This document shows, piece by piece, positions 1 to 64,000 of a stretch of 64,000 nucleotides of DNA. This stretch comes from Corynebacterium sp. KPL1814 (GTDB taxonomy: Bacteria; Actinomycetota; Actinomycetes; Mycobacteriales; Mycobacteriaceae), in contig NZ_KI515778.1 in assembly GCF_000478175.1 (NCBI RefSeq), positions 1-64,000 on the forward strand, given 5' to 3'. Position 1 is the stretch's first letter. Every line of letters begins with the position of its first letter. The translations under genes and the position numbers were made by a program. The notes under the pieces were generated by a model that was given only the letters and a program-made list of their open reading frames with translations, was not told the origin of the DNA and searched no databases.

Positions 1-83
1 GCCGGATCTCGTCTCGCCATAGTAGTCATTCTGGTTCATCTCCTTATGCGGGTTAGGTTCCCACACACAAACCATTAGACACT
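1..83 (-). other. unidentified sequence beyond transposase remnant
   Basis: Transposase similarity on the minus strand stops near base 84. The minus strand here stays open to the window edge and could encode a short peptide, but it matches nothing I recognise. It may be an unrelated flank joined to the truncated insertion sequence. Confidence 0.25.
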
Positions 84-758
84 CTCCGGTGGAAGCGTCA
101 ATGCCATGCTGGGCAAGTCGCTCGTTGTAGACCACGCTGACATACTGCGATCCGTGATCCGAATGGTGAATGAGACCTGTTGTTTCCTCAGCACACACGA
201 TTGCCTGGTTGAGAGCTTGCAGCGGCAGTGCTTGAAGTCCGCATCGAATCTGACAGCGCCCACCCAACGATCCGTCGGGAGTAAACGTCGGTGACAAACG
301 CGGCATACACAAAGCCTTTCTTCGTGCGCATATACGTAATGTCCGCCACCCACAGTTTATTCGGGCCTTGAGCTTTGAATTCACGCTCAACCAAGTCCGG
401 GCGCAGATCAGGCACGTTAGCTTTTCGGGTTGTAATCGGTGATCCGCCTTTGCCTTTGCCAGAAACACCGGCCAGGCGCATCAGCCGGGTAGCGTGTTCA
501 CGACCGATATCGATTCCGTCACGGTTAAGAACATGCCACATTTTCCGCACGCCGTAAACACCGTAATTATCCCGATGAACAGCACTAATGCGTTCAACCA
601 GAACAGCATCACGAAGGCGACGAGCACTTAATCCACGGGCCTTGGACTGGCGATAACCACGCGAGGTGATAAACCCACCAGTTCGGCTATTTTTCAACGT
701 CTTACAAATGAACTCGGGCAGAGAAACGATTCCGGTATTCATCGATGAACCGGATCAT
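84..758 (-). pseudogene. IS3-family transposase OrfB, frameshifted and 3'-truncated
   Basis: This is the catalytic subunit of an IS3-type transposase (rve/DDE integrase fold). The start at 758 gives MIRFIDEYRNRF, then the frame breaks near 715. The central part (about 188-700) is well preserved, with the helical HTH_21-like region and the first catalytic Asp in WVADITY, followed by FVTDVYSRR. A second break near 230-250 moves the rest (HSDHGSQYVS, carrying the second catalytic Asp) into another frame. The last part with the catalytic Glu is missing. It cannot encode a working transposase. Confidence 0.85.
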
Positions 759-761
759 TTC

Positions 762-1074
762 TTAACGTTTCGGGTCGAGTCATGAGGCGAAAAAGCCGAG
801 GCAGCCTTCAGCAGCTCATTAGTATCGCGTAGCTGGTGATTTTCACGGCGCAGCCTGGCATTTTCGGCGGCCAAATCTTCACACACAGGTTCTGGGGTGT
901 TTCCTGCACGGCGGGCAGGCTTAAGTCCATTGACGAGCCGTGTGCCATGAAACCCCCCAGCTTTGGGGCTACTGCCTGGCACGCGGGGTGCATCGACATA
1001 TTTTCTGCCAAGATGCGATCTTCCACGAGACGGACCACACGGTCCTTCGCATCCTGGTCAAATTTTCTTGGCAT
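762..1074 (-). pseudogene. IS3-family transposase OrfA, frameshifted
   Basis: The N-terminus MPRKFDQDAKDRVVRLVED is the start of an IS3-type OrfA (HTH_Tnp_1, DNA binding). The frame is lost after about 45 codons near 935-950 and recovered in another frame as AGNTPEP...LAAENARLRRENHQLRD, the leucine-zipper part. The last codons are shifted again. OrfA normally works with OrfB as a fusion made by programmed frameshifting. Here the extra breaks make the gene dead. Confidence 0.8.
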
Positions 1075-1119
1075 ATTCCAGATTTTCCCATCTACTCAAA
1101 CGGAACAAAACCTGGGACA

Positions 1120-1297
1120 CTTCAAAGATGGTCTTTATTCTTGCACCAATAAGGGCATCGGAACACATCTTTAACCTGCGTTTTTTACGGGTGCTCACCC
1201 ACTTGTAAAACGAGGAACGATTCAGCTTTAACACGTGGCACATCCGCTTGACCGAGTACTCGGTTCGGTGGTCATCGACAAACTGGAAGAGGATCAC
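1120..1297 (-). pseudogene. IS3-family transposase OrfB, N-terminal fragment
   Basis: The fragment starts from a GTG codon at 1297 and reads MILFQFVDDHRTEYSVKRMC, then NRSSFYKWV. This is the HTH-containing N-terminal segment of OrfB in many actinobacterial IS3 elements. Similarity ends after ARIKTIF, near the junction with element A. The DDE catalytic domain is absent, so the fragment is inactive. Confidence 0.75.
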
Positions 1298-1309
1298 CAG
1301 TGAGTTGCT

Positions 1310-1595
1310 TTAAGCAAAATATTTCGCGGCCTTACGCAGAATGTCGCGTTCTTCGCGCAGTTTTGCGTTTTCTTTTGTCTCACTGGCGGATTCGCGCAGA
1401 ATCATTCGCCGCTTGGGCTTTCTCATGCACGGCTTTTATGCGGGCACGTTTGCCCGTGCCGTATTTCTTGACCCAAGAATGCAGCGAAGCTCGATTGATG
1501 CCGAGCTCGGCTAATGCTGAGTTCAGCGAGAGGTTCTCATTGTTTTCATAGAGGGCCACGGCATCGCGTTTGAACTGTTCGGAGTACCTGGACAT
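1310..1595 (-). pseudogene. IS3-family transposase OrfA, one frameshift
   Basis: This reads MSRYSEQFKRDAVALYENNE with a helix-turn-helix (LGINRASLHSWVKKYG), the DNA-binding OrfA of IS3 transposases. The frame closes at 1380 after SARIRQ. The adjacent frame continues with KENAKLREERDILRKAAKYF and a proper stop at 1310. A single-base change near 1385 therefore splits an otherwise full-length OrfA of about 95 codons. Confidence 0.8.
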
Positions 1596-1785
1596 GGTGG
1601 TAGATTACCTTTCTTCCCAGTCCGACTGGGCTGGATATCAGGTGTCCACCAAATGGGGGTCAGGTCCGAACGCAGATAAACATAACCTGCCCCAGCAAGG
1701 GGCTAGGGGTATGAATCCTGGGCTCCTCCGAACGGAACTGCTAACAGCGTAATGGGCAGGCGGTTGCCTACCCCCTCGCTGCTAG

Positions 1786-3765
1786 CTACGCTTGCCCCGC
1801 GAGTGCTACCTGGGCCGCGTGCACGGCGGCTTTATCGGCTTCCTGGATGAACCACGAATCGGTGCCGGGAATCGGCGGGGCCAGGGTGGTATCTGGGTAC
1901 TCGGCGTGGGCGGGGATTCCTACGAGGTGCAGGCGCTCATCCACGGTGCCGTCGGCGTTGTGTACCTGGCGGGTATCGGGGTCTTCGGCGGGCGAGCCGG
2001 TAGGTACCTCGATGCCATCGCGGGCGGTTTCCGTAAATGCGCGCACACGCCCGGATTCCACGAGGGAGTGCATGAAGGAATCGTGCGGGGTGCGGCGGAT
2101 ATCGGGCTTGTGCACCCAGGCATCGAGAAGCGTCGTGCCCGGGATGCGCTTGCCGCCAGAGGCGCTGGAGCTGATGGTCCATTCCCCGGCGTCGGCATTC
2201 GTGCCCAAGACGGGGTTGCCGCCGACGAAGCTGACGATGCCGACATCGACAAGCGCCAGCAATTGCTGCGTGCGGAAGGGCGGCGGTCCGGAGCACGTGG
2301 TCTGACCCAAGGAAATGGCCTTATCGAACATGTGGTGGCGCGACTCCAGGGTATAGCGGCCCTCGGCGCCCAGGACCTGGGTGGGCTTGCGGGAGAAACC
2401 GACCGACCACAAGGCGGCGCGCACCGGGCTATCCGGGCCCTTCTGGGCCTCTGCCAGGTCCTCGCACAGGCTCTGCACGATGTGCTCGGTGAGCTCTTGT
2501 TGGCTGGAAAAATCCTCCGTGAGCAGGTGCATCCAGCGCAGCAGGCTGAAATCCTTGGTGGTATAGCGTCGGATGACCTCATCGAGCTGGGCCAGGCCGC
2601 TATAGGCCACGCCTGCATCCACCGGGGTGGCATCGAGAGCAGCGATGATCTCCTCGCGGGAGGTGCGCAGGCTCTCCGGCTCGACGCGGGCGAGGGTATC
2701 GATATAGGCCTGGTAGGCATCGCGGGCAACCGCCGGCCACACCTCGGTGTCATAATTAATGGAGCGCGCGCCCGTGCGGTGGGATAGCTCGGCGACGACC
2801 TTCTTCAGGCGCGGGATCTCCGCTGCTGGTGGCAGGGAGCCTTCCTCGGATTGCGGCAGGAAGGGATAGCCGCGCCGGGAGGCGGCCGCAAAGGTGGGCT
2901 CGGTGCCGGTGGCCTCATAGCGCATGCCCCAAGGCTTGGAGGAATCCTCGACGAATTTACCGCCGCGGCCCACAGTGGAGAGGATGAGGATATCGAAAAA
3001 GCCCATACCAAGGCCACGCACGAGGACCTTCTCGTTGTCCTTGATGGAGTCAACGCCCTGGTCAATGGGATTATCGGCGCGAATCCAGCGCAGGCTGGGG
3101 TTATCTTCCAAGGTCTTTAAGATCCACCGCTCGTTTTCGGTATAACCCTGGTTTTGCCAGCCGGTGATCGCCAAGGTGGAGCCGGCCTCAACGGTGGTGT
3201 CGTTGTTGAGGTGCAAAATATCCGCGCCATCGCGAGATTCAATATCCACCACGCGGGCGTGGTGTTGCTTGACCTCTACCCACTCCGGTACGTCCTGCAG
3301 GACCGAGCGGAAGACCCACAGGATGTAGTGGCCGTAGAGCGCGCGCGGCAAATAGGATTCGGGGCGCAATTTCTCCAGCTCTGCGCGGCCGAATTCTTCA
3401 AGGACCTGCGGATCGAGTGGGTGGGCGGCGACGTAATCGCGGGCACCGGCGGGAACGGTGGCATCGCCAAGCGTCAGGCGGATCCACTCGTAGATGGTGG
3501 GGCCTTCAACCACTGGGGCCTCCACGGTGGAGCCGGGTTCAGAAAACAGCGTCATGCCGTGCGCGAAGGTATTCATGCACAGGTACTTGGGTTGGTTGAT
3601 ATCCCAAATCTTGCCGCCGCCATGCTGCGCGTCATCGATGAGATGCAGCGTCAGCTTTTCTGGTGGGTGAGACACAGTATTAAGTTGTGCCACGAGGCGC
3701 TCGAGGACGGAAATGCCGCGGGGGCCAAGTCCAATCAGCGCGATGGATGAAGTGTTATCGGTCAA
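1786..3765 (-). CDS. FAD/NAD(P)-binding protein (NAD_binding_9 type)
   Basis: This is a 659-residue cytosolic protein. The dinucleotide-binding motif GLGPRG lies at residues 12-17 and the acidic strand end LHLIDDAQHGGGKIWD follows about 30 residues later. This arrangement is typical of the FAD/NAD(P)-binding family covered by Pfam NAD_binding_9. A second Gly-rich segment (GLGMGFFDILIL) lies near residue 250. Members are common in actinobacteria and mostly uncharacterised; flavin-dependent oxidation of an unknown substrate is the safest statement. It is transcribed away from the UvrA-like ATPase, with a 274-base gap to that gene's chosen start that holds an inverted repeat. It ends about 120 bases from the IS remnants and looks intact. 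Confidence 0.8.
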   Translation of the reverse strand: MTDNTSSIALIGLGPRGISVLERLVAQLNTVSHPPEKLTLHLIDDAQHGGGKIWDINQPKYLCMNTFAHGMTLFSEPGSTVEAPVVEGPTIYEWIRLTLGDATVPAGARDYVAAHPLDPQVLEEFGRAELEKLRPESYLPRALYGHYILWVFRSVLQDVPEWVEVKQHHARVVDIESRDGADILHLNNDTTVEAGSTLAITGWQNQGYTENERWILKTLEDNPSLRWIRADNPIDQGVDSIKDNEKVLVRGLGMGFFDILILSTVGRGGKFVEDSSKPWGMRYEATGTEPTFAAASRRGYPFLPQSEEGSLPPAAEIPRLKKVVAELSHRTGARSINYDTEVWPAVARDAYQAYIDTLARVEPESLRTSREEIIAALDATPVDAGVAYSGLAQLDEVIRRYTTKDFSLLRWMHLLTEDFSSQQELTEHIVQSLCEDLAEAQKGPDSPVRAALWSVGFSRKPTQVLGAEGRYTLESRHHMFDKAISLGQTTCSGPPPFRTQQLLALVDVGIVSFVGGNPVLGTNADAGEWTISSSASGGKRIPGTTLLDAWVHKPDIRRTPHDSFMHSLVESGRVRAFTETARDGIEVPTGSPAEDPDTRQVHNADGTVDERLHLVGIPAHAEYPDTTLAPPIPGTDSWFIQEADKAAVHAAQVALAGQA

Positions 3766-3811
3766 CGCGGAGCCCTACCTTCTAGCTTATAGACCAAGCG
3801 GAATCGTCATA

Positions 3812-3829
3812 ATAGACAATGAAGTCTAT
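3812..3829. promoter_or_regulatory. inverted repeat, candidate operator
   Basis: ATAGAC and GTCTAT are separated by six bases in the gap between the divergent flavoprotein and UvrA-like genes. The repeat overlaps a possible -10 (TATTAT) for the minus-strand gene. No regulator gene is adjacent, so the binding protein is unknown. Confidence 0.45.
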
Positions 3830-4039
3830 CAGTAAGTGTGGTGGCTAAATATGCAGCGGCTGTGGCTTTGTGGTGGCGAGGCACGCTCTCCAGCCGGAAC
3901 TCCTCGGGAGACCGTGAAATTAATTTTTTGGCAGGAAAAACGGTAGACAGATCGGTAGGTCAGGCGCGGTGCGGAGGGTGCGGGGGTGATGGGCTCCGGC
4001 GTTGCCTCGGAGGACTCGCGCGCGGGTAAGATCGCGGAC

Positions 4040-6454
4040 ATGACAATTAAGGTTCGCGATGCCCACTTACACAACCTGCGCAATGTCGATGTGGATATGC
4101 CGCGCGGCCAACTCGTGGCGGTGACGGGAGTATCCGGTTCCGGAAAATCCTCCCTGGCCTTTGGCACTATCCACGGGGAAGGGCAGCGCCGCTACCTGGA
4201 ATCGGTGGCGCCGTTTGCGCGCCGGCTCATTAGCTCCGCGGTGGACCCACAGGTAAGCCAGGTGGAGGGCTTGCCGCCCACGGTGGCGCTGCAGCAATCC
4301 ACCTCTGGCGGCGGGGCGCGCTCCACGGTGGGCACGGTCTCCGCGCTATCTAATAGCGTGCGCCTGTTGTACTCGCGCGCCGGGGATAACCCGGAGGGCC
4401 TCTACTCGGATGCATTTTCGCCGAATACCCCTGAGGGTATGTGCCCGCAGTGCCAAGGCGCGGGCGTGGTGCACGAGCCCACCGAGCAATCGATGGTGCC
4501 CGATCCCACCTTGTCCATTGAGCAAGGCGCCATTAAGGCCTGGCCCGGTGCATGGGCCGGGAAGAATTTCCACGATATCCTCATGAACTTAGGCTATGAC
4601 CTGGATTCGCCCTGGCAAGACCTGCCGCAGGAAGACCGCGACTGGATCCTATTTACAGAAGAACGCCCCGTGGTCACCGTAAAACCGCTGCGCGGTGCGG
4701 ACCAGATCCAGCGCAATTATGAGGGCACGTGGCGCTCGGTAGCCGGCTACCTCACCAAGACGCTGCAGGAGACCCAATCGGAATCGCTGCGCAAGCGCAC
4801 GTTGTCCTTCATGGAATCCCGCGAGTGCGATACCTGCCACGGCCGGCGGTTGAACCCGCGGGCGCTCAAGGTGACGTATGCGGGAATGAGCATCGACAAG
4901 CTGGGCGCGCTGCCGCTGGACCAGGTCTATGAGGTGCTTAGCGCGCAAGAACCGGAGGAGAATTCCGCTGAGGATCTGCTGCTCAAGCAGGTACTGCCGG
5001 CGCTGACCTCCGCCCTAGAGCTGGGGTTGGCGCACCTGAGCCTGGACCGGCCCACCCAGAGCCTCTCGGCGGGTGAATTGCAGCGCATCCGGCTCGCCGC
5101 CCAGCTTCGTTCCGGCCTCTTTGGCGTGGCGTATGTGCTCGATGAGCCGTCCGCCGGCCTGCACCCCGATGAGCGCGGGGCGGTACTGGAGATGTGCCGC
5201 CGGTTCATCGCCGCCGGCAATTCGGTGCTGCTGGTAGAACACGATATGGATCTGGTGGCCCAGGCGGATTGGCTCGTGGACGTTGGCCCCTACGCCGGCG
5301 AGGGCGGCGGCAAAGTGGTTTATTCCGGGCCGGTCCAGGACTACGACGCCGATACCCCCACCGCCCGCGCCTTGGCGCAGCGTGAGCTCGCGCTTGCCGA
5401 TGCCCCCCGTACCCCCTCCAACCACCTCCGCCTGCGCGGCATTTCCGCGCGCAGCATCGACGGGCTCGATGTGGACTTTGGACTGGGGCAATTTACCGCT
5501 GTGGCCGGCGTATCGGGCTCCGGTAAATCGACTCTGGTGAGCACCGTGCTGGCAGAAACCCTCAAAGAGTCCGCTACCGCCGTGGCCGATGAGGATAAAG
5601 ATGATGCAGACGAAGCCGGCCACGAGTTCTCGCTTGCCGGGGTAGAGGGCCTGGATAAGGTCTCCCGTCTGGTGCAGATTTCCCAAAAGCCCATTGGCCG
5701 CACCCCGCGGTCCACGCTGGCCACCTATACCGGCCTTTTTGATAACGTGCGCAAGCTCTTTGCCTCCACCCCGGAGGCCAAGGAGCGCAAGTGGACGGTC
5801 TCGCGCTTTTCCTACAACGTCAAGCAGGGTCAGTGCCCCACCTGCGGTGGCGCCGGAAAAATCGAGGTTGAGCTGGTCTTTTTGCCAGGTTCTTATACCA
5901 CCTGCCCGCAATGCGGCGGTGCCCGCTTCAACGATGAGACCCTCGAGGTGACCTGGCACGGGCGCAGCATCGCAGAGGTGCTGGAGCTTACCGTGGATGA
6001 GGCCGCCGAGTTCTTTGCCGAGGAACCAAAGATCCACCGCGCCATCGCCACGCTGCAGGCCGTGGGCCTGGGCTACCTTCGCTTGGGGCAAGGCGCGCCG
6101 GAGCTTTCCGGCGGCGAGGCGCAGCGCATCAAGCTCGCCACGGAGCTGCAGCGCTCCCGCAATTCGCGGCGCGGGCACACGGTCTACATGCTGGATGAGC
6201 CCACCACCGGCCTGCACCCGGCCGATATTGCCCTTCTCAATGCGGAGCTGCACAAGCTCGTCGATGCCGGGCATACCGTGATCGTCATCGAACACGATCT
6301 CAACGTTCTGGCGAGCGCGGACCGGATTATCGAGATGGGCCCTGGCGCCGGTGCGGATGGCGGGCAGATCATCGCGGATGCCACCCCAAGCCAGCTGGCC
6401 GCAGAAGATACCGCGACCGGTAGGGCGCTGCGGGCACGTCAGCCTCAGAGCTAG
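4040..6454 (+). CDS. UvrA-like ABC ATPase lacking the UvrB-binding insert
   Basis: This 804-residue protein has two ABC cassettes: Walker A GVSGSGKSS at 30-38, signatures LSAGELQRI and LSGGEAQRI, and a second GVSGSGKST. Zinc-type pairs CPQC, CDTC, CPTCGG and CPQCGG are present as in UvrA. Canonical UvrA is about 950 residues. Here the segment after RSTVGT that normally holds the UvrB-binding domain is missing, as in short UvrA paralogues (UvrA2/DrrC-like) linked to drug or DNA-damage tolerance. It probably does not replace UvrA in nucleotide excision repair. The start at 4040 (MTIKVRD) aligns with the family; an upstream ATG at 3986 adds 18 residues. There is no strong RBS, so translation may be leaderless. 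Confidence 0.85.
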   Translation: MTIKVRDAHLHNLRNVDVDMPRGQLVAVTGVSGSGKSSLAFGTIHGEGQRRYLESVAPFARRLISSAVDPQVSQVEGLPPTVALQQSTSGGGARSTVGTVSALSNSVRLLYSRAGDNPEGLYSDAFSPNTPEGMCPQCQGAGVVHEPTEQSMVPDPTLSIEQGAIKAWPGAWAGKNFHDILMNLGYDLDSPWQDLPQEDRDWILFTEERPVVTVKPLRGADQIQRNYEGTWRSVAGYLTKTLQETQSESLRKRTLSFMESRECDTCHGRRLNPRALKVTYAGMSIDKLGALPLDQVYEVLSAQEPEENSAEDLLLKQVLPALTSALELGLAHLSLDRPTQSLSAGELQRIRLAAQLRSGLFGVAYVLDEPSAGLHPDERGAVLEMCRRFIAAGNSVLLVEHDMDLVAQADWLVDVGPYAGEGGGKVVYSGPVQDYDADTPTARALAQRELALADAPRTPSNHLRLRGISARSIDGLDVDFGLGQFTAVAGVSGSGKSTLVSTVLAETLKESATAVADEDKDDADEAGHEFSLAGVEGLDKVSRLVQISQKPIGRTPRSTLATYTGLFDNVRKLFASTPEAKERKWTVSRFSYNVKQGQCPTCGGAGKIEVELVFLPGSYTTCPQCGGARFNDETLEVTWHGRSIAEVLELTVDEAAEFFAEEPKIHRAIATLQAVGLGYLRLGQGAPELSGGEAQRIKLATELQRSRNSRRGHTVYMLDEPTTGLHPADIALLNAELHKLVDAGHTVIVIEHDLNVLASADRIIEMGPGAGADGGQIIADATPSQLAAEDTATGRALRARQPQS

Positions 6455-6534
6455 CATCCTCTCCCTCCGGTTCAACGCTGGCATCTGGGAAATTCTCTGG
6501 GATCTCACAGGAAAATGAGGTACAGCTGGTAGGC

Positions 6535-7287
6535 ATGACAAATAATGGCTTTGGTGAAAACGGTTCCAATGGCCGAAAAGGCTCTCATAATGAGGACCGC
6601 GGCACTGACGAGACCCGCCAGTGGTCTGGCCCCGCCGAGGATGCCACGCGCCAGATAGGCCGCGTTCCAGATAATGCGGGTGGTAATGCCCGCAACCAGC
6701 GCCCGCAGCAGTATTTCCCGGGCGCGCAGCAGCCGCAGAATGAGACGCGGCAATTCGACGCAAACACCGATTACCAGCAGAATTACCAACAAAACTACCA
6801 GCAGCCCGGCGGGCAGTATGGCCAACAGCAGTACGGTCAACAACAGTATGGCCAGCAACAATACGCTCAGCAGCAATATGAGCCGGTGCCGTCGGACTAT
6901 GACCCGGACCAGCGCGGTAGGGCAAAGAAAAACGGCGGGATGGCCGGGGTCTTCGCCGCCATCGCCGTGGTTGCCATCCTGGCGGCGGGCGCCCTGTTCT
7001 TCCTGTGGCGCAATGCGGCAAGCGATGCCGATAAGCCGGCACCAGAACCGGTGACGGAAACCACGACCACGCAGGTGCCCACCACGGTGACCGAAACTGA
7101 GGATTCCGGCCCTGATATTTCTGAGCGTTTGCGCAATCTGCCGAACCTGCAAGACGAGCTCCCCGAAGATATTCCTACCGAGCTGCCACCGGACATCCAG
7201 GACCGCCTGGAAGAAGGCGATGACCTCGACGTGGAACGCCTCTTGCGGGATCTATTTGGCAATAGCGGCGACCAGCAGCAGGGCTAG
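6535..7287 (+). CDS. Gln/Tyr-rich single-pass membrane protein
   Basis: This is a 250-residue protein of unknown function. Residues about 77-120 form a low-complexity run built from QQNY and GQQQY units. A short basic stretch (RGRAKK) then precedes one hydrophobic helix at about 137-161 (GMAGVFAAIAVVAILAAGALF). A Thr/Pro/Glu-rich linker and an acidic tail with repeated LP/DL elements follow. By the positive-inside rule the Gln-rich part is cytoplasmic and the tail extracellular. The layout resembles actinobacterial envelope or division-linked proteins, but no domain is recognised. The gap to menD is 82 bases. Confidence 0.7.
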   Translation: MTNNGFGENGSNGRKGSHNEDRGTDETRQWSGPAEDATRQIGRVPDNAGGNARNQRPQQYFPGAQQPQNETRQFDANTDYQQNYQQNYQQPGGQYGQQQYGQQQYGQQQYAQQQYEPVPSDYDPDQRGRAKKNGGMAGVFAAIAVVAILAAGALFFLWRNAASDADKPAPEPVTETTTTQVPTTVTETEDSGPDISERLRNLPNLQDELPEDIPTELPPDIQDRLEEGDDLDVERLLRDLFGNSGDQQQG

Positions 7288-7369
7288 ACAGTAGTAGCGG
7301 CGGAGTGGCGCGGCCTGGCAGGATTGCCGATTGCCAGCCGCCGCGCCGCAGTAGGTAAAATCTGGCAGC

Positions 7370-8992
7370 ATGAATGAATCGATGCAGCTGGCTGAACAGG
7401 TGGCCGCCCAATTGGCGCGCCACCTTACCGATGTGGTGCTGTGCCCGGGATCCCGCAACGCACCGCTGTCGCTCGCGCTCCTCGCGCGCGAGGATATCCG
7501 GGTGCATACGCGCATTGATGAGCGCGGCGCCGCGTTTACTGCCTTGGGCATGGCGCGCGTGCAGCACCGCCACGTCGGGGTGGTGATGACCTCCGGCACG
7601 GCCGTGGCCAATACGCTGCCCGCGGTGGTTGAGGCGCACTATTCGCATACCCCGCTGGCCATAATCAGCGCGGACCGCCCGGAGCGGCTAATCGGCACCG
7701 GTGCCTCCCAAACCATCGTGCAAGATGGCATCTTCGGCGTCTATGCGGATACCACCCAGGTCAATGCGGAAGAGGATATCGCCGCCATTGCAGAGCGGTT
7801 TGAGCGCGACCTCCAGGTACACATCAATATCGCCTTTGACGCACCCCTGGTAGGAGATAGCCTGCCGGAGCGGGTAGGTGGCGATGGCACCCGCGCGGCC
7901 ACCCCGCGGTTTTATGACCACGGCGAGGTCGCGGTGGACTTGAGCAAAAATACCCTTGTTATCGCCGGCGATGAGGCCTGGGAGGTCGAGGGCTTAGAAG
8001 ACGTGCCGACCATCGCGGAGCCCTCCGCGCCGGGGCCGTTCCACCCCGTGCACCCGGCTGCGGCGCATATTTTCCGCAAGGCGCAGGTCTCCGCGAATGA
8101 CTACGTGGTCAATACCAAGGTCGAGCAGGTCATCGTGGTGGGCCATCCCACGCTGCACCGCGGCGTGCTTGCGCTGATGAATGACCCGGATATCGAGCTG
8201 GTGGTGCTCTCGCGCACGGCGGACTTTACCAACCAGCGCGGGGATAACGCGCGCCTTGGCACCACCGTCAAGACCACCGGGGAGCCAAGCCGCGAGTGGC
8301 TCAAGATCTGCCAAGGAGCGACCGACATGGCCGGCGAGGCCGTGCGCACAACCCTGGAGGATGAAGAACTCGGGTTCACCGGCCTGCACGTAGCGGCGGC
8401 GGTAGGCGATACGCTCGCGGTCAATGACACGGTGGTACTCGGCGCCTCGAATCCAGTGCGCGATGCCTCCCTCATCGGGCTGCCCTTTGACGGCGTGGAT
8501 ACCTACGCCCCGCGCGGGGTGGCGGGCATCGATGGCACCGTCTCCCAAGCCATCGGTGTCGCCCTGGCCACGCAATCGTTGGATCCCACCAATTGGCGTG
8601 CCCCACGCGTGATGGCCCTGGTAGGGGATGTGACCTTCCTGCACGATGCCAACGGTCTGCTGATCCCGGAGGATCAGCCGCGGCCGGAGAACCTCACCAT
8701 CGTTGTGGCCAATGACAATGGCGGCGGCATCTTCGAGACCCTGGAGCAAGGCGCGCCCGCGCTTCGCGATGCCTTTGAGCCGGCCTTTGGCACGCCGCAT
8801 GGGGTGGGCATCGGCAAGCTGGCAGAGGCGTATGGCGCAGACTACCGCTTGGTGACCACCCCGCAGGAGCTGCTGGATACCCTGGCAGAGCTTAAGGAAT
8901 ACTCCACGGGCATCACCATCGTAGAAGCGCAGACCACCCGTGCTACGCGCCGGGCGCTGCAGGATAAGCTCACGCAGAAGGTGGGCCAGTAA
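7370..8992 (+). CDS. menD: 2-succinyl-5-enolpyruvyl-6-hydroxy-3-cyclohexene-1-carboxylate synthase
   Basis: MenD is thiamine-diphosphate dependent and joins 2-oxoglutarate to isochorismate in menaquinone synthesis. At 540 residues it is the usual size. The N-terminal PYR domain has [16 protein letters not shown] and [14 protein letters not shown]. The C-terminal PP domain has [15 protein letters not shown] and [11 protein letters not shown], which hold the cofactor pyrophosphate and metal. The order menD, DUF3592 gene, mgtA, menG matches mycobacteria and corynebacteria. The stop codon abuts the GTG of the next gene, so the two are probably co-transcribed. Confidence 0.97.
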
Positions 8993-9442
8993 GTGGCCCC
9001 GCGCTATACGCCCGCGGTGTTTCGGCGCCGGCTGCACCAGCTCGTGCTGGCCGTCTATGTGGCGCTGATCGTGGGCTCGGTGGGCCTCGTGGTGGGGCCA
9101 TTCCTCAATGACCGCGCCATTTCCGCGCAGCCTAGCCGGGCCTTGGCAACGGTCAAGGACGTCGGCGTGCTGCGCACTACCGTGGATTTTCAAGATAGTG
9201 ACGGGATCTATCATTCCCCGCGGCAAGGATTGCTCTATCCCACCGACCTGGGTGAGGGCCAGCAGGTGTGGGTGCAGTACGCCGAGGATAATCCGGATTT
9301 GGTGAAGGTAGAAGGCCGCGAATGGACCTTGGCGGTCATACCGGCGCTGTCCGTGGCCATCGTGTCGACGCTTGCCGCCGTGGGTTTGTGGCGGCTCATT
9401 AACCTGACCACCCGCCGCGCTGAAAAACCCGCTGAAAAATAA
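8993..9442 (+). CDS. DUF3592-type membrane protein
   Basis: The gene has a GTG start directly after the menD stop. The 149-residue product has a hydrophobic helix near residues 17-40 and another near 115-135, flanking an extracytoplasmic beta-rich region (DFQDSDGIYHSPRQG, GEGQQVWVQY). This is the DUF3592 layout. A homologue sits at the same place between menD and mgtA in mycobacteria. Function is unknown; its fixed position hints at a role tied to menaquinone or envelope lipid metabolism. Confidence 0.8.
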   Translation: MAPRYTPAVFRRRLHQLVLAVYVALIVGSVGLVVGPFLNDRAISAQPSRALATVKDVGVLRTTVDFQDSDGIYHSPRQGLLYPTDLGEGQQVWVQYAEDNPDLVKVEGREWTLAVIPALSVAIVSTLAAVGLWRLINLTTRRAEKPAEK

Positions 9443-9502
9443 TTTACCTAGATTTTTCATTGGATTCACCAAAGGCCGAGAAAAATAAGCCATTATGGTG
9501 GC

Positions 9503-10702
9503 ATGCGAGTTGCAATCGTGGCCGAATCGTTCCTCCCTAATGTCAATGGCGTGACAAACTCGGTGCTGCGCGTTTTAGAGCACCTGCACGAAACCGGACA
9601 CGATGCGATTGTCATCGCCCCCGGTGCCCGCGAGGGTCAAGAAGAAATCCCTGATTATTTGGGCTTTCCCATCTACCGCGTGCCCACCGTGCGCGTGCCG
9701 CTGGTGGATTCGCTGCCGGTGGGCGTGCCTACCACGGCCGTGGATGACGCGCTGCGGAAGTTTAAGCCCGATATCATCCACCTAGCCAGCCCGTTCGTGC
9801 TGGGTGCGGCGGGCGCATTTTCGGCCCGCCAACAGCGCATTCCGGCAGTGGCGCTCTATCAAACCGATGTCGCCGGGTTCGCCACCAAGTACCACGCCTC
9901 CGCCTTGGCCTATGGCGTGTGGGAGTGGTTGCGTACCATCCACAATTCCTGCCAGATGACCTTGGCACCGTCCTCGCTGACCATCCGGGAGTTGGAAAAA
10001 CACCACATCAAGCACGTGCGCCACTGGGGCCGCGGCGTCAATGCCGAGCTATTCCATCCCGAAAAGCGCTCTGCCACCCTGCGGCGCAGCTGGGACCGGA
10101 GCGGAAAGAAGAACATCGTCGGCTTCGTCGGCCGCTTGGCCGCGGAAAAGGGCGTGCACCGCCTGTCCGCGCTCAATGGCCGCGAGGATATTCAGCTGGT
10201 CATCGTTGGTGACGGACCCGAACGCCCGCTATTGGAGGCGCAGCTTCCCAACGCCGTGTTTACCGGCGCGCTGAGCGGTGAGGAGCTAGCTCAGGCCTAT
10301 GCCTCGCTTGATGTCTTTGTGCACGCCGGCGAATTTGAGACCTTCTGCCAGTCCATCCAGGAGGCCCAAGCCTCGGGCGTGCCCACCATCGGCCCACGGG
10401 CAGGAGGGCCCGTGGACCTTATCCAGGAAGGCTATAACGGCCTGCTGTTAGACGTGGATAGCTTTGTCGAGGACCTGCCCAATGCCGTCGATGCGCTCCT
10501 CAACCCAGAGGTGCACTCCGAACTGCGCGATAATGCCCGCGCATCCATTTCTTCGAAGACGTGGACCGCGCTGTGCGAGCAGCTGGTGGGCTACTACGAA
10601 GAGGTACTGGAAGATACCCGCCGGGTGCCGCTGACCATTTTGGGGCAGCGCCCGGAGCTGCCACGGTGGGCGGCTCGTGCCCTTGGGGCGCGCGTAGCCT
10701 AG
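9503..10702 (+). CDS. mgtA: GDP-mannose-dependent alpha-mannosyltransferase (GT4)
   Basis: This 399-residue GT-B glycosyltransferase begins MRVAIVAESFLPNVNGV, the Gly-rich N-terminal loop of the GT4 family. The EX7E motif is EFETFCQSIQE in the C-terminal donor domain. It corresponds by position and sequence to corynebacterial MgtA, which adds mannose from GDP-mannose to a glucuronosyl diacylglycerol anchor for lipomannan-type glycolipids at the inner membrane. Substrate assignment is by homology and synteny. The next gene starts 12 bases downstream, so expression with menG is likely. Confidence 0.9.
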   Translation: MRVAIVAESFLPNVNGVTNSVLRVLEHLHETGHDAIVIAPGAREGQEEIPDYLGFPIYRVPTVRVPLVDSLPVGVPTTAVDDALRKFKPDIIHLASPFVLGAAGAFSARQQRIPAVALYQTDVAGFATKYHASALAYGVWEWLRTIHNSCQMTLAPSSLTIRELEKHHIKHVRHWGRGVNAELFHPEKRSATLRRSWDRSGKKNIVGFVGRLAAEKGVHRLSALNGREDIQLVIVGDGPERPLLEAQLPNAVFTGALSGEELAQAYASLDVFVHAGEFETFCQSIQEAQASGVPTIGPRAGGPVDLIQEGYNGLLLDVDSFVEDLPNAVDALLNPEVHSELRDNARASISSKTWTALCEQLVGYYEEVLEDTRRVPLTILGQRPELPRWAARALGARVA

Positions 10703-10713
10703 ACTAGGCATTT

Positions 10714-11418
10714 GTGTCTAAGGCAGATCTGGATAAAAAGCCCTTCGACGTCGCGCGCATGTTTGACGCCGTCGGCGAAAAATACGACCTCACCAATACC
10801 ATCCTGTCCTTTGGGCAGGACAAGCGCTGGCGCAAGCGCACCCGCGAGCGCCTTAACCTGCAACCGGGGGAGAAGGTCCTCGACCTCGCGGCCGGAACCG
10901 CGGTGTCCACTGAAGAGCTGTCCAAGTCCGGTGCGTGGTGCGTAGCCTGCGATTTTTCCCGCGGCATGCTCGCCGCCGGAAGCGAGCGCGACGTGCCTAA
11001 GGTGGCCGGCGATGGCATGAAATTGCCCTTTGCGGATAATACGTTTGACGCCGTCACCATCTCCTATGGCCTGCGCAATATCCACGATTACGAGCTGGGG
11101 CTGCGGGAAATGGCGCGCGTGACCAAGCCGGGCGGGCGCCTGGCGGTGGCGGAATTTTCCACGCCCATCGTCCCGGTATTTGGCACCGTGTACAAGGAAT
11201 ACCTCATGCGCCTGCTGCCCCCGGTTGCGCGCGTGGTCTCCTCCAACCCGGATGCCTATATTTACCTCGCGGAATCCATCCGCGCTTGGCCTGGCCAAGA
11301 GGAGTTGGCGGCGGCCATCAACCGCAATGGTTGGGCCGACGCGGGTTGGCAAAACCTCACCCTAGGCATCGTCGCCTTGCACTCGGCAACGAAGCCGCTT
11401 GCCGATGCCCCGAAGTAA
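10714..11418 (+). CDS. menG: demethylmenaquinone methyltransferase
   Basis: This is a 234-residue SAM-dependent methyltransferase of the UbiE/MenG family that carries out the last ring methylation of menaquinone. Motif I is [15 protein letters not shown]. The family signatures [17 protein letters not shown] near the start and [17 protein letters not shown] in the middle are both present. The GTG start at 10714 gives the normal N-terminus. It follows mgtA closely and is convergent with the menJ-like gene (19-base gap). Confidence 0.95.
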
Positions 11419-11437
11419 AACCCCTTGCAGAGCCCTC

Positions 11438-12706
11438 CTAGACCGCCGCGGTGGAGGCCCACAGGGGCGTATTGCGCCGGATTGCGCCTACGCTGCGGCC
11501 GGCCGTGCGCCACAGGCGGGCGATAAGGTCGCGGTCCTCCTCCGTGATGAGGTTGCCCATAAGGCGGGCCGCGGCGGGCATCAGCAAGCGGCCCACCGGC
11601 CCGCGCAGTGCCAATGGGCCCGCCACGGGCAGGAATTGCGGGTAGGTCAACAGGCGGGCGGCCGTGCGCGCGAGCAGGAAGGATTCGCCGTAGTGCTCGC
11701 GCAGGGTAGCTGGCCACGCGAGGGTGAAATCCTTCGGCCCGAGCATGCCCACCGCAAGCGCAGCGGTCTCGAGGCCGTAGTCGATGCCCTCGCCGTTTAA
11801 AGGATTCACGCAAGCGGCGGCATCGCCAATGAGCATCCAATTGGCCCCCGCTACATTAGAGACCGCCCCACCCATGGGCAGCAGGGCAGAGGTGACGTGT
11901 TCGATGTCCCCAAGGCCCCACTCCGCGCGCTGCTGGGCGGCGTAGAACTCCAGCAACTTTTTGGTATTAATCTTGGCCGGCCGCTGCGCGGTCGATAGCG
12001 CGCCGACGCCGATATTGACCTGCCCTAGCTCTGCACCCAACGGGAAAATCCACCCGTAGCCGGGCTGGACTGCATCATCTTCATCTTTTAATTCCACGTG
12101 CGAGTGCATCCATGGCTCGGTTGCTCGAGGGGAGGCAGCGTAGGAGCGCGCGGCGATGCCATAGACCTCATCCCGGTGCCAGGTGCGGCCCAGTTGCTTG
12201 CCAAAGGTAGAACGCACGCCATCGGCCACGATGAGCCATTTCGGCCGAATAATCTGCTCGCCGATGCGAAACGAGGCCACCCGGTTGCCCTCCATCACCG
12301 GGGCGCTTGCGGGGGTACCGGATATAAGCGTGGCACCTGCGGCGGTGGCAGCCTCTACCAGCTGCGCATCGAGCCTAAAGCGCGGCAGGGCAGTGCCCAA
12401 CTGGGAAGGATAGGTTTGCGGCCACGGGGCGGTGACGTCTCCGCCGTAGCCGTGCAGCTTGAGCCCGCGGTTGCGGTAGGAGGCGTTAACGGTGATGCCG
12501 AGCTTGTCTAGCTGGTGCATTGCCCGCGGGGTGAGCCCATCGCCGCAGGTTTTATCGCGGGGGAAGGTGGCTGAATCAACGAGGACAGTCTCATAGCCAG
12601 CGCGGGCGGCGTGGATGGCCGCGGCACTTCCTGCGGGTCCTGCACCGATGATGGCGACTTCGACAGGGCGGGGGGAATCGATCTGTTCCGACATAGGGAC
12701 TATCAT
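11438..12706 (-). CDS. menJ: geranylgeranyl reductase family flavoprotein (MenJ-like)
   Basis: This 422-residue FAD enzyme has a Rossmann motif VAIIGAGPAGSAAAIHAARAG near residues 17-37, the family signature RDKTCGDGLTPRA, and a second FAD motif WMLIGDAAACVNPLNGEGI. In mycobacteria the gene at this locus is MenJ, which saturates the beta-isoprene unit of menaquinone to give MK(H2). The same role is inferred here. Two starts are possible: 12706 (with GAGGGG about 11 bases upstream) or 12694 (MSEQIDSP). It is divergent from the polyprenyl synthase gene. Confidence 0.85.
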   Translation of the reverse strand: MIVPMSEQIDSPRPVEVAIIGAGPAGSAAAIHAARAGYETVLVDSATFPRDKTCGDGLTPRAMHQLDKLGITVNASYRNRGLKLHGYGGDVTAPWPQTYPSQLGTALPRFRLDAQLVEAATAAGATLISGTPASAPVMEGNRVASFRIGEQIIRPKWLIVADGVRSTFGKQLGRTWHRDEVYGIAARSYAASPRATEPWMHSHVELKDEDDAVQPGYGWIFPLGAELGQVNIGVGALSTAQRPAKINTKKLLEFYAAQQRAEWGLGDIEHVTSALLPMGGAVSNVAGANWMLIGDAAACVNPLNGEGIDYGLETAALAVGMLGPKDFTLAWPATLREHYGESFLLARTAARLLTYPQFLPVAGPLALRGPVGRLLMPAAARLMGNLITEEDRDLIARLWRTAGRSVGAIRRNTPLWASTAAV

Positions 12707-12804
12707 TGCACTAGTTCAACCCCTCAAGTGTGTTAAGGGGGCTGGTTTGGACTACGGTAGATAAACGATTATCTCTGGCTTTTAATTGCAAGGAACGCTA
12801 TTTA

Positions 12805-13809
12805 ATGACTCACGGCCACTCGCATGCCACTCACGTGGATCTTGGTGATCCACAGCTTAATGAACGCATTGGCGCGGGCATGGAAGCAGTAGAAGAAAAG
12901 CTGCGCAGTGAAACTGACCGCGGCCAGGACTTCTTGAAGGACAAGGTAAGCCATCTGTCCAAGGCAGGTGGCAAGCGCTTTCGTCCGATGATGGCACTGC
13001 TTGCCTCTGAGTACGGCACCAATCCGGGCTGTGAAGAGGTTATTAAGTCCGCCACCGTTGTGGAGATGGTGCACGTTGCCACCTTGTACCACGATGATGT
13101 GATGGATGAGGCGGACCGCCGCCGCGGCGTGGAATCCGCCAACTCTCGGTGGAATAATTCCGTAGCCATCCTTGCCGGCGATGCCCTTCTCGCGCATGCC
13201 TCTCGCCTGATGAGCCAACTAGATACCCATACCGTAAGCCACTTTGCGGATACCTTTGAAGAGTTGGTGACCGGCCAGATGCGCGAGACCATCGGTGCCG
13301 GCGAAGCTAACCCCGTGGACCACTACATGGCCGTTATTCAGGAAAAGACCGCAGTGCTTATCGCCTCTGCCGGCTACCTCGGCGCATATCACTCGGGCGC
13401 TTCTGAAGAATACGCTGCTGCGTTGAGCCGCATCGGCGGTGCCATTGGCATGATCTTCCAGATCGTGGACGATGTCATTGATATCTTCTCCGACCCGAAG
13501 GACTCCGGAAAGACCCCGGGAACCGACCTGCGCGAGGGCGTGTTTACCCTCCCGGTCCTCTACGCCTTGGAAGAGGACGGCGAGGTGGGCGACCAGCTGC
13601 GTGAGCTGCTGACAGGCCCCCTAGAAACCGATGCTGAGGTCGAGCGTGCCATCGAGCTCCTGCGCCAGTCTGGCGGCCGTCAGAGGGCACTAGAGGACAT
13701 TAACGCCTACCTGCGCACCGTAGAAGAACAGCTTTCCGTACTGCCGGAAAATTCTGCCAGCCAAGCGCTGCGCCAGCTCGCGGATTACACCGTTCGCCGC
13801 GTGGGCTAG
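12805..13809 (+). CDS. trans-polyprenyl diphosphate synthase
   Basis: This 334-residue all-helical prenyltransferase has the first Asp-rich motif LYHDDVMDEADRRRG and the second QIVDDVIDIFSD, which bind magnesium and the allylic diphosphate. The synteny partner in mycobacteria is grcC1, thought to make the menaquinone side chain, so synthesis of the long isoprenoid tail used by MenA is the likely role. The start at 12805 is chosen because of the RBS AAGGAACG eight bases upstream. A longer frame from 12730 adds 25 non-conserved residues. Confidence 0.9.
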   Translation: MTHGHSHATHVDLGDPQLNERIGAGMEAVEEKLRSETDRGQDFLKDKVSHLSKAGGKRFRPMMALLASEYGTNPGCEEVIKSATVVEMVHVATLYHDDVMDEADRRRGVESANSRWNNSVAILAGDALLAHASRLMSQLDTHTVSHFADTFEELVTGQMRETIGAGEANPVDHYMAVIQEKTAVLIASAGYLGAYHSGASEEYAAALSRIGGAIGMIFQIVDDVIDIFSDPKDSGKTPGTDLREGVFTLPVLYALEEDGEVGDQLRELLTGPLETDAEVERAIELLRQSGGRQRALEDINAYLRTVEEQLSVLPENSASQALRQLADYTVRRVG

Positions 13810-13919
13810 CTGCTTGTTGGTGTCCCCTCCTACACACCCCATTTCTCCCCGCTGCGCTGGCGATTTGGAGGTAGGTGGGTGCTTCATAGTAAAGTACATA
13901 CACGCACCACAGAGTGCAT

Positions 13920-14001
13920 GCCAGGTTGCCCGAGCGGCCAAAGGGAGCGGACTGTAAATCCGCCGGCATTGCCTTCAGAAGTTCGAATCTTCTACCTGGC
14001 A
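13920..14001 (+). tRNA. tRNA-Tyr (GTA)
   Basis: The acceptor stem GCCAGGT pairs with ACCTGGC. The anticodon GTA is at 13954-13956 in the loop CTGTAAA. A long variable arm and GTTCGAATC T-loop fit class II tRNA-Tyr. CCA is not encoded. Confidence 0.95.
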
Positions 14002-14009
14002 CAACACAG

Positions 14010-14037
14010 AGCCCCACAAGCACAAGCTTGTGGGGCT
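14010..14037 (+). terminator. intrinsic terminator after tRNA-Tyr
   Basis: AGCCCCACAAG and CTTGTGGGGCT form an 11-base-pair stem with a 6-base loop, followed by a moderately T-rich stretch (TCGTCGTTTTC). Confidence 0.85.
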
Positions 14038-14171
14038 TCGTCGTTTTCTCCTGCAGGGCGGATCTGAAAGCTCAATGGGACGCGGCACACCTTGAATAGG
14101 ACTAACAGATGCTCGTTATAGCCCAGAATAAGGTTAGTTTTCAGGACGTGAACGATTGATAAGGTGTCTGC

Positions 14172-14615
14172 ATGCGGTTGAATAAGCTTGCTATCAGTAC
14201 TGTTTGCTTACCATTAATGCTCGTAGGTTGTGGTGTGCAAGACCCTGAGCCCTCTGCAGAATCTGAGGTACCGAATAATGGCGATACTTCTCTGGAGAGT
14301 TTTGAGCCCCGTCCCTCAGACGCTCCAATACTTGGGAATGTTACGGCTGAAGGGGAGTGCGATCCGCAAGTGGTGAAAATGGATAACGAGAAGAATACGC
14401 CCCACATTCACTATGAAGGTCAACCCGGTGATGAATTAATCATCAAATATATGAATGGCGACGAAGTTGTGCAGGAGGATAGCGTTGAACTGTCCAGCAC
14501 AACAACTAGTATCCAAACTGGAGCCAGTACCTATAACGGGGATTTGGACCGTGCTGAAATCGTTGCCAAAGGTCGCTCTGGTACCGATGGCACGTGTCAT
14601 ATCACCATTAAATAG
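14172..14615 (+). CDS. putative secreted lipoprotein, unknown function
   Basis: This is a 147-residue product. It has a signal peptide with a basic start (MRLNK), a hydrophobic core and lipobox LVGC (Cys at 20), so it should be lipid-anchored on the outside of the membrane. The mature part is acidic (Ser/Glu/Pro-rich linker) and then beta-rich, with two Cys (near residues 62 and 142) that could pair. No family is recognised. Base composition is lower in GC than the flanking core genes, and it stands alone just after tRNA-Tyr, which suggests an acquired accessory gene. Confidence 0.65.
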   Translation: MRLNKLAISTVCLPLMLVGCGVQDPEPSAESEVPNNGDTSLESFEPRPSDAPILGNVTAEGECDPQVVKMDNEKNTPHIHYEGQPGDELIIKYMNGDEVVQEDSVELSSTTTSIQTGASTYNGDLDRAEIVAKGRSGTDGTCHITIK

Positions 14616-14836
14616 TTGATATTCGCTGTTGAGGGAATTCTCTACTCTTGATCTCTTAACAATCGACAAACCCAGATCCCGGGGTATCGGAATATTGAAC
14701 ATCTCTTGTGCTTGTTCAAGTAGTCGGTTTGGCTCGTCTAATGCTTTTTGAATCGGCTTTTCGTGCCCTTTGAGAAGTATCAGGCACCGTCTCATCTTGG
14801 GAGAGGGGCGTCTTCCAGGGTTTCATTTCACATACG

Positions 14837-15142
14837 ATGAAGGGCATGGAAGAAAAGCGGCTAACCACACTATTTTTTGGCAATGTAGTGCTTGAATCCC
14901 AAATCTCAGGTACGTTTCCCAAAGTTTACGCTGCGGATATGCGGTCTTATTGGATGAGGCCGAGCAGAGATGTTGCCTTTGCTGTTCCACTAGATGATCT
15001 TCGCGGCCAAATTACAGCGGATAGGGCTAAGGCACTTTCTGAGAAAATCTTTGAATCGGTGGCCTTAGAACTGGAAGAGAGCTATGCGGGAGGCAAAAGC
15101 CAAGCAGTACAAGAGCTTACTGCTTGGCTTTTGCAAGAGTAG
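14837..15142 (+). CDS. small hypothetical protein
   Basis: The frame is 101 residues, with starts at 14837 or 14846 and a stop two bases before the convergent phosphomutase end. The sequence is amphipathic, with conserved-looking helices toward the C-terminus (ITADRAKALSEKIFESVALELEES). No signal peptide or membrane helix is present. It may be a DUF-type orphan; the family is not recognised. Together with the lipoprotein gene it makes a roughly 1-kb, lower-GC block after tRNA-Tyr. A minus-strand frame of similar size overlaps the gap and the lipoprotein gene and is less convincing. Confidence 0.5.
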   Translation: MKGMEEKRLTTLFFGNVVLESQISGTFPKVYAADMRSYWMRPSRDVAFAVPLDDLRGQITADRAKALSEKIFESVALELEESYAGGKSQAVQELTAWLLQE

Positions 15143-15143
15143 C

Positions 15144-16721
15144 TTAGAGCCCGAAGTAATCGCGCAGGTCGGCCGCGATGGCATCGAGGCGACCGGCGTC
15201 GGGGGACTCTAGGTAGCACTTGAGCTTGGGCTCGGTGCCGGAGGGACGAACGATGACGCGGTCATCGTTATCGGTGAAGAACTTCGAGCCTTGGGCAAAC
15301 TTTTCCACCTTGGACACCGGGGAGCCGGCGAGCTCGGTCGGCGGGGTGGTAGAGACCTTGTCCATTGCTTGGGCAATCAGGCTCAAGTCCTCGACGCGGA
15401 AGGTCAGCGGCTGGGTGTGCAGGGCACCGACCATGGCGTAAATATCATCCAAGCGGTCCAGGAGGCTGCTTCCGGCTGCCTTGCATTCGGCGGCGAGGCT
15501 GGCGAGCACCACGGAGGTGGAGATGCCGTCCTTATCGCGCACTGCGTTGGGATCGGGGCAGAAACCAATAGCTTCTTCGTAGCCGAAGGCAAGCTCCGGG
15601 GTGCGGGCGATCCACTTGAAACCGGTCAGGGTTTCCTCGTGGCCGAGGCCGTAGTGCTCGGCGATGCGCCCGAGCAGGCGGGACGATACGAGGGAGTTGG
15701 CGAAGTTGCCGGTAGCGCCGCGGCGAGCAAGGTAATCGCCAAGCAAGGCACCGGTCTCATCGCCACTGAGCTGGCGCCAGGTGCCATCGGTGGGCACGGC
15801 GGCGGCGCAGCGATCGGCGTCAGGGTCGTAAGCGATAAGGATATCGGCACCGATTTTTTCGGCATGCTGAATACCAAGGTCTAGGGCGCCGGGCTCTTCC
15901 GGGTTGGGGAAGGACACCGTGGGGAAATCTGGGTCAGGAGCGGCCTGTTCCGGCACCAGCGAGACATTAAAGCCGCAGCGAGACAGCAGTTCCTTACCCA
16001 GTTCGGCACCCACGCCGTGCATGGCGGTCAGAGCGATGGTGATATCGGTATTTTCACCGACCAACGTGGTGGCGCGGTCGAGGTACTCCGCGCGGGTATC
16101 GACGTCCTCGATGTGATCAGAGGTGAGCGGGACCTTATCGGCATAGGGGGCCTTAGCGATGGCGGCGGCGATTTCCTTATCGGCTGGGGAGATGAGCTGC
16201 ACGCCCTCGCCCGGGCCGGTGGCAACGCGGCCACCCAGATACACCTTGTAGCCATTATCGGCAGGCGGGTTGTGGGAGGCGGTAACCATAATGCCGGCGT
16301 CCGCGCCCAGGGAACGGACCGTGAAGGCCGTCAGTGGGGTCGGGTTCTGCGCGGGCAGAACCAGGGCCTTTCCACCAGCGGCGGAGATAACCTGCGCGGC
16401 ATCGCGCTGGAACTGCGCGGAGCCGTGGCGGGCATCGCAGCCGACGACAACGACCGGGGTATCGACCTGCTGCTTGAGCCAGGTAATAAGCCCGTAGGTG
16501 GTGCGGATGACCACGGCGCGGTTCATGCGGGATTCGCCCGCGCCCACGGCGGCGCGCAGGCCCGCGGTACCAAAGTTCAGGGGGCCCGCGAAGGCGGCGG
16601 CGAGTTCTTCGGAGTTATCTTCCTCGATCCACGTGAGCACCTGGCGGGCGGTGTCCGCATCCGGATCGTGTTCGGCCCAGGTACGGGCGTAGTCGATATC
16701 AAAGGTCTTATCCACAGACAT
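15144..16721 (-). CDS. alpha-D-phosphohexomutase family enzyme, probable phosphopentomutase
   Basis: This 525-residue protein has the family's four signatures: the phospho-serine loop TASHNPPADNGYKVYLGG, the metal loop DPDADRCA, the sugar loop GYEEAIGF and the phosphate loop RPSGTEPKLKCYLES. By sequence it could be a phosphomannomutase or phosphoglucomutase. It is the last gene of a run of deoxynucleoside genes, four bases after deoC, and no deoB is present. Conversion of (deoxy)ribose-1-phosphate to the 5-phosphate, as PGM2-type enzymes do, would complete the pathway. That assignment is inference from context. Confidence 0.85.
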   Translation of the reverse strand: MSVDKTFDIDYARTWAEHDPDADTARQVLTWIEEDNSEELAAAFAGPLNFGTAGLRAAVGAGESRMNRAVVIRTTYGLITWLKQQVDTPVVVVGCDARHGSAQFQRDAAQVISAAGGKALVLPAQNPTPLTAFTVRSLGADAGIMVTASHNPPADNGYKVYLGGRVATGPGEGVQLISPADKEIAAAIAKAPYADKVPLTSDHIEDVDTRAEYLDRATTLVGENTDITIALTAMHGVGAELGKELLSRCGFNVSLVPEQAAPDPDFPTVSFPNPEEPGALDLGIQHAEKIGADILIAYDPDADRCAAAVPTDGTWRQLSGDETGALLGDYLARRGATGNFANSLVSSRLLGRIAEHYGLGHEETLTGFKWIARTPELAFGYEEAIGFCPDPNAVRDKDGISTSVVLASLAAECKAAGSSLLDRLDDIYAMVGALHTQPLTFRVEDLSLIAQAMDKVSTTPPTELAGSPVSKVEKFAQGSKFFTDNDDRVIVRPSGTEPKLKCYLESPDAGRLDAIAADLRDYFGL

Positions 16722-16724
16722 GGC

Positions 16725-17384
16725 TTAAAGCTCCTCGAGGATCTTGGCTGAGGAGGACAGCCCCAGGCGGCTGGCGCCGGCCTCGATCATGGCGAGGGCA
16801 TCCTCGGCGGTGCGGATGCCGCCGGAGGCCTTCACACCTAGCTTGTCGCCTACGGTCTCGCGCATAAGCTTGACCGCGTGGGTGGAGGCGCCGCCAGCGG
16901 GGTGGAAACCGGTGGAGGTTTTTACAAAGTCCGCCTGGGCGGCAGCGGCAGCCTGGCAGGCGAGGACAATGGCGGCATCGGAAAGCGCGGCAGACTCGAT
17001 GATGACCTTGAGCACCTTGCCTGGGATGGCATCGCGCACGGCCTGGATTTCTTCCTGCAGCTCCTCGGCGCGGCCCTCGATGGCCAGCGGGATGTTGATG
17101 ACCATGTCTACTTCCTCGGCACCATCGGCAACCGCGCGGGCTGCCTCAGCGGCCTTGATTTCCGGCTTGTCGGCGCCGGAAGGAAAGCACACGACCGTGG
17201 CGACGTGGAGGGACTCTGGGGTCTCGAGCGGCAGGGCGGAAGGGGAGACGCACACGGCGTAGGTGCCAAGCTCGGTGGCCTCTTCTACCAGGGCGCGGAA
17301 CTGCTCCGGGGTGGCCTCCGGCTTGAGCAGGGTGTGGTCGATGTAGGAAGCAACGTCTGAGCGGGTGAGGTTCTGGGAAGTCAT
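16725..17384 (-). CDS. deoC: deoxyribose-phosphate aldolase
   Basis: This is a 219-residue TIM-barrel class I aldolase. The Schiff-base lysine is in the strand FVKTSTGF, and the second active-site lysine is in [10 protein letters not shown]. It splits 2-deoxyribose-5-phosphate to glyceraldehyde-3-phosphate and acetaldehyde in the cytosol. It lies between the permease (11 bases upstream) and the phosphomutase (3 bases downstream), so it is part of one operon. The ATG at 17384 has a GGAGAAAA-type RBS. Confidence 0.96.
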
Positions 17385-17395
17385 GATTTTCTCCT

Positions 17396-18751
17396 TTAGG
17401 AAACTGGGGCGGGTTCGTTTTTAGCCATCTTTAGATCCGAAATGATGTACAGCGCGGAACCGAAGAGGGCGATGACGGTGAGAATGAGCAGGGTGGTGGT
17501 GTAGCTGGTGGACTCCATCAGCTTGGCGGTGTACGCAATGCCCAGCGGGATGGCGATATTGATGGTGAGGTTATAAAAGCCGATGGCGATACCGGACTTG
17601 GCTGCGGTGATATTGCGCAGCGCCTTATTGACCAGTGGTGCGTACATCAGGGAAAAGCCGCTGGCAAAGGCAATGATGGTGATAACAAGCACGGCCACGT
17701 GAACCTGTGCAAAGAGCGCGGCAATGAATAAGGAACCTGCAACCAAAGCAAAAGCAGTATAGATGGTGGATCGAGACGAGAGCACCGTGCCGATCTTGCC
17801 GGATAAAACACCGACGAGCACGGCGCAGGCATACCCAGGAATGAGCAACAACGAAGCGCGGTCAAGGCTCATCCCGTGCATGTCCTGGGCTGCATAGGGA
17901 AGCAGGAAGATAAAGCCCAGCTGGGTGGAATAGACAAAGAGCACCATGACGATGGTCCACACGTAGCGTCCATTGGTAAAGAAATCCGGGGTGACCACTG
18001 GGTTCTTCGCGTTCTTGATGTGCACGATGAACAGGACTAAGCCAATGGCCGCCACGACGAGCCAGTACCAGAGGTAATCCTGCATAAACAAGATGAGGGC
18101 GCTGGCGAAGAGGGCGACAAAGAACAGGCCAAGTGCGTCCAGGTGACCCTCCACGGCCTCATCTTCTGGCACATTCTTAATGATGGGCGGAATGGTGAGC
18201 AGGAGGATAAGTGGGATGAGGAACATCGCCGTCCAGGACACATAGGTGGAGATGAACCCGGAGGTCAGCGCGCCAATGAGCAGGCCGGCCTGGAAGGCAG
18301 CGGTGGAAAAGCCGAGGTAGGTCTTTTGGTCATCCTCGCTCAAATGTTTGGTCACGTAGATAACGTAGAGCGTCTCAGCGGCGGCCAAACCAGTGGTTTG
18401 AATCAGGCGGCCGGTCAGCACCATGGCCCATGAACCAGAGAAGATGAAGGCCAAGATGGAGCCTACGGCCACAAAAACTATGCCGGTAAGCATGAGCTTC
18501 CGAATAGAGATGGAGTCTGCCAAGGCGGCGTAGACGACGGCGCCGATACCAATGATGACGCCAGCAAGGGAGGCCTGCAGCGAAGCGGTCTTATCGGAGA
18601 TCTCCAGCGCTTCCGCGATCGGCATGGTCATCGTCTTGAACCCATTGTCAATGATGAGGGAGAAGACGAAGACGAAAAGGAGGATAGGGACGGCCGCCTT
18701 GGGGTTGACCTGGGTGCGATCCCCCGGCATGGCCTTAACTTTTTTCAGCAT
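17396..18751 (-). CDS. major facilitator superfamily transporter, probable nucleoside permease
   Basis: This 451-residue membrane protein has about 12-14 hydrophobic segments from residue 20 onward. The MFS loop-2 region [15 protein letters not shown] follows the second helix. Sequence alone places it near drug:H+ antiporter-type MFS members. Its position between deoD and deoC makes uptake (or export) of deoxynucleosides the most economical role, which is inference. The short spacings (31 bases to deoD, 11 to deoC) support co-transcription. Confidence 0.85.
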
Positions 18752-18782
18752 TGAAGTAGTAGTCCTTTGTGGGAGGAGGAGC

Positions 18783-19508
18783 TTAGTCGACTGCGTTAAG
18801 CGGCAAAGCGAGTTTCATCATGGTGTGGAATGCGCTCTGGCGGTCCTCGGCAGAAAGCTGGGTGCCGTTGACCACATTGTCTGAGACGGTAAATAGGCCC
18901 AATGCATCCACGCCAGCCTCGGCGGCGGTGGCATAGAGCGCGGCGGATTCCATCTCCACGCCAAGCACGCCCATGTGTGCCCAGCGGCCGTTGACGGTCT
19001 GGTCCATGTGGTAGAACGTGTCGGTGCTTAGGATATTGCCCACGTGAATCGGGGTCTCCTGGCGCTCGGCCTCATCTACCAGCGCCTTGAGCAGCTTCCA
19101 GGATGCGGTGGGGGCGTAGGTACCAGGCAGGTCATACTGTGACAGGAAGTTGGAATCGGTAGAAGCAGAAGCTGCCACGATGACGTCGTGCAATTCGATG
19201 TCTTCCTGCATAGCACCGATGGAGCCGACGCGGATGAGCTTCTTCGCACCGAACTTATGGATCAATTCCCAGGAGTAGATACCGATAGAGGGAATTCCCA
19301 TACCCGTGCCCATAACGGAGATGGGCTTGCCGTTGTAGGTGCCGGTAAAGCCCAGCATGTTGCGGATTTCATTGAATTGGACGACATCTTCCAGGAAGGT
19401 ATCCGCGATGAATTTGGCGCGGAGGGGATCGCCGGGCAGCAAAACGGTCTCTGCGATGGGGGCGCCATGCGGATTGATGTGCGGGGTGGAAATCTCGGTC
19501 TGAGACAT
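18783..19508 (-). CDS. deoD: purine-nucleoside phosphorylase, DeoD type
   Basis: This 241-residue protein of the PNP/UDP phosphorylase family has the size of E. coli DeoD. Seen are the phosphate-binding LLPGDPLRAKFIA, GTGMGIPSIGIYSWEL, RVGSIGAMQ and the nucleoside-site VEMESAALYATAAEAG, with the base-recognising Asp in TVSDNV. It releases the base and (deoxy)ribose-1-phosphate from purine (deoxy)nucleosides, feeding the mutase and DeoC. It is the first gene of the run after the SorC-type regulator, and a palindrome lies just upstream. Confidence 0.95.
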   Translation of the reverse strand: MSQTEISTPHINPHGAPIAETVLLPGDPLRAKFIADTFLEDVVQFNEIRNMLGFTGTYNGKPISVMGTGMGIPSIGIYSWELIHKFGAKKLIRVGSIGAMQEDIELHDVIVAASASTDSNFLSQYDLPGTYAPTASWKLLKALVDEAERQETPIHVGNILSTDTFYHMDQTVNGRWAHMGVLGVEMESAALYATAAEAGVDALGLFTVSDNVVNGTQLSAEDRQSAFHTMMKLALPLNAVD

Positions 19509-19526
19509 GGAGTACTCCTCAACGTT

Positions 19527-19550
19527 GACTGGTGGACTGTGTCACCAGTC
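19527..19550. promoter_or_regulatory. palindrome upstream of deoD, candidate operator
   Basis: GACTGGTG and CACCAGTC are perfect 8-base arms separated by 8 bases, about 20 bases before the deoD start codon. The neighbouring SorC-type regulator is the natural candidate to bind here. Confidence 0.6.
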
Positions 19551-19600
19551 AGTTTAGCCCCCGTGGCACCAATGTCAATGAAATAATTAACAAATGTGCA

Positions 19601-20566
19601 TTAATGGTGAGGAAGGTGACTCTCTGTAGAGTTCACCAGCTTGTGCGCCGTGGTTTGATCCGTGACTAGGTGGGTGGCAAGGCCCATATCCAAAGCGACC
19701 TGTAGAGCCTCGGCCTTATGGGCACCGCCGGCTACTAAGACGCGGGTGGGGCGCGTTGTTAAATCGCTCAGGCTAATGCCAACGGTGCGCTCATCCACCG
19801 CCTGACTGGCAACATCGCCTTGGGCGGTGAAAAAGCGCGAGCATACATCTCCCACCGCATTGGTGAGCAATTCTTCCTCTTCGCTTTCGGTGAGATGTCC
19901 CAAGTTAAGCGCGAGCGATTCTTTTTCCATGGCGCCGACGGTAAATACTGCCACGCTTACTGATGCCCCCAACTGCAAAATCTTGGCAATATGCCTATCG
20001 CGGGAGACCCATTCCTTGGCTTCAACGGAATCGAAGATGACCGGGAGGGGAAGCAGGTGTGCCTCGGCATTAAAAGCCTGGGTAAACGCCTGCATAGTCT
20101 GCAGATCCTTGGTGGAGCGATCCGAGTGGGAATGCCCGCCCTTGAGCTGGATGATGTCCACGCCATCCAGTGGCCGCTTGCGCAAATGGGAGGCCACCGC
20201 GGACATGGTTTCGCCCCAGGACAAGCCTACCGAAGTGTGATCGGTAATGAGCTCTTCCAATAGGGCGGCGCCAGCGCTGCCTAGATCTGCAAGCAGGGAG
20301 CCGCCGGGAGGGGTGGCGGTGACGCGGGCATCGGCAAGCGAAAAGCGCTCGCAGAGCGCAGAAACCAGCTCATCGGACTGCTCGCGGGGATCGGTAATGC
20401 TCACGGTGACAAAGCCGCGCTCGGCGGCGTGGGCGAGCAATTTGGAGACCGTCGGCCGGGAAATTCCCAGGTGTGCCGCCACCTCCGCCTGCGAAAACCC
20501 GGAGTTGTAGTAGAGCTTCGCGGCGTCGATAGAAAGACAGTCTTTATGATCTAACATGCCTTTCAT
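19601..20566 (-). CDS. SorC-family transcriptional regulator
   Basis: This is a 321-residue regulator. The N-terminal helix-turn-helix is at about 20-55 (YYNSGFSQAEVAAHLGISRPTVSKLLAHA). The C-terminal sugar-binding domain begins near residue 90 and includes GLSWGETMSAVA. The fold is that of B. subtilis DeoR, which senses deoxyribose-5-phosphate. Position directly upstream of deoD, on the same strand with a 92-base gap that contains a palindrome, supports control of the deo genes with deoxyribose-5-phosphate as a likely inducer. The start could be 20566 or 20557 (MLDHKDC). Confidence 0.88.
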   Translation of the reverse strand: MKGMLDHKDCLSIDAAKLYYNSGFSQAEVAAHLGISRPTVSKLLAHAAERGFVTVSITDPREQSDELVSALCERFSLADARVTATPPGGSLLADLGSAGAALLEELITDHTSVGLSWGETMSAVASHLRKRPLDGVDIIQLKGGHSHSDRSTKDLQTMQAFTQAFNAEAHLLPLPVIFDSVEAKEWVSRDRHIAKILQLGASVSVAVFTVGAMEKESLALNLGHLTESEEEELLTNAVGDVCSRFFTAQGDVASQAVDERTVGISLSDLTTRPTRVLVAGGAHKAEALQVALDMGLATHLVTDQTTAHKLVNSTESHLPHH

Positions 20567-20732
20567 TCAAGCACAGCGGGCGGAGAGGGTCAGCATCGTA
20601 TAAGCCCCAGAAATTTCCTCGCTTATGGGGCGCTGACGTGGCGATTTGTGCAAAGTGGAGGTGTCAGGTTACATTATTGAAGTCCGCAACGGAGAGCACA
20701 ACGAAATATTGACGTGCTTGATGCTGGGATAT

Positions 20733-20808
20733 GCCCCCTTAGCTCAGTCGGCAGAGCGTTTCCATGGTAAGGAAAAGGTCGACAGTTCGATTCTGTCAGG
20801 GGGCTCCA
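20733..20808 (+). tRNA. tRNA-Thr (GGT)
   Basis: The acceptor stem GCCCCCT pairs with AGGGGGC. Anticodon GGT is at 20766-20768. The D-arm AGCTCAGTCGGCAGAGC and T-arm GACAGTTCGATTCTGTC are regular. CCA is encoded at 20806-20808. Confidence 0.95.
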
Positions 20809-20856
20809 TTCATGTCTGGAGGAAATATTTTCCTGCAGGATGAAGGTGTTCACCAT

Positions 20857-20928
20857 GGCGGTGTAGCTCAGTGGTAGAGCAAGCGACTCATAATCGCTGT
20901 GTCGCGAGTTCAATTCTCGCCATCGCTA
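20857..20928 (+). tRNA. tRNA-Met (CAT), elongator type
   Basis: The acceptor stem GGCGGTG pairs with CATCGCT through two G-U pairs. Anticodon CAT is at 20889-20891. The first acceptor pair is intact and the anticodon stem lacks the three G-C pairs typical of an initiator, so an elongator is preferred. Confidence 0.92.
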
Positions 20929-20937
20929 CCGGGAAAG

Positions 20938-20962
20938 AAAAGCGCCACTACGGCGCTTTTTT
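20938..20962 (+). terminator. intrinsic terminator after tRNA-Met
   Basis: AGCGCC (20941) pairs with GGCGCT around the loop ACTAC, preceded by A's and followed by six T's. Confidence 0.85.
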
Positions 20963-21065
20963 ACTACCGTGCCTATGGCCTTAGCGGCGTACTGGTTTCC
21001 GTGCGGAATTAGGGATCTGGTAAGGTCATCGGCGCGTGGCGCTCAAGCGTCACGGATAACAAAAT

Positions 21066-21138
21066 AGGGGCGTGGCGCAATTGGTAGCGCAACGGTCTCC
21101 AAAACCGTAGGTTGCAGGTTCGAGTCCTGTCGCCCCTG
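21066..21138 (+). tRNA. tRNA-Trp (CCA)
   Basis: The acceptor stem AGGGGCG pairs with CGCCCCT. Anticodon CCA is at 21099-21101. D-arm and T-arm (GGTTCGAGTCC) are regular. The CCA end is not encoded. tRNA-Trp directly before secE is a common bacterial order. Confidence 0.95.
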
Positions 21139-21143
21139 CAAGG

Positions 21144-21181
21144 ATCCCCGTCATCTGCTTTCCAGATGGCGGGGATATTTT
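21144..21181 (+). terminator. intrinsic terminator after tRNA-Trp
   Basis: ATCCCCGTCATCTG and CAGATGGCGGGGAT form a long stem with one mismatch and a 5-base loop, followed by ATTTTT. Confidence 0.88.
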
Positions 21182-21241
21182 TGTCACAGCGGCGCGCATC
21201 CGCCCCGGCGTGCTTTCCTGCCCGTGCACCTTTTGCTAGGG

Positions 21242-21270
21242 TTGACAAAGTTATGTCTGGGCGGAATATC
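21242..21270 (+). promoter_or_regulatory. probable sigma-70-type promoter of secE
   Basis: A perfect -35 TTGACA (21242-21247) is followed 17 bases later by AATATC at the -10 position. Transcription would start about 35 bases before the secE start codon. Confidence 0.6.
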
Positions 21271-21310
21271 GCGCTCGGAAAAAGAATTCATTTCCCAAGG
21301 AGGGTTAGCT

Positions 21311-21643
21311 GTGAGCGATGAGCAGCAGCCGAAGGACTCGGCGGCGCCGCGTCCCACCGGTAAGCGCCAGCTTTCTGGTGCGGCTTCCACGACCTCCACG
21401 GACTCGGCGAAGAAAAACGTCGTCCGCGTTGAGGATAAAAACCGCACCGACAGCCCGGGTGGCGGCGTCGCCGCATTCCCCGGCGAGGTTGTCTCTGAAA
21501 TGAAGAAGGTGGTCTGGCCCACCCGTGGGGAGATGCTGCAGTACACCCTCATCACGTTCGCCTTCTTGATCGTCATCACCGCCTTGGTCTGGGGCGTCGA
21601 TACCCTGGCTGGCCTCGGAGTTGAGAAGATTCTGACCAATTAG
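21311..21643 (+). CDS. secE: preprotein translocase subunit SecE
   Basis: This 110-residue membrane protein is a clamp of the SecYEG channel. The C-terminal half has the family motif EMKKVVWPTRGEML and one transmembrane helix (TLITFAFLIVITALVWG). The N-terminal 55 residues are a hydrophilic Ser/Thr/Lys-rich extension common in actinobacteria. The GTG at 21311 is chosen because it follows a strong RBS (AAGGAGGG); an upstream in-frame ATG at 21224 lies within the promoter region. nusG follows after 129 bases. Confidence 0.95.
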   Translation: MSDEQQPKDSAAPRPTGKRQLSGAASTTSTDSAKKNVVRVEDKNRTDSPGGGVAAFPGEVVSEMKKVVWPTRGEMLQYTLITFAFLIVITALVWGVDTLAGLGVEKILTN

Positions 21644-21665
21644 TTAGAATAACTCCATAAACTTT

Positions 21666-21708
21666 TATCCCGCTGTTTCCGCACTCCGGAACGGCGGGAT
21701 ACTTTTTG
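21666..21708 (+). terminator. terminator-like hairpin between secE and nusG
   Basis: TATCCCGCTGTTTCCG folds on CGGAACGGCGGGATA with a short loop and is followed by CTTTTT. It may end secE mRNA or reduce read-through into nusG. Confidence 0.65.
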
Positions 21709-21772
21709 CCCACGCGCGCCGCGGGTAGGCTGGTTCTACAACACGCGCCGATGACATTTTGGAGTACCACTC

Positions 21773-22693
21773 ATGAGCGACGAGAATAACGTCGAAAACC
21801 CAGGAACCTCCCTAGAGGAGGCCATGCAGTCCAACGTGCAGGAGCAGGCGGCAGAGCACGCCAGCGCAGTCGAGGACGCCCAAGAGGAGGCCGCAGCGCC
21901 TGCTGAGGCTGGCGCAGGTGACGCAGAAGACGCTGCGCTTGCCGATGCCCCCGCAGCAGAGTCCGAGCCCTCGGCAGAGGCCGAGCCCGCCGCAGAAGAG
22001 GACGCTGCAGGGGCTTCCGCCGAAACCGAGGAAGAGGCCGAGGACGCCGCTTACCGCAAGCGCTTGCGTGAATTCACCCGCGAGCTGAAGAAGCAGCCAG
22101 GCCAGTGGTACATCATCCAGTGCTACTCCGGCTACGAGAACAAGGTGCGCACGAACCTCGACATGCGTGCGCAAACCCTTGAGGTGGAAGATTCCATCTT
22201 CGAGGTCGTCGTCCCCATCGAGCAGATCATGGAAAACAAGGACGGCAAGAAAAAGATTGTCAAGCGCAAGCTGCTGCCGGGCTACGTCCTAGTGCGCGCT
22301 GAGCTTAACGATGCCGCCTGGTCGGTCATCCGCGAAACCCCAGGCGTTACCTCCTTCGTGGGCAATGAGGGCAACGCGACGCCGGTTAAGACCCGCGACG
22401 TGGCCAAGTTCCTCATGCCGAATGAAGCTCCCGCCACCAAGGGCGAGGCCGCCCCGAACGAGCAAGAGGGCGAGCAGGTCGTTGACTTGCCGGAGAAGGA
22501 GGTGGCCAAGAAGTACGCCCACGACTTCGAGGTGGGCGAGGCCGTCACTATCCTGTCCGGCCCGTTGGCTGCCGTGTCCGCCACCATTTCTGAAATCGAC
22601 CCGGAGACAGGCAAGATGCAGGGCTTGGTCTCCATCTTTGGCCGCGAAACCCCAGTGGAATTGTCGCCGACAGAAATCGAGCGCATTTCTTAA
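21773..22693 (+). CDS. nusG: transcription termination/antitermination factor NusG
   Basis: This 306-residue protein carries a strongly acidic Ala/Glu-rich extension at residues 1 to about 100. The NGN domain follows ([31 protein letters not shown]) and then the KOW domain at the C-terminus ([21 protein letters not shown]). NusG binds RNA polymerase and couples it to Rho or the ribosome. The acidic extension is a feature of actinobacterial NusG and makes the protein about 120 residues longer than E. coli NusG. Start context is ACTCATGAGC with no strong RBS. Confidence 0.96.
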
Positions 22694-22709
22694 AAATGAT
22701 TTTGTGCAG

Positions 22710-22749
22710 GGCGCACGGTGTTCTAGACTGGAACGCCGTGCGCCTTTTC
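22710..22749 (+). terminator. hairpin downstream of nusG
   Basis: GGCGCACGGTGTTC pairs with GGAACGCCGTGCGCC (G-U pairs allowed) around TAGACT and is followed by TTTT. It most likely terminates nusG transcription and leaves about 110 bases of leader for rplK. Confidence 0.8.
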
Positions 22750-22862
22750 TGTGCGCACGCGTAAATCGTTTCATCCTCCGGTGGCCCACTGAGGTGAGCA
22801 TCCGGACGGGCCGCGTTATTCATCGTGACGCAGGTTCGGTACCACAGGAAAGAGGTAATTCG

Positions 22863-23306
22863 ATGGCTCCAAAGAAGAAGGTTTCCGGCTTCATCAAGCT
22901 GCAGATCGAGGCTGGCGCCGCTAACCCGGCACCGCCAGTTGGCCCGGCACTGGGTGCCCACGGCGTCAACATCATGGAATTCTGCAAGGCTTATAACGCC
23001 GCTACCGAAAACCAGCGTGGCAACGTGGTCCCTGTTGAGATCACCGTCTACGAAGACCGCTCCTTCGACTTCAAGCTGAAGACCCCGCCGGCAGCCAAGC
23101 TGCTGCTGAAGGCCGCAGGCGTCCAGAAGGGCTCCGGTGTCCCGCACACCGATAAGGTCGGCACTGTCACCTGGGATCAGTGCAAGGAAATTGCACAGAC
23201 CAAGTTCGAGGACCTCAACGCCCGCGACATCGAGGCCGGCGCACACATCATCGCTGGTACCGCCCGCTCCATGGGCCTTAACATTGATGGCGCACCGGAG
23301 AAGTAA
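22863..23306 (+). CDS. rplK: 50S ribosomal protein L11
   Basis: The 147-residue product has the L11 N-terminal Pro-rich helix region [20 protein letters not shown] and the C-terminal RNA-binding domain ending [15 protein letters not shown]11 forms the GTPase-associated centre with 23S rRNA and L10/L12. The start at 22863 has RBS GAAAGAGG. A longer open frame runs upstream through nusG in another frame and is not real. rplA follows after 68 bases. Confidence 0.98.
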
Positions 23307-23374
23307 AAACTTTATGTGGTAGGGCCAGCTTCGGCCCGCCAAATACCACGCCAATCCAGAAAAGGAATTGTTAA

Positions 23375-24079
23375 ATGAGCACCAAGTCTAAGGCTTATAA
23401 GGCCGCTGCGGAACTGGTAGATAAGTCCCGCCTGTACCGTCCGATCGAGGCTGCAAAGCTGGCCAAGGAGACCTCCTCCAAGAACTTTGACGCCACCGTT
23501 GACGTCGTCTTCCGCTTGGGCGTTGACCCACGCAAGGCTGATCAGCTGGTGCGCGGCACCGTGTCCCTGCCTAACGGCACCGGTAAGGACGTTCGCGTCG
23601 CCGTCTTCGCTGAGGGCGAGAAGGCAACCGCAGCCCAGGAAGCTGGCGCTGACATCGTCGGTACCTCCGAGCTGATCGAGCAGATCAACGAGGGCAACCT
23701 GGACTTCGACGTTGCCATCGCTACCCCGGACCAAATGGCCAAGGTTGGCCGCGTCGCCCGCGTCTTGGGCCCACGTGGTCTGATGCCTAACCCGAAGACC
23801 GGTACCGTGACCAATGACGTTGCTAAGGCAATTAGCGAGGTTAAGGGCGGTAAGATCTCCTTCCGCGTGGACAAGGCTGCAAACCTGCACGCCATCCTTG
23901 GTAAGGCTTCCTTCGATGCTGAGAAGCTCGCTGAGAACTACGGCGCCCTCATGGATGAGATCCAGCGCCTGAAGCCTGCTTCCGCTAAGGGCATCTACAT
24001 CAAGCGCGCCACCATCTCCACCACCTCCGGCCCAGGCATTCCTGTGGACGGCTCCGTACAGAAGGGCTACACCGACTAA
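23375..24079 (+). CDS. rplA: 50S ribosomal protein L1
   Basis: The 234-residue L1 is a two-domain protein of the large-subunit stalk that also represses its own mRNA in many bacteria. The family motif [22 protein letters not shown] is present, as is the C-terminal SSKNFDATV-type N-domain pairing. RBS AAAAGGAA precedes the ATG. A terminator follows, and the convergent photolyase gene lies beyond it. Confidence 0.98.
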
Positions 24080-24108
24080 GACGGTGATAGCGCATAGCGC
24101 GTGAATGA

Positions 24109-24138
24109 AGACCCCGAGGATTTTCCTTGGGGTCTTTT
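24109..24138 (+). terminator. intrinsic terminator after rplA
   Basis: AGACCCCGAGG pairs with CCTTGGGGTCT around ATTTT, followed by TTT. It probably serves the convergent photolyase gene too. Confidence 0.88.
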
Positions 24139-24189
24139 GCATCGTTCAACAGGCCTTGCGGTGTGAACGAAAAGTCTAGGTATTGAGCG

Positions 24190-25530
24190 TTAGTCTGCGC
24201 CTTTGACCTCGGCGTAGGCATCTAGGGCCGCCTGGCGCGACTGCCTGAGATCCACGATGGGTGGGGCGGATAGCGTGGGAGCCCAGCGGCGGATATAGGC
24301 GCCTTCGGGGTCGAAGCGCTGTGCCTGGGTTTCAGGGTTGAAGATGCGGAAAAAGGGCGCGGCATCATCGCCGCAGCCGGCTACCCATTGCCAGTTAAAT
24401 GGGTTGGACGCGGCATCGGCATCCACCAGGGTGTCCCAAAACCATTCCTCGCCTAGGCGCCAATGGATTCCCAGGTTCTTGGTGAGAAACGATCCCACCA
24501 CCATGCGCACGCGATTGTGCATGTATCCGGTTTTCCAGAGTTCGCGCATACCGGCATCGACAAGCGGTATACCCGTCGTCCCGTCCTGCCAATCCCTCAG
24601 CCGCGGGTCATCCCAGGACCAGTCGAAGCGGTCGAACTGTTGCCGCACGTTGCGGGTGGCCAGATCGGGCAGGTGGTAGAGCCGGTGCCAGGCAAAGTCG
24701 CGCCACAGCAACTCGGAGTGGAACTTCTCCGCGTCGGGTTCCTCGGCGGCGGCCAGCCAAACTTCGCGTGGGGATACCTCGCCAAAGCGCAGGTGCGGCG
24801 ATAGCAGAGAGGTGGCGTTGTGCGCGGGTATATCGCGTTCTCTGGCATAGTGAGTTAAGTCGAGCTGGGCTAGGCGTTCGCGCGCACCGGCCTCTCCGGG
24901 AGTCCAATACTGGGCGAGCGACGCAGCCCACTGCGGTTCATCGGCGCTGGGATCGGGCCAGCTGCTGCTTGCCGATGCCCCCATCTCCCGCCGCGACAGC
25001 AATTCCGGCACGGGCAGCGGTTCGTCATCAGCGAGTTGGGACCGCGCGGCGGCCCCAAAGGGAGTAAAGACCTTATAAGGCTTGCCCTGGCCATTAGTGA
25101 CCTCCCATGGCTCCACGAGGGTGAAACCGGGGTAGGAGGTGGCGTTAATTCCGGAATCTGCGAGCGCTGCTTTTACTGTGGCGTCGACTTCGCGCAGCGG
25201 GCCGTGGTAGCGGCGGGTCCAGGTGACGGTATCGGCGCCAATCTCCCGGGCGGTGCGGGGAATGACGGCGCGGGCATCCCCGGTAGCGCGGAGGAGCTTC
25301 ACCCCGCAGGTTGCGAGGTCCTGCGCAAGGGCATAAAGCGAGCGCTCCCGCCACCAATTGCTGGCACCACCGAGTGGTCGGGTCCCGGGGTAGGCGGGCT
25401 CATCGAGAACTATGGCCACTAACTCTGGCTTTGAACCGTCTTTATCATCGGTGGCGGCTTGCGCTGCGCGGGTGAGAGCCTGGTTATCGGATAAGCGCAG
25501 GTCATCGCGAAACCACATGAGGGAAGTCAT
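24190..25530 (-). CDS. phrB: deoxyribodipyrimidine photolyase, class I CPD type
   Basis: This 446-residue flavoprotein uses blue light to split cyclobutane pyrimidine dimers. The N-terminal antenna domain begins MTSLMWFRDDLRLSDN. The C-terminal FAD-binding domain contains the Trp-rich electron-transfer region (DGTTGIPLVDAGMRELW, GYMHNRVRMVVGSFLTK, HWRLGEEWFWDTLVDAD, NPFNWQWVAGCG). The start at 25530 is preferred, as the conserved N-terminus begins there; the open frame runs 31 codons further upstream without conservation. It points away from rplJ and converges on rplA. Confidence 0.95.
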   Translation of the reverse strand: MTSLMWFRDDLRLSDNQALTRAAQAATDDKDGSKPELVAIVLDEPAYPGTRPLGGASNWWRERSLYALAQDLATCGVKLLRATGDARAVIPRTAREIGADTVTWTRRYHGPLREVDATVKAALADSGINATSYPGFTLVEPWEVTNGQGKPYKVFTPFGAAARSQLADDEPLPVPELLSRREMGASASSSWPDPSADEPQWAASLAQYWTPGEAGARERLAQLDLTHYARERDIPAHNATSLLSPHLRFGEVSPREVWLAAAEEPDAEKFHSELLWRDFAWHRLYHLPDLATRNVRQQFDRFDWSWDDPRLRDWQDGTTGIPLVDAGMRELWKTGYMHNRVRMVVGSFLTKNLGIHWRLGEEWFWDTLVDADAASNPFNWQWVAGCGDDAAPFFRIFNPETQAQRFDPEGAYIRRWAPTLSAPPIVDLRQSRQAALDAYAEVKGAD

Positions 25531-25589
25531 AGTAGATAGCCTACGCGGCTGGGCAATTTGGGAATACGAGGAAAGTACGGTAGTATCGC

Positions 25590-25816
25590 TTGTGAAGTTT
25601 GAACGGCCTTGTGGCCGAGTCAAAGTTCACCGAAGACCGTTGGTCATCCAATAAGGATTGAAAGTTCTCCACCATGGAGGCGGCCCACGCAGGAGACACT
25701 TTGCGCATTCCGCGGCATTTCTCATGTCGCACGCCCTGTGCTCTTGCACGGGGCTTTTCTTTTTGGAAGGCCCCGGCGGAAAATAAAAGAGATGTTTTGG
25801 AAGGAGGCGAGAGACA
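25590..25816 (+). promoter_or_regulatory. L10-type ribosomal protein leader
   Basis: The 220-odd bases before rplJ form a structured leader as expected of the L10 leader family, in which the L10-L12 complex represses its own translation or elongation. The terminal part (25733-25764) is GCCCTGTGC pairing with GCACGGGGC followed by a T-rich run, which looks like an attenuator. The RBS AAGGAGG lies at 25800-25806. Assignment rests on position and visible hairpins, not on a covariance search. Confidence 0.7.
25733..25764 (+). terminator. attenuator hairpin in the rplJ leader
   Basis: GCCCTGTGC and GCACGGGGC enclose TCTT, followed by TTTTCTTTTT. It lies about 50 bases before the rplJ start, so it would act as an attenuator rather than as an end-of-gene terminator. 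Confidence 0.75.
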
Positions 25817-26338
25817 ATGGCAAACCCAAAGAACACTGCAGACTTGGCAGAGCTGAAGGAGAAGCTGGCCGATTCTAGCTCCGTCGTTTTGACTGAGTAC
25901 CGCGGCCTGACCGTATCCCAGCTGCAGGAGCTGCGTAACAACCTGGGCTTTGACGTTGACTACTCCGTCGCCAAGAACACCCTCTTCAAGATCGCTGCCA
26001 ACGAAGCTGGCATCGAAGGTCTTGATGATTTGCTGACTGGCCCGACCGCAATTGCGTTCATCAAGGGCGAGGCAGTAGATGCTGCGAAGGTCATCACCAA
26101 GTTTGCTGATGACAACAAGGCACTCGTCATCAAGGGTGGCTACATGGACGGCGACGCATTGTCTGCGGAGCAGGTTCAGGCCATCGCCAAGCTGGACAAC
26201 CGCGAGACCACCCTCGCAAAGCTGGCTGGCGCTATGAAGGGTTCTATGGCGAAGGCAGCCGCTGTCTTCAACGCTCCTGCAACCAAGGCGGTTCGCACCG
26301 TTGTTGCTCTGCAGGACAAGAAGGAAGCAGAAGCTTAA
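25817..26338 (+). CDS. rplJ: 50S ribosomal protein L10
   Basis: The 173-residue L10 anchors the L7/L12 dimers to the large subunit stalk. The N-terminal globular part has SSVVLTEYRGLTVSQLQELR and AKNTLFKIA; the C-terminal helix that binds L12 is Ala/Lys-rich. RBS AAGGAGGCG is strong. rplL follows after 88 bases and the two are expected to be one transcript. Confidence 0.98.
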   Translation: MANPKNTADLAELKEKLADSSSVVLTEYRGLTVSQLQELRNNLGFDVDYSVAKNTLFKIAANEAGIEGLDDLLTGPTAIAFIKGEAVDAAKVITKFADDNKALVIKGGYMDGDALSAEQVQAIAKLDNRETTLAKLAGAMKGSMAKAAAVFNAPATKAVRTVVALQDKKEAEA

Positions 26339-26426
26339 GTCGTCCCAACAGACGCACACATAAAACACCGTGCTTGCTACCTCATCACCGGGGAACAAGC
26401 ACACAACACAGAAAGGACTTGCCATC

Positions 26427-26816
26427 ATGGCTAAGCTCACCAAGGACGAGCTCATTGAAGCTTTCAAGGAAATGACCCTCATCGAACTGTCTGAGTTCGT
26501 TAAGGAATTCGAGGACGTCTTCGACGTTGAGGCTGCTGCACCGGTTGCTGCTGCTGCACCGGGCGCTCCGGCTGAGGGCGGCGCTGCCGCTGCTGAGGAG
26601 CAGACCGAGTTCGACGTCGTTCTGACCGACGCTGGCGCTAAGAAGATTGGCGTTATTAAGGCTGTCCGCGAGCTCGTCTCCGGCCTGGGCCTGAAGGAAG
26701 CTAAGGAAATGGTTGAGGGTGCACCTAAGGCCATCATCGAAGGCGCTTCCAAGGACGACGCTGAGGCGGCTAAGACCAAGCTGGAAGAGGCTGGCGCTTC
26801 CGTCGAGCTCAAGTAA
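26427..26816 (+). CDS. rplL: 50S ribosomal protein L7/L12
   Basis: The 129-residue stalk protein has an N-terminal dimerisation region ([21 protein letters not shown]), a flexible Ala/Gly/Pro hinge near residues 37-55 and the C-terminal factor-binding domain ([20 protein letters not shown]). The start at 26427 has RBS GAAAGGA; the frame from 26370 adds 19 unrelated residues. A terminator follows. Confidence 0.98.
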
Positions 26817-26840
26817 TTTTACTGAGCTTCACGCTTTCGA

Positions 26841-26890
26841 AGCCCCCACTCTTACCGCGCTATACGCGGTGGGAGATGGGGGTTTCTCCC
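26841..26890 (+). terminator. intrinsic terminator after rplL
   Basis: AGCCCCCACTC pairs with the segment ending GAGATGGGGG, with an inner stem ACCGCG/CGCGGT, and TTTC follows. This is the end of the rplJ-rplL unit. Confidence 0.85.
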
Positions 26891-26989
26891 GTTTTGCGGG
26901 TTCCTTGAGCTTAGTGGGTCGTTGCGACGACTCTAATAATGATTGTCTCAGCGGTAGACTCAAGTTTCAAAGTGTGACACTATAGGATT

Positions 26990-27268
26990 GTGGAATTTAG
27001 GAGAGATAGCTTAGAGCTGTTTCACATTAATGGTAAATCGCCCAAGTACGTACCTCCTGAATTGCGGAAAGGATTACGCCGGAAGTTGATCATGATTGAT
27101 CGATCTGCGACAGTTTCTGATTTAAGAGTTCCGCCAGCGAATCACCTGGAAAAGCTTAGAGGTCAGTTCGAAGGCTTTTATTCGATTCGAGTAAATGCAC
27201 AGTGGAGGATAATTTTCCGGTGGACAGAGAAGGGAGCTATCGATGTTGACTTCATCGATTACCACTAA
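26990..27268 (+). CDS. higB: HigB/RelE-family toxin
   Basis: This 92-residue basic protein of the HigB type is a ribosome-dependent mRNA endonuclease that would inhibit translation. Typical features are the spacing of LRKGLRRKLIMID, DLRVPPANHLEKL, GFYSIRVNAQWRIIFRW and the final DVDFIDYH. It precedes the antitoxin gene and overlaps it by 26 bases, the standard hig order. A GTG start is used because the frame is closed a few codons upstream; no RBS is obvious. GC is lower than that of the flanking rplL and rpoB genes, which suggests acquisition. Confidence 0.9.
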   Translation: MEFRRDSLELFHINGKSPKYVPPELRKGLRRKLIMIDRSATVSDLRVPPANHLEKLRGQFEGFYSIRVNAQWRIIFRWTEKGAIDVDFIDYH

Positions 27269-27578
27269 TGGGTCTGAAGGAGCACTGGACATAGTTCCTG
27301 TGCCGCACCCAGGTGAGGTATTAAACGAGGAGTTTTTAACGCCTTTAGGTATTACTCAATATCGCTTGGCTAAGGACGTTTTTAGCAGCAAATCCCAGAT
27401 TTGGAAGCTCGTCCGTGGGCGAATTGGATTGAGTGCGGATATGGCTTTGCGTCTTTCAGCGTATTTTGGCAATTCCGCCGAATTCTGGTTGGGGTTGCAA
27501 GAAGAATATGACCTTTGGTGCGCTCGCCGCACGACGGATACGAGCGGCATTATCGCGTGGGATAAGCACACGGCGTAG
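27243..27578 (+). CDS. higA: HigA-family XRE antitoxin
   Basis: The 111-residue product has an N-terminal arm (VPVPHPGEVLNEEFL) and a helix-turn-helix from about residue 35 to 80 (GITQYRLAKDVFSSKSQIWKLVRGR), followed by the family's ADMALRLSAYFGNSAEFWLGLQ. HigA binds HigB and represses the shared promoter. The 26-base overlap with higB points to coupled translation. Confidence 0.92.
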   Translation: MLTSSITTNGSEGALDIVPVPHPGEVLNEEFLTPLGITQYRLAKDVFSSKSQIWKLVRGRIGLSADMALRLSAYFGNSAEFWLGLQEEYDLWCARRTTDTSGIIAWDKHTA

Positions 27579-27654
27579 GAATCTTAGGTTTAGTCCGGTG
27601 AGGCCCGCCTGTAGAAACTAGGATTCGGGGGCTAGCGCTGTAGAATTAGCCCCC

Positions 27655-28647
27655 ATGCTGCCCAAGTCCCGCATCTTTTCCGTCCTTTTACTTGGCCTCG
27701 GCGTAGCGCTGGTGGCCGCCGGAGTAGCGGCGCCGGCGTTTTTGGATTTCTCGCCGCGGTTGCCGTTGGAACTTAAAAACACCACGTGGACCCTTAAGGA
27801 TGAGTCCGCGGATTCCCAAGTGGTCAATAAGGATGGAACGTCGCCTTATTCCGGGCCGATGACCTACCAGATCAATGCGGGCATCCAAGAGCCTTCGGAT
27901 GAAGATACTGCGACGCTGCGCATAGGGGAGACGCGCCTGCGCGGCGATGGTCAGGGCATCGACGATTTAAGCCAAGCGCAGGTGTGGACCTATCCCATCG
28001 ACCGCCTGAGTGGTGAGGCAGAGGCAGAAGCCAGCCTGAGCCACACTTTGGCTAGCCCCGAAGATCAGGTGGCCATCGACGGGTACTGGCTGAAATTCCC
28101 AGCGGATGCGGAGAAAACGAACTACCCGGTCTTTGACCCCACCCTGCGCAAGGCGGTGGACGCGGTCTTTGAAGAAGAGACTGAAATAGAAGGCCGCACG
28201 GTGTATCGCTACCACCAGGAAATCGAACCAACGAACGTAGCGCAGCTTTATGCGGCCGATGGCAATACCACCTCCTTTCCTAAAGAAGACGGAGGCCAAG
28301 AACCTGGCTATTTGATGCACTCGGGCAGCCGAGACTTCTACGTCGACCAAGCTACGGGCCTAGTTGTGGGCATGGATATGGACATCGATGACTACTACGC
28401 GGACCGCGAGGGCGTAGGGCGCGAGCGAGCCTTTGTGTTTAATGGCTCCACTTCAGAGGAATCCCGCGCGGTGTTGCTGGAGGAAGCGGAATCGTTCCCA
28501 CGCAACCACGTGGCGCAAATAGCGCGCTGGACAGCCCTGGGCATTGGCATCGTGCTTACCTTTATTGGGGTTATTGGGGCGCTTGGAATATATGACCGCA
28601 AAAACAAGCATGTGCAGCGGCGAAATAAGAAAACGCCAGCGAAGTGA
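27655..28647 (+). CDS. DUF3068 (PorA family-like) membrane-anchored protein
   Basis: This 330-residue protein has one N-terminal hydrophobic segment (residues 8-30, VLLLGLGVALVAAGVAAPAFL) and one near the C-terminus (about 290-312), with a large extracytoplasmic part between and a short basic tail inside. The sequence fits the actinobacterial DUF3068 family, sometimes labelled porin PorA family; no porin activity can be inferred. It sits between the toxin-antitoxin pair and rpoB, on the same strand. Function is unknown. Confidence 0.8.
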   Translation: MLPKSRIFSVLLLGLGVALVAAGVAAPAFLDFSPRLPLELKNTTWTLKDESADSQVVNKDGTSPYSGPMTYQINAGIQEPSDEDTATLRIGETRLRGDGQGIDDLSQAQVWTYPIDRLSGEAEAEASLSHTLASPEDQVAIDGYWLKFPADAEKTNYPVFDPTLRKAVDAVFEEETEIEGRTVYRYHQEIEPTNVAQLYAADGNTTSFPKEDGGQEPGYLMHSGSRDFYVDQATGLVVGMDMDIDDYYADREGVGRERAFVFNGSTSEESRAVLLEEAESFPRNHVAQIARWTALGIGIVLTFIGVIGALGIYDRKNKHVQRRNKKTPAK

Positions 28648-29042
28648 ATAACGAAAGTGCCAGCTAAGAGCCTTAAGCGCGATTCGGGTTGCGGTCGAAT
28701 GAGTTTTTAGTGGTACGGTGCTTGTGGTTGGCCCGATAGACGCGGTGCAACATTATTGCCGCGCTGGCGCAGCGGCGAGCGAGAGCTTGCCCCCTAGCGC
28801 GGAAAGAAAAACCCTTAAGAGTGGTGTGTCTTTACATGCCTGAGTTTTTCCTATATACTAATTCGTTGCGCTGGAATCTGGATCTTCGGTGCACATTTAG
28901 CCTTTCGGGTTGGTGATGGCAAAACCGACTTGACAAGGTGATTTTGTGCATTCTGAACCCAGACACTCCACAGCAGACCGAATGCTAAAATTACCAGCGG
29001 TTTTGTTGCTCGTCGGCCAGGGCGAGTAGCAATCCGCGTGAG
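28648..29042 (+). other. 395-base intergenic region, rpoB leader
   Basis: It holds the rpoB promoter (28831-28859), giving a leader of about 180 bases. A second TTGACA at 28930 lacks a good -10. No small reading frame with an RBS is convincing. Confidence 0.6.
28831..28859 (+). promoter_or_regulatory. principal rpoBC promoter
   Basis: TTTACA (28831-28836), 17 bases, TATACT (28854-28859) is a near-consensus sigma-70/SigA promoter. It gives an rpoB leader of about 180 bases. Confidence 0.8.
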
Positions 29043-32000
29043 GTGCTGGAAGGACCCATCTTGGCAGTCTCCCGCCAGACCAAGTCAGTGGCCAATATCC
29101 CCGGAGCCCCGAAGCGATACTCGTTTGCAAAAATTAGCGAGCCTATCGCCCTGCCGGGCCTCCTTGACGTACAACTCGATTCCTTTGCTTGGCTCGTCGG
29201 CTCGCCGGAATGGCGCGAGCGTGAGCAGGCTGAGCGCGGCGATAACGCACGCGTGACGAGTGGCCTTGAGGATATCCTCGAAGAGCTCTCGCCGATTCAG
29301 GACTACTCGGGCAATATGTCCCTGTCCTTGTCGGAGCCTCGCTTCGAGCCGGTGAAAAACACCGTCGATGAGTGTAAAGAAAAGGACATCAACTACTCCG
29401 CGCCGCTGTACGTGACCGCAGAGTTCATCAATAACGACACCCAAGAGATTAAGTCGCAGACCGTCTTCATCGGTGATTTCCCGATCATGACGGATATGGG
29501 TACCTTCATCGTGAACGGTACCGAGCGCGTCATCGTCTCCCAGCTGGTGCGTTCCCCGGGCGTGTACTTCGACCGTTCCATCGATAAGTCCACCGAACGC
29601 CCGCTGCACTCCGTGAAGATTATTCCTTCCCGCGGTGCTTGGCTGGAGTTCGACGTGGACAAGCGCGATACCGTCGGCGTGCGCATTGACCGCAAGCGCC
29701 GTCAGCCGGTAACCGTCCTGTTGAAGGCTCTGGGTTGGACCGAGGAGCAGATCAAGGAGCGCTTCAGCTTCTCTGAGCTCATGATGTCCACCTTGGAATC
29801 TGACGGTGTATCCAATACCGATGAAGCGCTGCTGGAGATCTACCGCAAGCAGCGCCCAGGCGAGCAGCCTACCCGCGAGTTGGCGCAGTCCTTGTTGGAT
29901 AACTCCTTCTTCCGCGCTAAGCGCTATGACCTTGCCAAGGTTGGTCGCTACAAGGCCAACCGCAAGCTGGGCCTTGGCGGCGACCACGACGGTCTGATGA
30001 CCCTCACTGAAGAAGACATCGCCGTCACCTTGGAGTACTTGGTACGCCTGCACGTTGGCGAGCGTGAGATGAAGGCACCAAACGGCGAGATGATCTCGCT
30101 GAACACCGACGATATCGACCACTTTGGTAACCGTCGTCTGCGCACCGTGGGTGAGCTCATCCAGAACCAGGTCCGCGTCGGCCTGTCCCGCATGGAGCGC
30201 GTCGTGCGTGAGCGCATGACCACTCAGGATGCCGAGTCCATTACTCCGACGTCCCTGATTAACGTGCGTCCGGTCTCCGCTGCTATCCGCGAGTTCTTTG
30301 GTACCTCCCAGCTCTCGCAGTTCATGGACCACAACAACTCCCTGTCTGGCCTGACCCACAAGCGCCGCCTATCCGCGCTAGGCCCGGGTGGTCTGTCCCG
30401 TGAGCGCGCCGGCATCGAGGTGCGAGACGTGCACGCTTCGCACTACGGCCGCATGTGCCCGATTGAGACCCCTGAGGGTCCAAACATTGGTCTGATTGGT
30501 GCGCTGGCGTCCTACGCCCGCGTGAACCCCTTCGGCTTCATCGAGACCCCGTACCGCAAGGTCGTTGACGGCAAGATTACGGACCAGGTGGAGTACCTCA
30601 CCGCTGATGAGGAGGACCGCTTCGCCATTGCTCAGGCCGAGGTCGAGCAGGACGAGGAAGGCCGTTTGATTGGTGAGCGCATCGAGGTCCGCCTGAAGGA
30701 GGGCGACATCGGAGTGACCGATGCCTCCGGTGTGGACTACGTTGACGTTTCCCCGCGCCAGATGGTCTCCGTTGGTACCGCCATGATTCCGTTCTTGGAG
30801 CACGACGATGCTAACCGTGCCTTGATGGGTGCGAACATGCAGAAGCAGGCGGTTCCGCTGGTTCGTTCCGAGGCCCCACTGGTGGGTACCGGTATGGAGC
30901 AGCGTGCTGCCTATGACGCCGGCGACGTCGTCATCACGCCAAAGGCCGGTGTGGTAGAAAACGTCACCGCCGACGTCATCACCATCATGGATGATGAGGG
31001 CCAGCGCGATACCTACATCCTGCGCAAGTTCGAGCGCACCAACCAGGGCACCAACTACAACCAGACCCCGCTGGTGTCCATGGGTCAGCGCGTAGAAGCC
31101 GGCCAGGTTTTGGCCGATGGCCCAGGTACCCACAACGGCGAGATGTCGCTTGGCCGCAACCTGCTGGTTGCATTCATGCCGTGGGAAGGCCACAACTACG
31201 AGGACGCCATCATCCTCAACCAGCGCATCGTGGAAGAGGACATCCTGACCTCCGTCCACATCGAGGAGCACGAGATCGATGCTCGTGACACCAAGCTGGG
31301 CGCTGAGGAAATCACCCGCGAGATTCCAAACGTCTCCGAGGACGTCTTGAGCGACCTCGATGAGCGCGGCATCATCCGCATCGGTGCTGACGTCCGTGCC
31401 GGCGATATCCTGGTGGGTAAGGTCACCCCGAAGGGTGAGACCGAGCTGACTCCGGAAGAGCGCCTGCTGCGCGCCATCTTCGGTGAGAAGGCCCGCGAGG
31501 TGCGCGATACCTCCATGAAGGTTCCGCACGGTGAGGTGGGCAAGGTCATTGGTGTTGCTCGCTTCTCCCGCGATGACGATGACGACCTGGCACCTGGCGT
31601 CAACGAGATGATCCGCGTCTACGTTGCGCAAAAGCGCAAGATCCAGGACGGCGATAAGATGGCCGGCCGCCACGGCAACAAGGGCGTTGTGGGCAAGATT
31701 TTGCCGCCAGAGGATATGCCGTTCATGGAGGACGGCACCCCGGTGGACATCCTGCTGAACACCCACGGTGTGCCGCGTCGTATGAACATCGGCCAGGTGC
31801 TCGAGCTGCACTTGGGCTGGTTGGCTCACGCTGGTTGGAAGGTCGACACCGAGGATCCGGCTAACGCCGAGCTTCTCAAGACCTTGCCGGAAGAGCTTTA
31901 CGATGTCCCAGCGGACTCCTTGACCGCGACCCCGGTCTTCGATGGTGCTACCAACCACGAGATCGAGCGCCTATTGGCATCGTCCCGCCCGAACCGCGAC

Positions 32001-32537
32001 GGCGACGTCTTGGTCAACGAGCACGGCAAGGCCACGCTTTTCGATGGCCGGTCCGGCGAGCCGTACAAGTACCCCATCTCCGTGGGCTATATGTACATGC
32101 TCAAGCTGCACCACTTGGTCGATGAGAAGATTCACGCCCGCTCCACTGGTCCTTACTCCATGATTACCCAGCAGCCACTGGGGGGTAAGGCTCAGTTCGG
32201 TGGCCAGCGCTTCGGCGAGATGGAGGTGTGGGCAATGCAGGCTTACGGCGCTGCCTACACCCTGCAGGAGCTGCTTACCATCAAGTCCGATGACGTGGTA
32301 GGCCGCGTGAAGGTCTACGAGGCCATCGTGAAGGGCGACAATATTCCAGATCCGGGCATCCCTGAGTCCTTCAAGGTGTTGCTCAAGGAGCTGCAGTCCC
32401 TGTGCCTGAACGTGGAGGTTCTTTCCACCGACGGCACACCGATGGAGCTGTCTGGCTCTGATGACGATGACATGGATAGCCCATCGCTTGGCATTAACTT
32501 GTCCCGCGATGAGGGTTCTTCCGCTGACATCGCCTAA
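29043..32537 (+). CDS. rpoB: DNA-directed RNA polymerase subunit beta
   Basis: The protein has 1164 residues, as in other corynebacteria, and an N-terminus [15 protein letters not shown]. The rifampicin-resistance region is [12 protein letters not shown] followed by [21 protein letters not shown]. The usual resistance positions (E. coli D516, H526 and S531) are wild type. Position 430 here (E. coli Q517) is His rather than Gln. Other core motifs ([12 protein letters not shown]-type region, [11 protein letters not shown]) are intact. Start: GGTGCTGG precedes an ATG that aligns with C. glutamicum. rpoC follows after 132 bases. Confidence 0.98.
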
Positions 32538-32669
32538 ATAGATTCTCGGTCCACTGCGGAATGCACGGTTCCGGTGTTTAACACCGGGGCCGCCGCGGGC
32601 GGGCAATAAAGATTAATTCATTAAAAGCCATCAATTCCTCACATGACGAGGATGAAAGGGAGACATTAC

Positions 32670-35600
32670 GTGTTTGACGTAAATCTCTTCGACGAGCTCC
32701 GCATCGGTCTGGCCACTGCTGACGATATCCGTCGCTGGTCTAAGGGCGAGGTTAAAAAGCCCGAGACCATTAACTACCGCACGCTGAAGCCGGAAAAGGA
32801 CGGCCTGTTCTGCGAGCGCATTTTCGGACCTACCCGTGACTGGGAGTGTGCTTGTGGTAAGTACAAGCGCGTCCGCTACAAGGGCATCATCTGTGAGCGT
32901 TGCGGCGTTGAGGTCACCAAGTCCAAGGTGCGTCGTGAGCGCATGGGCCACATCGAGCTGGCCGCTCCGGTAACCCACATCTGGTACTTCAAGGGCGTTC
33001 CTTCCCGCTTGGGCTACCTGCTGGACCTGGCACCGAAGGACCTTGAGCGCATCATCTACTTCGCTGCCAACATCATCACCTCCGTTGATGAAGAGGCTCG
33101 CCACAACGATCAGTCCACTCTGGAAGCAGAAATGCTGCTGGAGAAGAAAGACGTTGAGGACGATACCGAGTCCGAGATCGCAGAGCGCGCTTCCAAGCTG
33201 GAATCCGACTTGGCAGAGCTGGAGGCAGCCGGTGCGCGTGCCGATGCCCGCAAGAAGGTACAAAACGCTGCTGATAAGGAAATGCAGCACATCCGCGAGC
33301 GCGGCGAGCGCGAGGTCGCACGCCTGGATGAAATCTGGAACACCTTCCTGAAGCTTGCTCCGAAGCAGATGGTCATCGATGAGACCATCTACGAAGAGCT
33401 GGTTGACCGCTACGAGGATTACTTCACTGGCGGCATGGGTGCAGAAGCCATCCAGACCTTGGTCCGTAACTTCGACCTCGAGGCAGAGGCCGAGGAGCTG
33501 CGTGAGATCATCAACAACGGCAAGGGCCAGAAGAAGATGCGCGCGCTTAAGCGCCTCAAGGTTGTTGCCGCATTCCTGAACTCTGGCAATGACCCGGCAG
33601 GCATGGTGCTGGACGCTATTCCGGTTATCCCGCCTGAGCTGCGCCCGATGGTGCAGCTGGACGGTGGCCGCTTCGCCACCTCGGACCTGAATGACCTGTA
33701 CCGCCGCGTTATCAACCGCAATAACCGCCTAAAGCGCATGATCGACCTGGGTGCACCAGAGATCATCGTGAATAACGAGAAGCGCATGCTGCAGGAGTCT
33801 GTGGACGCGCTCTTCGATAACGGCCGCCGTGGCCGTCCGGTTACCGGCCCGGGTAACCGCCCGTTGAAGTCCTTGTCTGACTTGCTGAAGGGTAAGCAGG
33901 GTCGTTTCCGCCAGAACCTGCTGGGTAAGCGCGTGGACTACTCCGGTCGTTCCGTTATTATCGTCGGTCCGCAGCTCAAGCTGCACGAGTGTGGTCTGCC
34001 GAAGCTGATGGCACTCGAGCTGTTCAAGCCCTTCGTTATGAAGCGCTTGGTCGAAAACGACTACGCCCAGAACATCAAGTCTGCAAAGCGCATGGTGGAG
34101 CGCCAGCGCCCAGAGGTTTGGGATGTGCTGGAGCAGGCCATTTCTGAGCACCCTGTGATGCTCAACCGTGCGCCTACGCTGCACCGCTTGGGTATTCAGG
34201 CCTTCGAACCCAAGCTGGTTGAGGGTAAGGCTATTCAGCTGCACCCGCTGGCTTGTGAGGCGTTCAACGCTGACTTCGACGGTGACCAGATGGCAGTTCA
34301 CTTGCCGCTGTCCGCAGAAGCACAGGCAGAGGCTCGCGTGCTGATGCTGGCTTCCAACAACATTCTGTCTCCGGCATCCGGTAAGCCACTGGCTATGCCG
34401 CGTCTGGATATGGTGACCGGCTTGTACTACCTCACCATGGACAAGGCAGAGGACGAGATCGGCGGCAATGGTCGCTACCGCGAGGCTGGCGAGGACTACC
34501 CGGCAACCGGTGTGTACTCCTCTTACGCTGAGGCCCTGATGGCTTATGACCGTGGCACCGTTGGTCTGCAGGCACCGATCAAGGTTCGCATCGATCACCT
34601 GCGCCCGCCAGAGGACATCGAGGCAGAGCTCTTCCCTGATGGCTGGTCCAAGGGCCAGGCATGGTTGGGCTACACCACCATCGGCCGCATCATGTTCAAC
34701 GAGCTGCTGCCGTGGAACTACCCGTACCTTGAGGGCATCATGGTCCGCAAGGGCGGCGGCACCGACGGCAAGGTGCTCATTGGTGACGTGGTCAATGACT
34801 TGGCCACCAAGTACCCAATGATCACCGTGGCCCAGGTACTGGACAACATGAAGGACGCTGGCTTCTACTGGGCAACCCGTTCCGGTGTGACCATTACGAT
34901 GTCTGACGTACTGGTGCTGCCGAATAAGACCGAGATCCTCGAGTCTTATGAGAAGGAAGCAGAGCGCATCGAGCGTAAGTACTGGGAGCAAGGTGCTCTG
35001 ACGGAGCGCGAGCGTTATGACCGCCTGGTTGAACTGTGGAAGGATGCTACCGACACCGTTGGTGAGGCCGTCGAGAACATCTACCCAGATTACAACCCGA
35101 TTCCGATGATTGTGAAGTCGGGTGCTGCCGGTAACATGCGTCAGATCTGGACGCTGGCCGGTATGAAGGGCATGGTTGTGAACTCGCACGGTGATTACAT
35201 CACCCGCCCGATTAAGACCTCCTTCCGCGAAGGCCTGTCCGTGCTGGAGTACTTCAACAACTCCCACGGTTCCCGTAAGGGTCTGGCCGATACCGCGCTG
35301 CGTACCGCTGACTCTGGTTACCTCACCCGTCGTCTGGTGGACGTCGCTCAGGACGTCATCGTCCGCGAAAAGGATTGTGGTACCCGCCAGGGCGTGCGTG
35401 TTCCTATCGGCGAGGTATCCGGCGACAAGGTCGTCCTCTCCGAGCTGTGGGAGACCTCCGCTTCCGGTCGCGTACTTGCCACCGACGTCAAGGACGAGAA
35501 CGGCGAGGTCGTCGCAGAGGCTGGTGCTGACTTGACCGAGGAGCTCACGCAGAAGCTTCTCGATGCCGAGGTCACCGACGTCAAGGTCCGCTCCGTGCTG

Positions 35601-36665
35601 ACCTGCCAGACCCCGGCTGGTGTCTGTGCTAAGTGCTACGGCAAGTCCATGGCTTCCGGCCAGTTGGTCGACATCGGCGAGGCCGTCGGCATCGTGGCTG
35701 CACAGTCCATTGGTGAGCCTGGTACCCAGCTGACCATGCGTACCTTCCACCAGGGTGGTGTCGGTGGCGACATTACCGGTGGTCTGCCGCGTGTTCAGGA
35801 GCTCTTCGAGGCCCGTAACCCGAAGAACCGCGCACCGATTGCCTCCGTGGACGGCACCGTGTCCCTGTCCGATGAAGGCAACTTCTGGACCATGACCATC
35901 ACCCCGGATGACGGTTCCGATGACGTGGTCTACGAGAAGCTGTCCAAGCGCCAGGGTCTGGCCCAGGTGCGTCGCCCGATGGAGTCCAACCCGGATGCGA
36001 TGATCGAGCGTTCCTTGAAGGACGGCGACCACGTTGAGACCGGTGACCGCTTGATGCGTGGTGCGGCTGACCCGCACGACGTGCTCGAGGTTCTGGGCCG
36101 TCGTGGCGTGGAGCAGCACCTCATCAACGAGGTGCAGGCCGTGTACCGCACCCAGGGTGTGGCCATCCACGACAAGCACATCGAGATCATCATCCGCCAG
36201 ATGCTGCGCCGCGGTACCGTCATCGACGCCGGTACCACGGAGCTGCTGCCGGGCAACCTGATCGACCTTTCTGAGGCCAAGCAGATGAACGCTGCACAGG
36301 TTGCAGAAGGCGGCGAGCCGGCGCAGCTGCGCTCGGAGATCATGGGTATTACCAAGGCCTCCTTGGCTACCGAGTCCTGGCTGTCCGCTGCTTCGTTCCA
36401 GGAGACCACGCGTGTGCTTACCGATGCCGCTATTAACAAGCGCTCCGATAAGCTCATCGGCCTCAAGGAAAACGTCATCATCGGTAAGCTGATCCCGGCC
36501 GGTACCGGTATCTCCCGTTACCGCAATATCTCCGTCAAGCCGACCGAGGCTGCGCGCAACGCCGCTTACTCGATTCCGACTTACGGCGATTCCATCTACG
36601 GCGATGACGGCTTTGGTGAATTCACCGGCGCCTCCGTCCCGCTGGATGAGGACTTCACCTTCTAA
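32670..36665 (+). CDS. rpoC: DNA-directed RNA polymerase subunit beta'
   Basis: The protein has 1331 residues. The N-terminal zinc-binding Cys cluster is in [20 protein letters not shown], the catalytic magnesium loop is [12 protein letters not shown], and the second Cys cluster is near [11 protein letters not shown]. The GTG at 32670 ([19 protein letters not shown]) is the start by homology, with RBS AAAGGGA; the frame from ATG 32643 adds nine residues. Co-transcribed with rpoB; a terminator follows. Confidence 0.97.
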
Positions 36666-36703
36666 GTCCTAGGCGCTCGTGCCCCTCGGCACCGCGTCCA
36701 GTC

Positions 36704-36742
36704 AGAGCCCCCGCTTCCGTGTTAAACGGTAACGGGGGCTCT
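36704..36742 (+). terminator. intrinsic terminator after rpoC
   Basis: AGAGCCCCCG pairs with CGGGGGCTCT; the loop region contains a smaller CCGT/ACGG pairing. A short T-rich tail follows. Confidence 0.85.
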
Positions 36743-36890
36743 TGCCGTTGGAGTCTGTTGGCGCGGTTGAGCACGCCAATTCGGCCGCCGAATTGGTTGT
36801 GGGGACCCGTATGCGTGCCTGCTAGTATGAGTAAAGCCTGTGCCCAGATAAGTAAAATGTGGGCCTTGGGCTATTTGATTTAAACCATTA

Positions 36891-37020
36891 CACGGGAGCT
36901 TTCAGAATCTGTGGGCCCGTGGGGCGCACAGGCCGCATCGGCACAGAAATGAAGGCTGAGATACTGCGATATGACGCGGTGAACCGTTGAACCTGATCCG
37001 GGTAATTCCGGCGAGAGGGA
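36891..37020 (+). promoter_or_regulatory. TPP riboswitch (THI element)
   Basis: The 5' core CACGGGAGCT, the pyrimidine-sensing GGCTGAGATACTG and the pyrophosphate-sensing TTGAACCTGATCCGG followed by TAATTCCGGCGAGAGGGA are all present in the canonical order. The segment between the first two cores is enlarged (extended P3). It ends at the RBS GAGGGAGGAAA of the ykoE gene, so ligand binding would block translation, with loss of uptake when thiamine is plentiful. Confidence 0.93.
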
Positions 37021-37027
37021 GGAAATA

Positions 37028-37642
37028 ATGACTGCTAATACTACTGGGGCCGCAGCACCAAAGCGCAGCTTGGACTGGCGCGTGGTGGACATCGTGGTGG
37101 CATCAGTCTTGGGTGTTGCCTGTGGTTTCGTGTTCTTGGGCTGGAATGCCGTGGGCTATGCTTGGTACGAGGCCATGGATGCTCTTACGCCGGGTCTTGG
37201 TGGCTTGGCCACCGGCATCTGGCTGCTGGGCGGCATCCTGGGTGGCTTGGTTATCCGTAAGCCGGGTGCGGCGGTGTACGTGGAGGTCCTTGCCGCGACG
37301 GTATCGGCCGTCTTGGGTTCACAGTGGGGCATTAGCACCCTGTACTCGGGCCTGGCGCAGGGTATTGGTGTGGAGATCATTCTCGCCATCTTCATGTACC
37401 GCCAGTTCAACCTTGGGGTGACCATCCTGGCCGGTATGGCAGCAGGCTGGGGCGCCTTTGTCCTAGAGCTGTTTACCTCCGGTAACCTCGCGAAGTCCTT
37501 CGAGTTCAATATGATCTACTTGGTCACGTTGACCATTTCCGGTGCTATCTTGGCCGGAGCCCTGGGCTTTTATGTGGTGAAGGCATTGGCAAAGACCGGT
37601 GCCCTTGACCGCTTTGCAGTAGGCCGCGAACAGCGCGCTTAG
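37028..37642 (+). CDS. ykoE: YkoE-type ECF substrate-binding (S) component, thiamine/HMP
   Basis: This 204-residue integral membrane protein has about five to six hydrophobic helices, the S component of a group ECF transporter for hydroxymethylpyrimidine or thiamine. The N-terminal Trp-Arg-Val motif (LDWRVVDIVVASVLGV) and the GWGAFVLELF segment match YkoE. It lies 7 bases after a TPP riboswitch and is followed by ykoD and ykoC in canonical order, which supports thiamine-precursor uptake. Confidence 0.93.
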   Translation: MTANTTGAAAPKRSLDWRVVDIVVASVLGVACGFVFLGWNAVGYAWYEAMDALTPGLGGLATGIWLLGGILGGLVIRKPGAAVYVEVLAATVSAVLGSQWGISTLYSGLAQGIGVEIILAIFMYRQFNLGVTILAGMAAGWGAFVLELFTSGNLAKSFEFNMIYLVTLTISGAILAGALGFYVVKALAKTGALDRFAVGREQRA

Positions 37643-37655
37643 GGCTTAGACCGCT

Positions 37656-39083
37656 GTGACTGATTTTTCACGCTTAGCAGGAAACGCCACAAAAATTGCG
37701 GCCCGCGGCTACGGCTGGACCCACGCTGGGCGCTCCCAACCGGCGCTGCAGGACATAGACCTCGTCATCGAACCCGGTGAGAAAGTCTTGCTGTGCGGGG
37801 ATTCCGGTTCCGGAAAATCGACGCTATTGGCGGCGATGGCAGGTGTCTTGGGTTCCGATGAGGAAGGCACGCGCACCGGCGAGATTACCTTGGAGGATTC
37901 TGCGGGCACGGTCGAAGAGCCGGGTCGGACCATTCCGGTGGGGTTGGTCCTGCAGGATCCGGACTCGCAGGTCATCTCCGCGCGCGTGGGCGACGATATC
38001 GCCTTTGGCTGCGAGAACCTGGCATATCCGCGCGAGGAGATCTGGCGCAGGGTGCAACAGGCTCAGGAGCTGGTTGGCCCCTACGTGGACCTGGATTTTC
38101 CTACCGAGCACCTCTCCGGCGGGCAGAAGCAACGCCTGGCGCTTGCCGGGGTCATCGCCATGGGCGCGGGCGTGGTCCTATTGGACGAGCCCACCGCCAA
38201 CCTGGATCCGGAAGGGGCGCAGGACGTGGTGCGGGCCGTCGGCAAGCTGGTGAAGCACACGGGTGCCACCTTGGTGGTGGTCGAGCATCAGCATGCGGCG
38301 TGGGAAAGCGTGCTGGACCGCGCAGTAGAGCTGAAGGATGGGCGCATTATCTCTGATGCCCCCTTTGCTGACGTCGCCCGCAAGCGCCAGGTCACCGGTC
38401 TCCCGCAGGCGCGGTCACGGGCAAGCGATGCCCTCGATGAGTCCAACGCGGCGCTGTGGAGCAAGGATTTGGTAACCCGCTATGGTCCGCCGCGATCCAT
38501 CTCCCTGCCGGCGGGGGCCTCGACCGTCATTACCGGGCGCAATGGCGTGGGAAAATCCACGTGGCTGATGACGATGGCGGGGCTACTTCCGGCCGAGTCC
38601 GGGGAAATCGGGGTCGCTGACTTCATCCGCCGCGGCGTGAAGGGCCCTCCTTCCCGGTGGAAATCCCGCGAATTGGCGGACCGCATTGGCTTCGTTTTCC
38701 AAAATCCCGAACACCAATTTGTCTCCCGCAGCGTGGAAGAGGAATTGCGGGTCGCGCCCAAGGTCATGCGCGTCGATCCCCCAGAGAAACGCATCGCCCA
38801 GTTGGTGGAATCGCTGCGCTTGGGGCACTTGCTCAAGGCCAATCCGTTTACGCTATCCGGCGGCGAAAAGCGCCGGCTTTCGGTAGCAACGGCTCTGGTG
38901 ACCGCGCCGGAGGTGCTGCTATTGGACGAGCCGACCTTTGGCCAGGATCCCGGCACCTTCGTGGAATTGGTGGGCTTGTTGCGCCAATTGGCCGATGAAG
39001 GCACGACGATTGCGTCCATTACCCATGACCCGCTGTTCATGGCGTCCTTGGGCGATTACCAGGTGGAGGTGCGCGGTGCCTAA
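37656..39083 (+). CDS. ykoD: YkoD-type double ABC ATPase of the ECF transporter
   Basis: This 475-residue cytosolic ATPase has two fused cassettes. The first has Walker A GDSGSGKST (residues about 49-57), signature LSGGQKQRL and Walker B VVLLDEPTANLD. The second has GRNGVGKST, LSGGEKRRL and VLLLDEPTFGQD. It powers the YkoE/YkoC membrane pair. The GTG start is at 37656; the stop overlaps the GTG of ykoC by 8 bases. Confidence 0.93.
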   Translation: MTDFSRLAGNATKIAARGYGWTHAGRSQPALQDIDLVIEPGEKVLLCGDSGSGKSTLLAAMAGVLGSDEEGTRTGEITLEDSAGTVEEPGRTIPVGLVLQDPDSQVISARVGDDIAFGCENLAYPREEIWRRVQQAQELVGPYVDLDFPTEHLSGGQKQRLALAGVIAMGAGVVLLDEPTANLDPEGAQDVVRAVGKLVKHTGATLVVVEHQHAAWESVLDRAVELKDGRIISDAPFADVARKRQVTGLPQARSRASDALDESNAALWSKDLVTRYGPPRSISLPAGASTVITGRNGVGKSTWLMTMAGLLPAESGEIGVADFIRRGVKGPPSRWKSRELADRIGFVFQNPEHQFVSRSVEEELRVAPKVMRVDPPEKRIAQLVESLRLGHLLKANPFTLSGGEKRRLSVATALVTAPEVLLLDEPTFGQDPGTFVELVGLLRQLADEGTTIASITHDPLFMASLGDYQVEVRGA

Positions 39084-39846
39084 TCTTCTACGCAATGTAA
39101 ACCCGCTGACCCGCATCTTCTTGATGTTCGTCTGGGTTACGCCGCTGCTTGCCTCCATCGACTGGGTATCGGCGGCGATATCGCTAAGCCTGACACTCAT
39201 CTTGGCGCCGTTATGTGGCGTCTCCTGGGTGCGCTTGTGGAAGGCCGGTTGGTTCTTATTCCTTATCGCCCCGCTATCGGGCATTTCCATGCTGCTCTAT
39301 GGCGCGCCCGGGGGAGAGGAGTACTTCAGCTGGTGGCTGATTACGGTGACGGAAAATTCGCTCACCTTGGCCATTGCGATCACGCTGCGTGTGCTTGCGG
39401 TCGCACTACCAACGGTGGTGCTCGCACGCGATATCGATCCCACCGAGCTTGGCGATGCCCTCTCGCAGATCCTCCGCCTTCCCTCCCGCTTCGTTATCGG
39501 CGCCGTGGCCGGCGTGCGGATGATGACGCTCCTGAAATCCGATTGGCAATCGCTCGGCATGGCGCGCAGGGCCCGCGGGCTCACGGATGAAGGGCGCTTC
39601 AAGCACTTGCTTACGATGTCCTTTGGTCTGTTGGTGATTGCTTTGCGCCGCGGCGGCAAGCTTGCGACCGCGATGGAAGCACGCGGTTTCGGGCGCACCC
39701 CACCCGGAGGAGGGGAGCGGACCTGGGCCCGAGAATCCAGGCTGCACGCCCACGATGGGTGGGTGATGGCCTGCGGCCTCGCCCTTGCTTGTGTACCGGT
39801 GGTAACTTCGGTACTTACTGGGGCCTGGAGATTCTTTGGCCTTTAA
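39076..39846 (+). CDS. ykoC: YkoC-type ECF transmembrane (T) component
   Basis: The 256-residue product starts MPNLLRNVNPLTRIFLMF (GTG at 39076) and has about five hydrophobic helices. The coupling-helix motifs of EcfT are present as MARRARG and MEARGFG, which dock on the two ATPase domains. Overlap with ykoD indicates translational coupling. A longer frame starting within ykoD is an artefact of the other reading frame. Confidence 0.92.
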   Translation: MPNLLRNVNPLTRIFLMFVWVTPLLASIDWVSAAISLSLTLILAPLCGVSWVRLWKAGWFLFLIAPLSGISMLLYGAPGGEEYFSWWLITVTENSLTLAIAITLRVLAVALPTVVLARDIDPTELGDALSQILRLPSRFVIGAVAGVRMMTLLKSDWQSLGMARRARGLTDEGRFKHLLTMSFGLLVIALRRGGKLATAMEARGFGRTPPGGGERTWARESRLHAHDGWVMACGLALACVPVVTSVLTGAWRFFGL

Positions 39847-39872
39847 TCCGCGAAAGCAGTGATTCAAGCACT

Positions 39873-40421
39873 ATGGACATTGATGCCGAACAAGAGCGCC
39901 TCTTGGAGGACATCGTTAAGCTAGCAGCCTCGCGAAAGCGTGCGTTTAAACCCGTCACGGTGCTTATCGATGGTCCCTCGGGCTCCGGCAAAACCTGGAC
40001 CTCCGCCGCCTTGGCAGATCGTACCAATTGGCGGGTGGTTCACCTCGATGAATTCTATCCCGGCTGGCATGGGTTGGAGAAGGGCTCCGAGATGGTGGGC
40101 GAGCAGGTCTTGCGCACCATGAATCCCGGCTATTGGCGCTGGGATTGGGAAGCCAATTGCCCCGGGGACTGGGCTAGCCTCGACGTGCGCGATGATCTCA
40201 TCGTCGAGGGCGTTGGCTCCGTGACCGCTGATAACATTGCGGCCGCGAAAAAGCGCGGCGCGGTAGTGACCGTGCGCATCGATGGCCCCCGCGAGCAGCG
40301 CTATGAGCGCGCGATTGCGCGCGAGCCGGCCTATGAGAAGTGGTTTACCACCTGGGAAGAGCAGGAGAAATCCTACTTTTCCGACAAGGCTGCAGAGCCA
40401 GACCTGACGTGGGAGTGGTAA
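39873..40421 (+). CDS. P-loop kinase-like protein (uridine kinase fold)
   Basis: This 182-residue cytosolic protein has Walker A LIDGPSGSGKTW at about 31-42 and a second motif VVHLDEFYPGWHG after 20 residues, with a lid-like region rich in Arg (GPREQRYERAIARE). It belongs to the AAA/uridine kinase-like P-loop family. Substrate is unknown; corynebacterial members are annotated only as ATP-binding. It starts 26 bases after ykoC, so it may be part of the TPP-riboswitch unit and could act on a vitamin precursor, which is speculation. The start at 39873 is the first codon of the family-like part. Confidence 0.8.
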   Translation: MDIDAEQERLLEDIVKLAASRKRAFKPVTVLIDGPSGSGKTWTSAALADRTNWRVVHLDEFYPGWHGLEKGSEMVGEQVLRTMNPGYWRWDWEANCPGDWASLDVRDDLIVEGVGSVTADNIAAAKKRGAVVTVRIDGPREQRYERAIAREPAYEKWFTTWEEQEKSYFSDKAAEPDLTWEW

Positions 40422-40457
40422 CCCTTCCGCGCAGTCGGCAGGATGGCCTAGCTGTTT

Positions 40458-40487
40458 TGTGTTCGTAGCGCTGGCTTTGCTAGTCTT
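40458..40487 (+). promoter_or_regulatory. candidate promoter of rpsL
   Basis: TTGTGT (40458) and TAGTCT (40482) with an 18-base spacer lie about 200 bases upstream of rpsL in the 263-base gap that follows the kinase gene. Nothing else is identified in that gap. Confidence 0.4.
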
Positions 40488-40684
40488 ATCTCTAGTTCAC
40501 TATGTACCGCGCACCCTGTGTGAATATGGCGCGCAAAGAACATGGTGAAAAGTCTGATCCTTAACAAGGCACCCGCCTTGGGAAGAGTTCTGGACATGCG
40601 GCAGCGCCCCGGGAAAGAGCGCCTATTTTTGCATGTTTGGTTCCCTTCTTAAGAAGTGGTGCAATTCGACAGAAAGACTGTTTA

Positions 40685-41056
40685 ATGCCAACTATTCAAC
40701 AGCTGGTCCGCAAGGGCCGCCAGACCAAGCGCAAAGAGGTCTCTACCGCTGCGCTGAAGGGTTCCCCGCAGCGTCGTGGCGTGTGCACCCGCGTGTACAC
40801 CACCACCCCGAAGAAGCCGAACTCCGCACTTCGTAAGGTTGCCCGTGTGCGCCTTACCAGCGGTATCGAGGTTTCGGCCTACATCCCAGGTGAGGGCCAC
40901 AACCTGCAGGAGCACTCCATGGTCCTCGTCCGCGGCGGCCGTGTGAAGGACCTTCCAGGTGTTCGTTACAAGATCATCCGCGGCTCCCTGGATGCCCAGG
41001 GCGTCAAGGACCGTAAGCAGGCTCGTTCCCGTTACGGCGCAAAGAAGGGACAGTAA
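40685..41056 (+). CDS. rpsL: 30S ribosomal protein S12
   Basis: The 123-residue S12 lies in the decoding centre. The loop [13 protein letters not shown] carries Lys43, and [12 protein letters not shown] carries Lys88; both streptomycin-related lysines are wild type. RBS GAAAGAC precedes the ATG at 40685; the frame from 40637 adds 16 unrelated residues. rpsG starts 6 bases after the stop. Confidence 0.98.
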
Positions 41057-41062
41057 TAAACA

Positions 41063-41530
41063 ATGCGTAAGAATGCTGCTCCGAAGCGTCCTGTAGTAAA
41101 GGACCCGGTATACAACTCCGAGCAGGTAACCATGCTCGTCAACAAGATTCTCCAGGATGGCAAGAAGTCCACCGCAGAGCGCATCGTCTACGGCGCGCTT
41201 GAGGCTTGCCGTGAGAAGACCGGCACCGACCCGGTTGGCACCCTGGAAAAGGCCCTGGGCAACATCCGCCCGGACCTCGAGGTTCGCTCCCGCCGTGTGG
41301 GTGGCGCTACCTACCAGGTGCCGGTTGAGGTCCGCCCAGACCGTGCCAACACCCTGGCACTGCGCTGGATGGTGACCTTCACCCGCCAGCGTCGCGAGAA
41401 CTCCATGATCGAGCGTCTCTCCAACGAGATCCTGGATGCCTCCAACGGCCTCGGTGCTTCCGTGAAGCGCCGTGAGGATACCCACAAGATGGCTGAGGCT
41501 AACCGCGCCTTCGCCCACTACCGCTGGTAA
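41063..41530 (+). CDS. rpsG: 30S ribosomal protein S7
   Basis: The 155-residue S7 organises the 3' domain of 16S rRNA and is a common translational repressor of the str operon. The family patterns are seen in [36 protein letters not shown] and [12 protein letters not shown]-type ending ([13 protein letters not shown]). It follows rpsL by 6 bases. A long hairpin lies immediately downstream. Confidence 0.98.
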
Positions 41531-41548
41531 TTTTTAAGCACCTTCATC

Positions 41549-41638
41549 AATGGCCTAAGCAACGAGAAACGAGTTTCGCGCTGATTTCCGGGTTTCCCGG
41601 CGGCGAATTAAAACTTCATATCTCTTGCTTAGGCCATT
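41549..41638 (+). promoter_or_regulatory. long imperfect hairpin between rpsG and fusA
   Basis: The outer arms (41549-41567 and 41621-41638) pair over 18 bases with one bulged C. Inside, AGTTT pairs with AAACT, CGC with GCG, and the tip is CCGGG/CCCGG with a three-base loop. It is followed by TTTTGG. It may be a terminator, a processing site, a protein-binding leader of fusA, or a small inserted palindromic element. The remaining 210 bases up to fusA contain a possible -10 (TACACT near 41706) but no gene. Confidence 0.7.
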
Positions 41639-41849
41639 TTGGTGGCACGCGGTGTGATTTAGTCCAGCACAGCTGGCCTAGTCCAGCGCATTCGCTTTGT
41701 GTCCAGTACACTGAAGCGATGGAAGTCTAGGAGCCGCTGGGCACCTAGCACGGCCACACAATGGCAAACTTTTCAAGAACTTATCCATGCAGGCGTCTTA
41801 GCCAGGTTTCTGGTCACGGCGTCGACGACTATTAAGTTGGGGTATAAAC

Positions 41850-43979
41850 GTGGCACAAGAAGTGCTCAAGGATCTGAACAAGGTCCGCAACATTGGCATC
41901 ATGGCCCACATCGATGCTGGTAAGACGACCACCACCGAGCGTATTCTCTTCTACACCGGTATCAACCGTAAGGTGGGCGAGACGCACGACGGTGCATCCA
42001 CCACTGACTGGATGGCACAGGAAAAGGAACGCGGCATCACCATTACCTCGGCTGCCGTGACCTGTTTCTGGAACAACAACCAGATCAACATCATTGACAC
42101 CCCGGGTCACGTTGACTTCACCGTTGAGGTTGAGCGCTCCCTGCGTGTCCTCGATGGCGCCGTCGCCGTCTTCGACGGTAAGGAAGGTGTGGAGCCGCAG
42201 TCCGAGCAGGTGTGGCGCCAGGCTGCCAAGTATGACGTTCCGCGCATTTGCTTCGTCAACAAGATGGACAAGCTGGGCGCAGACTTCTACTACACCGTTG
42301 ACACCATCGTTGAGCGCTTGGGTGCTAAGCCGCTCGTTATGCAGCTGCCTATCGGCGCTGAGGATGACTTCGACGGCGTTGTTGACCTGCTGAACATGCA
42401 GGCCATCACCTGGCGCGGCAAGGTCGAGACCGGTGCTGAGCCAACCTACGAGGAGATCCCTGAGGACCTCAAGGAAAAGGCTGAGCAGTACCGCGAGCAG
42501 CTGGTTGAGGCCGTTGCAGAGTCTGACGAAGAACTCATGGAGAAGTACTTCGGCGGCGAAGAGCTCTCCATTGACGAGCTGAAGGCCGGTATCCGCAAGC
42601 TGACCATCAACTCTGAGATTTACCCGGTCTACTGTGGTACCGCTTACCGCAACAAGGGTGTCCAGCCGCTGCTGGATGCTGTTGTGGACTTCCTGCCTAA
42701 CCCGCTGGACGTGGGCGAGGTTATCGGCCACGCTGTCGGCGATGAGGACCAGCAGCTTACCCGTAAGCCTTCCGTTGAGTCTTCCTTCTCCGCACTGTCC
42801 TTCAAGATTGCAGCTCACCCATTCTTCGGTCAGCTCAACTTCGTGCGCGTTTACTCCGGCCAGGTCACCCCTGGTACCGAGGTCATGAACTCCACCAAGG
42901 GCAAGAAGGAGCGCATCGGTAAGCTCTTCCAGATGCACGCCAACAAGGAGAACCCGGTGGAGCAGGCTGACGCCGGCAACATCTACGCCGTTGTTGGTCT
43001 GAAGGAAACCACCACCGGTGACACCCTGTGTGACAAGAATGACCAGATCATTCTTGAGTCCATGGACTTCCCGGACCCGGTTATCAAGGTCTCCATCGAG
43101 CCGAAGACCAAGGCCGACCAGGAGAAGCTGGGTAACGCCATCCAGAAGCTCGCTGCCGAGGACCCAACCTTCACCGTTGAGTTGGACGATGAGACCGGCC
43201 AAACCGTTATCGGCGGTATGGGCGAGCTCCACCTCGACGTTCTTGTTGACCGCATGAAGCGCGAGTTCAAGGTCGAGGCGAACATCGGTAACCCACAGGT
43301 TGCTTACCGCGAGACCATTCGCCGCAAGGTGGAGTCCATCGACTACACCCACAAGAAGCAGACCGGTGGTTCCGGCCAGTTCGCAAAGGTTATCTGCACC
43401 ATCGAGCCGTACAACCCGGACCCAGAGACCTTGGAAGAGGGCGAGTCTGCAACCTACGCCTTCGAGAACGCCGTGACCGGTGGCCGCGTGCCGAAGGAAT
43501 ACATCCCTTCCGTCGATGCTGGTATCCAGGATGCAATGCAGTACGGCTACCTGGCTGGCTTCCCGATGGTCAACATCAAGGCAACGCTGGAAGACGGCGC
43601 TTACCACGACGTTGACTCCTCCGAGATGGCTTTCAAGCTGGCCGGCTCCCAGGTATTCAAGGAAGCTATGGCCAAGGCAAAGCCGGTTCTGCTGGAGCCA
43701 ATGATGGCCGTTGAGGTTGTTACCCCTGAGGAGTACATGGGCACCGTTAACGGTGATATCTCCTCCCGTCGTGGCCAGGTCTTCGCCATGGAAGACCGTT
43801 CCGGCGCCAAGGTTGTCAAGGCTAAGGTTCCGCTGTCTGAAATGTTCGGCTACATCGGTGACCTGCGTTCTTCCACCGCAGGCCGCGCTAACTTCACCAT
43901 GGTCTTCGACTCCTACGCTGAGGTTCCTTCCTCCGTGGCACAGGAGATCATCGAAGAGCGCACCGGCGGCGCTAACTAA
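41850..43979 (+). CDS. fusA: translation elongation factor G
   Basis: The 709-residue GTPase drives translocation. The G domain has [13 protein letters not shown] (P-loop, residues about 18-30), [18 protein letters not shown] and NKMDK. Domains II-V follow, including the domain IV tip ([16 protein letters not shown]). The GTG start at 41850 gives [11 protein letters not shown]. It is separated from rpsG by 319 bases and from tuf by 389 bases, wider than in many str operons, suggesting separate promoters. Confidence 0.98.
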
Positions 43980-44368
43980 TAACGACGCCCCGCCCATTAA
44001 GCGGTGGCTAAGGGCTGGTAGTCTCTGCCAGTAGATGCCAGCCTCACCGCCAAATGCGGCAACTGGGCCGGGTAGCGGCGGGCTGAGTTTGCAGCTAAAA
44101 CCATTGGTTGTGAATTGAGCCGGCCGTTACCCTCCCAGGATCCTTTATTTGAGACTCTTGTTGAGGGAAATGGCCGCGAAAATACGCGGGGTTACCTCCT
44201 ATAATGGCGGTTTGAAAAAACCGCGGGATAAATCTAGGATCGTGTAACTGGCACGTAAAGAAAGCGTCATTAGCGCTTTGTCCCAGACAATGGGTCAGGT
44301 GCCAATGACAACTGTCAACCACGTGGCTGCGAAGGTCGTAGCCACCATATAGTCCAGGAGGACATACA
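43980..44368 (+). other. 389-base intergenic region, tuf leader
   Basis: It has a perfect -10 TATAAT at 44200-44205 without a clear -35. Directly after it is a hairpin, GCGGTTT/AAACCGC with a GAAA loop (44207-44224), which would be at the very 5' end of the tuf mRNA. GGCTGG/CCAGCC near 44014-44045 may belong to a fusA terminator. No gene is seen. Confidence 0.5.
44200..44224 (+). promoter_or_regulatory. -10 element and 5' hairpin of tuf
   Basis: TATAAT is followed within two bases by a 7-base-pair hairpin with a GAAA tetraloop. A stable 5'-terminal hairpin could protect the abundant tuf mRNA. The -35 region is poor, as is common in corynebacteria. Confidence 0.5.
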
Positions 44369-45559
44369 GTGGCAAAGGAGAAGTTCGAGCGTACGAAGCC
44401 GCATGTGAACATCGGCACCATCGGACACGTCGACCACGGCAAGACCACCACCACCGCAGCGATCACCAAGGTTCTGGCTGACCAGTACCCTGAGGAGAAC
44501 CAGGCATTCGCGTTCGACATGATCGACAAGGCTCCTGAGGAGAAGGAGCGCGGTATTACCATTAACATCTCCCACGTGGAGTACTCCACCCCGAAGCGTC
44601 ACTACGCACACGTTGACGCCCCGGGCCACGCCGACTACATCAAGAACATGATTACCGGCGCAGCTCAGATGGACGGCGCTATCTTGGTTGTTGCTGCAAC
44701 CGATGGCCCGATGCCGCAGACCCGCGAGCACGTTCTGCTTGCTCGCCAGGTTGGCGTTCCTTACATCCTCGTTGCACTGAACAAGTGCGACATGGTTGAC
44801 GATGAGGAAATCATCGAGCTCGTGGAGATGGAAATCTCCGAGCTGCTCGCAGAGCAGGACTACGATGAGGAAGCTCCTATCGTTCACATCTCCGCTCTGA
44901 AGGCACTCGAGGGTGACGAGAAGTGGGTACAGTCCATCGTTGACCTGATGGAGGCCTGCGACAACTCCATCCCTGACCCGGAGCGCGCTACCGACCAGCC
45001 GTTCCTGATGCCTATCGAGGACATCTTCACCATTACCGGCCGCGGTACCGTTGTTACCGGCCGTGTTGAGCGCGGTCGTCTGAACGTCAACGAGGACGTT
45101 GAGATCATCGGTATCCAGGAGAAGTCCCAGAACACCACCGTTACCGGTATCGAGATGTTCCGCAAGATGATGGACTACACCGAGGCTGGCGACAACTGTG
45201 GTCTGCTTCTGCGTGGTACCAAGCGTGAGGACGTTGAGCGTGGCCAGGTTGTTATCAAACCGGGCGCTTACACTCCTCACACCAAGTTCGAGGGTTCCGT
45301 CTACGTCCTGAAGAAGGACGAGGGCGGCCGCCACACCCCGTTCATGAACAACTACCGTCCTCAGTTCTACTTCCGCACCACCGACGTTACCGGTGTTGTG
45401 AACCTGCCTGAGGGCACCGAGATGGTTATGCCTGGCGACAACGTTGAGATGTCCGTTGAGCTCATCCAGCCCGTTGCTATGGACGAGGGTCTGCGCTTCG
45501 CTATCCGCGAGGGCTCCCGCACCGTCGGCGCTGGCCGCGTTACCAAGGTTCTCGACTAA
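44369..45559 (+). CDS. tuf: translation elongation factor Tu
   Basis: The 396-residue GTPase delivers aminoacyl-tRNA. It has [13 protein letters not shown] (P-loop), [24 protein letters not shown] and NKCDM in domain 1, then the two beta-barrel domains ending [10 protein letters not shown]. The GTG start at 44369 has RBS AGGAGG. It is a single gene here, followed by a strong terminator. Codon use is strongly biased, as expected for a highly expressed gene. Confidence 0.98.
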
Positions 45560-45592
45560 TCGAGGCCTCGTAACCGCTCAGTAGAGCTTTAA

Positions 45593-45630
45593 GAGTCCGC
45601 TGCACCGCATGTTGGTGTGGCGGGCTTTTT
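45593..45630 (+). terminator. intrinsic terminator after tuf
   Basis: GTCCGCTGCACC pairs with GGTGTGGCGGGC (G-U pairs included) around GCATGTT and is followed by TTTTT. Confidence 0.85.
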
Positions 45631-45800
45631 GATCCCTAGACGCGTTCCCCGTGCGGTGGCGGCCGGCACTTGAGCGGGTGGGTGCTGCCGCTCGGGGCTG
45701 GTGGACCATTCACAGCTCGAGTTATGTGTTTAAGCCTTTGTCTGTGGCAAGAATGGTGTACAGGGGGACGAACGAGGCAGGAGAGCCTCAAAACGTAAAG

Positions 45801-45836
45801 AAAGACCTTCCGTGCCTGCGGGCAGGGAAGGCCTTT
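45801..45836. terminator. bidirectional terminator-like hairpin
   Basis: AAAGACCTTCCGTGCC folds on GGCAGGGAAGGCCTTT with a loop of about four bases. It lies just past the end of the minus-strand pseudogene and would terminate that strand. The rest of the gap from tuf (45631-45800) shows no gene. Confidence 0.75.
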
Positions 45837-45856
45837 ACTTAGTGAGGGAGTAGTGA

Positions 45857-47170
45857 CTACTTCTCCCAGCCGATGTTTTCCTTAGGGACGACGGCGAATC
45901 CGGGGGCGCCCATGTTGGCGATGCCCTTCTTCAGGCCGACCATCTGTGGGCCGTTGGCGTACGGAAGCATTCCGTATTCTGCGAAGGCTTCGGACTCGAG
46001 CTCATTGATGCGCTTGATCTGCTCATCGCGGGTCGGCAGCTTCTGCATCTCTTCGATCTTTTTATCGAATTCCTCGGTACCGGTGCCGGACTTGTTGAGG
46101 GTGGAGTCGCTGGCGTAGGTCCGTCCGAAGAATGCTGGGCCGAAAGGGTCACTTGCCGCGAAGCCGGAGAGCAAGAGGTCGAAGTCGCGCTCGCTGACGA
46201 TCTTGGAGAAATCAGAGCTTGGGCGCTCCTCAATTTTCAGCTCAATGCCCGCGTCCTTCAGCATCTTTTGGACGGCGGCAGCGGTTGACTTGGAGACCTC
46301 GTCATCGCCGATAAGCACGTAGCGAAGTGTAAGCTTTTCGCCGTCCTTGCCGTAGTAGCCATCATCGCCTTGAGTGTAGCCGGCGTCTTCCAGCAGGCTC
46401 TTGGCCTCTTCAACGTCGTACTCGAGTACCTCAGAAAGGTTGTCCTTGTAGTCTTCCTGGGTTGGGTAGAGTGCCAGGGAGCCAGGCATTTCCTCTTCAT
46501 AGCCAAGGCCGTTGTAGCGAATTTCTGCGAGCTGGTCGCGGTCGATGGCTGCAAAGACTGCGTGGCGAACATCCTTATCAGCCAGCTGCGGTGCCTTGGA
46601 GTTCAAGGTGAACAGGATGCTAGCCGGGCGGGTGGCTGCACGGACGTCGATGGAATCGCCCATATCTGCGGCGATGGTGAGGTTGTTCTTGATGCCTACA
46701 CCGGCAGCGTCGATTTCGCCAGCCTGGAAGGCGTTGATGGTTGCCTGGGACTCCATCGCGCGGTAGCTGACCTTATCCAGCTTCGGTTCATCGCCCCACC
46801 ACTTTTCGTTAGGAACGAAGGATACGGTGCCGCCGCGGAAGTCGGCGTTTTCTACCTTGAATGGGCCCGCACCGTACTGTGGGTTGAGCTTACCCAGGTA
46901 CTCCTGGTCAAACTTCTCGGCGGTATCGATCGCTGGGTGCAGGATGTCGTTGAAAAGTCCCTGCCACCATGGGTATGGACCCTCAAAGGTAACGACGGCC
47001 TCCTTGTCGTTTTCACCCTTCTCCACGTATTCGATCAGATCGTAACCATCGGTGGAGTTGACCTGGACGTTCATGTCCTTGCCGTTGTTGAAGCGCCAGG
47101 TGTTCTCGAAAGCGGTCTAGTCAATGGGGGTGCCATCGTTGAAGGTTGCGTCATCGTTGATGTGACCAAT
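45857..47170 (-). pseudogene. ABC transporter substrate-binding protein (SBP_bac_5), 5'-truncated with internal stop
   Basis: This is the remnant of a dipeptide/oligopeptide-type binding protein. An open frame of 405 codons runs from an internal Met at 47074. It includes the family's GPYPWWQGLF-like segment, GAGPFKVE and the repeated helices of the C-terminal lobe. Upstream in the same frame the protein continues as NDDATFNDGTPID, then a TAG at 47119-47117 (where homologues usually have a Trp codon), then TAFENTWRFNNG. Before about 47170 similarity is lost, so the signal peptide, lipobox and roughly the first 80-100 residues are gone. No permease or ATPase genes are adjacent. It is almost certainly not functional. 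Confidence 0.85.
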
Positions 47171-47434
47171 CTAATAAGATATAAGCGAGCGCACAATGCA
47201 CGTAGCCTCGTGATGTACATCGCCAATCAAGCGACAGGTATTATTTCAGTGTAGGCACTTAGGGTGCTAATAAGAAAAATGGGATTCAGCTGCAGATTTA
47301 AAAACCTGAATTGTTTAACAGTTATAAGGAACGCTTACCTGAAAATAAGTGACAACGGGGGTAACCGATCGACCAGGGCGGGGCGATCCCCTGTGGCTGT
47401 ATTAGGGTGCAAGGGCTCGGTAGGCTAGACCCTT
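47171..47434. other. AT-richer gap beyond the pseudogene breakpoint
   Basis: About 260 bases contain no gene and no clear insertion-sequence end. The left half is clearly richer in A and T than the neighbours. It may mark the deletion or transfer that removed the 5' part of the binding-protein gene. Confidence 0.4.
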
Positions 47435-48133
47435 ATGGAAGATCCCACTCGCATTGACCCGACCTTGGCGGCGCTGCGCACGGCATGGGAGGGCCAGCCC
47501 GATCTGAGCCTGCCTACGCTTTTTGCCTTATTGGCCAACCGGGGCATCGGCTGGGGCGTGAGCGACGCGGAGTTGGTCGCCGAACTTGAGCGGCAGGCCG
47601 AAGTTCACCCGCCGTTATTGCCCCTCGAGGATGGCCGTGTGGGCACAGGTGTGTGGCTCGTGCTTAGCGATGCCCCGACCTGCCGCATCACCGCCGATGC
47701 CTCTCATATCATTGTTCGCCGCGCGAATACTCAGCCAGTAGTGTGGCCATATAGCGCCATTAGGCCAACAGGGCCTGGCCGGCCCTTTGTGGTTACGGAT
47801 ACTGAGGGCTTTGAGCACCGTCTTGGAATCGTCTCCAGCATCATGCGCTTGGCTGACCGGCTACCAGAACTCAGCGGCCTTAAACGCTACGAGTTGGGTG
47901 ACTTTGTCTATGTCCTCCGCTTCGAGGACGCGATTGCAGTTCTAGACCACGGATTGCATCTCTTTCATAAGGAGAATCGGCGGGTGGTGGCCCGCGATTA
48001 TGCGTGGAAAAGGATAGAAAAATGCCGCCCCGGCGAGGAGCTGGAAGTACTCCTCGAGGGCGGCGATTATGCGCGATTGGGCAAGGTGGTTGAGGTCCTT
48101 GTTGCTGAGACCCCAAACCCCTTATTCAGCTAA
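47435..48133 (+). CDS. hypothetical protein, 232 residues
   Basis: No membrane helix or signal peptide is present. The N-terminal 60 residues are helical (DPTLAALRTAWEGQPDLSLPTLFALLANRG), resembling a small winged or helical module. The rest is beta-rich with regularly spaced hydrophobic strands and an SSIMRLADRLPEL helix. No family is recognised. It starts after the breakpoint region and ends convergently, overlapping the last 12 bases of the AmaP-like gene. Codon use is typical of the host. Confidence 0.7.
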   Translation: MEDPTRIDPTLAALRTAWEGQPDLSLPTLFALLANRGIGWGVSDAELVAELERQAEVHPPLLPLEDGRVGTGVWLVLSDAPTCRITADASHIIVRRANTQPVVWPYSAIRPTGPGRPFVVTDTEGFEHRLGIVSSIMRLADRLPELSGLKRYELGDFVYVLRFEDAIAVLDHGLHLFHKENRRVVARDYAWKRIEKCRPGEELEVLLEGGDYARLGKVVEVLVAETPNPLFS

Positions 48134-48697
48134 ATCCTTCATCGGCTTAACCTTGGTGAAGTGCAGCTTATAGCTGGTATCCAAGTCAGCGTTTGGGAAA
48201 GCCTCCCGGAAGTCGCGTTCATTGGTCTCCACAGCATCAGTCAGTCTCTCCAGCGGGGTATCTGGGTTAGCAACCACCGTGTACTGCAGCGTTGGGCGGG
48301 CGCGGTCGTATGCAACCAAGCGGTCTACGCGTTCCACTCCATCGAGCGAGTCCAGATCCTTGGCCACCGCGGTGGCGATGGCGTTCATGGATGCAGAGAT
48401 TGCGCCTTGTTCATTGGAGGCTGCGGATTCCACATTATTAAAGCGGCGGTGACGAAGGTTCACGACGATGAGCCACAAGCCAATGATGAGCAGCAGGGCA
48501 GAGGCGCCAGCCAAGACCCACACCCACCAATTATTATCGCCCAAAGTGCGCCACGTATCGTGGTCTACCCACTCGGCCAAGTACTCAGCAAATTCCACAT
48601 TGAAGTTAATGAGGATCGGCCATACACCTAGCGCGATGAGGATAATTCCAAGCAAGCCGAGGAGGATTCGGTCAAAGGTAGCAAGCTTTTTAGACAT
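48122..48697 (-). CDS. AmaP-like alkaline shock membrane anchor
   Basis: The 191-residue product has two hydrophobic helices, at about 10-32 (ILLGLLGIILIALGVWPILI) and 57-82, forming a hairpin, then a cytoplasmic alpha/beta domain of about 100 residues. Such proteins (Amap/DUF6286-like) anchor Asp23-type proteins to the membrane. It is the last gene of the envelope-stress run, and its start overlaps the end of the previous gene by 8 bases. Assignment is from topology and context. Confidence 0.75.
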   Translation of the reverse strand: MSKKLATFDRILLGLLGIILIALGVWPILINFNVEFAEYLAEWVDHDTWRTLGDNNWWVWVLAGASALLLIIGLWLIVVNLRHRRFNNVESAASNEQGAISASMNAIATAVAKDLDSLDGVERVDRLVAYDRARPTLQYTVVANPDTPLERLTDAVETNERDFREAFPNADLDTSYKLHFTKVKPMKDLAE

Positions 48698-49256
48698 GAT
48701 TATCCATCTCCGGAATCTTCTCTACGGCTACGGTGACCTTGGGTGGGTCTGCAAGGACCTCTAAAGCGCGGGTGACAGCCTTTTCCACGCGCCCAGGCAA
48801 ATCGGCGTCTTGCTCATCGCCATTAACGGTGACCTTCGCGCTCTTGGTATCCGCCGAAGTCTGCGCGGAAGCAACTCCCGGAACACGGCGTGCTGCAGCA
48901 GAGCTCAATCGCGCGACATCGACTGGCCGCATCCACATGGAAGCGGACTCGGAAGCGACCTGGGTGTGGGTATTGCGACGGGTCTTTACCGCAGCGAATA
49001 CAAAGATGAGACCAACCACGATGGAAGCCACGCCAGCCCAGATCATCCACGTCTCTAATTGCTCGGTGGCAATAAGATCAAGGACCGGCTGAACCCACGA
49101 TTGGGCATTGGCATCTGCTCCGACAAGCCAGGTTTCGCGGACGCCCACAATGCCAATGGCAAGCAGAACGAAACCCAGAATTACGGTCCACGTGCGCACT
49201 GCAGGAGACGCCTTGGGCCGCTGCCCGAAATGCTCAGGCAAATTCATTTCAGCCAT
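48690..49256 (-). CDS. DUF6286-type membrane protein of Asp23 operon
   Basis: The 188-residue product has two hydrophobic helices, at about 20-40 (VRTWTVILGFVLLAIGIVGV) and 68-90 (MIWAGVASIVVGLIFVFA), and then a soluble domain with the pattern RPVDVARLSSAAARRVPGV that occurs in actinobacterial Asp23 clusters. The start at 49256 (MAEMNLPEHFG) follows GGAGGC-type RBS; a longer frame is not supported. It overlaps the upstream repeat-tailed gene by 8 bases, so translation is probably coupled. Confidence 0.8.
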   Translation of the reverse strand: MAEMNLPEHFGQRPKASPAVRTWTVILGFVLLAIGIVGVRETWLVGADANAQSWVQPVLDLIATEQLETWMIWAGVASIVVGLIFVFAAVKTRRNTHTQVASESASMWMRPVDVARLSSAAARRVPGVASAQTSADTKSAKVTVNGDEQDADLPGRVEKAVTRALEVLADPPKVTVAVEKIPEMDNHV

Positions 49257-50379
49257 TATTGCCTCCTTGCTCGTGGTACGGGGTAACGGAAATGGCACGC
49301 AGCGGCTCAGGCCGTGGCGCATAGACGTGCAACGGGCGCTGGCTAGCTGGCGATACCTCAATGCGCTTTAGCGGTTCCTGACGCGGGGTCTGAACCTTGC
49401 GCAGGGACGCGGGCCTAACGGTCCGCACGCGTTGCTCGCTTCGGGAATTGTCGATCTTGATCTTGCGCAGCGGCTGCGGGCGCGGTGGCTGCACCTTGCG
49501 CAGGGGAGCCGGGCGGGCAATGCGAACGCGCTTTTTCTGTTCTGAATTGTCGATCTCGATTTTGCGCAAAGGCTGCGGACGGGGAACAGAGACCTTTGCC
49601 TTTTTGACAAAGGGGCGTACCTGTCCGCTCGGAAGCAACCTGCCAGGGCGCGGAGCGCGAACGCTGCGTACCTGCTCTGGGCGTGGTTCGACGATGCGAC
49701 GCGGTTCGTGATCTTCTGGAGCGCTTATTTCTAGCAGCTGGTGGTCTGGAAGAGCAGCGGAAATGCTGCGCACCGATGCTTCTCGCGGCGTATCGACGGA
49801 GCGCACTGGCGTGTCACCAGAGGGCGTCGATACTCCGCGAACAGCAACTTCCTTTCCAGAAGAAATTTCGCGGATTTCCGCCTCTTGCGGGGTGTCGACG
49901 TTGCGAACCGTGGCTTCTTCCGGAGTCTCGATGCTTCGCACTTCGACCGAGTCATGAGTAACGGGTTGGGTCACGGTAGAAGGACTGACCTCCGGGGTAA
50001 AAGCTGAAGAGGCAGGACGCTGCGCAAGCTGTTCTGCGGTAACCCGGGTATCCGGAACCGATTCACCGACGGTGACATTAACGCGGGTGGTGGAATAGCC
50101 GGTATGGGCAGCAATAGCCTCTGAAATGGCGGCACGCGTACTTTCCGCGACTGCGGTAACCGGAGACGGCCACACCACAGCGATGGTCGCGCTCACGGCA
50201 GCGACTTCACGCTCTGGATCCATCTGTACCGAAACCCGTGGATAACCGCGTCCGCCAATGCCAGCAAGCTTGGCATCTAAATCTTTTGTGCCAGGCACGC
50301 TAGCAATTGCGGCGGTCACGATTCGTTCCATGGTCCGCAGCGAGAAACGCGTGTGGCCCTTAGTGGAACCTTCTGACAT
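49249..50379 (-). CDS. Asp23/Gls24-type protein with long repeat tail
   Basis: This 376-residue protein has an N-terminal Asp23-like domain at residues 15-110 (RTMERIVTAAIASVPG, GYPRVSVQMD, ATIAVVWPSPVTAVAESTR). An atypical tail follows. Residues 147-206 repeat units such as VRSIETPEEA, VRNVDTPQEA and VRSVDTPREA. Residues 267-332 are two tandem copies of a 33-residue basic unit (RPQPLRKI, IDNS, RPxxLRKVQ). The tail has no membrane segment and is strongly positive, so it may bind nucleic acid or anionic lipid or cell-wall polymer. The start is at 50379. Function is unknown beyond presumed Asp23 complex membership. Confidence 0.8.
   Translation of the reverse strand: MSEGSTKGHTRFSLRTMERIVTAAIASVPGTKDLDAKLAGIGGRGYPRVSVQMDPEREVAAVSATIAVVWPSPVTAVAESTRAAISEAIAAHTGYSTTRVNVTVGESVPDTRVTAEQLAQRPASSAFTPEVSPSTVTQPVTHDSVEVRSIETPEEATVRNVDTPQEAEIREISSGKEVAVRGVSTPSGDTPVRSVDTPREASVRSISAALPDHQLLEISAPEDHEPRRIVEPRPEQVRSVRAPRPGRLLPSGQVRPFVKKAKVSVPRPQPLRKIEIDNSEQKKRVRIARPAPLRKVQPPRPQPLRKIKIDNSRSEQRVRTVRPASLRKVQTPRQEPLKRIEVSPASQRPLHVYAPRPEPLRAISVTPYHEQGGNNG
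49384..49581 (-). repeat. two tandem 99-base repeats in the Asp23-type gene
   Basis: The two copies encode 33 residues each (267-299 and 300-332 of the protein). Protein identity is visibly high; the DNA copies differ at several third positions, so the duplication is not very recent. Confidence 0.8.
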
Positions 50380-50573
50380 TAGCCTTGGCCTTTCTCCTTG
50401 CCAATGAGGCCATTCCACACAGCGCTGAGGTCGATGCGGCCATCAAAGTGGGAGCCCAAGAGGCCACCGACGGCAGCAAGCAGCACGGCGAGCAGCGTCC
50501 AACCCCAACCTAAGTACAAAAAGAAGGCAAGTAGTAGGCCGATAACAATGCCCAATGTGGTGTAATTCTTCAT
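50379..50573 (-). CDS. DUF2273 small membrane protein
   Basis: The 64-residue product has two hydrophobic helices (TLGIVIGLLLAFFLYLG and WTLLAVLLAAVGGLLG) and the family ending GRIDLSAVWNGLIG. DUF2273 proteins accompany Asp23 genes in Firmicutes and actinobacteria. The stop overlaps the start of the next gene by one base, so they are translationally coupled. The start is two bases after the preceding gene's end. Confidence 0.85.
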   Translation of the reverse strand: MKNYTTLGIVIGLLLAFFLYLGWGWTLLAVLLAAVGGLLGSHFDGRIDLSAVWNGLIGKEKGQG

Positions 50574-50575
50574 AT

Positions 50576-50923
50576 CTAATCCTTCGAGGGAGCAGCGGAT
50601 AAGCCATCTACGGCGTCAGAAAACTCAACGTCGACGCGTTCCAGCTCCGTACATGCCTTGCGGGCGGCCGAGCGGATTTCTTCCGCTAGGCGGTACAGAT
50701 CAGGCTGCGCACTGATATCAACACGGACGTTGATTTGCAGGTGGCGATCGTCGCGGGGATCGGGCCGGCGCATGCCGGTAACCCTTTCGCCCGGGAAGAG
50801 TAGGCTCACCGAGCCGTAGGGTCCGCCGTCAAGGCCCGCGACACCGTTGAGCTTTTGCACCGCTTCCGCAATTGCGTGAGCGTGGCTTACCTCGAGCTCA
50901 AATTGTGCTCGGGGTTCAGGCAT
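50576..50923 (-). CDS. small Asp23-operon protein, Asp23-like fold possible
   Basis: This 115-residue soluble protein alternates short strands and helices (AHAIAEAVQKLNGV, HLQINVRVDISAQPDLYRLAEEIR), similar in pattern to a reduced Asp23 domain. No strong family match is recalled. It lies 5 bases after the Asp23 gene stop and 2 bases before DUF2273, so it belongs to the same transcript. Function is unknown. Confidence 0.7.
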   Translation of the reverse strand: MPEPRAQFELEVSHAHAIAEAVQKLNGVAGLDGGPYGSVSLLFPGERVTGMRRPDPRDDRHLQINVRVDISAQPDLYRLAEEIRSAARKACTELERVDVEFSDAVDGLSAAPSKD

Positions 50924-50928
50924 TGCTC

Positions 50929-51408
50929 TTATGCCTGGCCCTGGTTCAGTGCAGCCTGCTCTTCAGACTCGGAGTCTTCCTTCGGCAGCTTGACGTTGTG
51001 AACAACAACATCAACGCGTTCTACGGTCAGGCCGGTCATGCGCTCGACAGCGTTCATGATGTTGCGGCGGATTGCCTCAGCCAGCTCGTGGATAGCAACA
51101 CCGTACTCAGCGGTGATGGCGATCTCGATCTTTGCGGAGCCGTTTTCTACCTCTACGTCAACACCCTGGCGTACGTCCTCGGATGCACCGAAGGACTCGC
51201 GGATGGTGCCCATCATGCGAGCGCCGCCGCCACCGAGGGAGTCAACGCCGGAAACTTCGCGGGCTGCAATGCCAGCGATCTTGGAAACAACGACGTCATC
51301 AATGGTGGTGGTGCCGTACTGAGTCTCCAGGTTGTTGTTTACCTCGCGCTCTTCAGAAGCGGCAACGTTGTTCTCAGAGTGCTTTGCAGGAGTGTTGTTC
51401 TCAGACAT
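50929..51408 (-). CDS. Asp23/Gls24 family envelope stress response protein
   Basis: The 159-residue product has a hydrophilic N-terminus (Asn/Glu-rich) and then the Asp23 domain at about 30-135: GTTTIDDVVVSKIAGIAAREVSG, VEVENGSAKIEIAITAEYG, IRRNIMNAVERMTGL and VERVDVVVHNV. Family members are abundant cytoplasmic proteins attached to the membrane through AmaP and are induced by cell-envelope stress in staphylococci. It is the first gene of a six-gene minus-strand run ending at 48122. Confidence 0.93.
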   Translation of the reverse strand: MSENNTPAKHSENNVAASEEREVNNNLETQYGTTTIDDVVVSKIAGIAAREVSGVDSLGGGGARMMGTIRESFGASEDVRQGVDVEVENGSAKIEIAITAEYGVAIHELAEAIRRNIMNAVERMTGLTVERVDVVVHNVKLPKEDSESEEQAALNQGQA

Positions 51409-52119
51409 GGTCTTTAAGGCCTTTCCTTAAATATTGACTTGCATGGTCGCAATATGAAATTGAAGGACCAAGAACCAGCGGTTCAAAATCCTTCCTTGAG
51501 CGTACCTACCGCTTAACCACACGTGGGGTCTGGGACAACAATATTTACCAAAACGTGATTATTGGCACTATTGCTGGGATGGTTTGAAAAACACCAGCCC
51601 ATCGTGCTTAAATATTTAGGTTGCTTTAACAGGGCAGCGCGAACCGGTAACGCACCGTCTTAGACACGGTGCATATCGGCGAGACGCTGAGCTGGTAAAG
51701 CGAACATGACACCTTCGTTGTCACCGTGGATCAGGATTTTCCTGAAACACAGACTGGAAGGTCATCCGATCGGGCTAGGTCCGCGCTAGAGCAGAGACAC
51801 CCCGAGACGATGGACCGGAGAAGGGGCATGGCAAATAAACAGCGGCAGTTAGCGAATAGGACACTCTCCACGTGTAATGCGTGAAAACCGTCCTCTTCAC
51901 AATACTTTGACTACGGGTCTTGTGCCCCGTCAGGAGCACTGCAGACTGGCATTTGCCATGTGCTGTATCTCTTGGTTGTCATGACAGTCAGACCACTGGC
52001 GTTGTGTCAGGCCCCAGGCCCGGACAACGTTATAGAGAAATCGAGAAGCAATTTCCCACCGCTTCACGCCCCGGAAACGCCGGGAATGTGAAAGTGGGGA
52101 AGCGAGGAAGAGGATAAGC
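51409..52119. other. 711-base intergenic region between asp23 and S10 operon
   Basis: It must contain both divergent promoters and a long rpsJ leader. Visible structures are GCACCGT/ACGGTGC at 51652-51672, TGACA/TGTCA at 51707-51723, an inverted pair GCATGGCAAA (51827) and TTTGCCATG (51952), a perfect palindrome TGTCATGACA at 51977-51986, and a strong hairpin at 52055-52098. No protein frame with an RBS is convincing. A small RNA is possible but not shown. Confidence 0.5.
52055..52098 (+). promoter_or_regulatory. three-helix hairpin in the rpsJ leader
   Basis: CCCAC/GTGGG, TTCAC/GTGAA and CCCGG/CCGGG are nested, with small internal loops and an AAACG apical loop: about 15 base pairs in 44 bases. 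It lies 20 bases before the rpsJ start codon, where an autoregulatory r-protein site is commonly found. Confidence 0.65.
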
Positions 52120-52425
52120 GTGGCGGGACAAAAGATCCGCATTCGGCTGAAGGCCTATGACCACGAGGCAATCGACGCTTCTGCAAAGAAGATCGTCGAG
52201 ACCGTTACCCGTACGGGTGCTCGTGTAGTTGGCCCAGTGCCGCTCCCAACCGAGAAGAACGTGTACGCAGTTATTCGTTCTCCGCACAAGTACAAGGACT
52301 CTCGCGAGCACTTCGAGATGCGCACGCACAAGCGCCTGATCGATATTCTCGACCCGACCCCGAAGACCGTTGATGCTTTGATGCGCATCGATCTTCCGGC
52401 AAGCGTCGACGTGAACATCCAGTAA
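52120..52425 (+). CDS. rpsJ: 30S ribosomal protein S10
   Basis: The 101-residue S10 ([19 protein letters not shown]) has the family motif [11 protein letters not shown] and [19 protein letters not shown]. It is the first gene of the S10 operon. The GTG start at 52120 follows GAGGAAGAGGA. L3 follows after 23 bases. Confidence 0.98.
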
Positions 52426-52448
52426 GCGACTTTGGTGGAGAACTAATA

Positions 52449-53105
52449 ATGAGTGAAAACGAGATCAAGGGCATTCTGGGCAAGAAGCTCGGCATGACCC
52501 AGGTCTTCGACGACGAAAACCGCGTTGTTCCGGTTACCGTCGTTGAAGCAGGGCCATGCGTTGTCACCCAGATTCGCACCCCCGAAACCGATGGCTACAG
52601 CGCCATCCAAATCGCCTTTGGCGAGATTGACCCACGCAAGGCAAACAAGCCTGAGTCTGGTCACTTCAAAAAGGCTGGCGTAACCCCGCGTCGTCACGTT
52701 GCGGAAATCCGCATGGACGACACCTCCGCATACGAGGTTGGCCAAGAGGTCAAGGTAGACATCTTCGAAGACATCACTTTCGTTGACGTCACCGGCCAGA
52801 CCAAGGGCCACGGCTACGCTGGTGCTATGAAGCGCCACGGCTTCCAGGGTCAGGGCGCAGCTCACGGTAACCAGGCCGCTCACCGCCGCGTTGGTGGTAT
52901 CGGTGGCGCTGCTACCCCTGGCCGCGTCTTCAAGGGCAAGCGCATGGCTGGCCGCATGGGCCACGACCGCGTGACGACCCAAAACCTGAAGATTCAGAAA
53001 GTCGATGTCGAGTCCAACCTGCTGCTCATCAAGGGTGCTATCCCTGGTGCGCGCGGTGGCCTCGTCACCGTTAAGACCGCAGTGAAGGGCGGTGCACACG
53101 CATGA
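52449..53105 (+). CDS. rplC: 50S ribosomal protein L3
   Basis: The 218-residue L3 has the early [18 protein letters not shown] and the loop region [15 protein letters not shown] with [16 protein letters not shown] that approaches the peptidyl transferase centre. It overlaps rplD by 4 bases. Confidence 0.98.
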
Positions 53106-53755
53106 GCAACCTCAAGCTAGACGTCCACACCTCCGAAGGTAAGACCAATGGCTCCGTGGACCTGCCGGCTGAAATCTTTGACACCGAGGCATCCGTTGCT
53201 CTGATGCACCAGGTAGTCAACGCACAGCTTGCTGCTGCTCGTCAGGGCACCCACGCCACCAAGACCCGCGGCGACGTCCGCGGTGGTGGTCGCAAGCCTT
53301 TCCGCCAGAAGGGCACCGGTCGTGCGCGCCAGGGTTCCATCCGTGCGCCGCACTACACCGGCGGTGGCACCGTCCACGGCCCGCAGCCACGTAGCTACGC
53401 ACAGCGCACCCCTAAGAAGATGATCAAGGCTGCTCTCTTCGGTGCGTTGTCTGACCGTGCTCGCAACGAGCGCATCCATGTCATCGAAGAGTTGGTACCT
53501 GGCCAGAAGCCGTCCACCAAGGCGGCTAAGGCCTTCCTCGAGTCCCTGACCGAGCGCGACAACGTGCTGCTGGTTATCGGCCGCGAGGACATCAACGCCC
53601 GTCGTAGCGCTAATAACCTGCCGAACGTTCAGATCCTGCACGCCGGTCAGCTCAACACCTACGACGTTCTCTACTCCGATGACGTTGTGTTCTCCGTTGA
53701 GGCGCTACACACCTTCATCACTCGCGCTACCGGCGCGGATAAGGAGGAGAACTAA
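53102..53755 (+). CDS. rplD: 50S ribosomal protein L4
   Basis: The 217-residue L4 has the exit-tunnel loop [19 protein letters not shown], where macrolide-resistance changes can occur; the loop looks wild type. The start overlaps rplC and the stop overlaps the rplW start. L4 is the repressor of the S10 operon in some bacteria. Confidence 0.98.
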
Positions 53756-54057
53756 TGGCTAAGATTTCTAACCCGCGCGATGTCATCATCGCCCCGGTTG
53801 TATCTGAGAAGTCCTACGGTCTGATGGAGCAGAACGTCTACACGTTCTTCGTCTCCCCAGACTCCAACAAGTCCCAGATTAAAGATGCCGTCGAGCAGAT
53901 CTTTGACGTGAAGGTCGACTCCGTGAATACCGTAAACCGTGCAGGTAAGCGCAAGCGCACCCGCACCGGCTTCGGTCAGCGTAAGTCCACCAAGCGCGCA
54001 TACGTGACGCTCCGTGAAGGCAGCGACTCCATCGACGTCTTCGGCGCAGGCGCTTAA
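53755..54057 (+). CDS. rplW: 50S ribosomal protein L23
   Basis: The 100-residue L23 has the pattern [20 protein letters not shown] and [21 protein letters not shown]. It sits at the tunnel exit and docks SRP and trigger factor. It overlaps rplD by one base (TAATG). Confidence 0.97.
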
Positions 54058-54092
54058 GCGCCACCGGAGAGCCGAAAGGAAAAGGAAGAATT

Positions 54093-54929
54093 ATGGCTAT
54101 TCGTAAGTACAAGCCGACAACTCCGGGTCGCCGCGCATCCTCCGTATCTGAGTTCGACGAGATCACTCGCTCGACTCCGGAGAAGTCCCTGCTGCGCCCG
54201 CTGAGCAAAACCGGTGGTCGTAATAACTACGGCCGCATCACCACCCGCCACATCGGCGGTGGCCACAAGCGCCGTTACCGTCTGATCGACTTCCGTCGTA
54301 ACGACAAGGACGGCATTCCGGCAAAGGTCGCTCACATCGAGTACGACCCGAACCGCACCGCAAACATTGCTTTGCTGCACTATGTAGATGGCGAGAAGCG
54401 CTACATCATCGCACCGAAGGGCCTGAAGCAGGGTGCTGTTGTCGAGTCCGGCCCGAACGCAGATATCAAGGTGGGCAACAACCTGCCGCTGCGCAACATC
54501 CCAACCGGTTCGACCATCCACGCTGTTGAGCTCAAGCCGGGCGCTGGCGCTAAGCTGGCTCGCTCTGCTGGTGCTTCCATCCAGCTGCTGGGTAAGGAAG
54601 GGAAGTACGCCGTTCTGCGTATGCCGTCTTCTGAGATCCGCCGCGTGGACATCCGTTGCCGCGCAACGGTTGGTGAAGTTGGCAACGCCGAGCAGATGAA
54701 CATCCGCTGGGGCAAGGCCGGCCGCATGCGTTGGAAGGGCGTTCGCCCGACCGTCCGCGGTGTCGTTATGAACCCGGTTGACCACCCACACGGTGGTGGT
54801 GAGGGTAAGACCTCCGGTGGTCGCCACCCAGTGTCCCCATGGGGTCACAAGGAGGGTCGCACCCGCAACCCGAACCGTTACTCCAACAACATGATCGTGC
54901 GCCGTCGTCGCCCGAACAAGAAGCGCTAA
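54093..54929 (+). CDS. rplB: 50S ribosomal protein L2
   Basis: The 278-residue L2 has [15 protein letters not shown], the RNA-binding core [17 protein letters not shown] and the C-terminal [19 protein letters not shown], containing the conserved His needed for peptidyl transfer. RBS AAAGGAAAAGGAAG. rpsS follows after 13 bases. Confidence 0.98.
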
Positions 54930-54942
54930 GAGGAGGTAAACA

Positions 54943-55221
54943 ATGCCACGCAGCCTTAAGAAAGGCCCGTTCGTCGATGAGCACCTCCTCAACAAGGTGG
55001 ATGCTCAAAACGATGCAGGCACCAAGCAGGTCATCAAGACCTGGTCTCGCCGCTCGACCATTCTCCCCGATTTCATCGGACACACCTTCGCCGTCCACGA
55101 CGGCCGCAAGCATGTGCCGGTCTTCATCGAGGACTCCATGGTCGGCCACAAGTTGGGCGAGTTTGCACCAACCAAGACCTTTAAGGGTCACGTCAAGGAT
55201 GACAAGAAGGGACGTCGATAA
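54943..55221 (+). CDS. rpsS: 30S ribosomal protein S19
   Basis: The 92-residue S19 has [33 protein letters not shown] and [28 protein letters not shown] is strong. It is located between rplB and rplV as expected. Confidence 0.98.
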
Positions 55222-55224
55222 GCG

Positions 55225-55587
55225 ATGAGTGAGACCATCACCTCCGCATCCGCCACGGCCCGCTACGTCCGCGTTACCCCGATGAAGGCACGTCGTGTGC
55301 TCGATCTGGTCCGCGGCAAGTCCGTAAGCGAAGCTTTGGCAATCCTAAAGTACGCACCGCAGGGTGCTTCCACGCCAGTTGCAAAGGTCGTTGCTTCCGC
55401 AGCCGCTAACGCTGAGAACAACTTCGGCCTCGACCCACGCACCTTGGTCATCTCCGAGGCATACGCCAACGAGGGCCCGACCATGCGTCGTTTCCAGCCG
55501 CGTGCACAGGGGCGTGCATTCATGATTCGTAAGCGCACCAGCCACATCACCGTGGTTGTCGAAAGCCAGCAGGAAGGGGCCAAGTAA
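55225..55587 (+). CDS. rplV: 50S ribosomal protein L22
   Basis: The 120-residue L22 has [20 protein letters not shown] and the tunnel-lining hairpin [20 protein letters not shown], which appears wild type. It overlaps the ATG of rpsC by one base. Confidence 0.98.
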
Positions 55588-56333
55588 TGGGCCAGAAGAT
55601 CCATCCTCACGGCCTACGTTTGGGCATCACTTCCGACTGGAAGACCCACTGGTTCGCGGATAAGGACTACGCGAACTACGTAGCCGAAGACATCAAGATT
55701 CGTAACTACCTCAACAAGGGCCTCGAGCGTGCCGGCATCGCCGACATCGTTATCGAGCGCACCCGTGACCGCGTCCGCGTGGACATTCACACCGCCCGCC
55801 CGGGCATTGTGATTGGCCGCCGCGGTGCTGAGGCTGACCGCATCCGCCGCGAGCTGGAAAAGCTCACCGGTAAGATGGTTGCCCTCAACATTCTCGAGGT
55901 CAAGCAGGTAGACGCAAACGCAACCCTGGTTGCTCACTCCATCGCGGAGCAGCTGGTTAACCGCGTCGCATTCCGTCGTGCAATGCGCAAGGCTATCCAG
56001 TCCGCTATGCGCCAGCCACAGGTCAAGGGCATCAAGATTCTGCTGTCCGGTCGCCTGGGCGGTGCAGAAATGTCCCGCGTTGAGCGCTACCACGAGGGCC
56101 GCGTTCCGCTGCACACTCTTCGCGCCGAGATCGACTACGGCACCGCAGAGGCCCACACCACCTTCGGCCGCATCGGCATCAAGGTGTGGATCTACAAGGG
56201 TGACGTCGTCGGTGGCGTACGCGAGTCCGAACTGAACGCTCCGGCACAGGGCCGTGGCCGTGGTGACCGCAATGGTCGCTCCCGCCGCGGTAGCCAGCGC
56301 CGCCAGCGTGCACAGCAGAAGCAGGAGGGCTAA
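55587..56333 (+). CDS. rpsC: 30S ribosomal protein S3
   Basis: The 248-residue S3 has the N-terminal [15 protein letters not shown], the KH domain motif [16 protein letters not shown], and the C-terminal domain with [14 protein letters not shown] and [19 protein letters not shown]. The basic C-terminal tail ([13 protein letters not shown]) is longer than in E. coli. Confidence 0.98.
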
Positions 56334-56336
56334 TCC

Positions 56337-56753
56337 ATGCTGATTCCTAAGCGTGTTAAGTACCGCCGTCAGCACCGCCCGAGCCGTCGTGGCGTGTCCA
56401 AGGGCGGAAACCGCATTAACTTCGGCGATTACGCAATCCAGGCACTGGAGCCTGCGTACATCACCAACCGTCAGATTGAGGCCGCACGTATTGCCATCAA
56501 CCGCCACGTCAAGCGTGGTGGCAAGGTGTGGATCAACATTTTCCCGGACCGTCCGTTGACCCAGAAGCCGCTCGGTGTTCGTATGGGTTCCGGTAAGGGC
56601 CCGGTTGAGAAGTGGGTGGCTAACGTGAAGCCTGGCCGCGTACTTTTCGAGATGAGCTACCCAACTGAGGCTGTTGCAATCGAGGCTCTGCGCCGCGCTG
56701 GCCAGAAGCTTCCTTGCAAGGTCCGCATCATCAAGAAGGAGGACCAGTTCTAA
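56337..56753 (+). CDS. rplP: 50S ribosomal protein L16
   Basis: The 138-residue L16 has [40 protein letters not shown] and [16 protein letters not shown]. It lies near the A-site tRNA elbow. The stop shares a base with the rpmC start. Confidence 0.98.
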
Positions 56754-56983
56754 TGGCAACCGGTACCCCCGCCCACGAGTTCCGTGAGCTCGACAACGCA
56801 GAGCTGGAAACCCGTCTGAAGGATGCGAAGGAAGAACTGTTCAACCTTCGTTTCCAGAAGGCCACCGGCCAGCTGACCAACAACCGCCGCATCGGCACGG
56901 TTAAGCGCGACATTGCCCGCATCTACACCGTTCTGCGCGAGCGCGAGCTGGGCCTGTCTGTCGCTCCGGGAGCTGAGGCTTAA
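56753..56983 (+). CDS. rpmC: 50S ribosomal protein L29
   Basis: The 76-residue L29 has [28 protein letters not shown] and the [21 protein letters not shown] helix. The start at 56753 overlaps the rplP stop (TAATG); the longer frame begins inside rplP and is not used. Confidence 0.97.
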
Positions 56984-56985
56984 TC

Positions 56986-57294
56986 ATGAGTGAGGCTAAC
57001 GTGACTGAATCCAAGAAGGGACCAACTCCGAAGAAGGAGAAGGTCAAGGGTGCTCCTAAGGTCCGCACCGGCTACGTCGTCTCGGACAAGATGTCCAAGA
57101 CCATCGTCGTCGAGTTGGAAGACCGCAAGCAGCACGCTCTGTACGGCAAGATCATGCGCTCTAACAAGAAGGTTAAGGCGCACGATGAGGAAGAAACCGC
57201 AGGCGTAGGCGACCTCGTACGTATCGCTGAGACCCGCCCGCTGTCCAAGGACAAGCACTTCCGTCTCGTAAAGATCATCGAGAAGGCTAAGTAA
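56986..57294 (+). CDS. rpsQ: 30S ribosomal protein S17
   Basis: The 102-residue S17 has a Lys-rich N-terminal extension of about 25 residues, then the OB fold: [35 protein letters not shown] and [16 protein letters not shown]. It is the last gene of the S10 operon in the window. rplN does not follow; instead a convergent iron gene does, so the operon is split here, as in other corynebacteria. Confidence 0.97.
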
Positions 57295-57308
57295 ACCCTA
57301 GCCAGCGC

Positions 57309-57360
57309 AGCCCTTGTACCGGACCACATGGTTCGGCGCAGGGGCCTCTCGCTGTTTTAG
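57309..57360 (+). terminator. weak terminator-like hairpin after rpsQ
   Basis: CCGGACC can pair with GGTTCGG around ACAT, with an outer GCCC/GGGC pairing. The following CTGTTTTA is a poor T-run. It would separate the S10 operon from the convergent gene. Confidence 0.4.
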
Positions 57361-57365
57361 AGCTC

Positions 57366-58187
57366 TTACGGTCGGGCCCTTCCATAGAACCAATAGGGCA
57401 CCCAGGTGACGTCGTCGGTAGCAAGGCCCCAGTCTTTGACCGCGAGGCCCCGGACCTTTTTTGCCAACTCCCCCTCGCCTGAGACCCACACGTACCCAGG
57501 TATCGGCGCACCGTCATAATCTGCTTTCAGCGCGGCAACAACAGAATCCGCCTCCTGATGCGGCTCGGTGCGAATCACGCGCAGGCTGCGTACGCTCGCC
57601 TCCCACCTGGCAGCAAGCCCAGGCTCTACCTCGTCATCGCTAGTTACCACGGCCATAACGTCGGTACGGGCGAGCATCGCCGGGTCATGGACCTCTTGGT
57701 AGGAGAGGATATGCCGCAGGGCTGGTAGGGCGGAGGAATCGGCGACTAATAGCTGCGCCGCCTCGGTTGGCCGCCACAGCTCGTTGCAGGTAAAGAATCC
57801 CGCTGTATCGCCGGGCTGCGCGCGGAGAATCCACCGCGAACCGGGCCCGGAGTCACCGTGGGTGACTACGTCCACATCAACCGTGGCGTCCTCAGGATGG
57901 AGCGCCCGGATGGTGTACCAGCGCAAATCGGGCCGAGTTTCTTCGTCTATAGCGGCCACCGCCGCCCGGATATTGACCCCATCGACGGGGAACGGCGTAA
58001 ATTCTTGCCCGGATTGCGGCATAACGAGGCCAAAGAATTCATCGGGGCCGGCGAACTGATACGTCCTGAACGCCTCGGAATGAAGCGTCAAGCGGTGCAG
58101 CCGCGGCCGGATTTGATCATTGGCGGTTAGGGTAACGGGAATTAATTCGTGTTCAGGCATCGGCGACGATTGTAGGGAAGAGTTCAT
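57366..58187 (-). CDS. siderophore-interacting protein (NAD(P)H ferric-siderophore reductase)
   Basis: This 273-residue protein has two domains: the FAD-binding FAD_binding_9 barrel, with RWYTIRALHPEDATVDVDVV and HGDSGPGSRW (flavin contacts), and the SIP NAD(P)H domain ending near GYVWVSGEGELAKKVRG. It reduces ferric siderophore in the cytosol to release iron. It starts at 58187 or at 58160 (MPEHELIPVTLT). It is divergent from the siderophore importer operon and shares a DtxR-like site, so iron-repressed co-expression is likely. Confidence 0.93.
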   Translation of the reverse strand: MNSSLQSSPMPEHELIPVTLTANDQIRPRLHRLTLHSEAFRTYQFAGPDEFFGLVMPQSGQEFTPFPVDGVNIRAAVAAIDEETRPDLRWYTIRALHPEDATVDVDVVTHGDSGPGSRWILRAQPGDTAGFFTCNELWRPTEAAQLLVADSSALPALRHILSYQEVHDPAMLARTDVMAVVTSDDEVEPGLAARWEASVRSLRVIRTEPHQEADSVVAALKADYDGAPIPGYVWVSGEGELAKKVRGLAVKDWGLATDDVTWVPYWFYGRARP

Positions 58188-58210
58188 GCATCCAACATAC
58201 TCCTACAAAG

Positions 58211-58227
58211 TTAAGGCTTGCCTAAGC
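58211..58227. promoter_or_regulatory. DtxR-like iron box
   Basis: TTAAGGCTTGCCTAAGC, between divergent iron genes, has the AGGC...GCCT symmetry of the corynebacterial DtxR operator (consensus TTAGGTTAGCCTAACCTAA). The half-sites deviate from the consensus in several positions. Repression by DtxR-Fe2+ is inferred. Confidence 0.7.
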
Positions 58228-58288
58228 GCTAAACCGAGGTCTAAGATGAGCCACGTCATTTTCCTCCTTTATTGAAAGGGTTTCCCTC

Positions 58289-59236
58289 ATGAAGATTTTC
58301 GGGCGCCGCACCATGGGTGTTGTGGCAGTGCTGTCCGCCGGAGCCGTTGCCTTAGCCGGTTGCTCGCGCGGTGAGGGCGATGAAAGTACGCAGTCGACAG
58401 ACGCTGCCAGCGAGGAGCGCGTGGCTAGCCTGGGCTTGGGGGATGCCGATACGCTGCTCGCCCTGGGCATCACTCCCGTGACGGTGGCGCCGTGGGGCGC
58501 TGAGGGCGATGGCGATCCTTCCGGCGTTGGCCCGTGGTCAAAGAAGCTGCTTGGCGATGCCAAGCCTGAGGTCATCTACAACACCGCAACTGGTTTCACC
58601 GCGGATACCTTCGAGCAGATTACCGCTGCTGATCCCACCAAGATCATTGCTGTGAACCAGGCAGTAGATGCGCGCACGAAGGAATCCCTGGAGGATATCG
58701 CGCCGACCACCGTCAAGCCGGATGGCTATGAAGACTGGCAGGTTCCCTGGGAGGACCAAGTTGAGGCCATCGCGGATGCCGTGGATAAGGAAGACGAAGG
58801 CGATAAACTTATCAAGGACACCGAGAACGCCTTCGAGGAATTCCGCCGCGAGCACACCGAATTGCAGGGCAAGTCCGCAGCCATCGTCATGCCCTATGAC
58901 GGCAAGATTGGCCTGTACACCGATGAGGATGGGCGCGGCCAGTTCATCGAGGATCTTGGCATGGAAATCCCTGATGAGTTGAAGGGCGATGGCAGCAGCT
59001 TCTTCGTTGACATTGCCCCGGAAAACTACGCAAAGCTGAACCAGGTTGATCACCTCTTTGTCCTGGACTACAACGGCTCTGCCGATGTCTTGAAGAAGGA
59101 TAAGACCTTCCAGGGCCTCGATGTAGTCAAGGATAAGCGTGTGCGCTACCTGGACACGGATACCGGCAACGCCATGAGCATGCCCAACCCAGTGACCATT
59201 CCCTGGGCAATAGATAAGTTTGAAGAGAAGCTGTAA
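58289..59236 (+). CDS. ferric-siderophore ABC transporter substrate-binding lipoprotein
   Basis: The 315-residue product has a signal peptide and lipobox LAGC (Cys near 25), anchoring it outside the membrane. The FecB/FepB fold follows: VASLGLGDADTLLALGITPV, PEVIYNTATGFTADTFEQI and IDKFEEKL at the end. It binds an iron complex and hands it to the permeases encoded directly downstream. The ligand cannot be deduced. The RBS AAAGGG lies about 10 bases before the ATG. Confidence 0.93.
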   Translation: MKIFGRRTMGVVAVLSAGAVALAGCSRGEGDESTQSTDAASEERVASLGLGDADTLLALGITPVTVAPWGAEGDGDPSGVGPWSKKLLGDAKPEVIYNTATGFTADTFEQITAADPTKIIAVNQAVDARTKESLEDIAPTTVKPDGYEDWQVPWEDQVEAIADAVDKEDEGDKLIKDTENAFEEFRREHTELQGKSAAIVMPYDGKIGLYTDEDGRGQFIEDLGMEIPDELKGDGSSFFVDIAPENYAKLNQVDHLFVLDYNGSADVLKKDKTFQGLDVVKDKRVRYLDTDTGNAMSMPNPVTIPWAIDKFEEKL

Positions 59237-60316
59237 TTGTCAGCAACCACGAAGGACGGCCAGACTATCCAGACGGGTCTCACAGCGCAAAACCCCACAG
59301 CCACACCGGTGATGGCGCGGGGAAAGGGCCGCAAGACGTTCCTTGTCGCCCTCATCCTCGCCAGCCTGGCGCTGGCGGTGGCGTCCTTGGCGTTGGGTTC
59401 CCGTTCCATTCCGCCCGATGAGGTCATCGCCGCGCTGCGCGGGGCAGGCGAGCAGGATATCCGCGATATCGTGTGGAACCTGCGCATGCCGCGCACCTTC
59501 TTGGCCTATTTCGCCGGCGCGGCCCTTGCCGTCGCCGGTGTCTTGGCGCAGTCGTGGACCAGGAACCCGCTGGCGGACCCGGGATTTATTGGCATTACCG
59601 CAGGCGCGTCGTTCTTCGTTGCCCTGGGCACGGCCATCGGCATTGCTACCACCACCGGCATGCGCACCACTCTCGCGCTTGCAGGGGCGGGCATTACCAC
59701 GCTGCTGGTTCTGGCCGTCTCGCGGCGGTTTCAGGATCCGCTAACGCTCATTCTCGTCGGCGCCGGTGTCTCCGCCGCCTTGGGATCGGGCGCGGTGATC
59801 ATCGGCCTGTATTCCACGGACGTCCTCGATAGCATGCGGCGCTGGACCATCGGTTCGACCTTTGGGCGCGGCCCAGAAGACGTCGCCATTGCGGGTATTG
59901 GCCTGCTCATTGGCCTCGCGTGCGCGGCGATGGCGGCTAGGCCGCTCGACCTTTTGGCCATGGGGGAGGAGTCCTCGCTCGCCTTGGGCGGATCTCCCAC
60001 CACCGCGCGGGTGGGCGCAGCACTCAGCGTCGTGGTGCTGGCCGGCAGCGCCACGGCGGCAACGGGCCCCATTGCCTTCGTCGGCTTCGCCATTCCCCAC
60101 ATCGTGCGGCGGGCGGTTGGCCCCAGCGTTGCCACGATGATCCTGCCCTCTGCTCTCCTGGGCGGTTGCGCCGTGCTCGCCGCCGATATCATCGGCCGGC
60201 TCATCGTCGGTAACTCGGAGCTAGAGATGTCTATCGTGCTTGCCATCGTGGGCGCGCCCTTCCTCATTTGGGGCGCCCACCGCGGCGTGGGTAGATCGTG
60301 GGGCGATAACGCATGA
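59237..60316 (+). CDS. FecCD-family iron-siderophore permease
   Basis: This is a 359-residue permease with about ten helices. The core has RLPR-like NLRMPRTFLAYFAGAALAVAGVL, the GNPLADPGFIGITAGA-like RNPLADPGFIGITAGASF segment and the ATP-domain-contacting GPIAFVGFAIPHIVR. The start is TTG at 59237, immediately after the preceding stop; a later ATG near 59310 would drop the hydrophilic N-terminus. It overlaps the second permease by 4 bases (ATGA). Confidence 0.92.
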   Translation: MSATTKDGQTIQTGLTAQNPTATPVMARGKGRKTFLVALILASLALAVASLALGSRSIPPDEVIAALRGAGEQDIRDIVWNLRMPRTFLAYFAGAALAVAGVLAQSWTRNPLADPGFIGITAGASFFVALGTAIGIATTTGMRTTLALAGAGITTLLVLAVSRRFQDPLTLILVGAGVSAALGSGAVIIGLYSTDVLDSMRRWTIGSTFGRGPEDVAIAGIGLLIGLACAAMAARPLDLLAMGEESSLALGGSPTTARVGAALSVVVLAGSATAATGPIAFVGFAIPHIVRRAVGPSVATMILPSALLGGCAVLAADIIGRLIVGNSELEMSIVLAIVGAPFLIWGAHRGVGRSWGDNA

Positions 60317-61347
60317 CAACAATTAGCAGTATCCTGCAAGCGCAGCAGCGCCGCAGGCACGTCCGCGTGCTAGCCTCTACGCTCGTATTTGGCCTCATCG
60401 CACTTGCCGCCTACCTGGTATTACTGGGGAAAGGCCCGCTGGAGTTGAGCCCGCGGCAGGTCATCGATGTGCTTACCGGCGGCGGCAGCGAGAGCCACAT
60501 CAGGGTGGTATGGGACTTGCGCCTGCCGGTCGCCATCGCCACCGTCATCGTCGGCGCCGCCCTCGGCGTGGCCGGTTCGTGGACGCAGACCATGGCCCGC
60601 AACCCGCTAGCATCGCCGGATATCCTCGGCGTTACTGGCGGCGCATCGGTCCTGGTGGTGCTGGGCACCGTGCATTCGCGCCCCGGTTTCGCGGACGGTA
60701 TCCCGGACTTCTGGTGGCGGGCATGCTTGGCGATGTGCGGCGCCCTCCTCGTCGTTATTCTCCTCGCCGTCTTGGGTGGCATCGGCACGAGCAATCGCAT
60801 CGTCATCGTCGGCATCGCCCTATCGCTGATGTTTCAGGCCATCGTGGCGTATTTGATGCGCAGCGCCCAGATCCAGCGCGCGGCCGAGGCGCAAACGTGG
60901 CTGGCGGGATCGACCGGGTTCGTGCGCATGGAGGTCATCCTTCCCCTGCTGGTGGCCTTGGCGCCGTTCCTCGCCATAGGCATCTGGTGCGCGCGGGAGC
61001 TGCCGCTGCTTGCCCATGATGATTCCTCCGCAACCACCCTGGGCGTCAATATCTCCCGCCAGCGCGCCCTGCTGCTCATCGCGGCAACCGGCATCTGCGC
61101 CGTGGTGGTCTCGGTGGTGGGACCCATTGGTTTTATCGCGCTGCTGGCACCGCACCTGGCGCGGATGGTGGCGCGCACGCCTACGCCCTCGCCGGTGGCA
61201 TCGGCAGCCGCAGGCGCGGCTCTGCTGACCGTGTGCGCCGTTATCGCCGGCGCGATTCCGGTTAACGCCCCGGTGGGCGCGGTCTCCTCGGTCATCGGCG
61301 GCTGCGCCCTGGTGGTATTGGTGTGGAATGCGGCCCGGCGCAGTTAA
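60313..61347 (+). CDS. FecCD-family iron-siderophore permease, second subunit
   Basis: The 344-residue permease has ten-odd helices and the same motifs: DLRLPVAIATVIVGAALGVAGS, ARNPLASPDILGVTGGAS and GPIGFIALLAPHLARM. It forms a heterodimer with the upstream permease. The start overlaps the previous stop, so translation is coupled. A gap of about 84 bases separates it from the ATPase gene. Confidence 0.92.
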   Translation: MTTISSILQAQQRRRHVRVLASTLVFGLIALAAYLVLLGKGPLELSPRQVIDVLTGGGSESHIRVVWDLRLPVAIATVIVGAALGVAGSWTQTMARNPLASPDILGVTGGASVLVVLGTVHSRPGFADGIPDFWWRACLAMCGALLVVILLAVLGGIGTSNRIVIVGIALSLMFQAIVAYLMRSAQIQRAAEAQTWLAGSTGFVRMEVILPLLVALAPFLAIGIWCARELPLLAHDDSSATTLGVNISRQRALLLIAATGICAVVVSVVGPIGFIALLAPHLARMVARTPTPSPVASAAAGAALLTVCAVIAGAIPVNAPVGAVSSVIGGCALVVLVWNAARRS

Positions 61348-61431
61348 AAGCCGTGGCGCGGCACAGCGAAGTTCAGCCCAGCGCGCCACCCAAATAGTGC
61401 TACACACTCGTACGTGGATGAAGGAAAAGAT

Positions 61432-62259
61432 ATGACGGATAATCAGCCCACGCGCTCGAAGCGCCGGTGCAGCCTCCAAGCCACCGGCATTCATGCGGGA
61501 TATAAGGACGGCGAGGATATCCTCGCCGGCGTCGATCTACACGCCCGCGCCGGTGAGGTCACCACGCTCATCGGGCCCAATGGCTGTGGCAAGTCCACGC
61601 TGCTCAAGACTCTGTCTAAAATCCTGGCCCCGCGACAGGGCAGCGTCATGGTCGGGGACGCTGACCTGCATGCGATGAACGCGAAGGAAGCCGCGCAGCA
61701 GGTGGCGCTGCTGCCGCAGCACCCCGTGGCCCCTGATGGATTGCGGGTAGGCGAGTTGGTTGCGCGTGGGCGCCACCCCTATCAGGGCAGGATGCGCGGC
61801 CTTTCCGCCACGGACCGAGAGATCATCGCCCAGGCCTGCGAGGCCACGGAGATTGTGGACTTCCTCGATCGCGATATCGCTTCCCTATCGGGCGGGCAGC
61901 GCCAGCGCGTCTGGCTAGCGCTAGCGTTGGCGCAAGATACGCCGGTGCTGCTTCTCGATGAACCCACGACCTTCCTCGACCCCGCACACGCCATGAGCAT
62001 GTTGGAGCTGGCTCGCGCACAGGCGCGCGCCGGCAAAACGGTGGTAGTGGTCCTGCACGATCTCATGCTGGCGGGCCACTACTCCGATTCCATGGTGGTG
62101 ATGAAGGCCGGCGAAATCATTGCTCGCGGGGCCCCGAAGCAGGCGCTGGCCCCCAAGGTATTGGCGCAGGCCTATGGCATCGAGGCGGAGGCCTGGGACG
62201 ACCCGCTTGGCGATGCCCCCATTATCGTCCCCCGCCGCGTCCTCCCCAGCGACAAGTAA
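61432..62259 (+). CDS. iron-siderophore ABC transporter ATPase
   Basis: This 275-residue FecE-type ATPase has Walker A LIGPNGCGKSTLLKTL near 45-60, Q-loop VALLPQHPV, signature LSGGQRQRVWLALALAQ and Walker B VLLLDEPTTFLDPAH. The start at 61432 (MTDNQPT) is chosen because of RBS AAGGAAAAG; a GTG at 61414 adds six residues. It completes a binding protein-permease-permease-ATPase operon. Confidence 0.93.
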   Translation: MTDNQPTRSKRRCSLQATGIHAGYKDGEDILAGVDLHARAGEVTTLIGPNGCGKSTLLKTLSKILAPRQGSVMVGDADLHAMNAKEAAQQVALLPQHPVAPDGLRVGELVARGRHPYQGRMRGLSATDREIIAQACEATEIVDFLDRDIASLSGGQRQRVWLALALAQDTPVLLLDEPTTFLDPAHAMSMLELARAQARAGKTVVVVLHDLMLAGHYSDSMVVMKAGEIIARGAPKQALAPKVLAQAYGIEAEAWDDPLGDAPIIVPRRVLPSDK

Positions 62260-62260
62260 G

Positions 62261-62286
62261 CGCTCCCCCGCTAAGCGCGGGGAGCG
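62261..62286. terminator. hairpin after siderophore ATPase gene
   Basis: CGCTCCCC pairs with GGGGAGCG around a loop of about ten bases that begins CGCTAAG. There is no strong T-run, so it is a candidate only; it sits between two convergent genes. Confidence 0.45.
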
Positions 62287-62301
62287 TGTTGCTCAGATCG
62301 G

Positions 62302-62697
62302 CTACTGCCGCGCCAACCGGCGGATATCCAAAACCGAAATGGCGATGATGAAGAGGTTGAGCACGCAGCCCACGCTCAGCAGGAAATTGCCGATGCGGTA
62401 GGTTCCTGTGCCGACTGCCGCCATATTGCCGTAGATATAGAGCCAGATTCCCCAGCCCACCAGCAGCACGATGCCAGCGATTCCGGAGAGCAGCTTGAGG
62501 CTGCGTGGGGAGGTGGGGGCGAAGAACTTAAAGGCGGCATCGATAAGCGCGGCTGCTGCCAGGACTATGCTTAATCCACCCGAGAGCCACAGCGGGAGCA
62601 GGGCTGCGGTTCCTACGACAACGGGGAGGATGAAGGCGAGGAACACTAAGAGGAATAGTCCCAGGTGTATCCACAGAGTGCGTTTGGTGTAGCTCAT
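62302..62697 (-). CDS. four-helix membrane protein
   Basis: The 131-residue product has four hydrophobic segments (about 9-30, 34-55, 70-91, 100-122) and short loops. It overlaps the end of the fructokinase gene by 4 bases (start at 62697), so it is probably co-translated. No domain is recognised. The start follows the frame MSYTKRTLWIHLG; a longer open frame upstream lies in the kinase gene and is not used. Perhaps a sugar-linked membrane protein; function unknown. Confidence 0.75.
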   Translation of the reverse strand: MSYTKRTLWIHLGLFLLVFLAFILPVVVGTAALLPLWLSGGLSIVLAAAALIDAAFKFFAPTSPRSLKLLSGIAGIVLLVGWGIWLYIYGNMAAVGTGTYRIGNFLLSVGCVLNLFIIAISVLDIRRLARQ

Positions 62698-63578
62698 AGG
62701 GCGGACTCTACTTCCTTGCGCAGTGGGGGATTGGCGCCGGTGCGGGAGACGGTGATGCCGGCCGCGGTGGCGGCAAAGTGGAGGATATCGCGCCACTGTT
62801 CGGCGCTTAGTGTTGCGGCTTTGTTCGCATCGAGGCCGCGTTCATCCAATTGCGTCAACAGGGCTGCCATGATGGTGTCGCCGGCGCCGATGGTATCGGT
62901 GACCTCTACCGCGGCTGCGGGAACGTCGAGTGAAGTATCCCCGGCCCTGACGCTAATTCCATCGCCGCCGCGGGTGGTGACCACGATGGGTACCTGGTTG
63001 GTGAACTTTTCGCCTAAAAAGTCCACCTCTTCATCCGATAGTTTCAGCACAGAGACGTGTGGCAGCAAATCCGCCAAGAATTTCTTATGCGCGTCGGTGG
63101 CGTAAAAGGGCCGGATATTGGGATCTAGGGCCACGAGTGTTCCCTGCGCGGCAAAGTCCTTGAGCAGCTGCGCGTAGCGGGAAGCACCCGGCTCCAAGGC
63201 CAAGGAAACGGTGCCGAAGCAGGCGATATCTGCAGGGACTAGTTTGGGCTCAACGAAGCGATCTGCGGTGCCTTCCACATAAAAGTTATAGGAGGCCGTG
63301 CCGTTTGCTGCGATGGTGGTCACCGCCAAGGTGGTCGGTTCTTCGCCGCCCTGCACGTGGGCGGTTACGACGCCTTCTTCCTCAAGGCGCCGGAATAATT
63401 CCTGGCCAAAGCCATCGGTAGAAATCCGCGATTGGAACTCCACGTCCGCGCCCAGGCGTGCCGCGGCGATGGCCACGTTGAAGGGGCCGCCGCCTAGCGC
63501 CGGGGTGAGGTCGTTCAAGCGGCCGGGGGATACCGGAACCAGGTCCACGAGGCCTTCGCCGCACACATGAATAGTCAT
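62694..63578 (-). CDS. PfkB-family carbohydrate kinase, probable fructokinase
   Basis: The 294-residue kinase has the PfkB signature region GGGPFNVAIAAARLG (residues about 29-43) and the second signature VTDTIGAGDTIMAALL with the catalytic Asp. It phosphorylates a sugar, most likely fructose given the divergent GH32 gene. The chosen start at 63578 (MTIHVCGEG) lies only 20 bases from the start of the divergent gene, leaving almost no room for a leader; the longer frame to 63632 would overlap that gene. Confidence 0.9.
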   Translation of the reverse strand: MTIHVCGEGLVDLVPVSPGRLNDLTPALGGGPFNVAIAAARLGADVEFQSRISTDGFGQELFRRLEEEGVVTAHVQGGEEPTTLAVTTIAANGTASYNFYVEGTADRFVEPKLVPADIACFGTVSLALEPGASRYAQLLKDFAAQGTLVALDPNIRPFYATDAHKKFLADLLPHVSVLKLSDEEVDFLGEKFTNQVPIVVTTRGGDGISVRAGDTSLDVPAAAVEVTDTIGAGDTIMAALLTQLDERGLDANKAATLSAEQWRDILHFAATAAGITVSRTGANPPLRKEVESAL

Positions 63579-63598
63579 AGTTCCATAGTATCGGGGAC

Positions 63599-64000
63599 AT
63601 GAACCACCGACCGAACTTTCACCTCGCTCCACCAGTTGGTCGCCTCAATGACCCCAATGGCCTTTTTGTGGATGGCGATATTCTGCACGCATATTACCAG
63701 CATGACCCTGCCTTTCCGCACAAGCCCAAGCGGACTGGCTGGGGTCACGCCACCACGACGGTGTCCGCGCCCACTCCGTGGCGGCATTATCCCGATGCGC
63801 TTTATCCTGACCTGCCCTATGACAAGGATGGGTGCTACTCCGGCGGGGCCGTTGTTGACGGCACTGACGTGTGGCTTTTTTATACGGGAAACTTGAAAGA
63901 AGACGGGCGCCGCATCTCGTCGCAGAACCGCGTGCGGGTCATGGACCCCTCTGGGCCGGAAGGCGGGATTTATGTCCGCGATGCCGACAACCCGCTTATC
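63599..64000 (+). CDS. glycoside hydrolase family 32 (sucrose/fructan hydrolase), partial
   Basis: The gene starts at ATG 63599 and runs off the window; 134 residues are visible. RLNDPNGLF contains the GH32 nucleophile Asp, and YYQHDP and CYSGGAVV match the five-bladed propeller's first blades. Family members cleave beta-fructosides such as sucrose-6-phosphate, sucrose or levan. No signal peptide is seen, so a cytosolic sucrose-6-phosphate hydrolase is favoured. Paired with a fructokinase, it feeds fructose into glycolysis. Confidence 0.88.
   Translation, partial: MNHRPNFHLAPPVGRLNDPNGLFVDGDILHAYYQHDPAFPHKPKRTGWGHATTTVSAPTPWRHYPDALYPDLPYDKDGCYSGGAVVDGTDVWLFYTGNLKEDGRRISSQNRVRVMDPSGPEGGIYVRDADNPLI

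What the first reader, a model, noticed from the sequence alone, without database searches (positions are those of the whole stretch)
48122..51408. Six-gene Asp23-type operon containing a repeat-tailed Asp23 protein
Asp23, a 115-residue companion, DUF2273, an Asp23-like protein with a 250-residue repeat tail, a DUF6286-type protein and an AmaP-like anchor follow each other with overlaps of 1 to 8 bases or gaps of 2 to 5 bases. The repeat tail (VRxVxTPxEA units, then two 33-residue basic repeats with PLRK cores) is not a feature I know in this family. It could tether the Asp23 sheet to nucleic acid, anionic lipid or polymer.
Basis: partly seen in the sequence, partly recalled or inferred. Interest (0 to 1): 0.6.

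Follow-up and report, generated by a model that had tools for sequence, protein, structure and literature searches.

The report
11-residue repeat tail on Asp23 protein
Most Corynebacterium species carry, inside an otherwise ordinary envelope-stress operon, an Asp23 protein with a long tail built from repeats of an 11-residue, proline-rich motif whose purpose is unknown but which evolution clearly preserves.

Summary
On the minus strand, 48122-51408 encodes Asp23, a probable short Asp23 paralogue, DUF2273, Asp23-plus-tail ("AspR", my label), DUF6286 and AmaP, with gaps of 5 and 2 bases and overlaps of 1, 8 and 8. The operon is ordinary: the same set occurs in other genera.

Its unit is 11 residues, P-x-P-x-P-[LV]-R-x-[VI]-x-[VA] (lag-11 z = 28.7 over 66 tails). 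The "33-residue repeats" are three units, duplicated in the window's nearest relatives. The window tail has 15 scored units. Of 101 Corynebacterium operon loci, 98 have two or more units and 90 a strong unit near the C-terminus. Indels between relatives peak at 11, 22 and 33 residues. Tail dN/dS is 0.12-0.38. Loci fetched from other genera show no comparable array (at most 3 units); several fuse this Asp23 domain to DUF6286 instead.

Best explanation: an extended, disordered, multivalent tether in the membrane Asp23 layer, docking through its C-terminal unit. Binding nucleic acid or lipid by charge is possible but less likely: the best-conserved residues are Pro/Leu/Ile/Val, not Arg. Partner and function are undemonstrated.

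The parts
50929..51408 (-). asp23, 159 aa, Asp23 (PF03780) protein; codon usage of a very highly expressed gene
   Evidence: 96.3 bits, cut-off 28; CAI 0.81 against a three-gene ribosomal-protein reference; the other five operon genes 0.46-0.51; median of 41 window ORFs 0.48
50576..50923 (-). 115-aa protein, probable short Asp23 paralogue
   Evidence: no Pfam or NCBIfam hit itself; 2 of 14 relatives hit PF03780; profile-profile probability 76% to Asp23 and 81% to AspR
50379..50573 (-). DUF2273-type small membrane protein, 64 aa; 1-base overlap with AspR
   Evidence: 21.7 bits, below cut-off 25.4; two hydrophobic segments; iterated profile of it matches in 88 of 88 Corynebacterium loci
49249..50379 (-). 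AspR (my label): Asp23 domain plus 261-residue tail, 376 aa
50068..50361 (-). Asp23 domain of AspR (residues 7-104)
   Evidence: 24.6 bits, E 3.4e-5, below cut-off 28; relatives to 3.5e-14
49252..50034 (-). tail of AspR (residues 116-376): array of 11-residue units, consensus P-x-P-x-P-[LV]-R-x-[VI]-x-[VA], 15 scored units
   Evidence: periodicity, motif, held-out test; dN/dS
49456..49554 (-). 33-residue (3-unit) segment present in the window and L031-L033, absent in L034-L037: a whole-unit copy-number change
   Evidence: alignment columns 287-319; 99-nt spaced DNA repeats
49285..49317 (-). C-terminal unit (residues 355-365), part of the most conserved stretch of the tail
   Evidence: residues 354-363 invariant in 8 of 8 sequences; last unit 14.2 bits against 9.9 for others; 84% against 65% identity; strong C-terminal unit in 90 of 101 loci
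48690..49256 (-). DUF6286 protein, 188 aa, two hydrophobic segments; fused to the AspR-type Asp23 domain in several other genera
   Evidence: 43.8 bits, cut-off 35; scanned with one extra leading codon; fusions
48122..48697 (-). AmaP-type membrane anchor, 191 aa
   Evidence: NF033218 61.4 bits, cut-off 55; two hydrophobic segments

Best explanation
The operon encodes a membrane-attached cytoplasmic Asp23 layer of the S. aureus type: Asp23 in bulk, anchored by AmaP, DUF6286 and DUF2273. In Corynebacterium a minor Asp23 subunit (AspR) has acquired an extended, disordered tail made of up to 19 scored copies (median 8) of an 11-residue docking motif. I propose that each unit adopts a polyproline-II-like conformation and shows one hydrophobic ridge (P3-L6-[VI]9-P1 of the next unit, spaced i, i+3). 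I further propose that the strong C-terminal unit docks on an operon partner, most likely DUF6286/AmaP or another Asp23 domain. The array would then act as a length-variable, multivalent tether that cross-links the layer or holds AspR to the membrane subunits. In several other genera the same link is a direct covalent Asp23-DUF6286 fusion. Shown: the array, its conservation and selection, its absence from the loci fetched from other genera, and the fusions. Inferred: the layer itself in this genus, disorder, PPII conformation, docking partner, cross-linking.
For: 11-residue periodicity: VIL z 28.7, 16.5 and 12.4 at lags 11, 22 and 33, with P and R/K peaking at the same lags. Indels between 148 AspR pairs at least 55% identical peak at 11 (61), 22 (21) and 33 (16); every other length of 5 or more occurs 11 times or fewer. 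Held-out half (37 tails): 8.8 units per protein against 0.79 shuffled, and 161 of 290 spacings exactly 11. The C-terminal unit is strongest and most conserved. The four most conserved unit positions (6, 1, 9, 3) form one i, i+3 stripe; 11 of 330 four-position subsets would (noticed after seeing the data). Tail dN/dS is 0.12-0.38 in the 16 pairs computed. AlphaFold puts no strand in the tail, only short helical stretches at 115-119 and 281-283, pLDDT about 30-50. No usable tail of the 88-locus set reaches the hydropathy threshold for a membrane segment. Asp23-DUF6286 fusions occur in 8 of 20 family loci and 10 of 32 others, one of which, L141, is the same genome as L149. asp23 has ribosomal-protein-like codon usage, AspR average. 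In S. aureus, Asp23 is held at the membrane by AmaP and forms filaments (PMC6954212, passages).
Against: No binding partner was tested or predicted. The AlphaFold model is poor overall (mean pLDDT 43.8, 8 sequences), so disorder is weakly supported, and a folded repeat such as a beta-solenoid is not excluded. Positions 9 and 11 are also spaced like a beta-strand. 11 of 101 loci lack a strong C-terminal unit within 40 residues of the end, and 3 of 101 have fewer than two units. In aligned pairs, tail residues outside scored units are as conserved (67%) as non-terminal units (65%). The system is dispensable: 26 of 26 tested genomes without an AspR match have no Asp23-family protein.
Confidence: 0.4

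Rival explanations
1. Charge tether: the basic C-terminal half of the tail holds the Asp23 layer to anionic polymer (membrane lipid, DNA, RNA or ribosomes).
For: The second half is more basic than the first in 63 of 78 tails (11 less, 4 tied; Wilcoxon 7e-10) and net charge is positive in 63 of 78. An S10 ribosomal protein gene lies in 84 of the 88 fetched stretches.
Against: Position 7 (Arg) is 63% identical in aligned pairs, while positions 6, 1 and 9 are 81-91%. 15 of 78 tails are neutral or acidic, for example L053, L055, L058, L059, L096 and L098. Neighbourhood to S10 says nothing about binding.
Confidence: 0.2
2. Molecular spacer or ruler: unit number sets the distance of AspR's Asp23 domain from the C-terminal docking point, and the individual units bind nothing.
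For: Tail lengths span 31-360 residues and change often in whole 11-residue units. The C-terminal unit is the best conserved.
Against: Length varies about tenfold within one genus, which a ruler of a fixed structure would not allow unless that structure varies too. Positions 1, 3, 6 and 9 of the units are conserved more than a pure spacer needs.
Confidence: 0.2
3. The tail forms a folded repeat domain (a solenoid of 11-residue turns, or an oligomeric fibre) rather than a disordered array.
For: Strict 11-residue register, whole-unit indels and a conserved hydrophobic pattern are typical of solenoids too.
Against: AlphaFold gives no strands in the tail and low confidence, though with only 8 sequences. 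The fold comparison of that model tested essentially residues 7-111. Tails as short as two scored units exist (L075 and L113). About 17% Pro, and Phe, Tyr, Trp and Cys each 1% or less.
Confidence: 0.12
4. Nearly neutral low-complexity expansion of a GC-rich 3' end with no function of its own.
For: Length and internal sequence vary widely across the genus. The operon is absent from part of the genus. Unit and non-unit tail residues are about equally conserved, the last unit apart.
Against: dN/dS 0.12-0.38, unit phase kept through many indels, a strong C-terminal unit in 90 of 101 loci.
Confidence: 0.06

Closest known systems
Staphylococcus aureus Asp23-AmaP envelope stress system
   Same: Asp23 (PF03780) and an AmaP-type anchor (NF033218) are encoded together; asp23 here has the codon usage of an abundant protein. 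S. aureus Asp23 is membrane-held by AmaP, encoded in its operon, and forms filaments (PMC6954212, passages). That S. aureus also has a DUF2273 gene there is recalled.
   Different: Up to three Asp23-type soluble proteins instead of one, an added DUF6286 protein, and the 11-residue array on the third. Localisation and envelope role not tested here.
The actinobacterial Asp23 operon of other family and class members
   Same: Same order asp23 - short Asp23 - DUF2273 - Asp23 - DUF6286 - AmaP in most fetched loci; some lack a detectable short Asp23 or DUF2273, and L153/L154 show only the fused protein and AmaP.
   Different: There the third Asp23 usually ends within about 60 residues after the domain, or is fused to DUF6286, with 0-2 scored units. 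L148 is a partial exception (113-residue tail, 3 scored units).
Bacillus subtilis YqhY and YloU (Asp23 family)
   Same: Asp23-domain proteins; YqhY is linked to acetyl-CoA carboxylase control (PMC5437119, passages).
   Different: Different gene neighbourhood (accBC-yqhY, yloU-yloV). I recall no comparable tail; not checked by a call.
Proline-rich spacers such as that of TonB (recalled, not tested)
   Same: Extended proline-rich chain with an acidic-then-basic trend (recalled).
   Different: The tail is inferred cytoplasmic, has an 11-residue unit with conserved aliphatics, and no sequence relation was tested.

Membership tests
Asp23 family (PF03780), gene 1 | Profile score above the curated cut-off | tested here: met
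   96.3 bits, cut-off 28
Asp23 family (PF03780), AspR domain | Profile score above the curated cut-off | tested here: inconclusive
   24.6 bits, cut-off 28, E 3.4e-5; 26 of 26 relatives match at E <= 0.01, best 3.5e-14
Asp23 family (PF03780), 115-aa protein | Profile match | tested here: inconclusive
   no hit for the window protein; 2 of 14 relatives match, best 2e-6; profile-profile probability 76% and 81%. The cross-matches come from iterated profiles that had taken in both groups and count for little
AmaP anchor (NF033218) | Equivalog score above the curated cut-off | tested here: met
   61.4 bits, cut-off 55; two hydrophobic segments
AmaP anchor (NF033218) | Binds and recruits Asp23 to the membrane | not testable with these tools
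   known for S. aureus (PMC6954212); needs an experiment
DUF6286 (PF19803) | Profile score above the curated cut-off | tested here: met
   43.8 bits, cut-off 35
DUF2273 (PF10031) | Profile score above the curated cut-off | tested here: inconclusive
   21.7 bits, cut-off 25.4; position and hydrophobicity fit
S. aureus-type Asp23 envelope stress system | Membrane localisation; loss induces cell-wall stress response | not testable with these tools
   no expression or localisation data for this organism
Type III secretion ruler/switch proteins (FliK, PscP T3S4 domain) | T3S4 domain fold | tested here: inconclusive
   5cuk Z 8.1, rmsd 2.9, 90 aligned, and 2rrl Z 6.8, rmsd 3.8, 92 aligned, on a model of pLDDT 48; not among the 50 rows shown for the AspR model
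Any described repeat family for the tail | Pfam repeat or domain match in the tail | tested here: not met
   26 of 26 members match only Asp23 at E <= 0.01; best PDB sequence match E 0.75

The most novel reading that the evidence does not exclude
The tail is a new kind of bacterial multivalent array: an 11-residue polyproline-II docking motif whose copy number evolves in whole units. It would tether or cross-link a membrane Asp23 scaffold and set its spacing, making a Corynebacterium-specific, tunable form of an otherwise plain Asp23 layer.
Probability: 0.3. Interest if true: 0.68.

Novelty: new variant of a known kind. Interest (0 to 1): 0.52.

Why it matters
Asp23 proteins are described as ubiquitous in Gram-positive bacteria and highly expressed in B. 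subtilis and S. aureus (PMC5437119, passages), yet the molecular function of Asp23 is called unclear (PMC6954212, passages). An array found in nearly every operon-bearing Corynebacterium locus examined, with a sharp consensus and a strong C-terminal docking candidate, gives a concrete handle: a short peptide can be used to fish for the partner of the Asp23 layer. Natural copy-number variants (0-19 scored units) give ready-made length mutants. It also offers a bacterial example of a probably disordered tail evolving by whole-motif gain and loss under purifying selection.

Tried and rejected
Mycomembrane link: I asked whether absence of the operon follows absence of mycolate synthesis. Pks13 (NF040607) was found in 25 of 26 genomes lacking the operon and 24 of 26 having it. 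Two genomes with no Pks13 match, G005 and G006, keep AspR, and G005's tail (L069) is one of the most regular arrays. So no link was seen.

RNA element in or near the operon: no Rfam match at gathering threshold in 47000-53000.

Another protein in the same genome with this tail: one match only at E <= 1.

Fold: both AlphaFold models are low confidence. VIA-align best matches reach Z 8.1 and 7.4, a level its notes call common: T3S4 domains for Asp23; MamM C-terminal domains, then a probable RNA-binding protein and RbfA, for AspR. I draw no fold conclusion. T3S4 ruler proteins were tempting as an analogy but did not recur.

Solved structures by sequence: nothing convincing for Asp23 (best E 0.49) or AspR (best E 0.75).

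Literature: searches on Asp23/DUF2273/AmaP (21), Asp23+Corynebacterium (22; 20 of 50 papers listed), Asp23+Gls24+actinobacteria (49), DUF322/Asp23 (50; 25 of 1,973 listed), DUF6286/DUF2273 (62), alkaline shock protein+Corynebacterium+operon (66) and Gls24+Corynebacterium (67). No title or abstract start that I saw listed deals with this operon or tail in Corynebacterium. Papers opened by term search, passages only: PMC6954212, PMC9769785, PMC5437119, PMC7456259. The last names two Asp23-family hypothetical proteins of C. pseudotuberculosis. Subscription papers are largely not held.

Caveats on counts: the fetched loci were chosen from genomes that matched AspR, so 98 of 101 is conditional on a match. 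Pairs share sequences, and two tail dS values exceed 1.5. The stripe was noticed after seeing the conservation table. The 88 loci include the window, 7 named and 80 unnamed ones; some named loci are the same genome as an unnamed one (L034 and L039 have the same tail). Rows dropped: identical tails, one tail with X, and tails under 80 or 60 residues.
Full report
OBSERVATION. Family calls: asp23 (PF03780, 96.3 bits), DUF6286 (43.8) and AmaP (NF033218, 61.4) pass curated cut-offs. DUF2273 (21.7) and the AspR Asp23 domain (24.6) are just below theirs; the 115-aa protein has no hit. 26 of 26 AspR relatives match Asp23. The 115-aa protein is probably a short Asp23 paralogue: 2 of 14 relatives match PF03780, best 2e-6, and its profile aligns to those of Asp23 (76%) and AspR (81%) (on alignments).

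THE TAIL UNIT IS 11 RESIDUES. Autocorrelation on the 66 of these with 80 or more residues peaks at lag 11 (V/I/L z 28.7, P 20.8, R/K 15.8), then 22 and 33. An EM motif fit gives P-x-P-x-P-[LV]-R-x-[VI]-x-[VA], 8.7 units per protein against 0.67 in shuffled tails, with 286 spacings of exactly 11. Refitting on five shuffled sets gives log-likelihoods of 154-188 against 2316. A model trained on half the tails finds 8.8 units per protein in the other 37 against 0.79 shuffled. Its 33-residue repeats are three units, present in the window and L031-L033 and missing from L034-L037. Across 148 AspR pairs at least 55% identical, indel lengths peak at 11 (61), 22 (21) and 33 (16), while every other length of 5 or more occurs 11 times or fewer; short gaps of 1-4 are also common (98, 47, 33, 22). 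In disjoint pairs, 10 of 21 gaps of 8 or more are multiples of 11.

CONSERVATION AND SELECTION. The last unit scores 14.2 bits against 9.9 for others and is 84% against 65% identical in 20 aligned pairs. Within units, positions 6 (91%), 1 (83%), 9 (81%) and 3 (73%) are the most conserved. Read along a three-residue-per-turn chain, 3, 6, 9 and 12 (=1 of the next unit) are one face; 11 of the 330 four-position subsets are such a stripe (noticed post hoc). Tail dN/dS is 0.12-0.38 in 16 of 17 pairs (the 17th tail was saturated) and domain dN/dS 0.02-0.10 in all 17, so the tail looks translated and constrained, though less than the domain. Against the reading: tail residues outside scored units are as conserved (67%) as the non-terminal units (65%).

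DISTRIBUTION. AspR is found in 191 of 242 genus genomes with the profile and 186 of 242 with the single sequence. In 26 of the 51 misses, tested for any PF03780 protein, none was found, so the family is absent there; the other 25 were not tested. Two or more Asp23-type ORFs precede DUF2273 in 87 of 88 loci (L069 shows one), and the short paralogue was not detected in 6 of the 20 more divergent loci. Of 20 loci fetched from other genera, 8 carry AspR's domain fused to DUF6286 (L163, with a 662-aa ORF, is ambiguous), and most others end within about 60 residues after the domain. Scored units are 0-2, except L148 with a 113-residue tail and 3. Across the class, 70 of 197 genomes match, the window's own included; outside Corynebacterium nearly every match ends in or shortly after the Asp23 domain, a few longer ones reading through stop codons. 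In 32 loci from the class and family searches, the tails hold 0 or 1 unit, and 10 have the fusion, one of them (L141) the same genome as L149. On this sample the array is a Corynebacterium development, weaker in some divergent members (for example L174 and L176: 333 residues, 4 units, no C-terminal unit).

EXPRESSION HINT. With S10, L3 and L4 of the window as reference (a small set), asp23 has CAI 0.81, above those genes themselves (0.67-0.77). The other five operon genes have 0.46-0.51, near the median 0.48 of 41 window ORFs. Asp23 is therefore probably the bulk protein and AspR a minor component (inference; one genome). A paper on B. subtilis cites about 25,000 Asp23 molecules per S. aureus cell (PMC5437119, passage).

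STRUCTURE. AlphaFold with 8 sequences gives mean pLDDT 43.8, no strand in the tail and only short helical stretches at 115-119 and 281-283, and an alpha-alpha-beta-beta-alpha-beta domain. Asp23 with 15 sequences gives 47.7. Fold comparisons are at the level of common arrangements. No usable tail of the 88-locus set reaches the membrane-segment threshold (maximum 1.5 against 1.6); DUF2273, DUF6286 and AmaP each have two such segments, and a borderline one (1.66) lies in the AspR domain.

MECHANISM. The conserved features are a proline/aliphatic ridge repeated at 11 residues and a best-kept terminal copy. These look more like an array of docking motifs with a main C-terminal dock than a charge-based polymer binder, although most tails are also net basic with a more basic second half. 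The fusions elsewhere make DUF6286 the natural neighbour of this Asp23 domain. Hence the proposal of a long, length-variable, multivalent tether within the membrane Asp23 layer. Partner, conformation and effect are inferences. Mycolate synthesis does not track the operon.

VERDICT. An ordinary operon with an unusual, previously undescribed (in the sources searched) and well-supported tail.

Noticed in passing
L149, L150, L153-L158; L141 (same genome as L149), L142, L192, L193, L197-L199, L203, L208, L215: In other genera of the family and class, the third Asp23 domain and DUF6286 are one fused protein, a natural hint that the two act together.
   Followed up: partly
51 of 242 Corynebacterium genomes (e.g. 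G003, G007, G012): No AspR profile match; the 26 of these that were tested have no Asp23-family protein, so the operon is dispensable. Its absence does not follow absence of Pks13.
   Followed up: partly
50929-51408: asp23 codon usage is at or above that of three ribosomal proteins, while the rest of its operon is average, suggesting very unequal protein amounts from one operon.
   Followed up: partly
47435-48133 (+) and 48122-48697 (-): A convergent 232-aa gene with no Pfam or NCBIfam match overlaps the 3' end of the AmaP gene by 12 bases; a relative lies in 72 of 88 Corynebacterium stretches.
   Followed up: partly
L117:2475-3578 (-): A tail holding several identical YSPETADGIEV 11-mers: apparently a recent tandem expansion in the same 11-residue register but with different residues.
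   Followed up: no
L069:3028-4116 (-): One of the most regular and most basic arrays (net +36), in a genome (G005) with no Pks13 match, so possibly without mycolates.
   Followed up: partly
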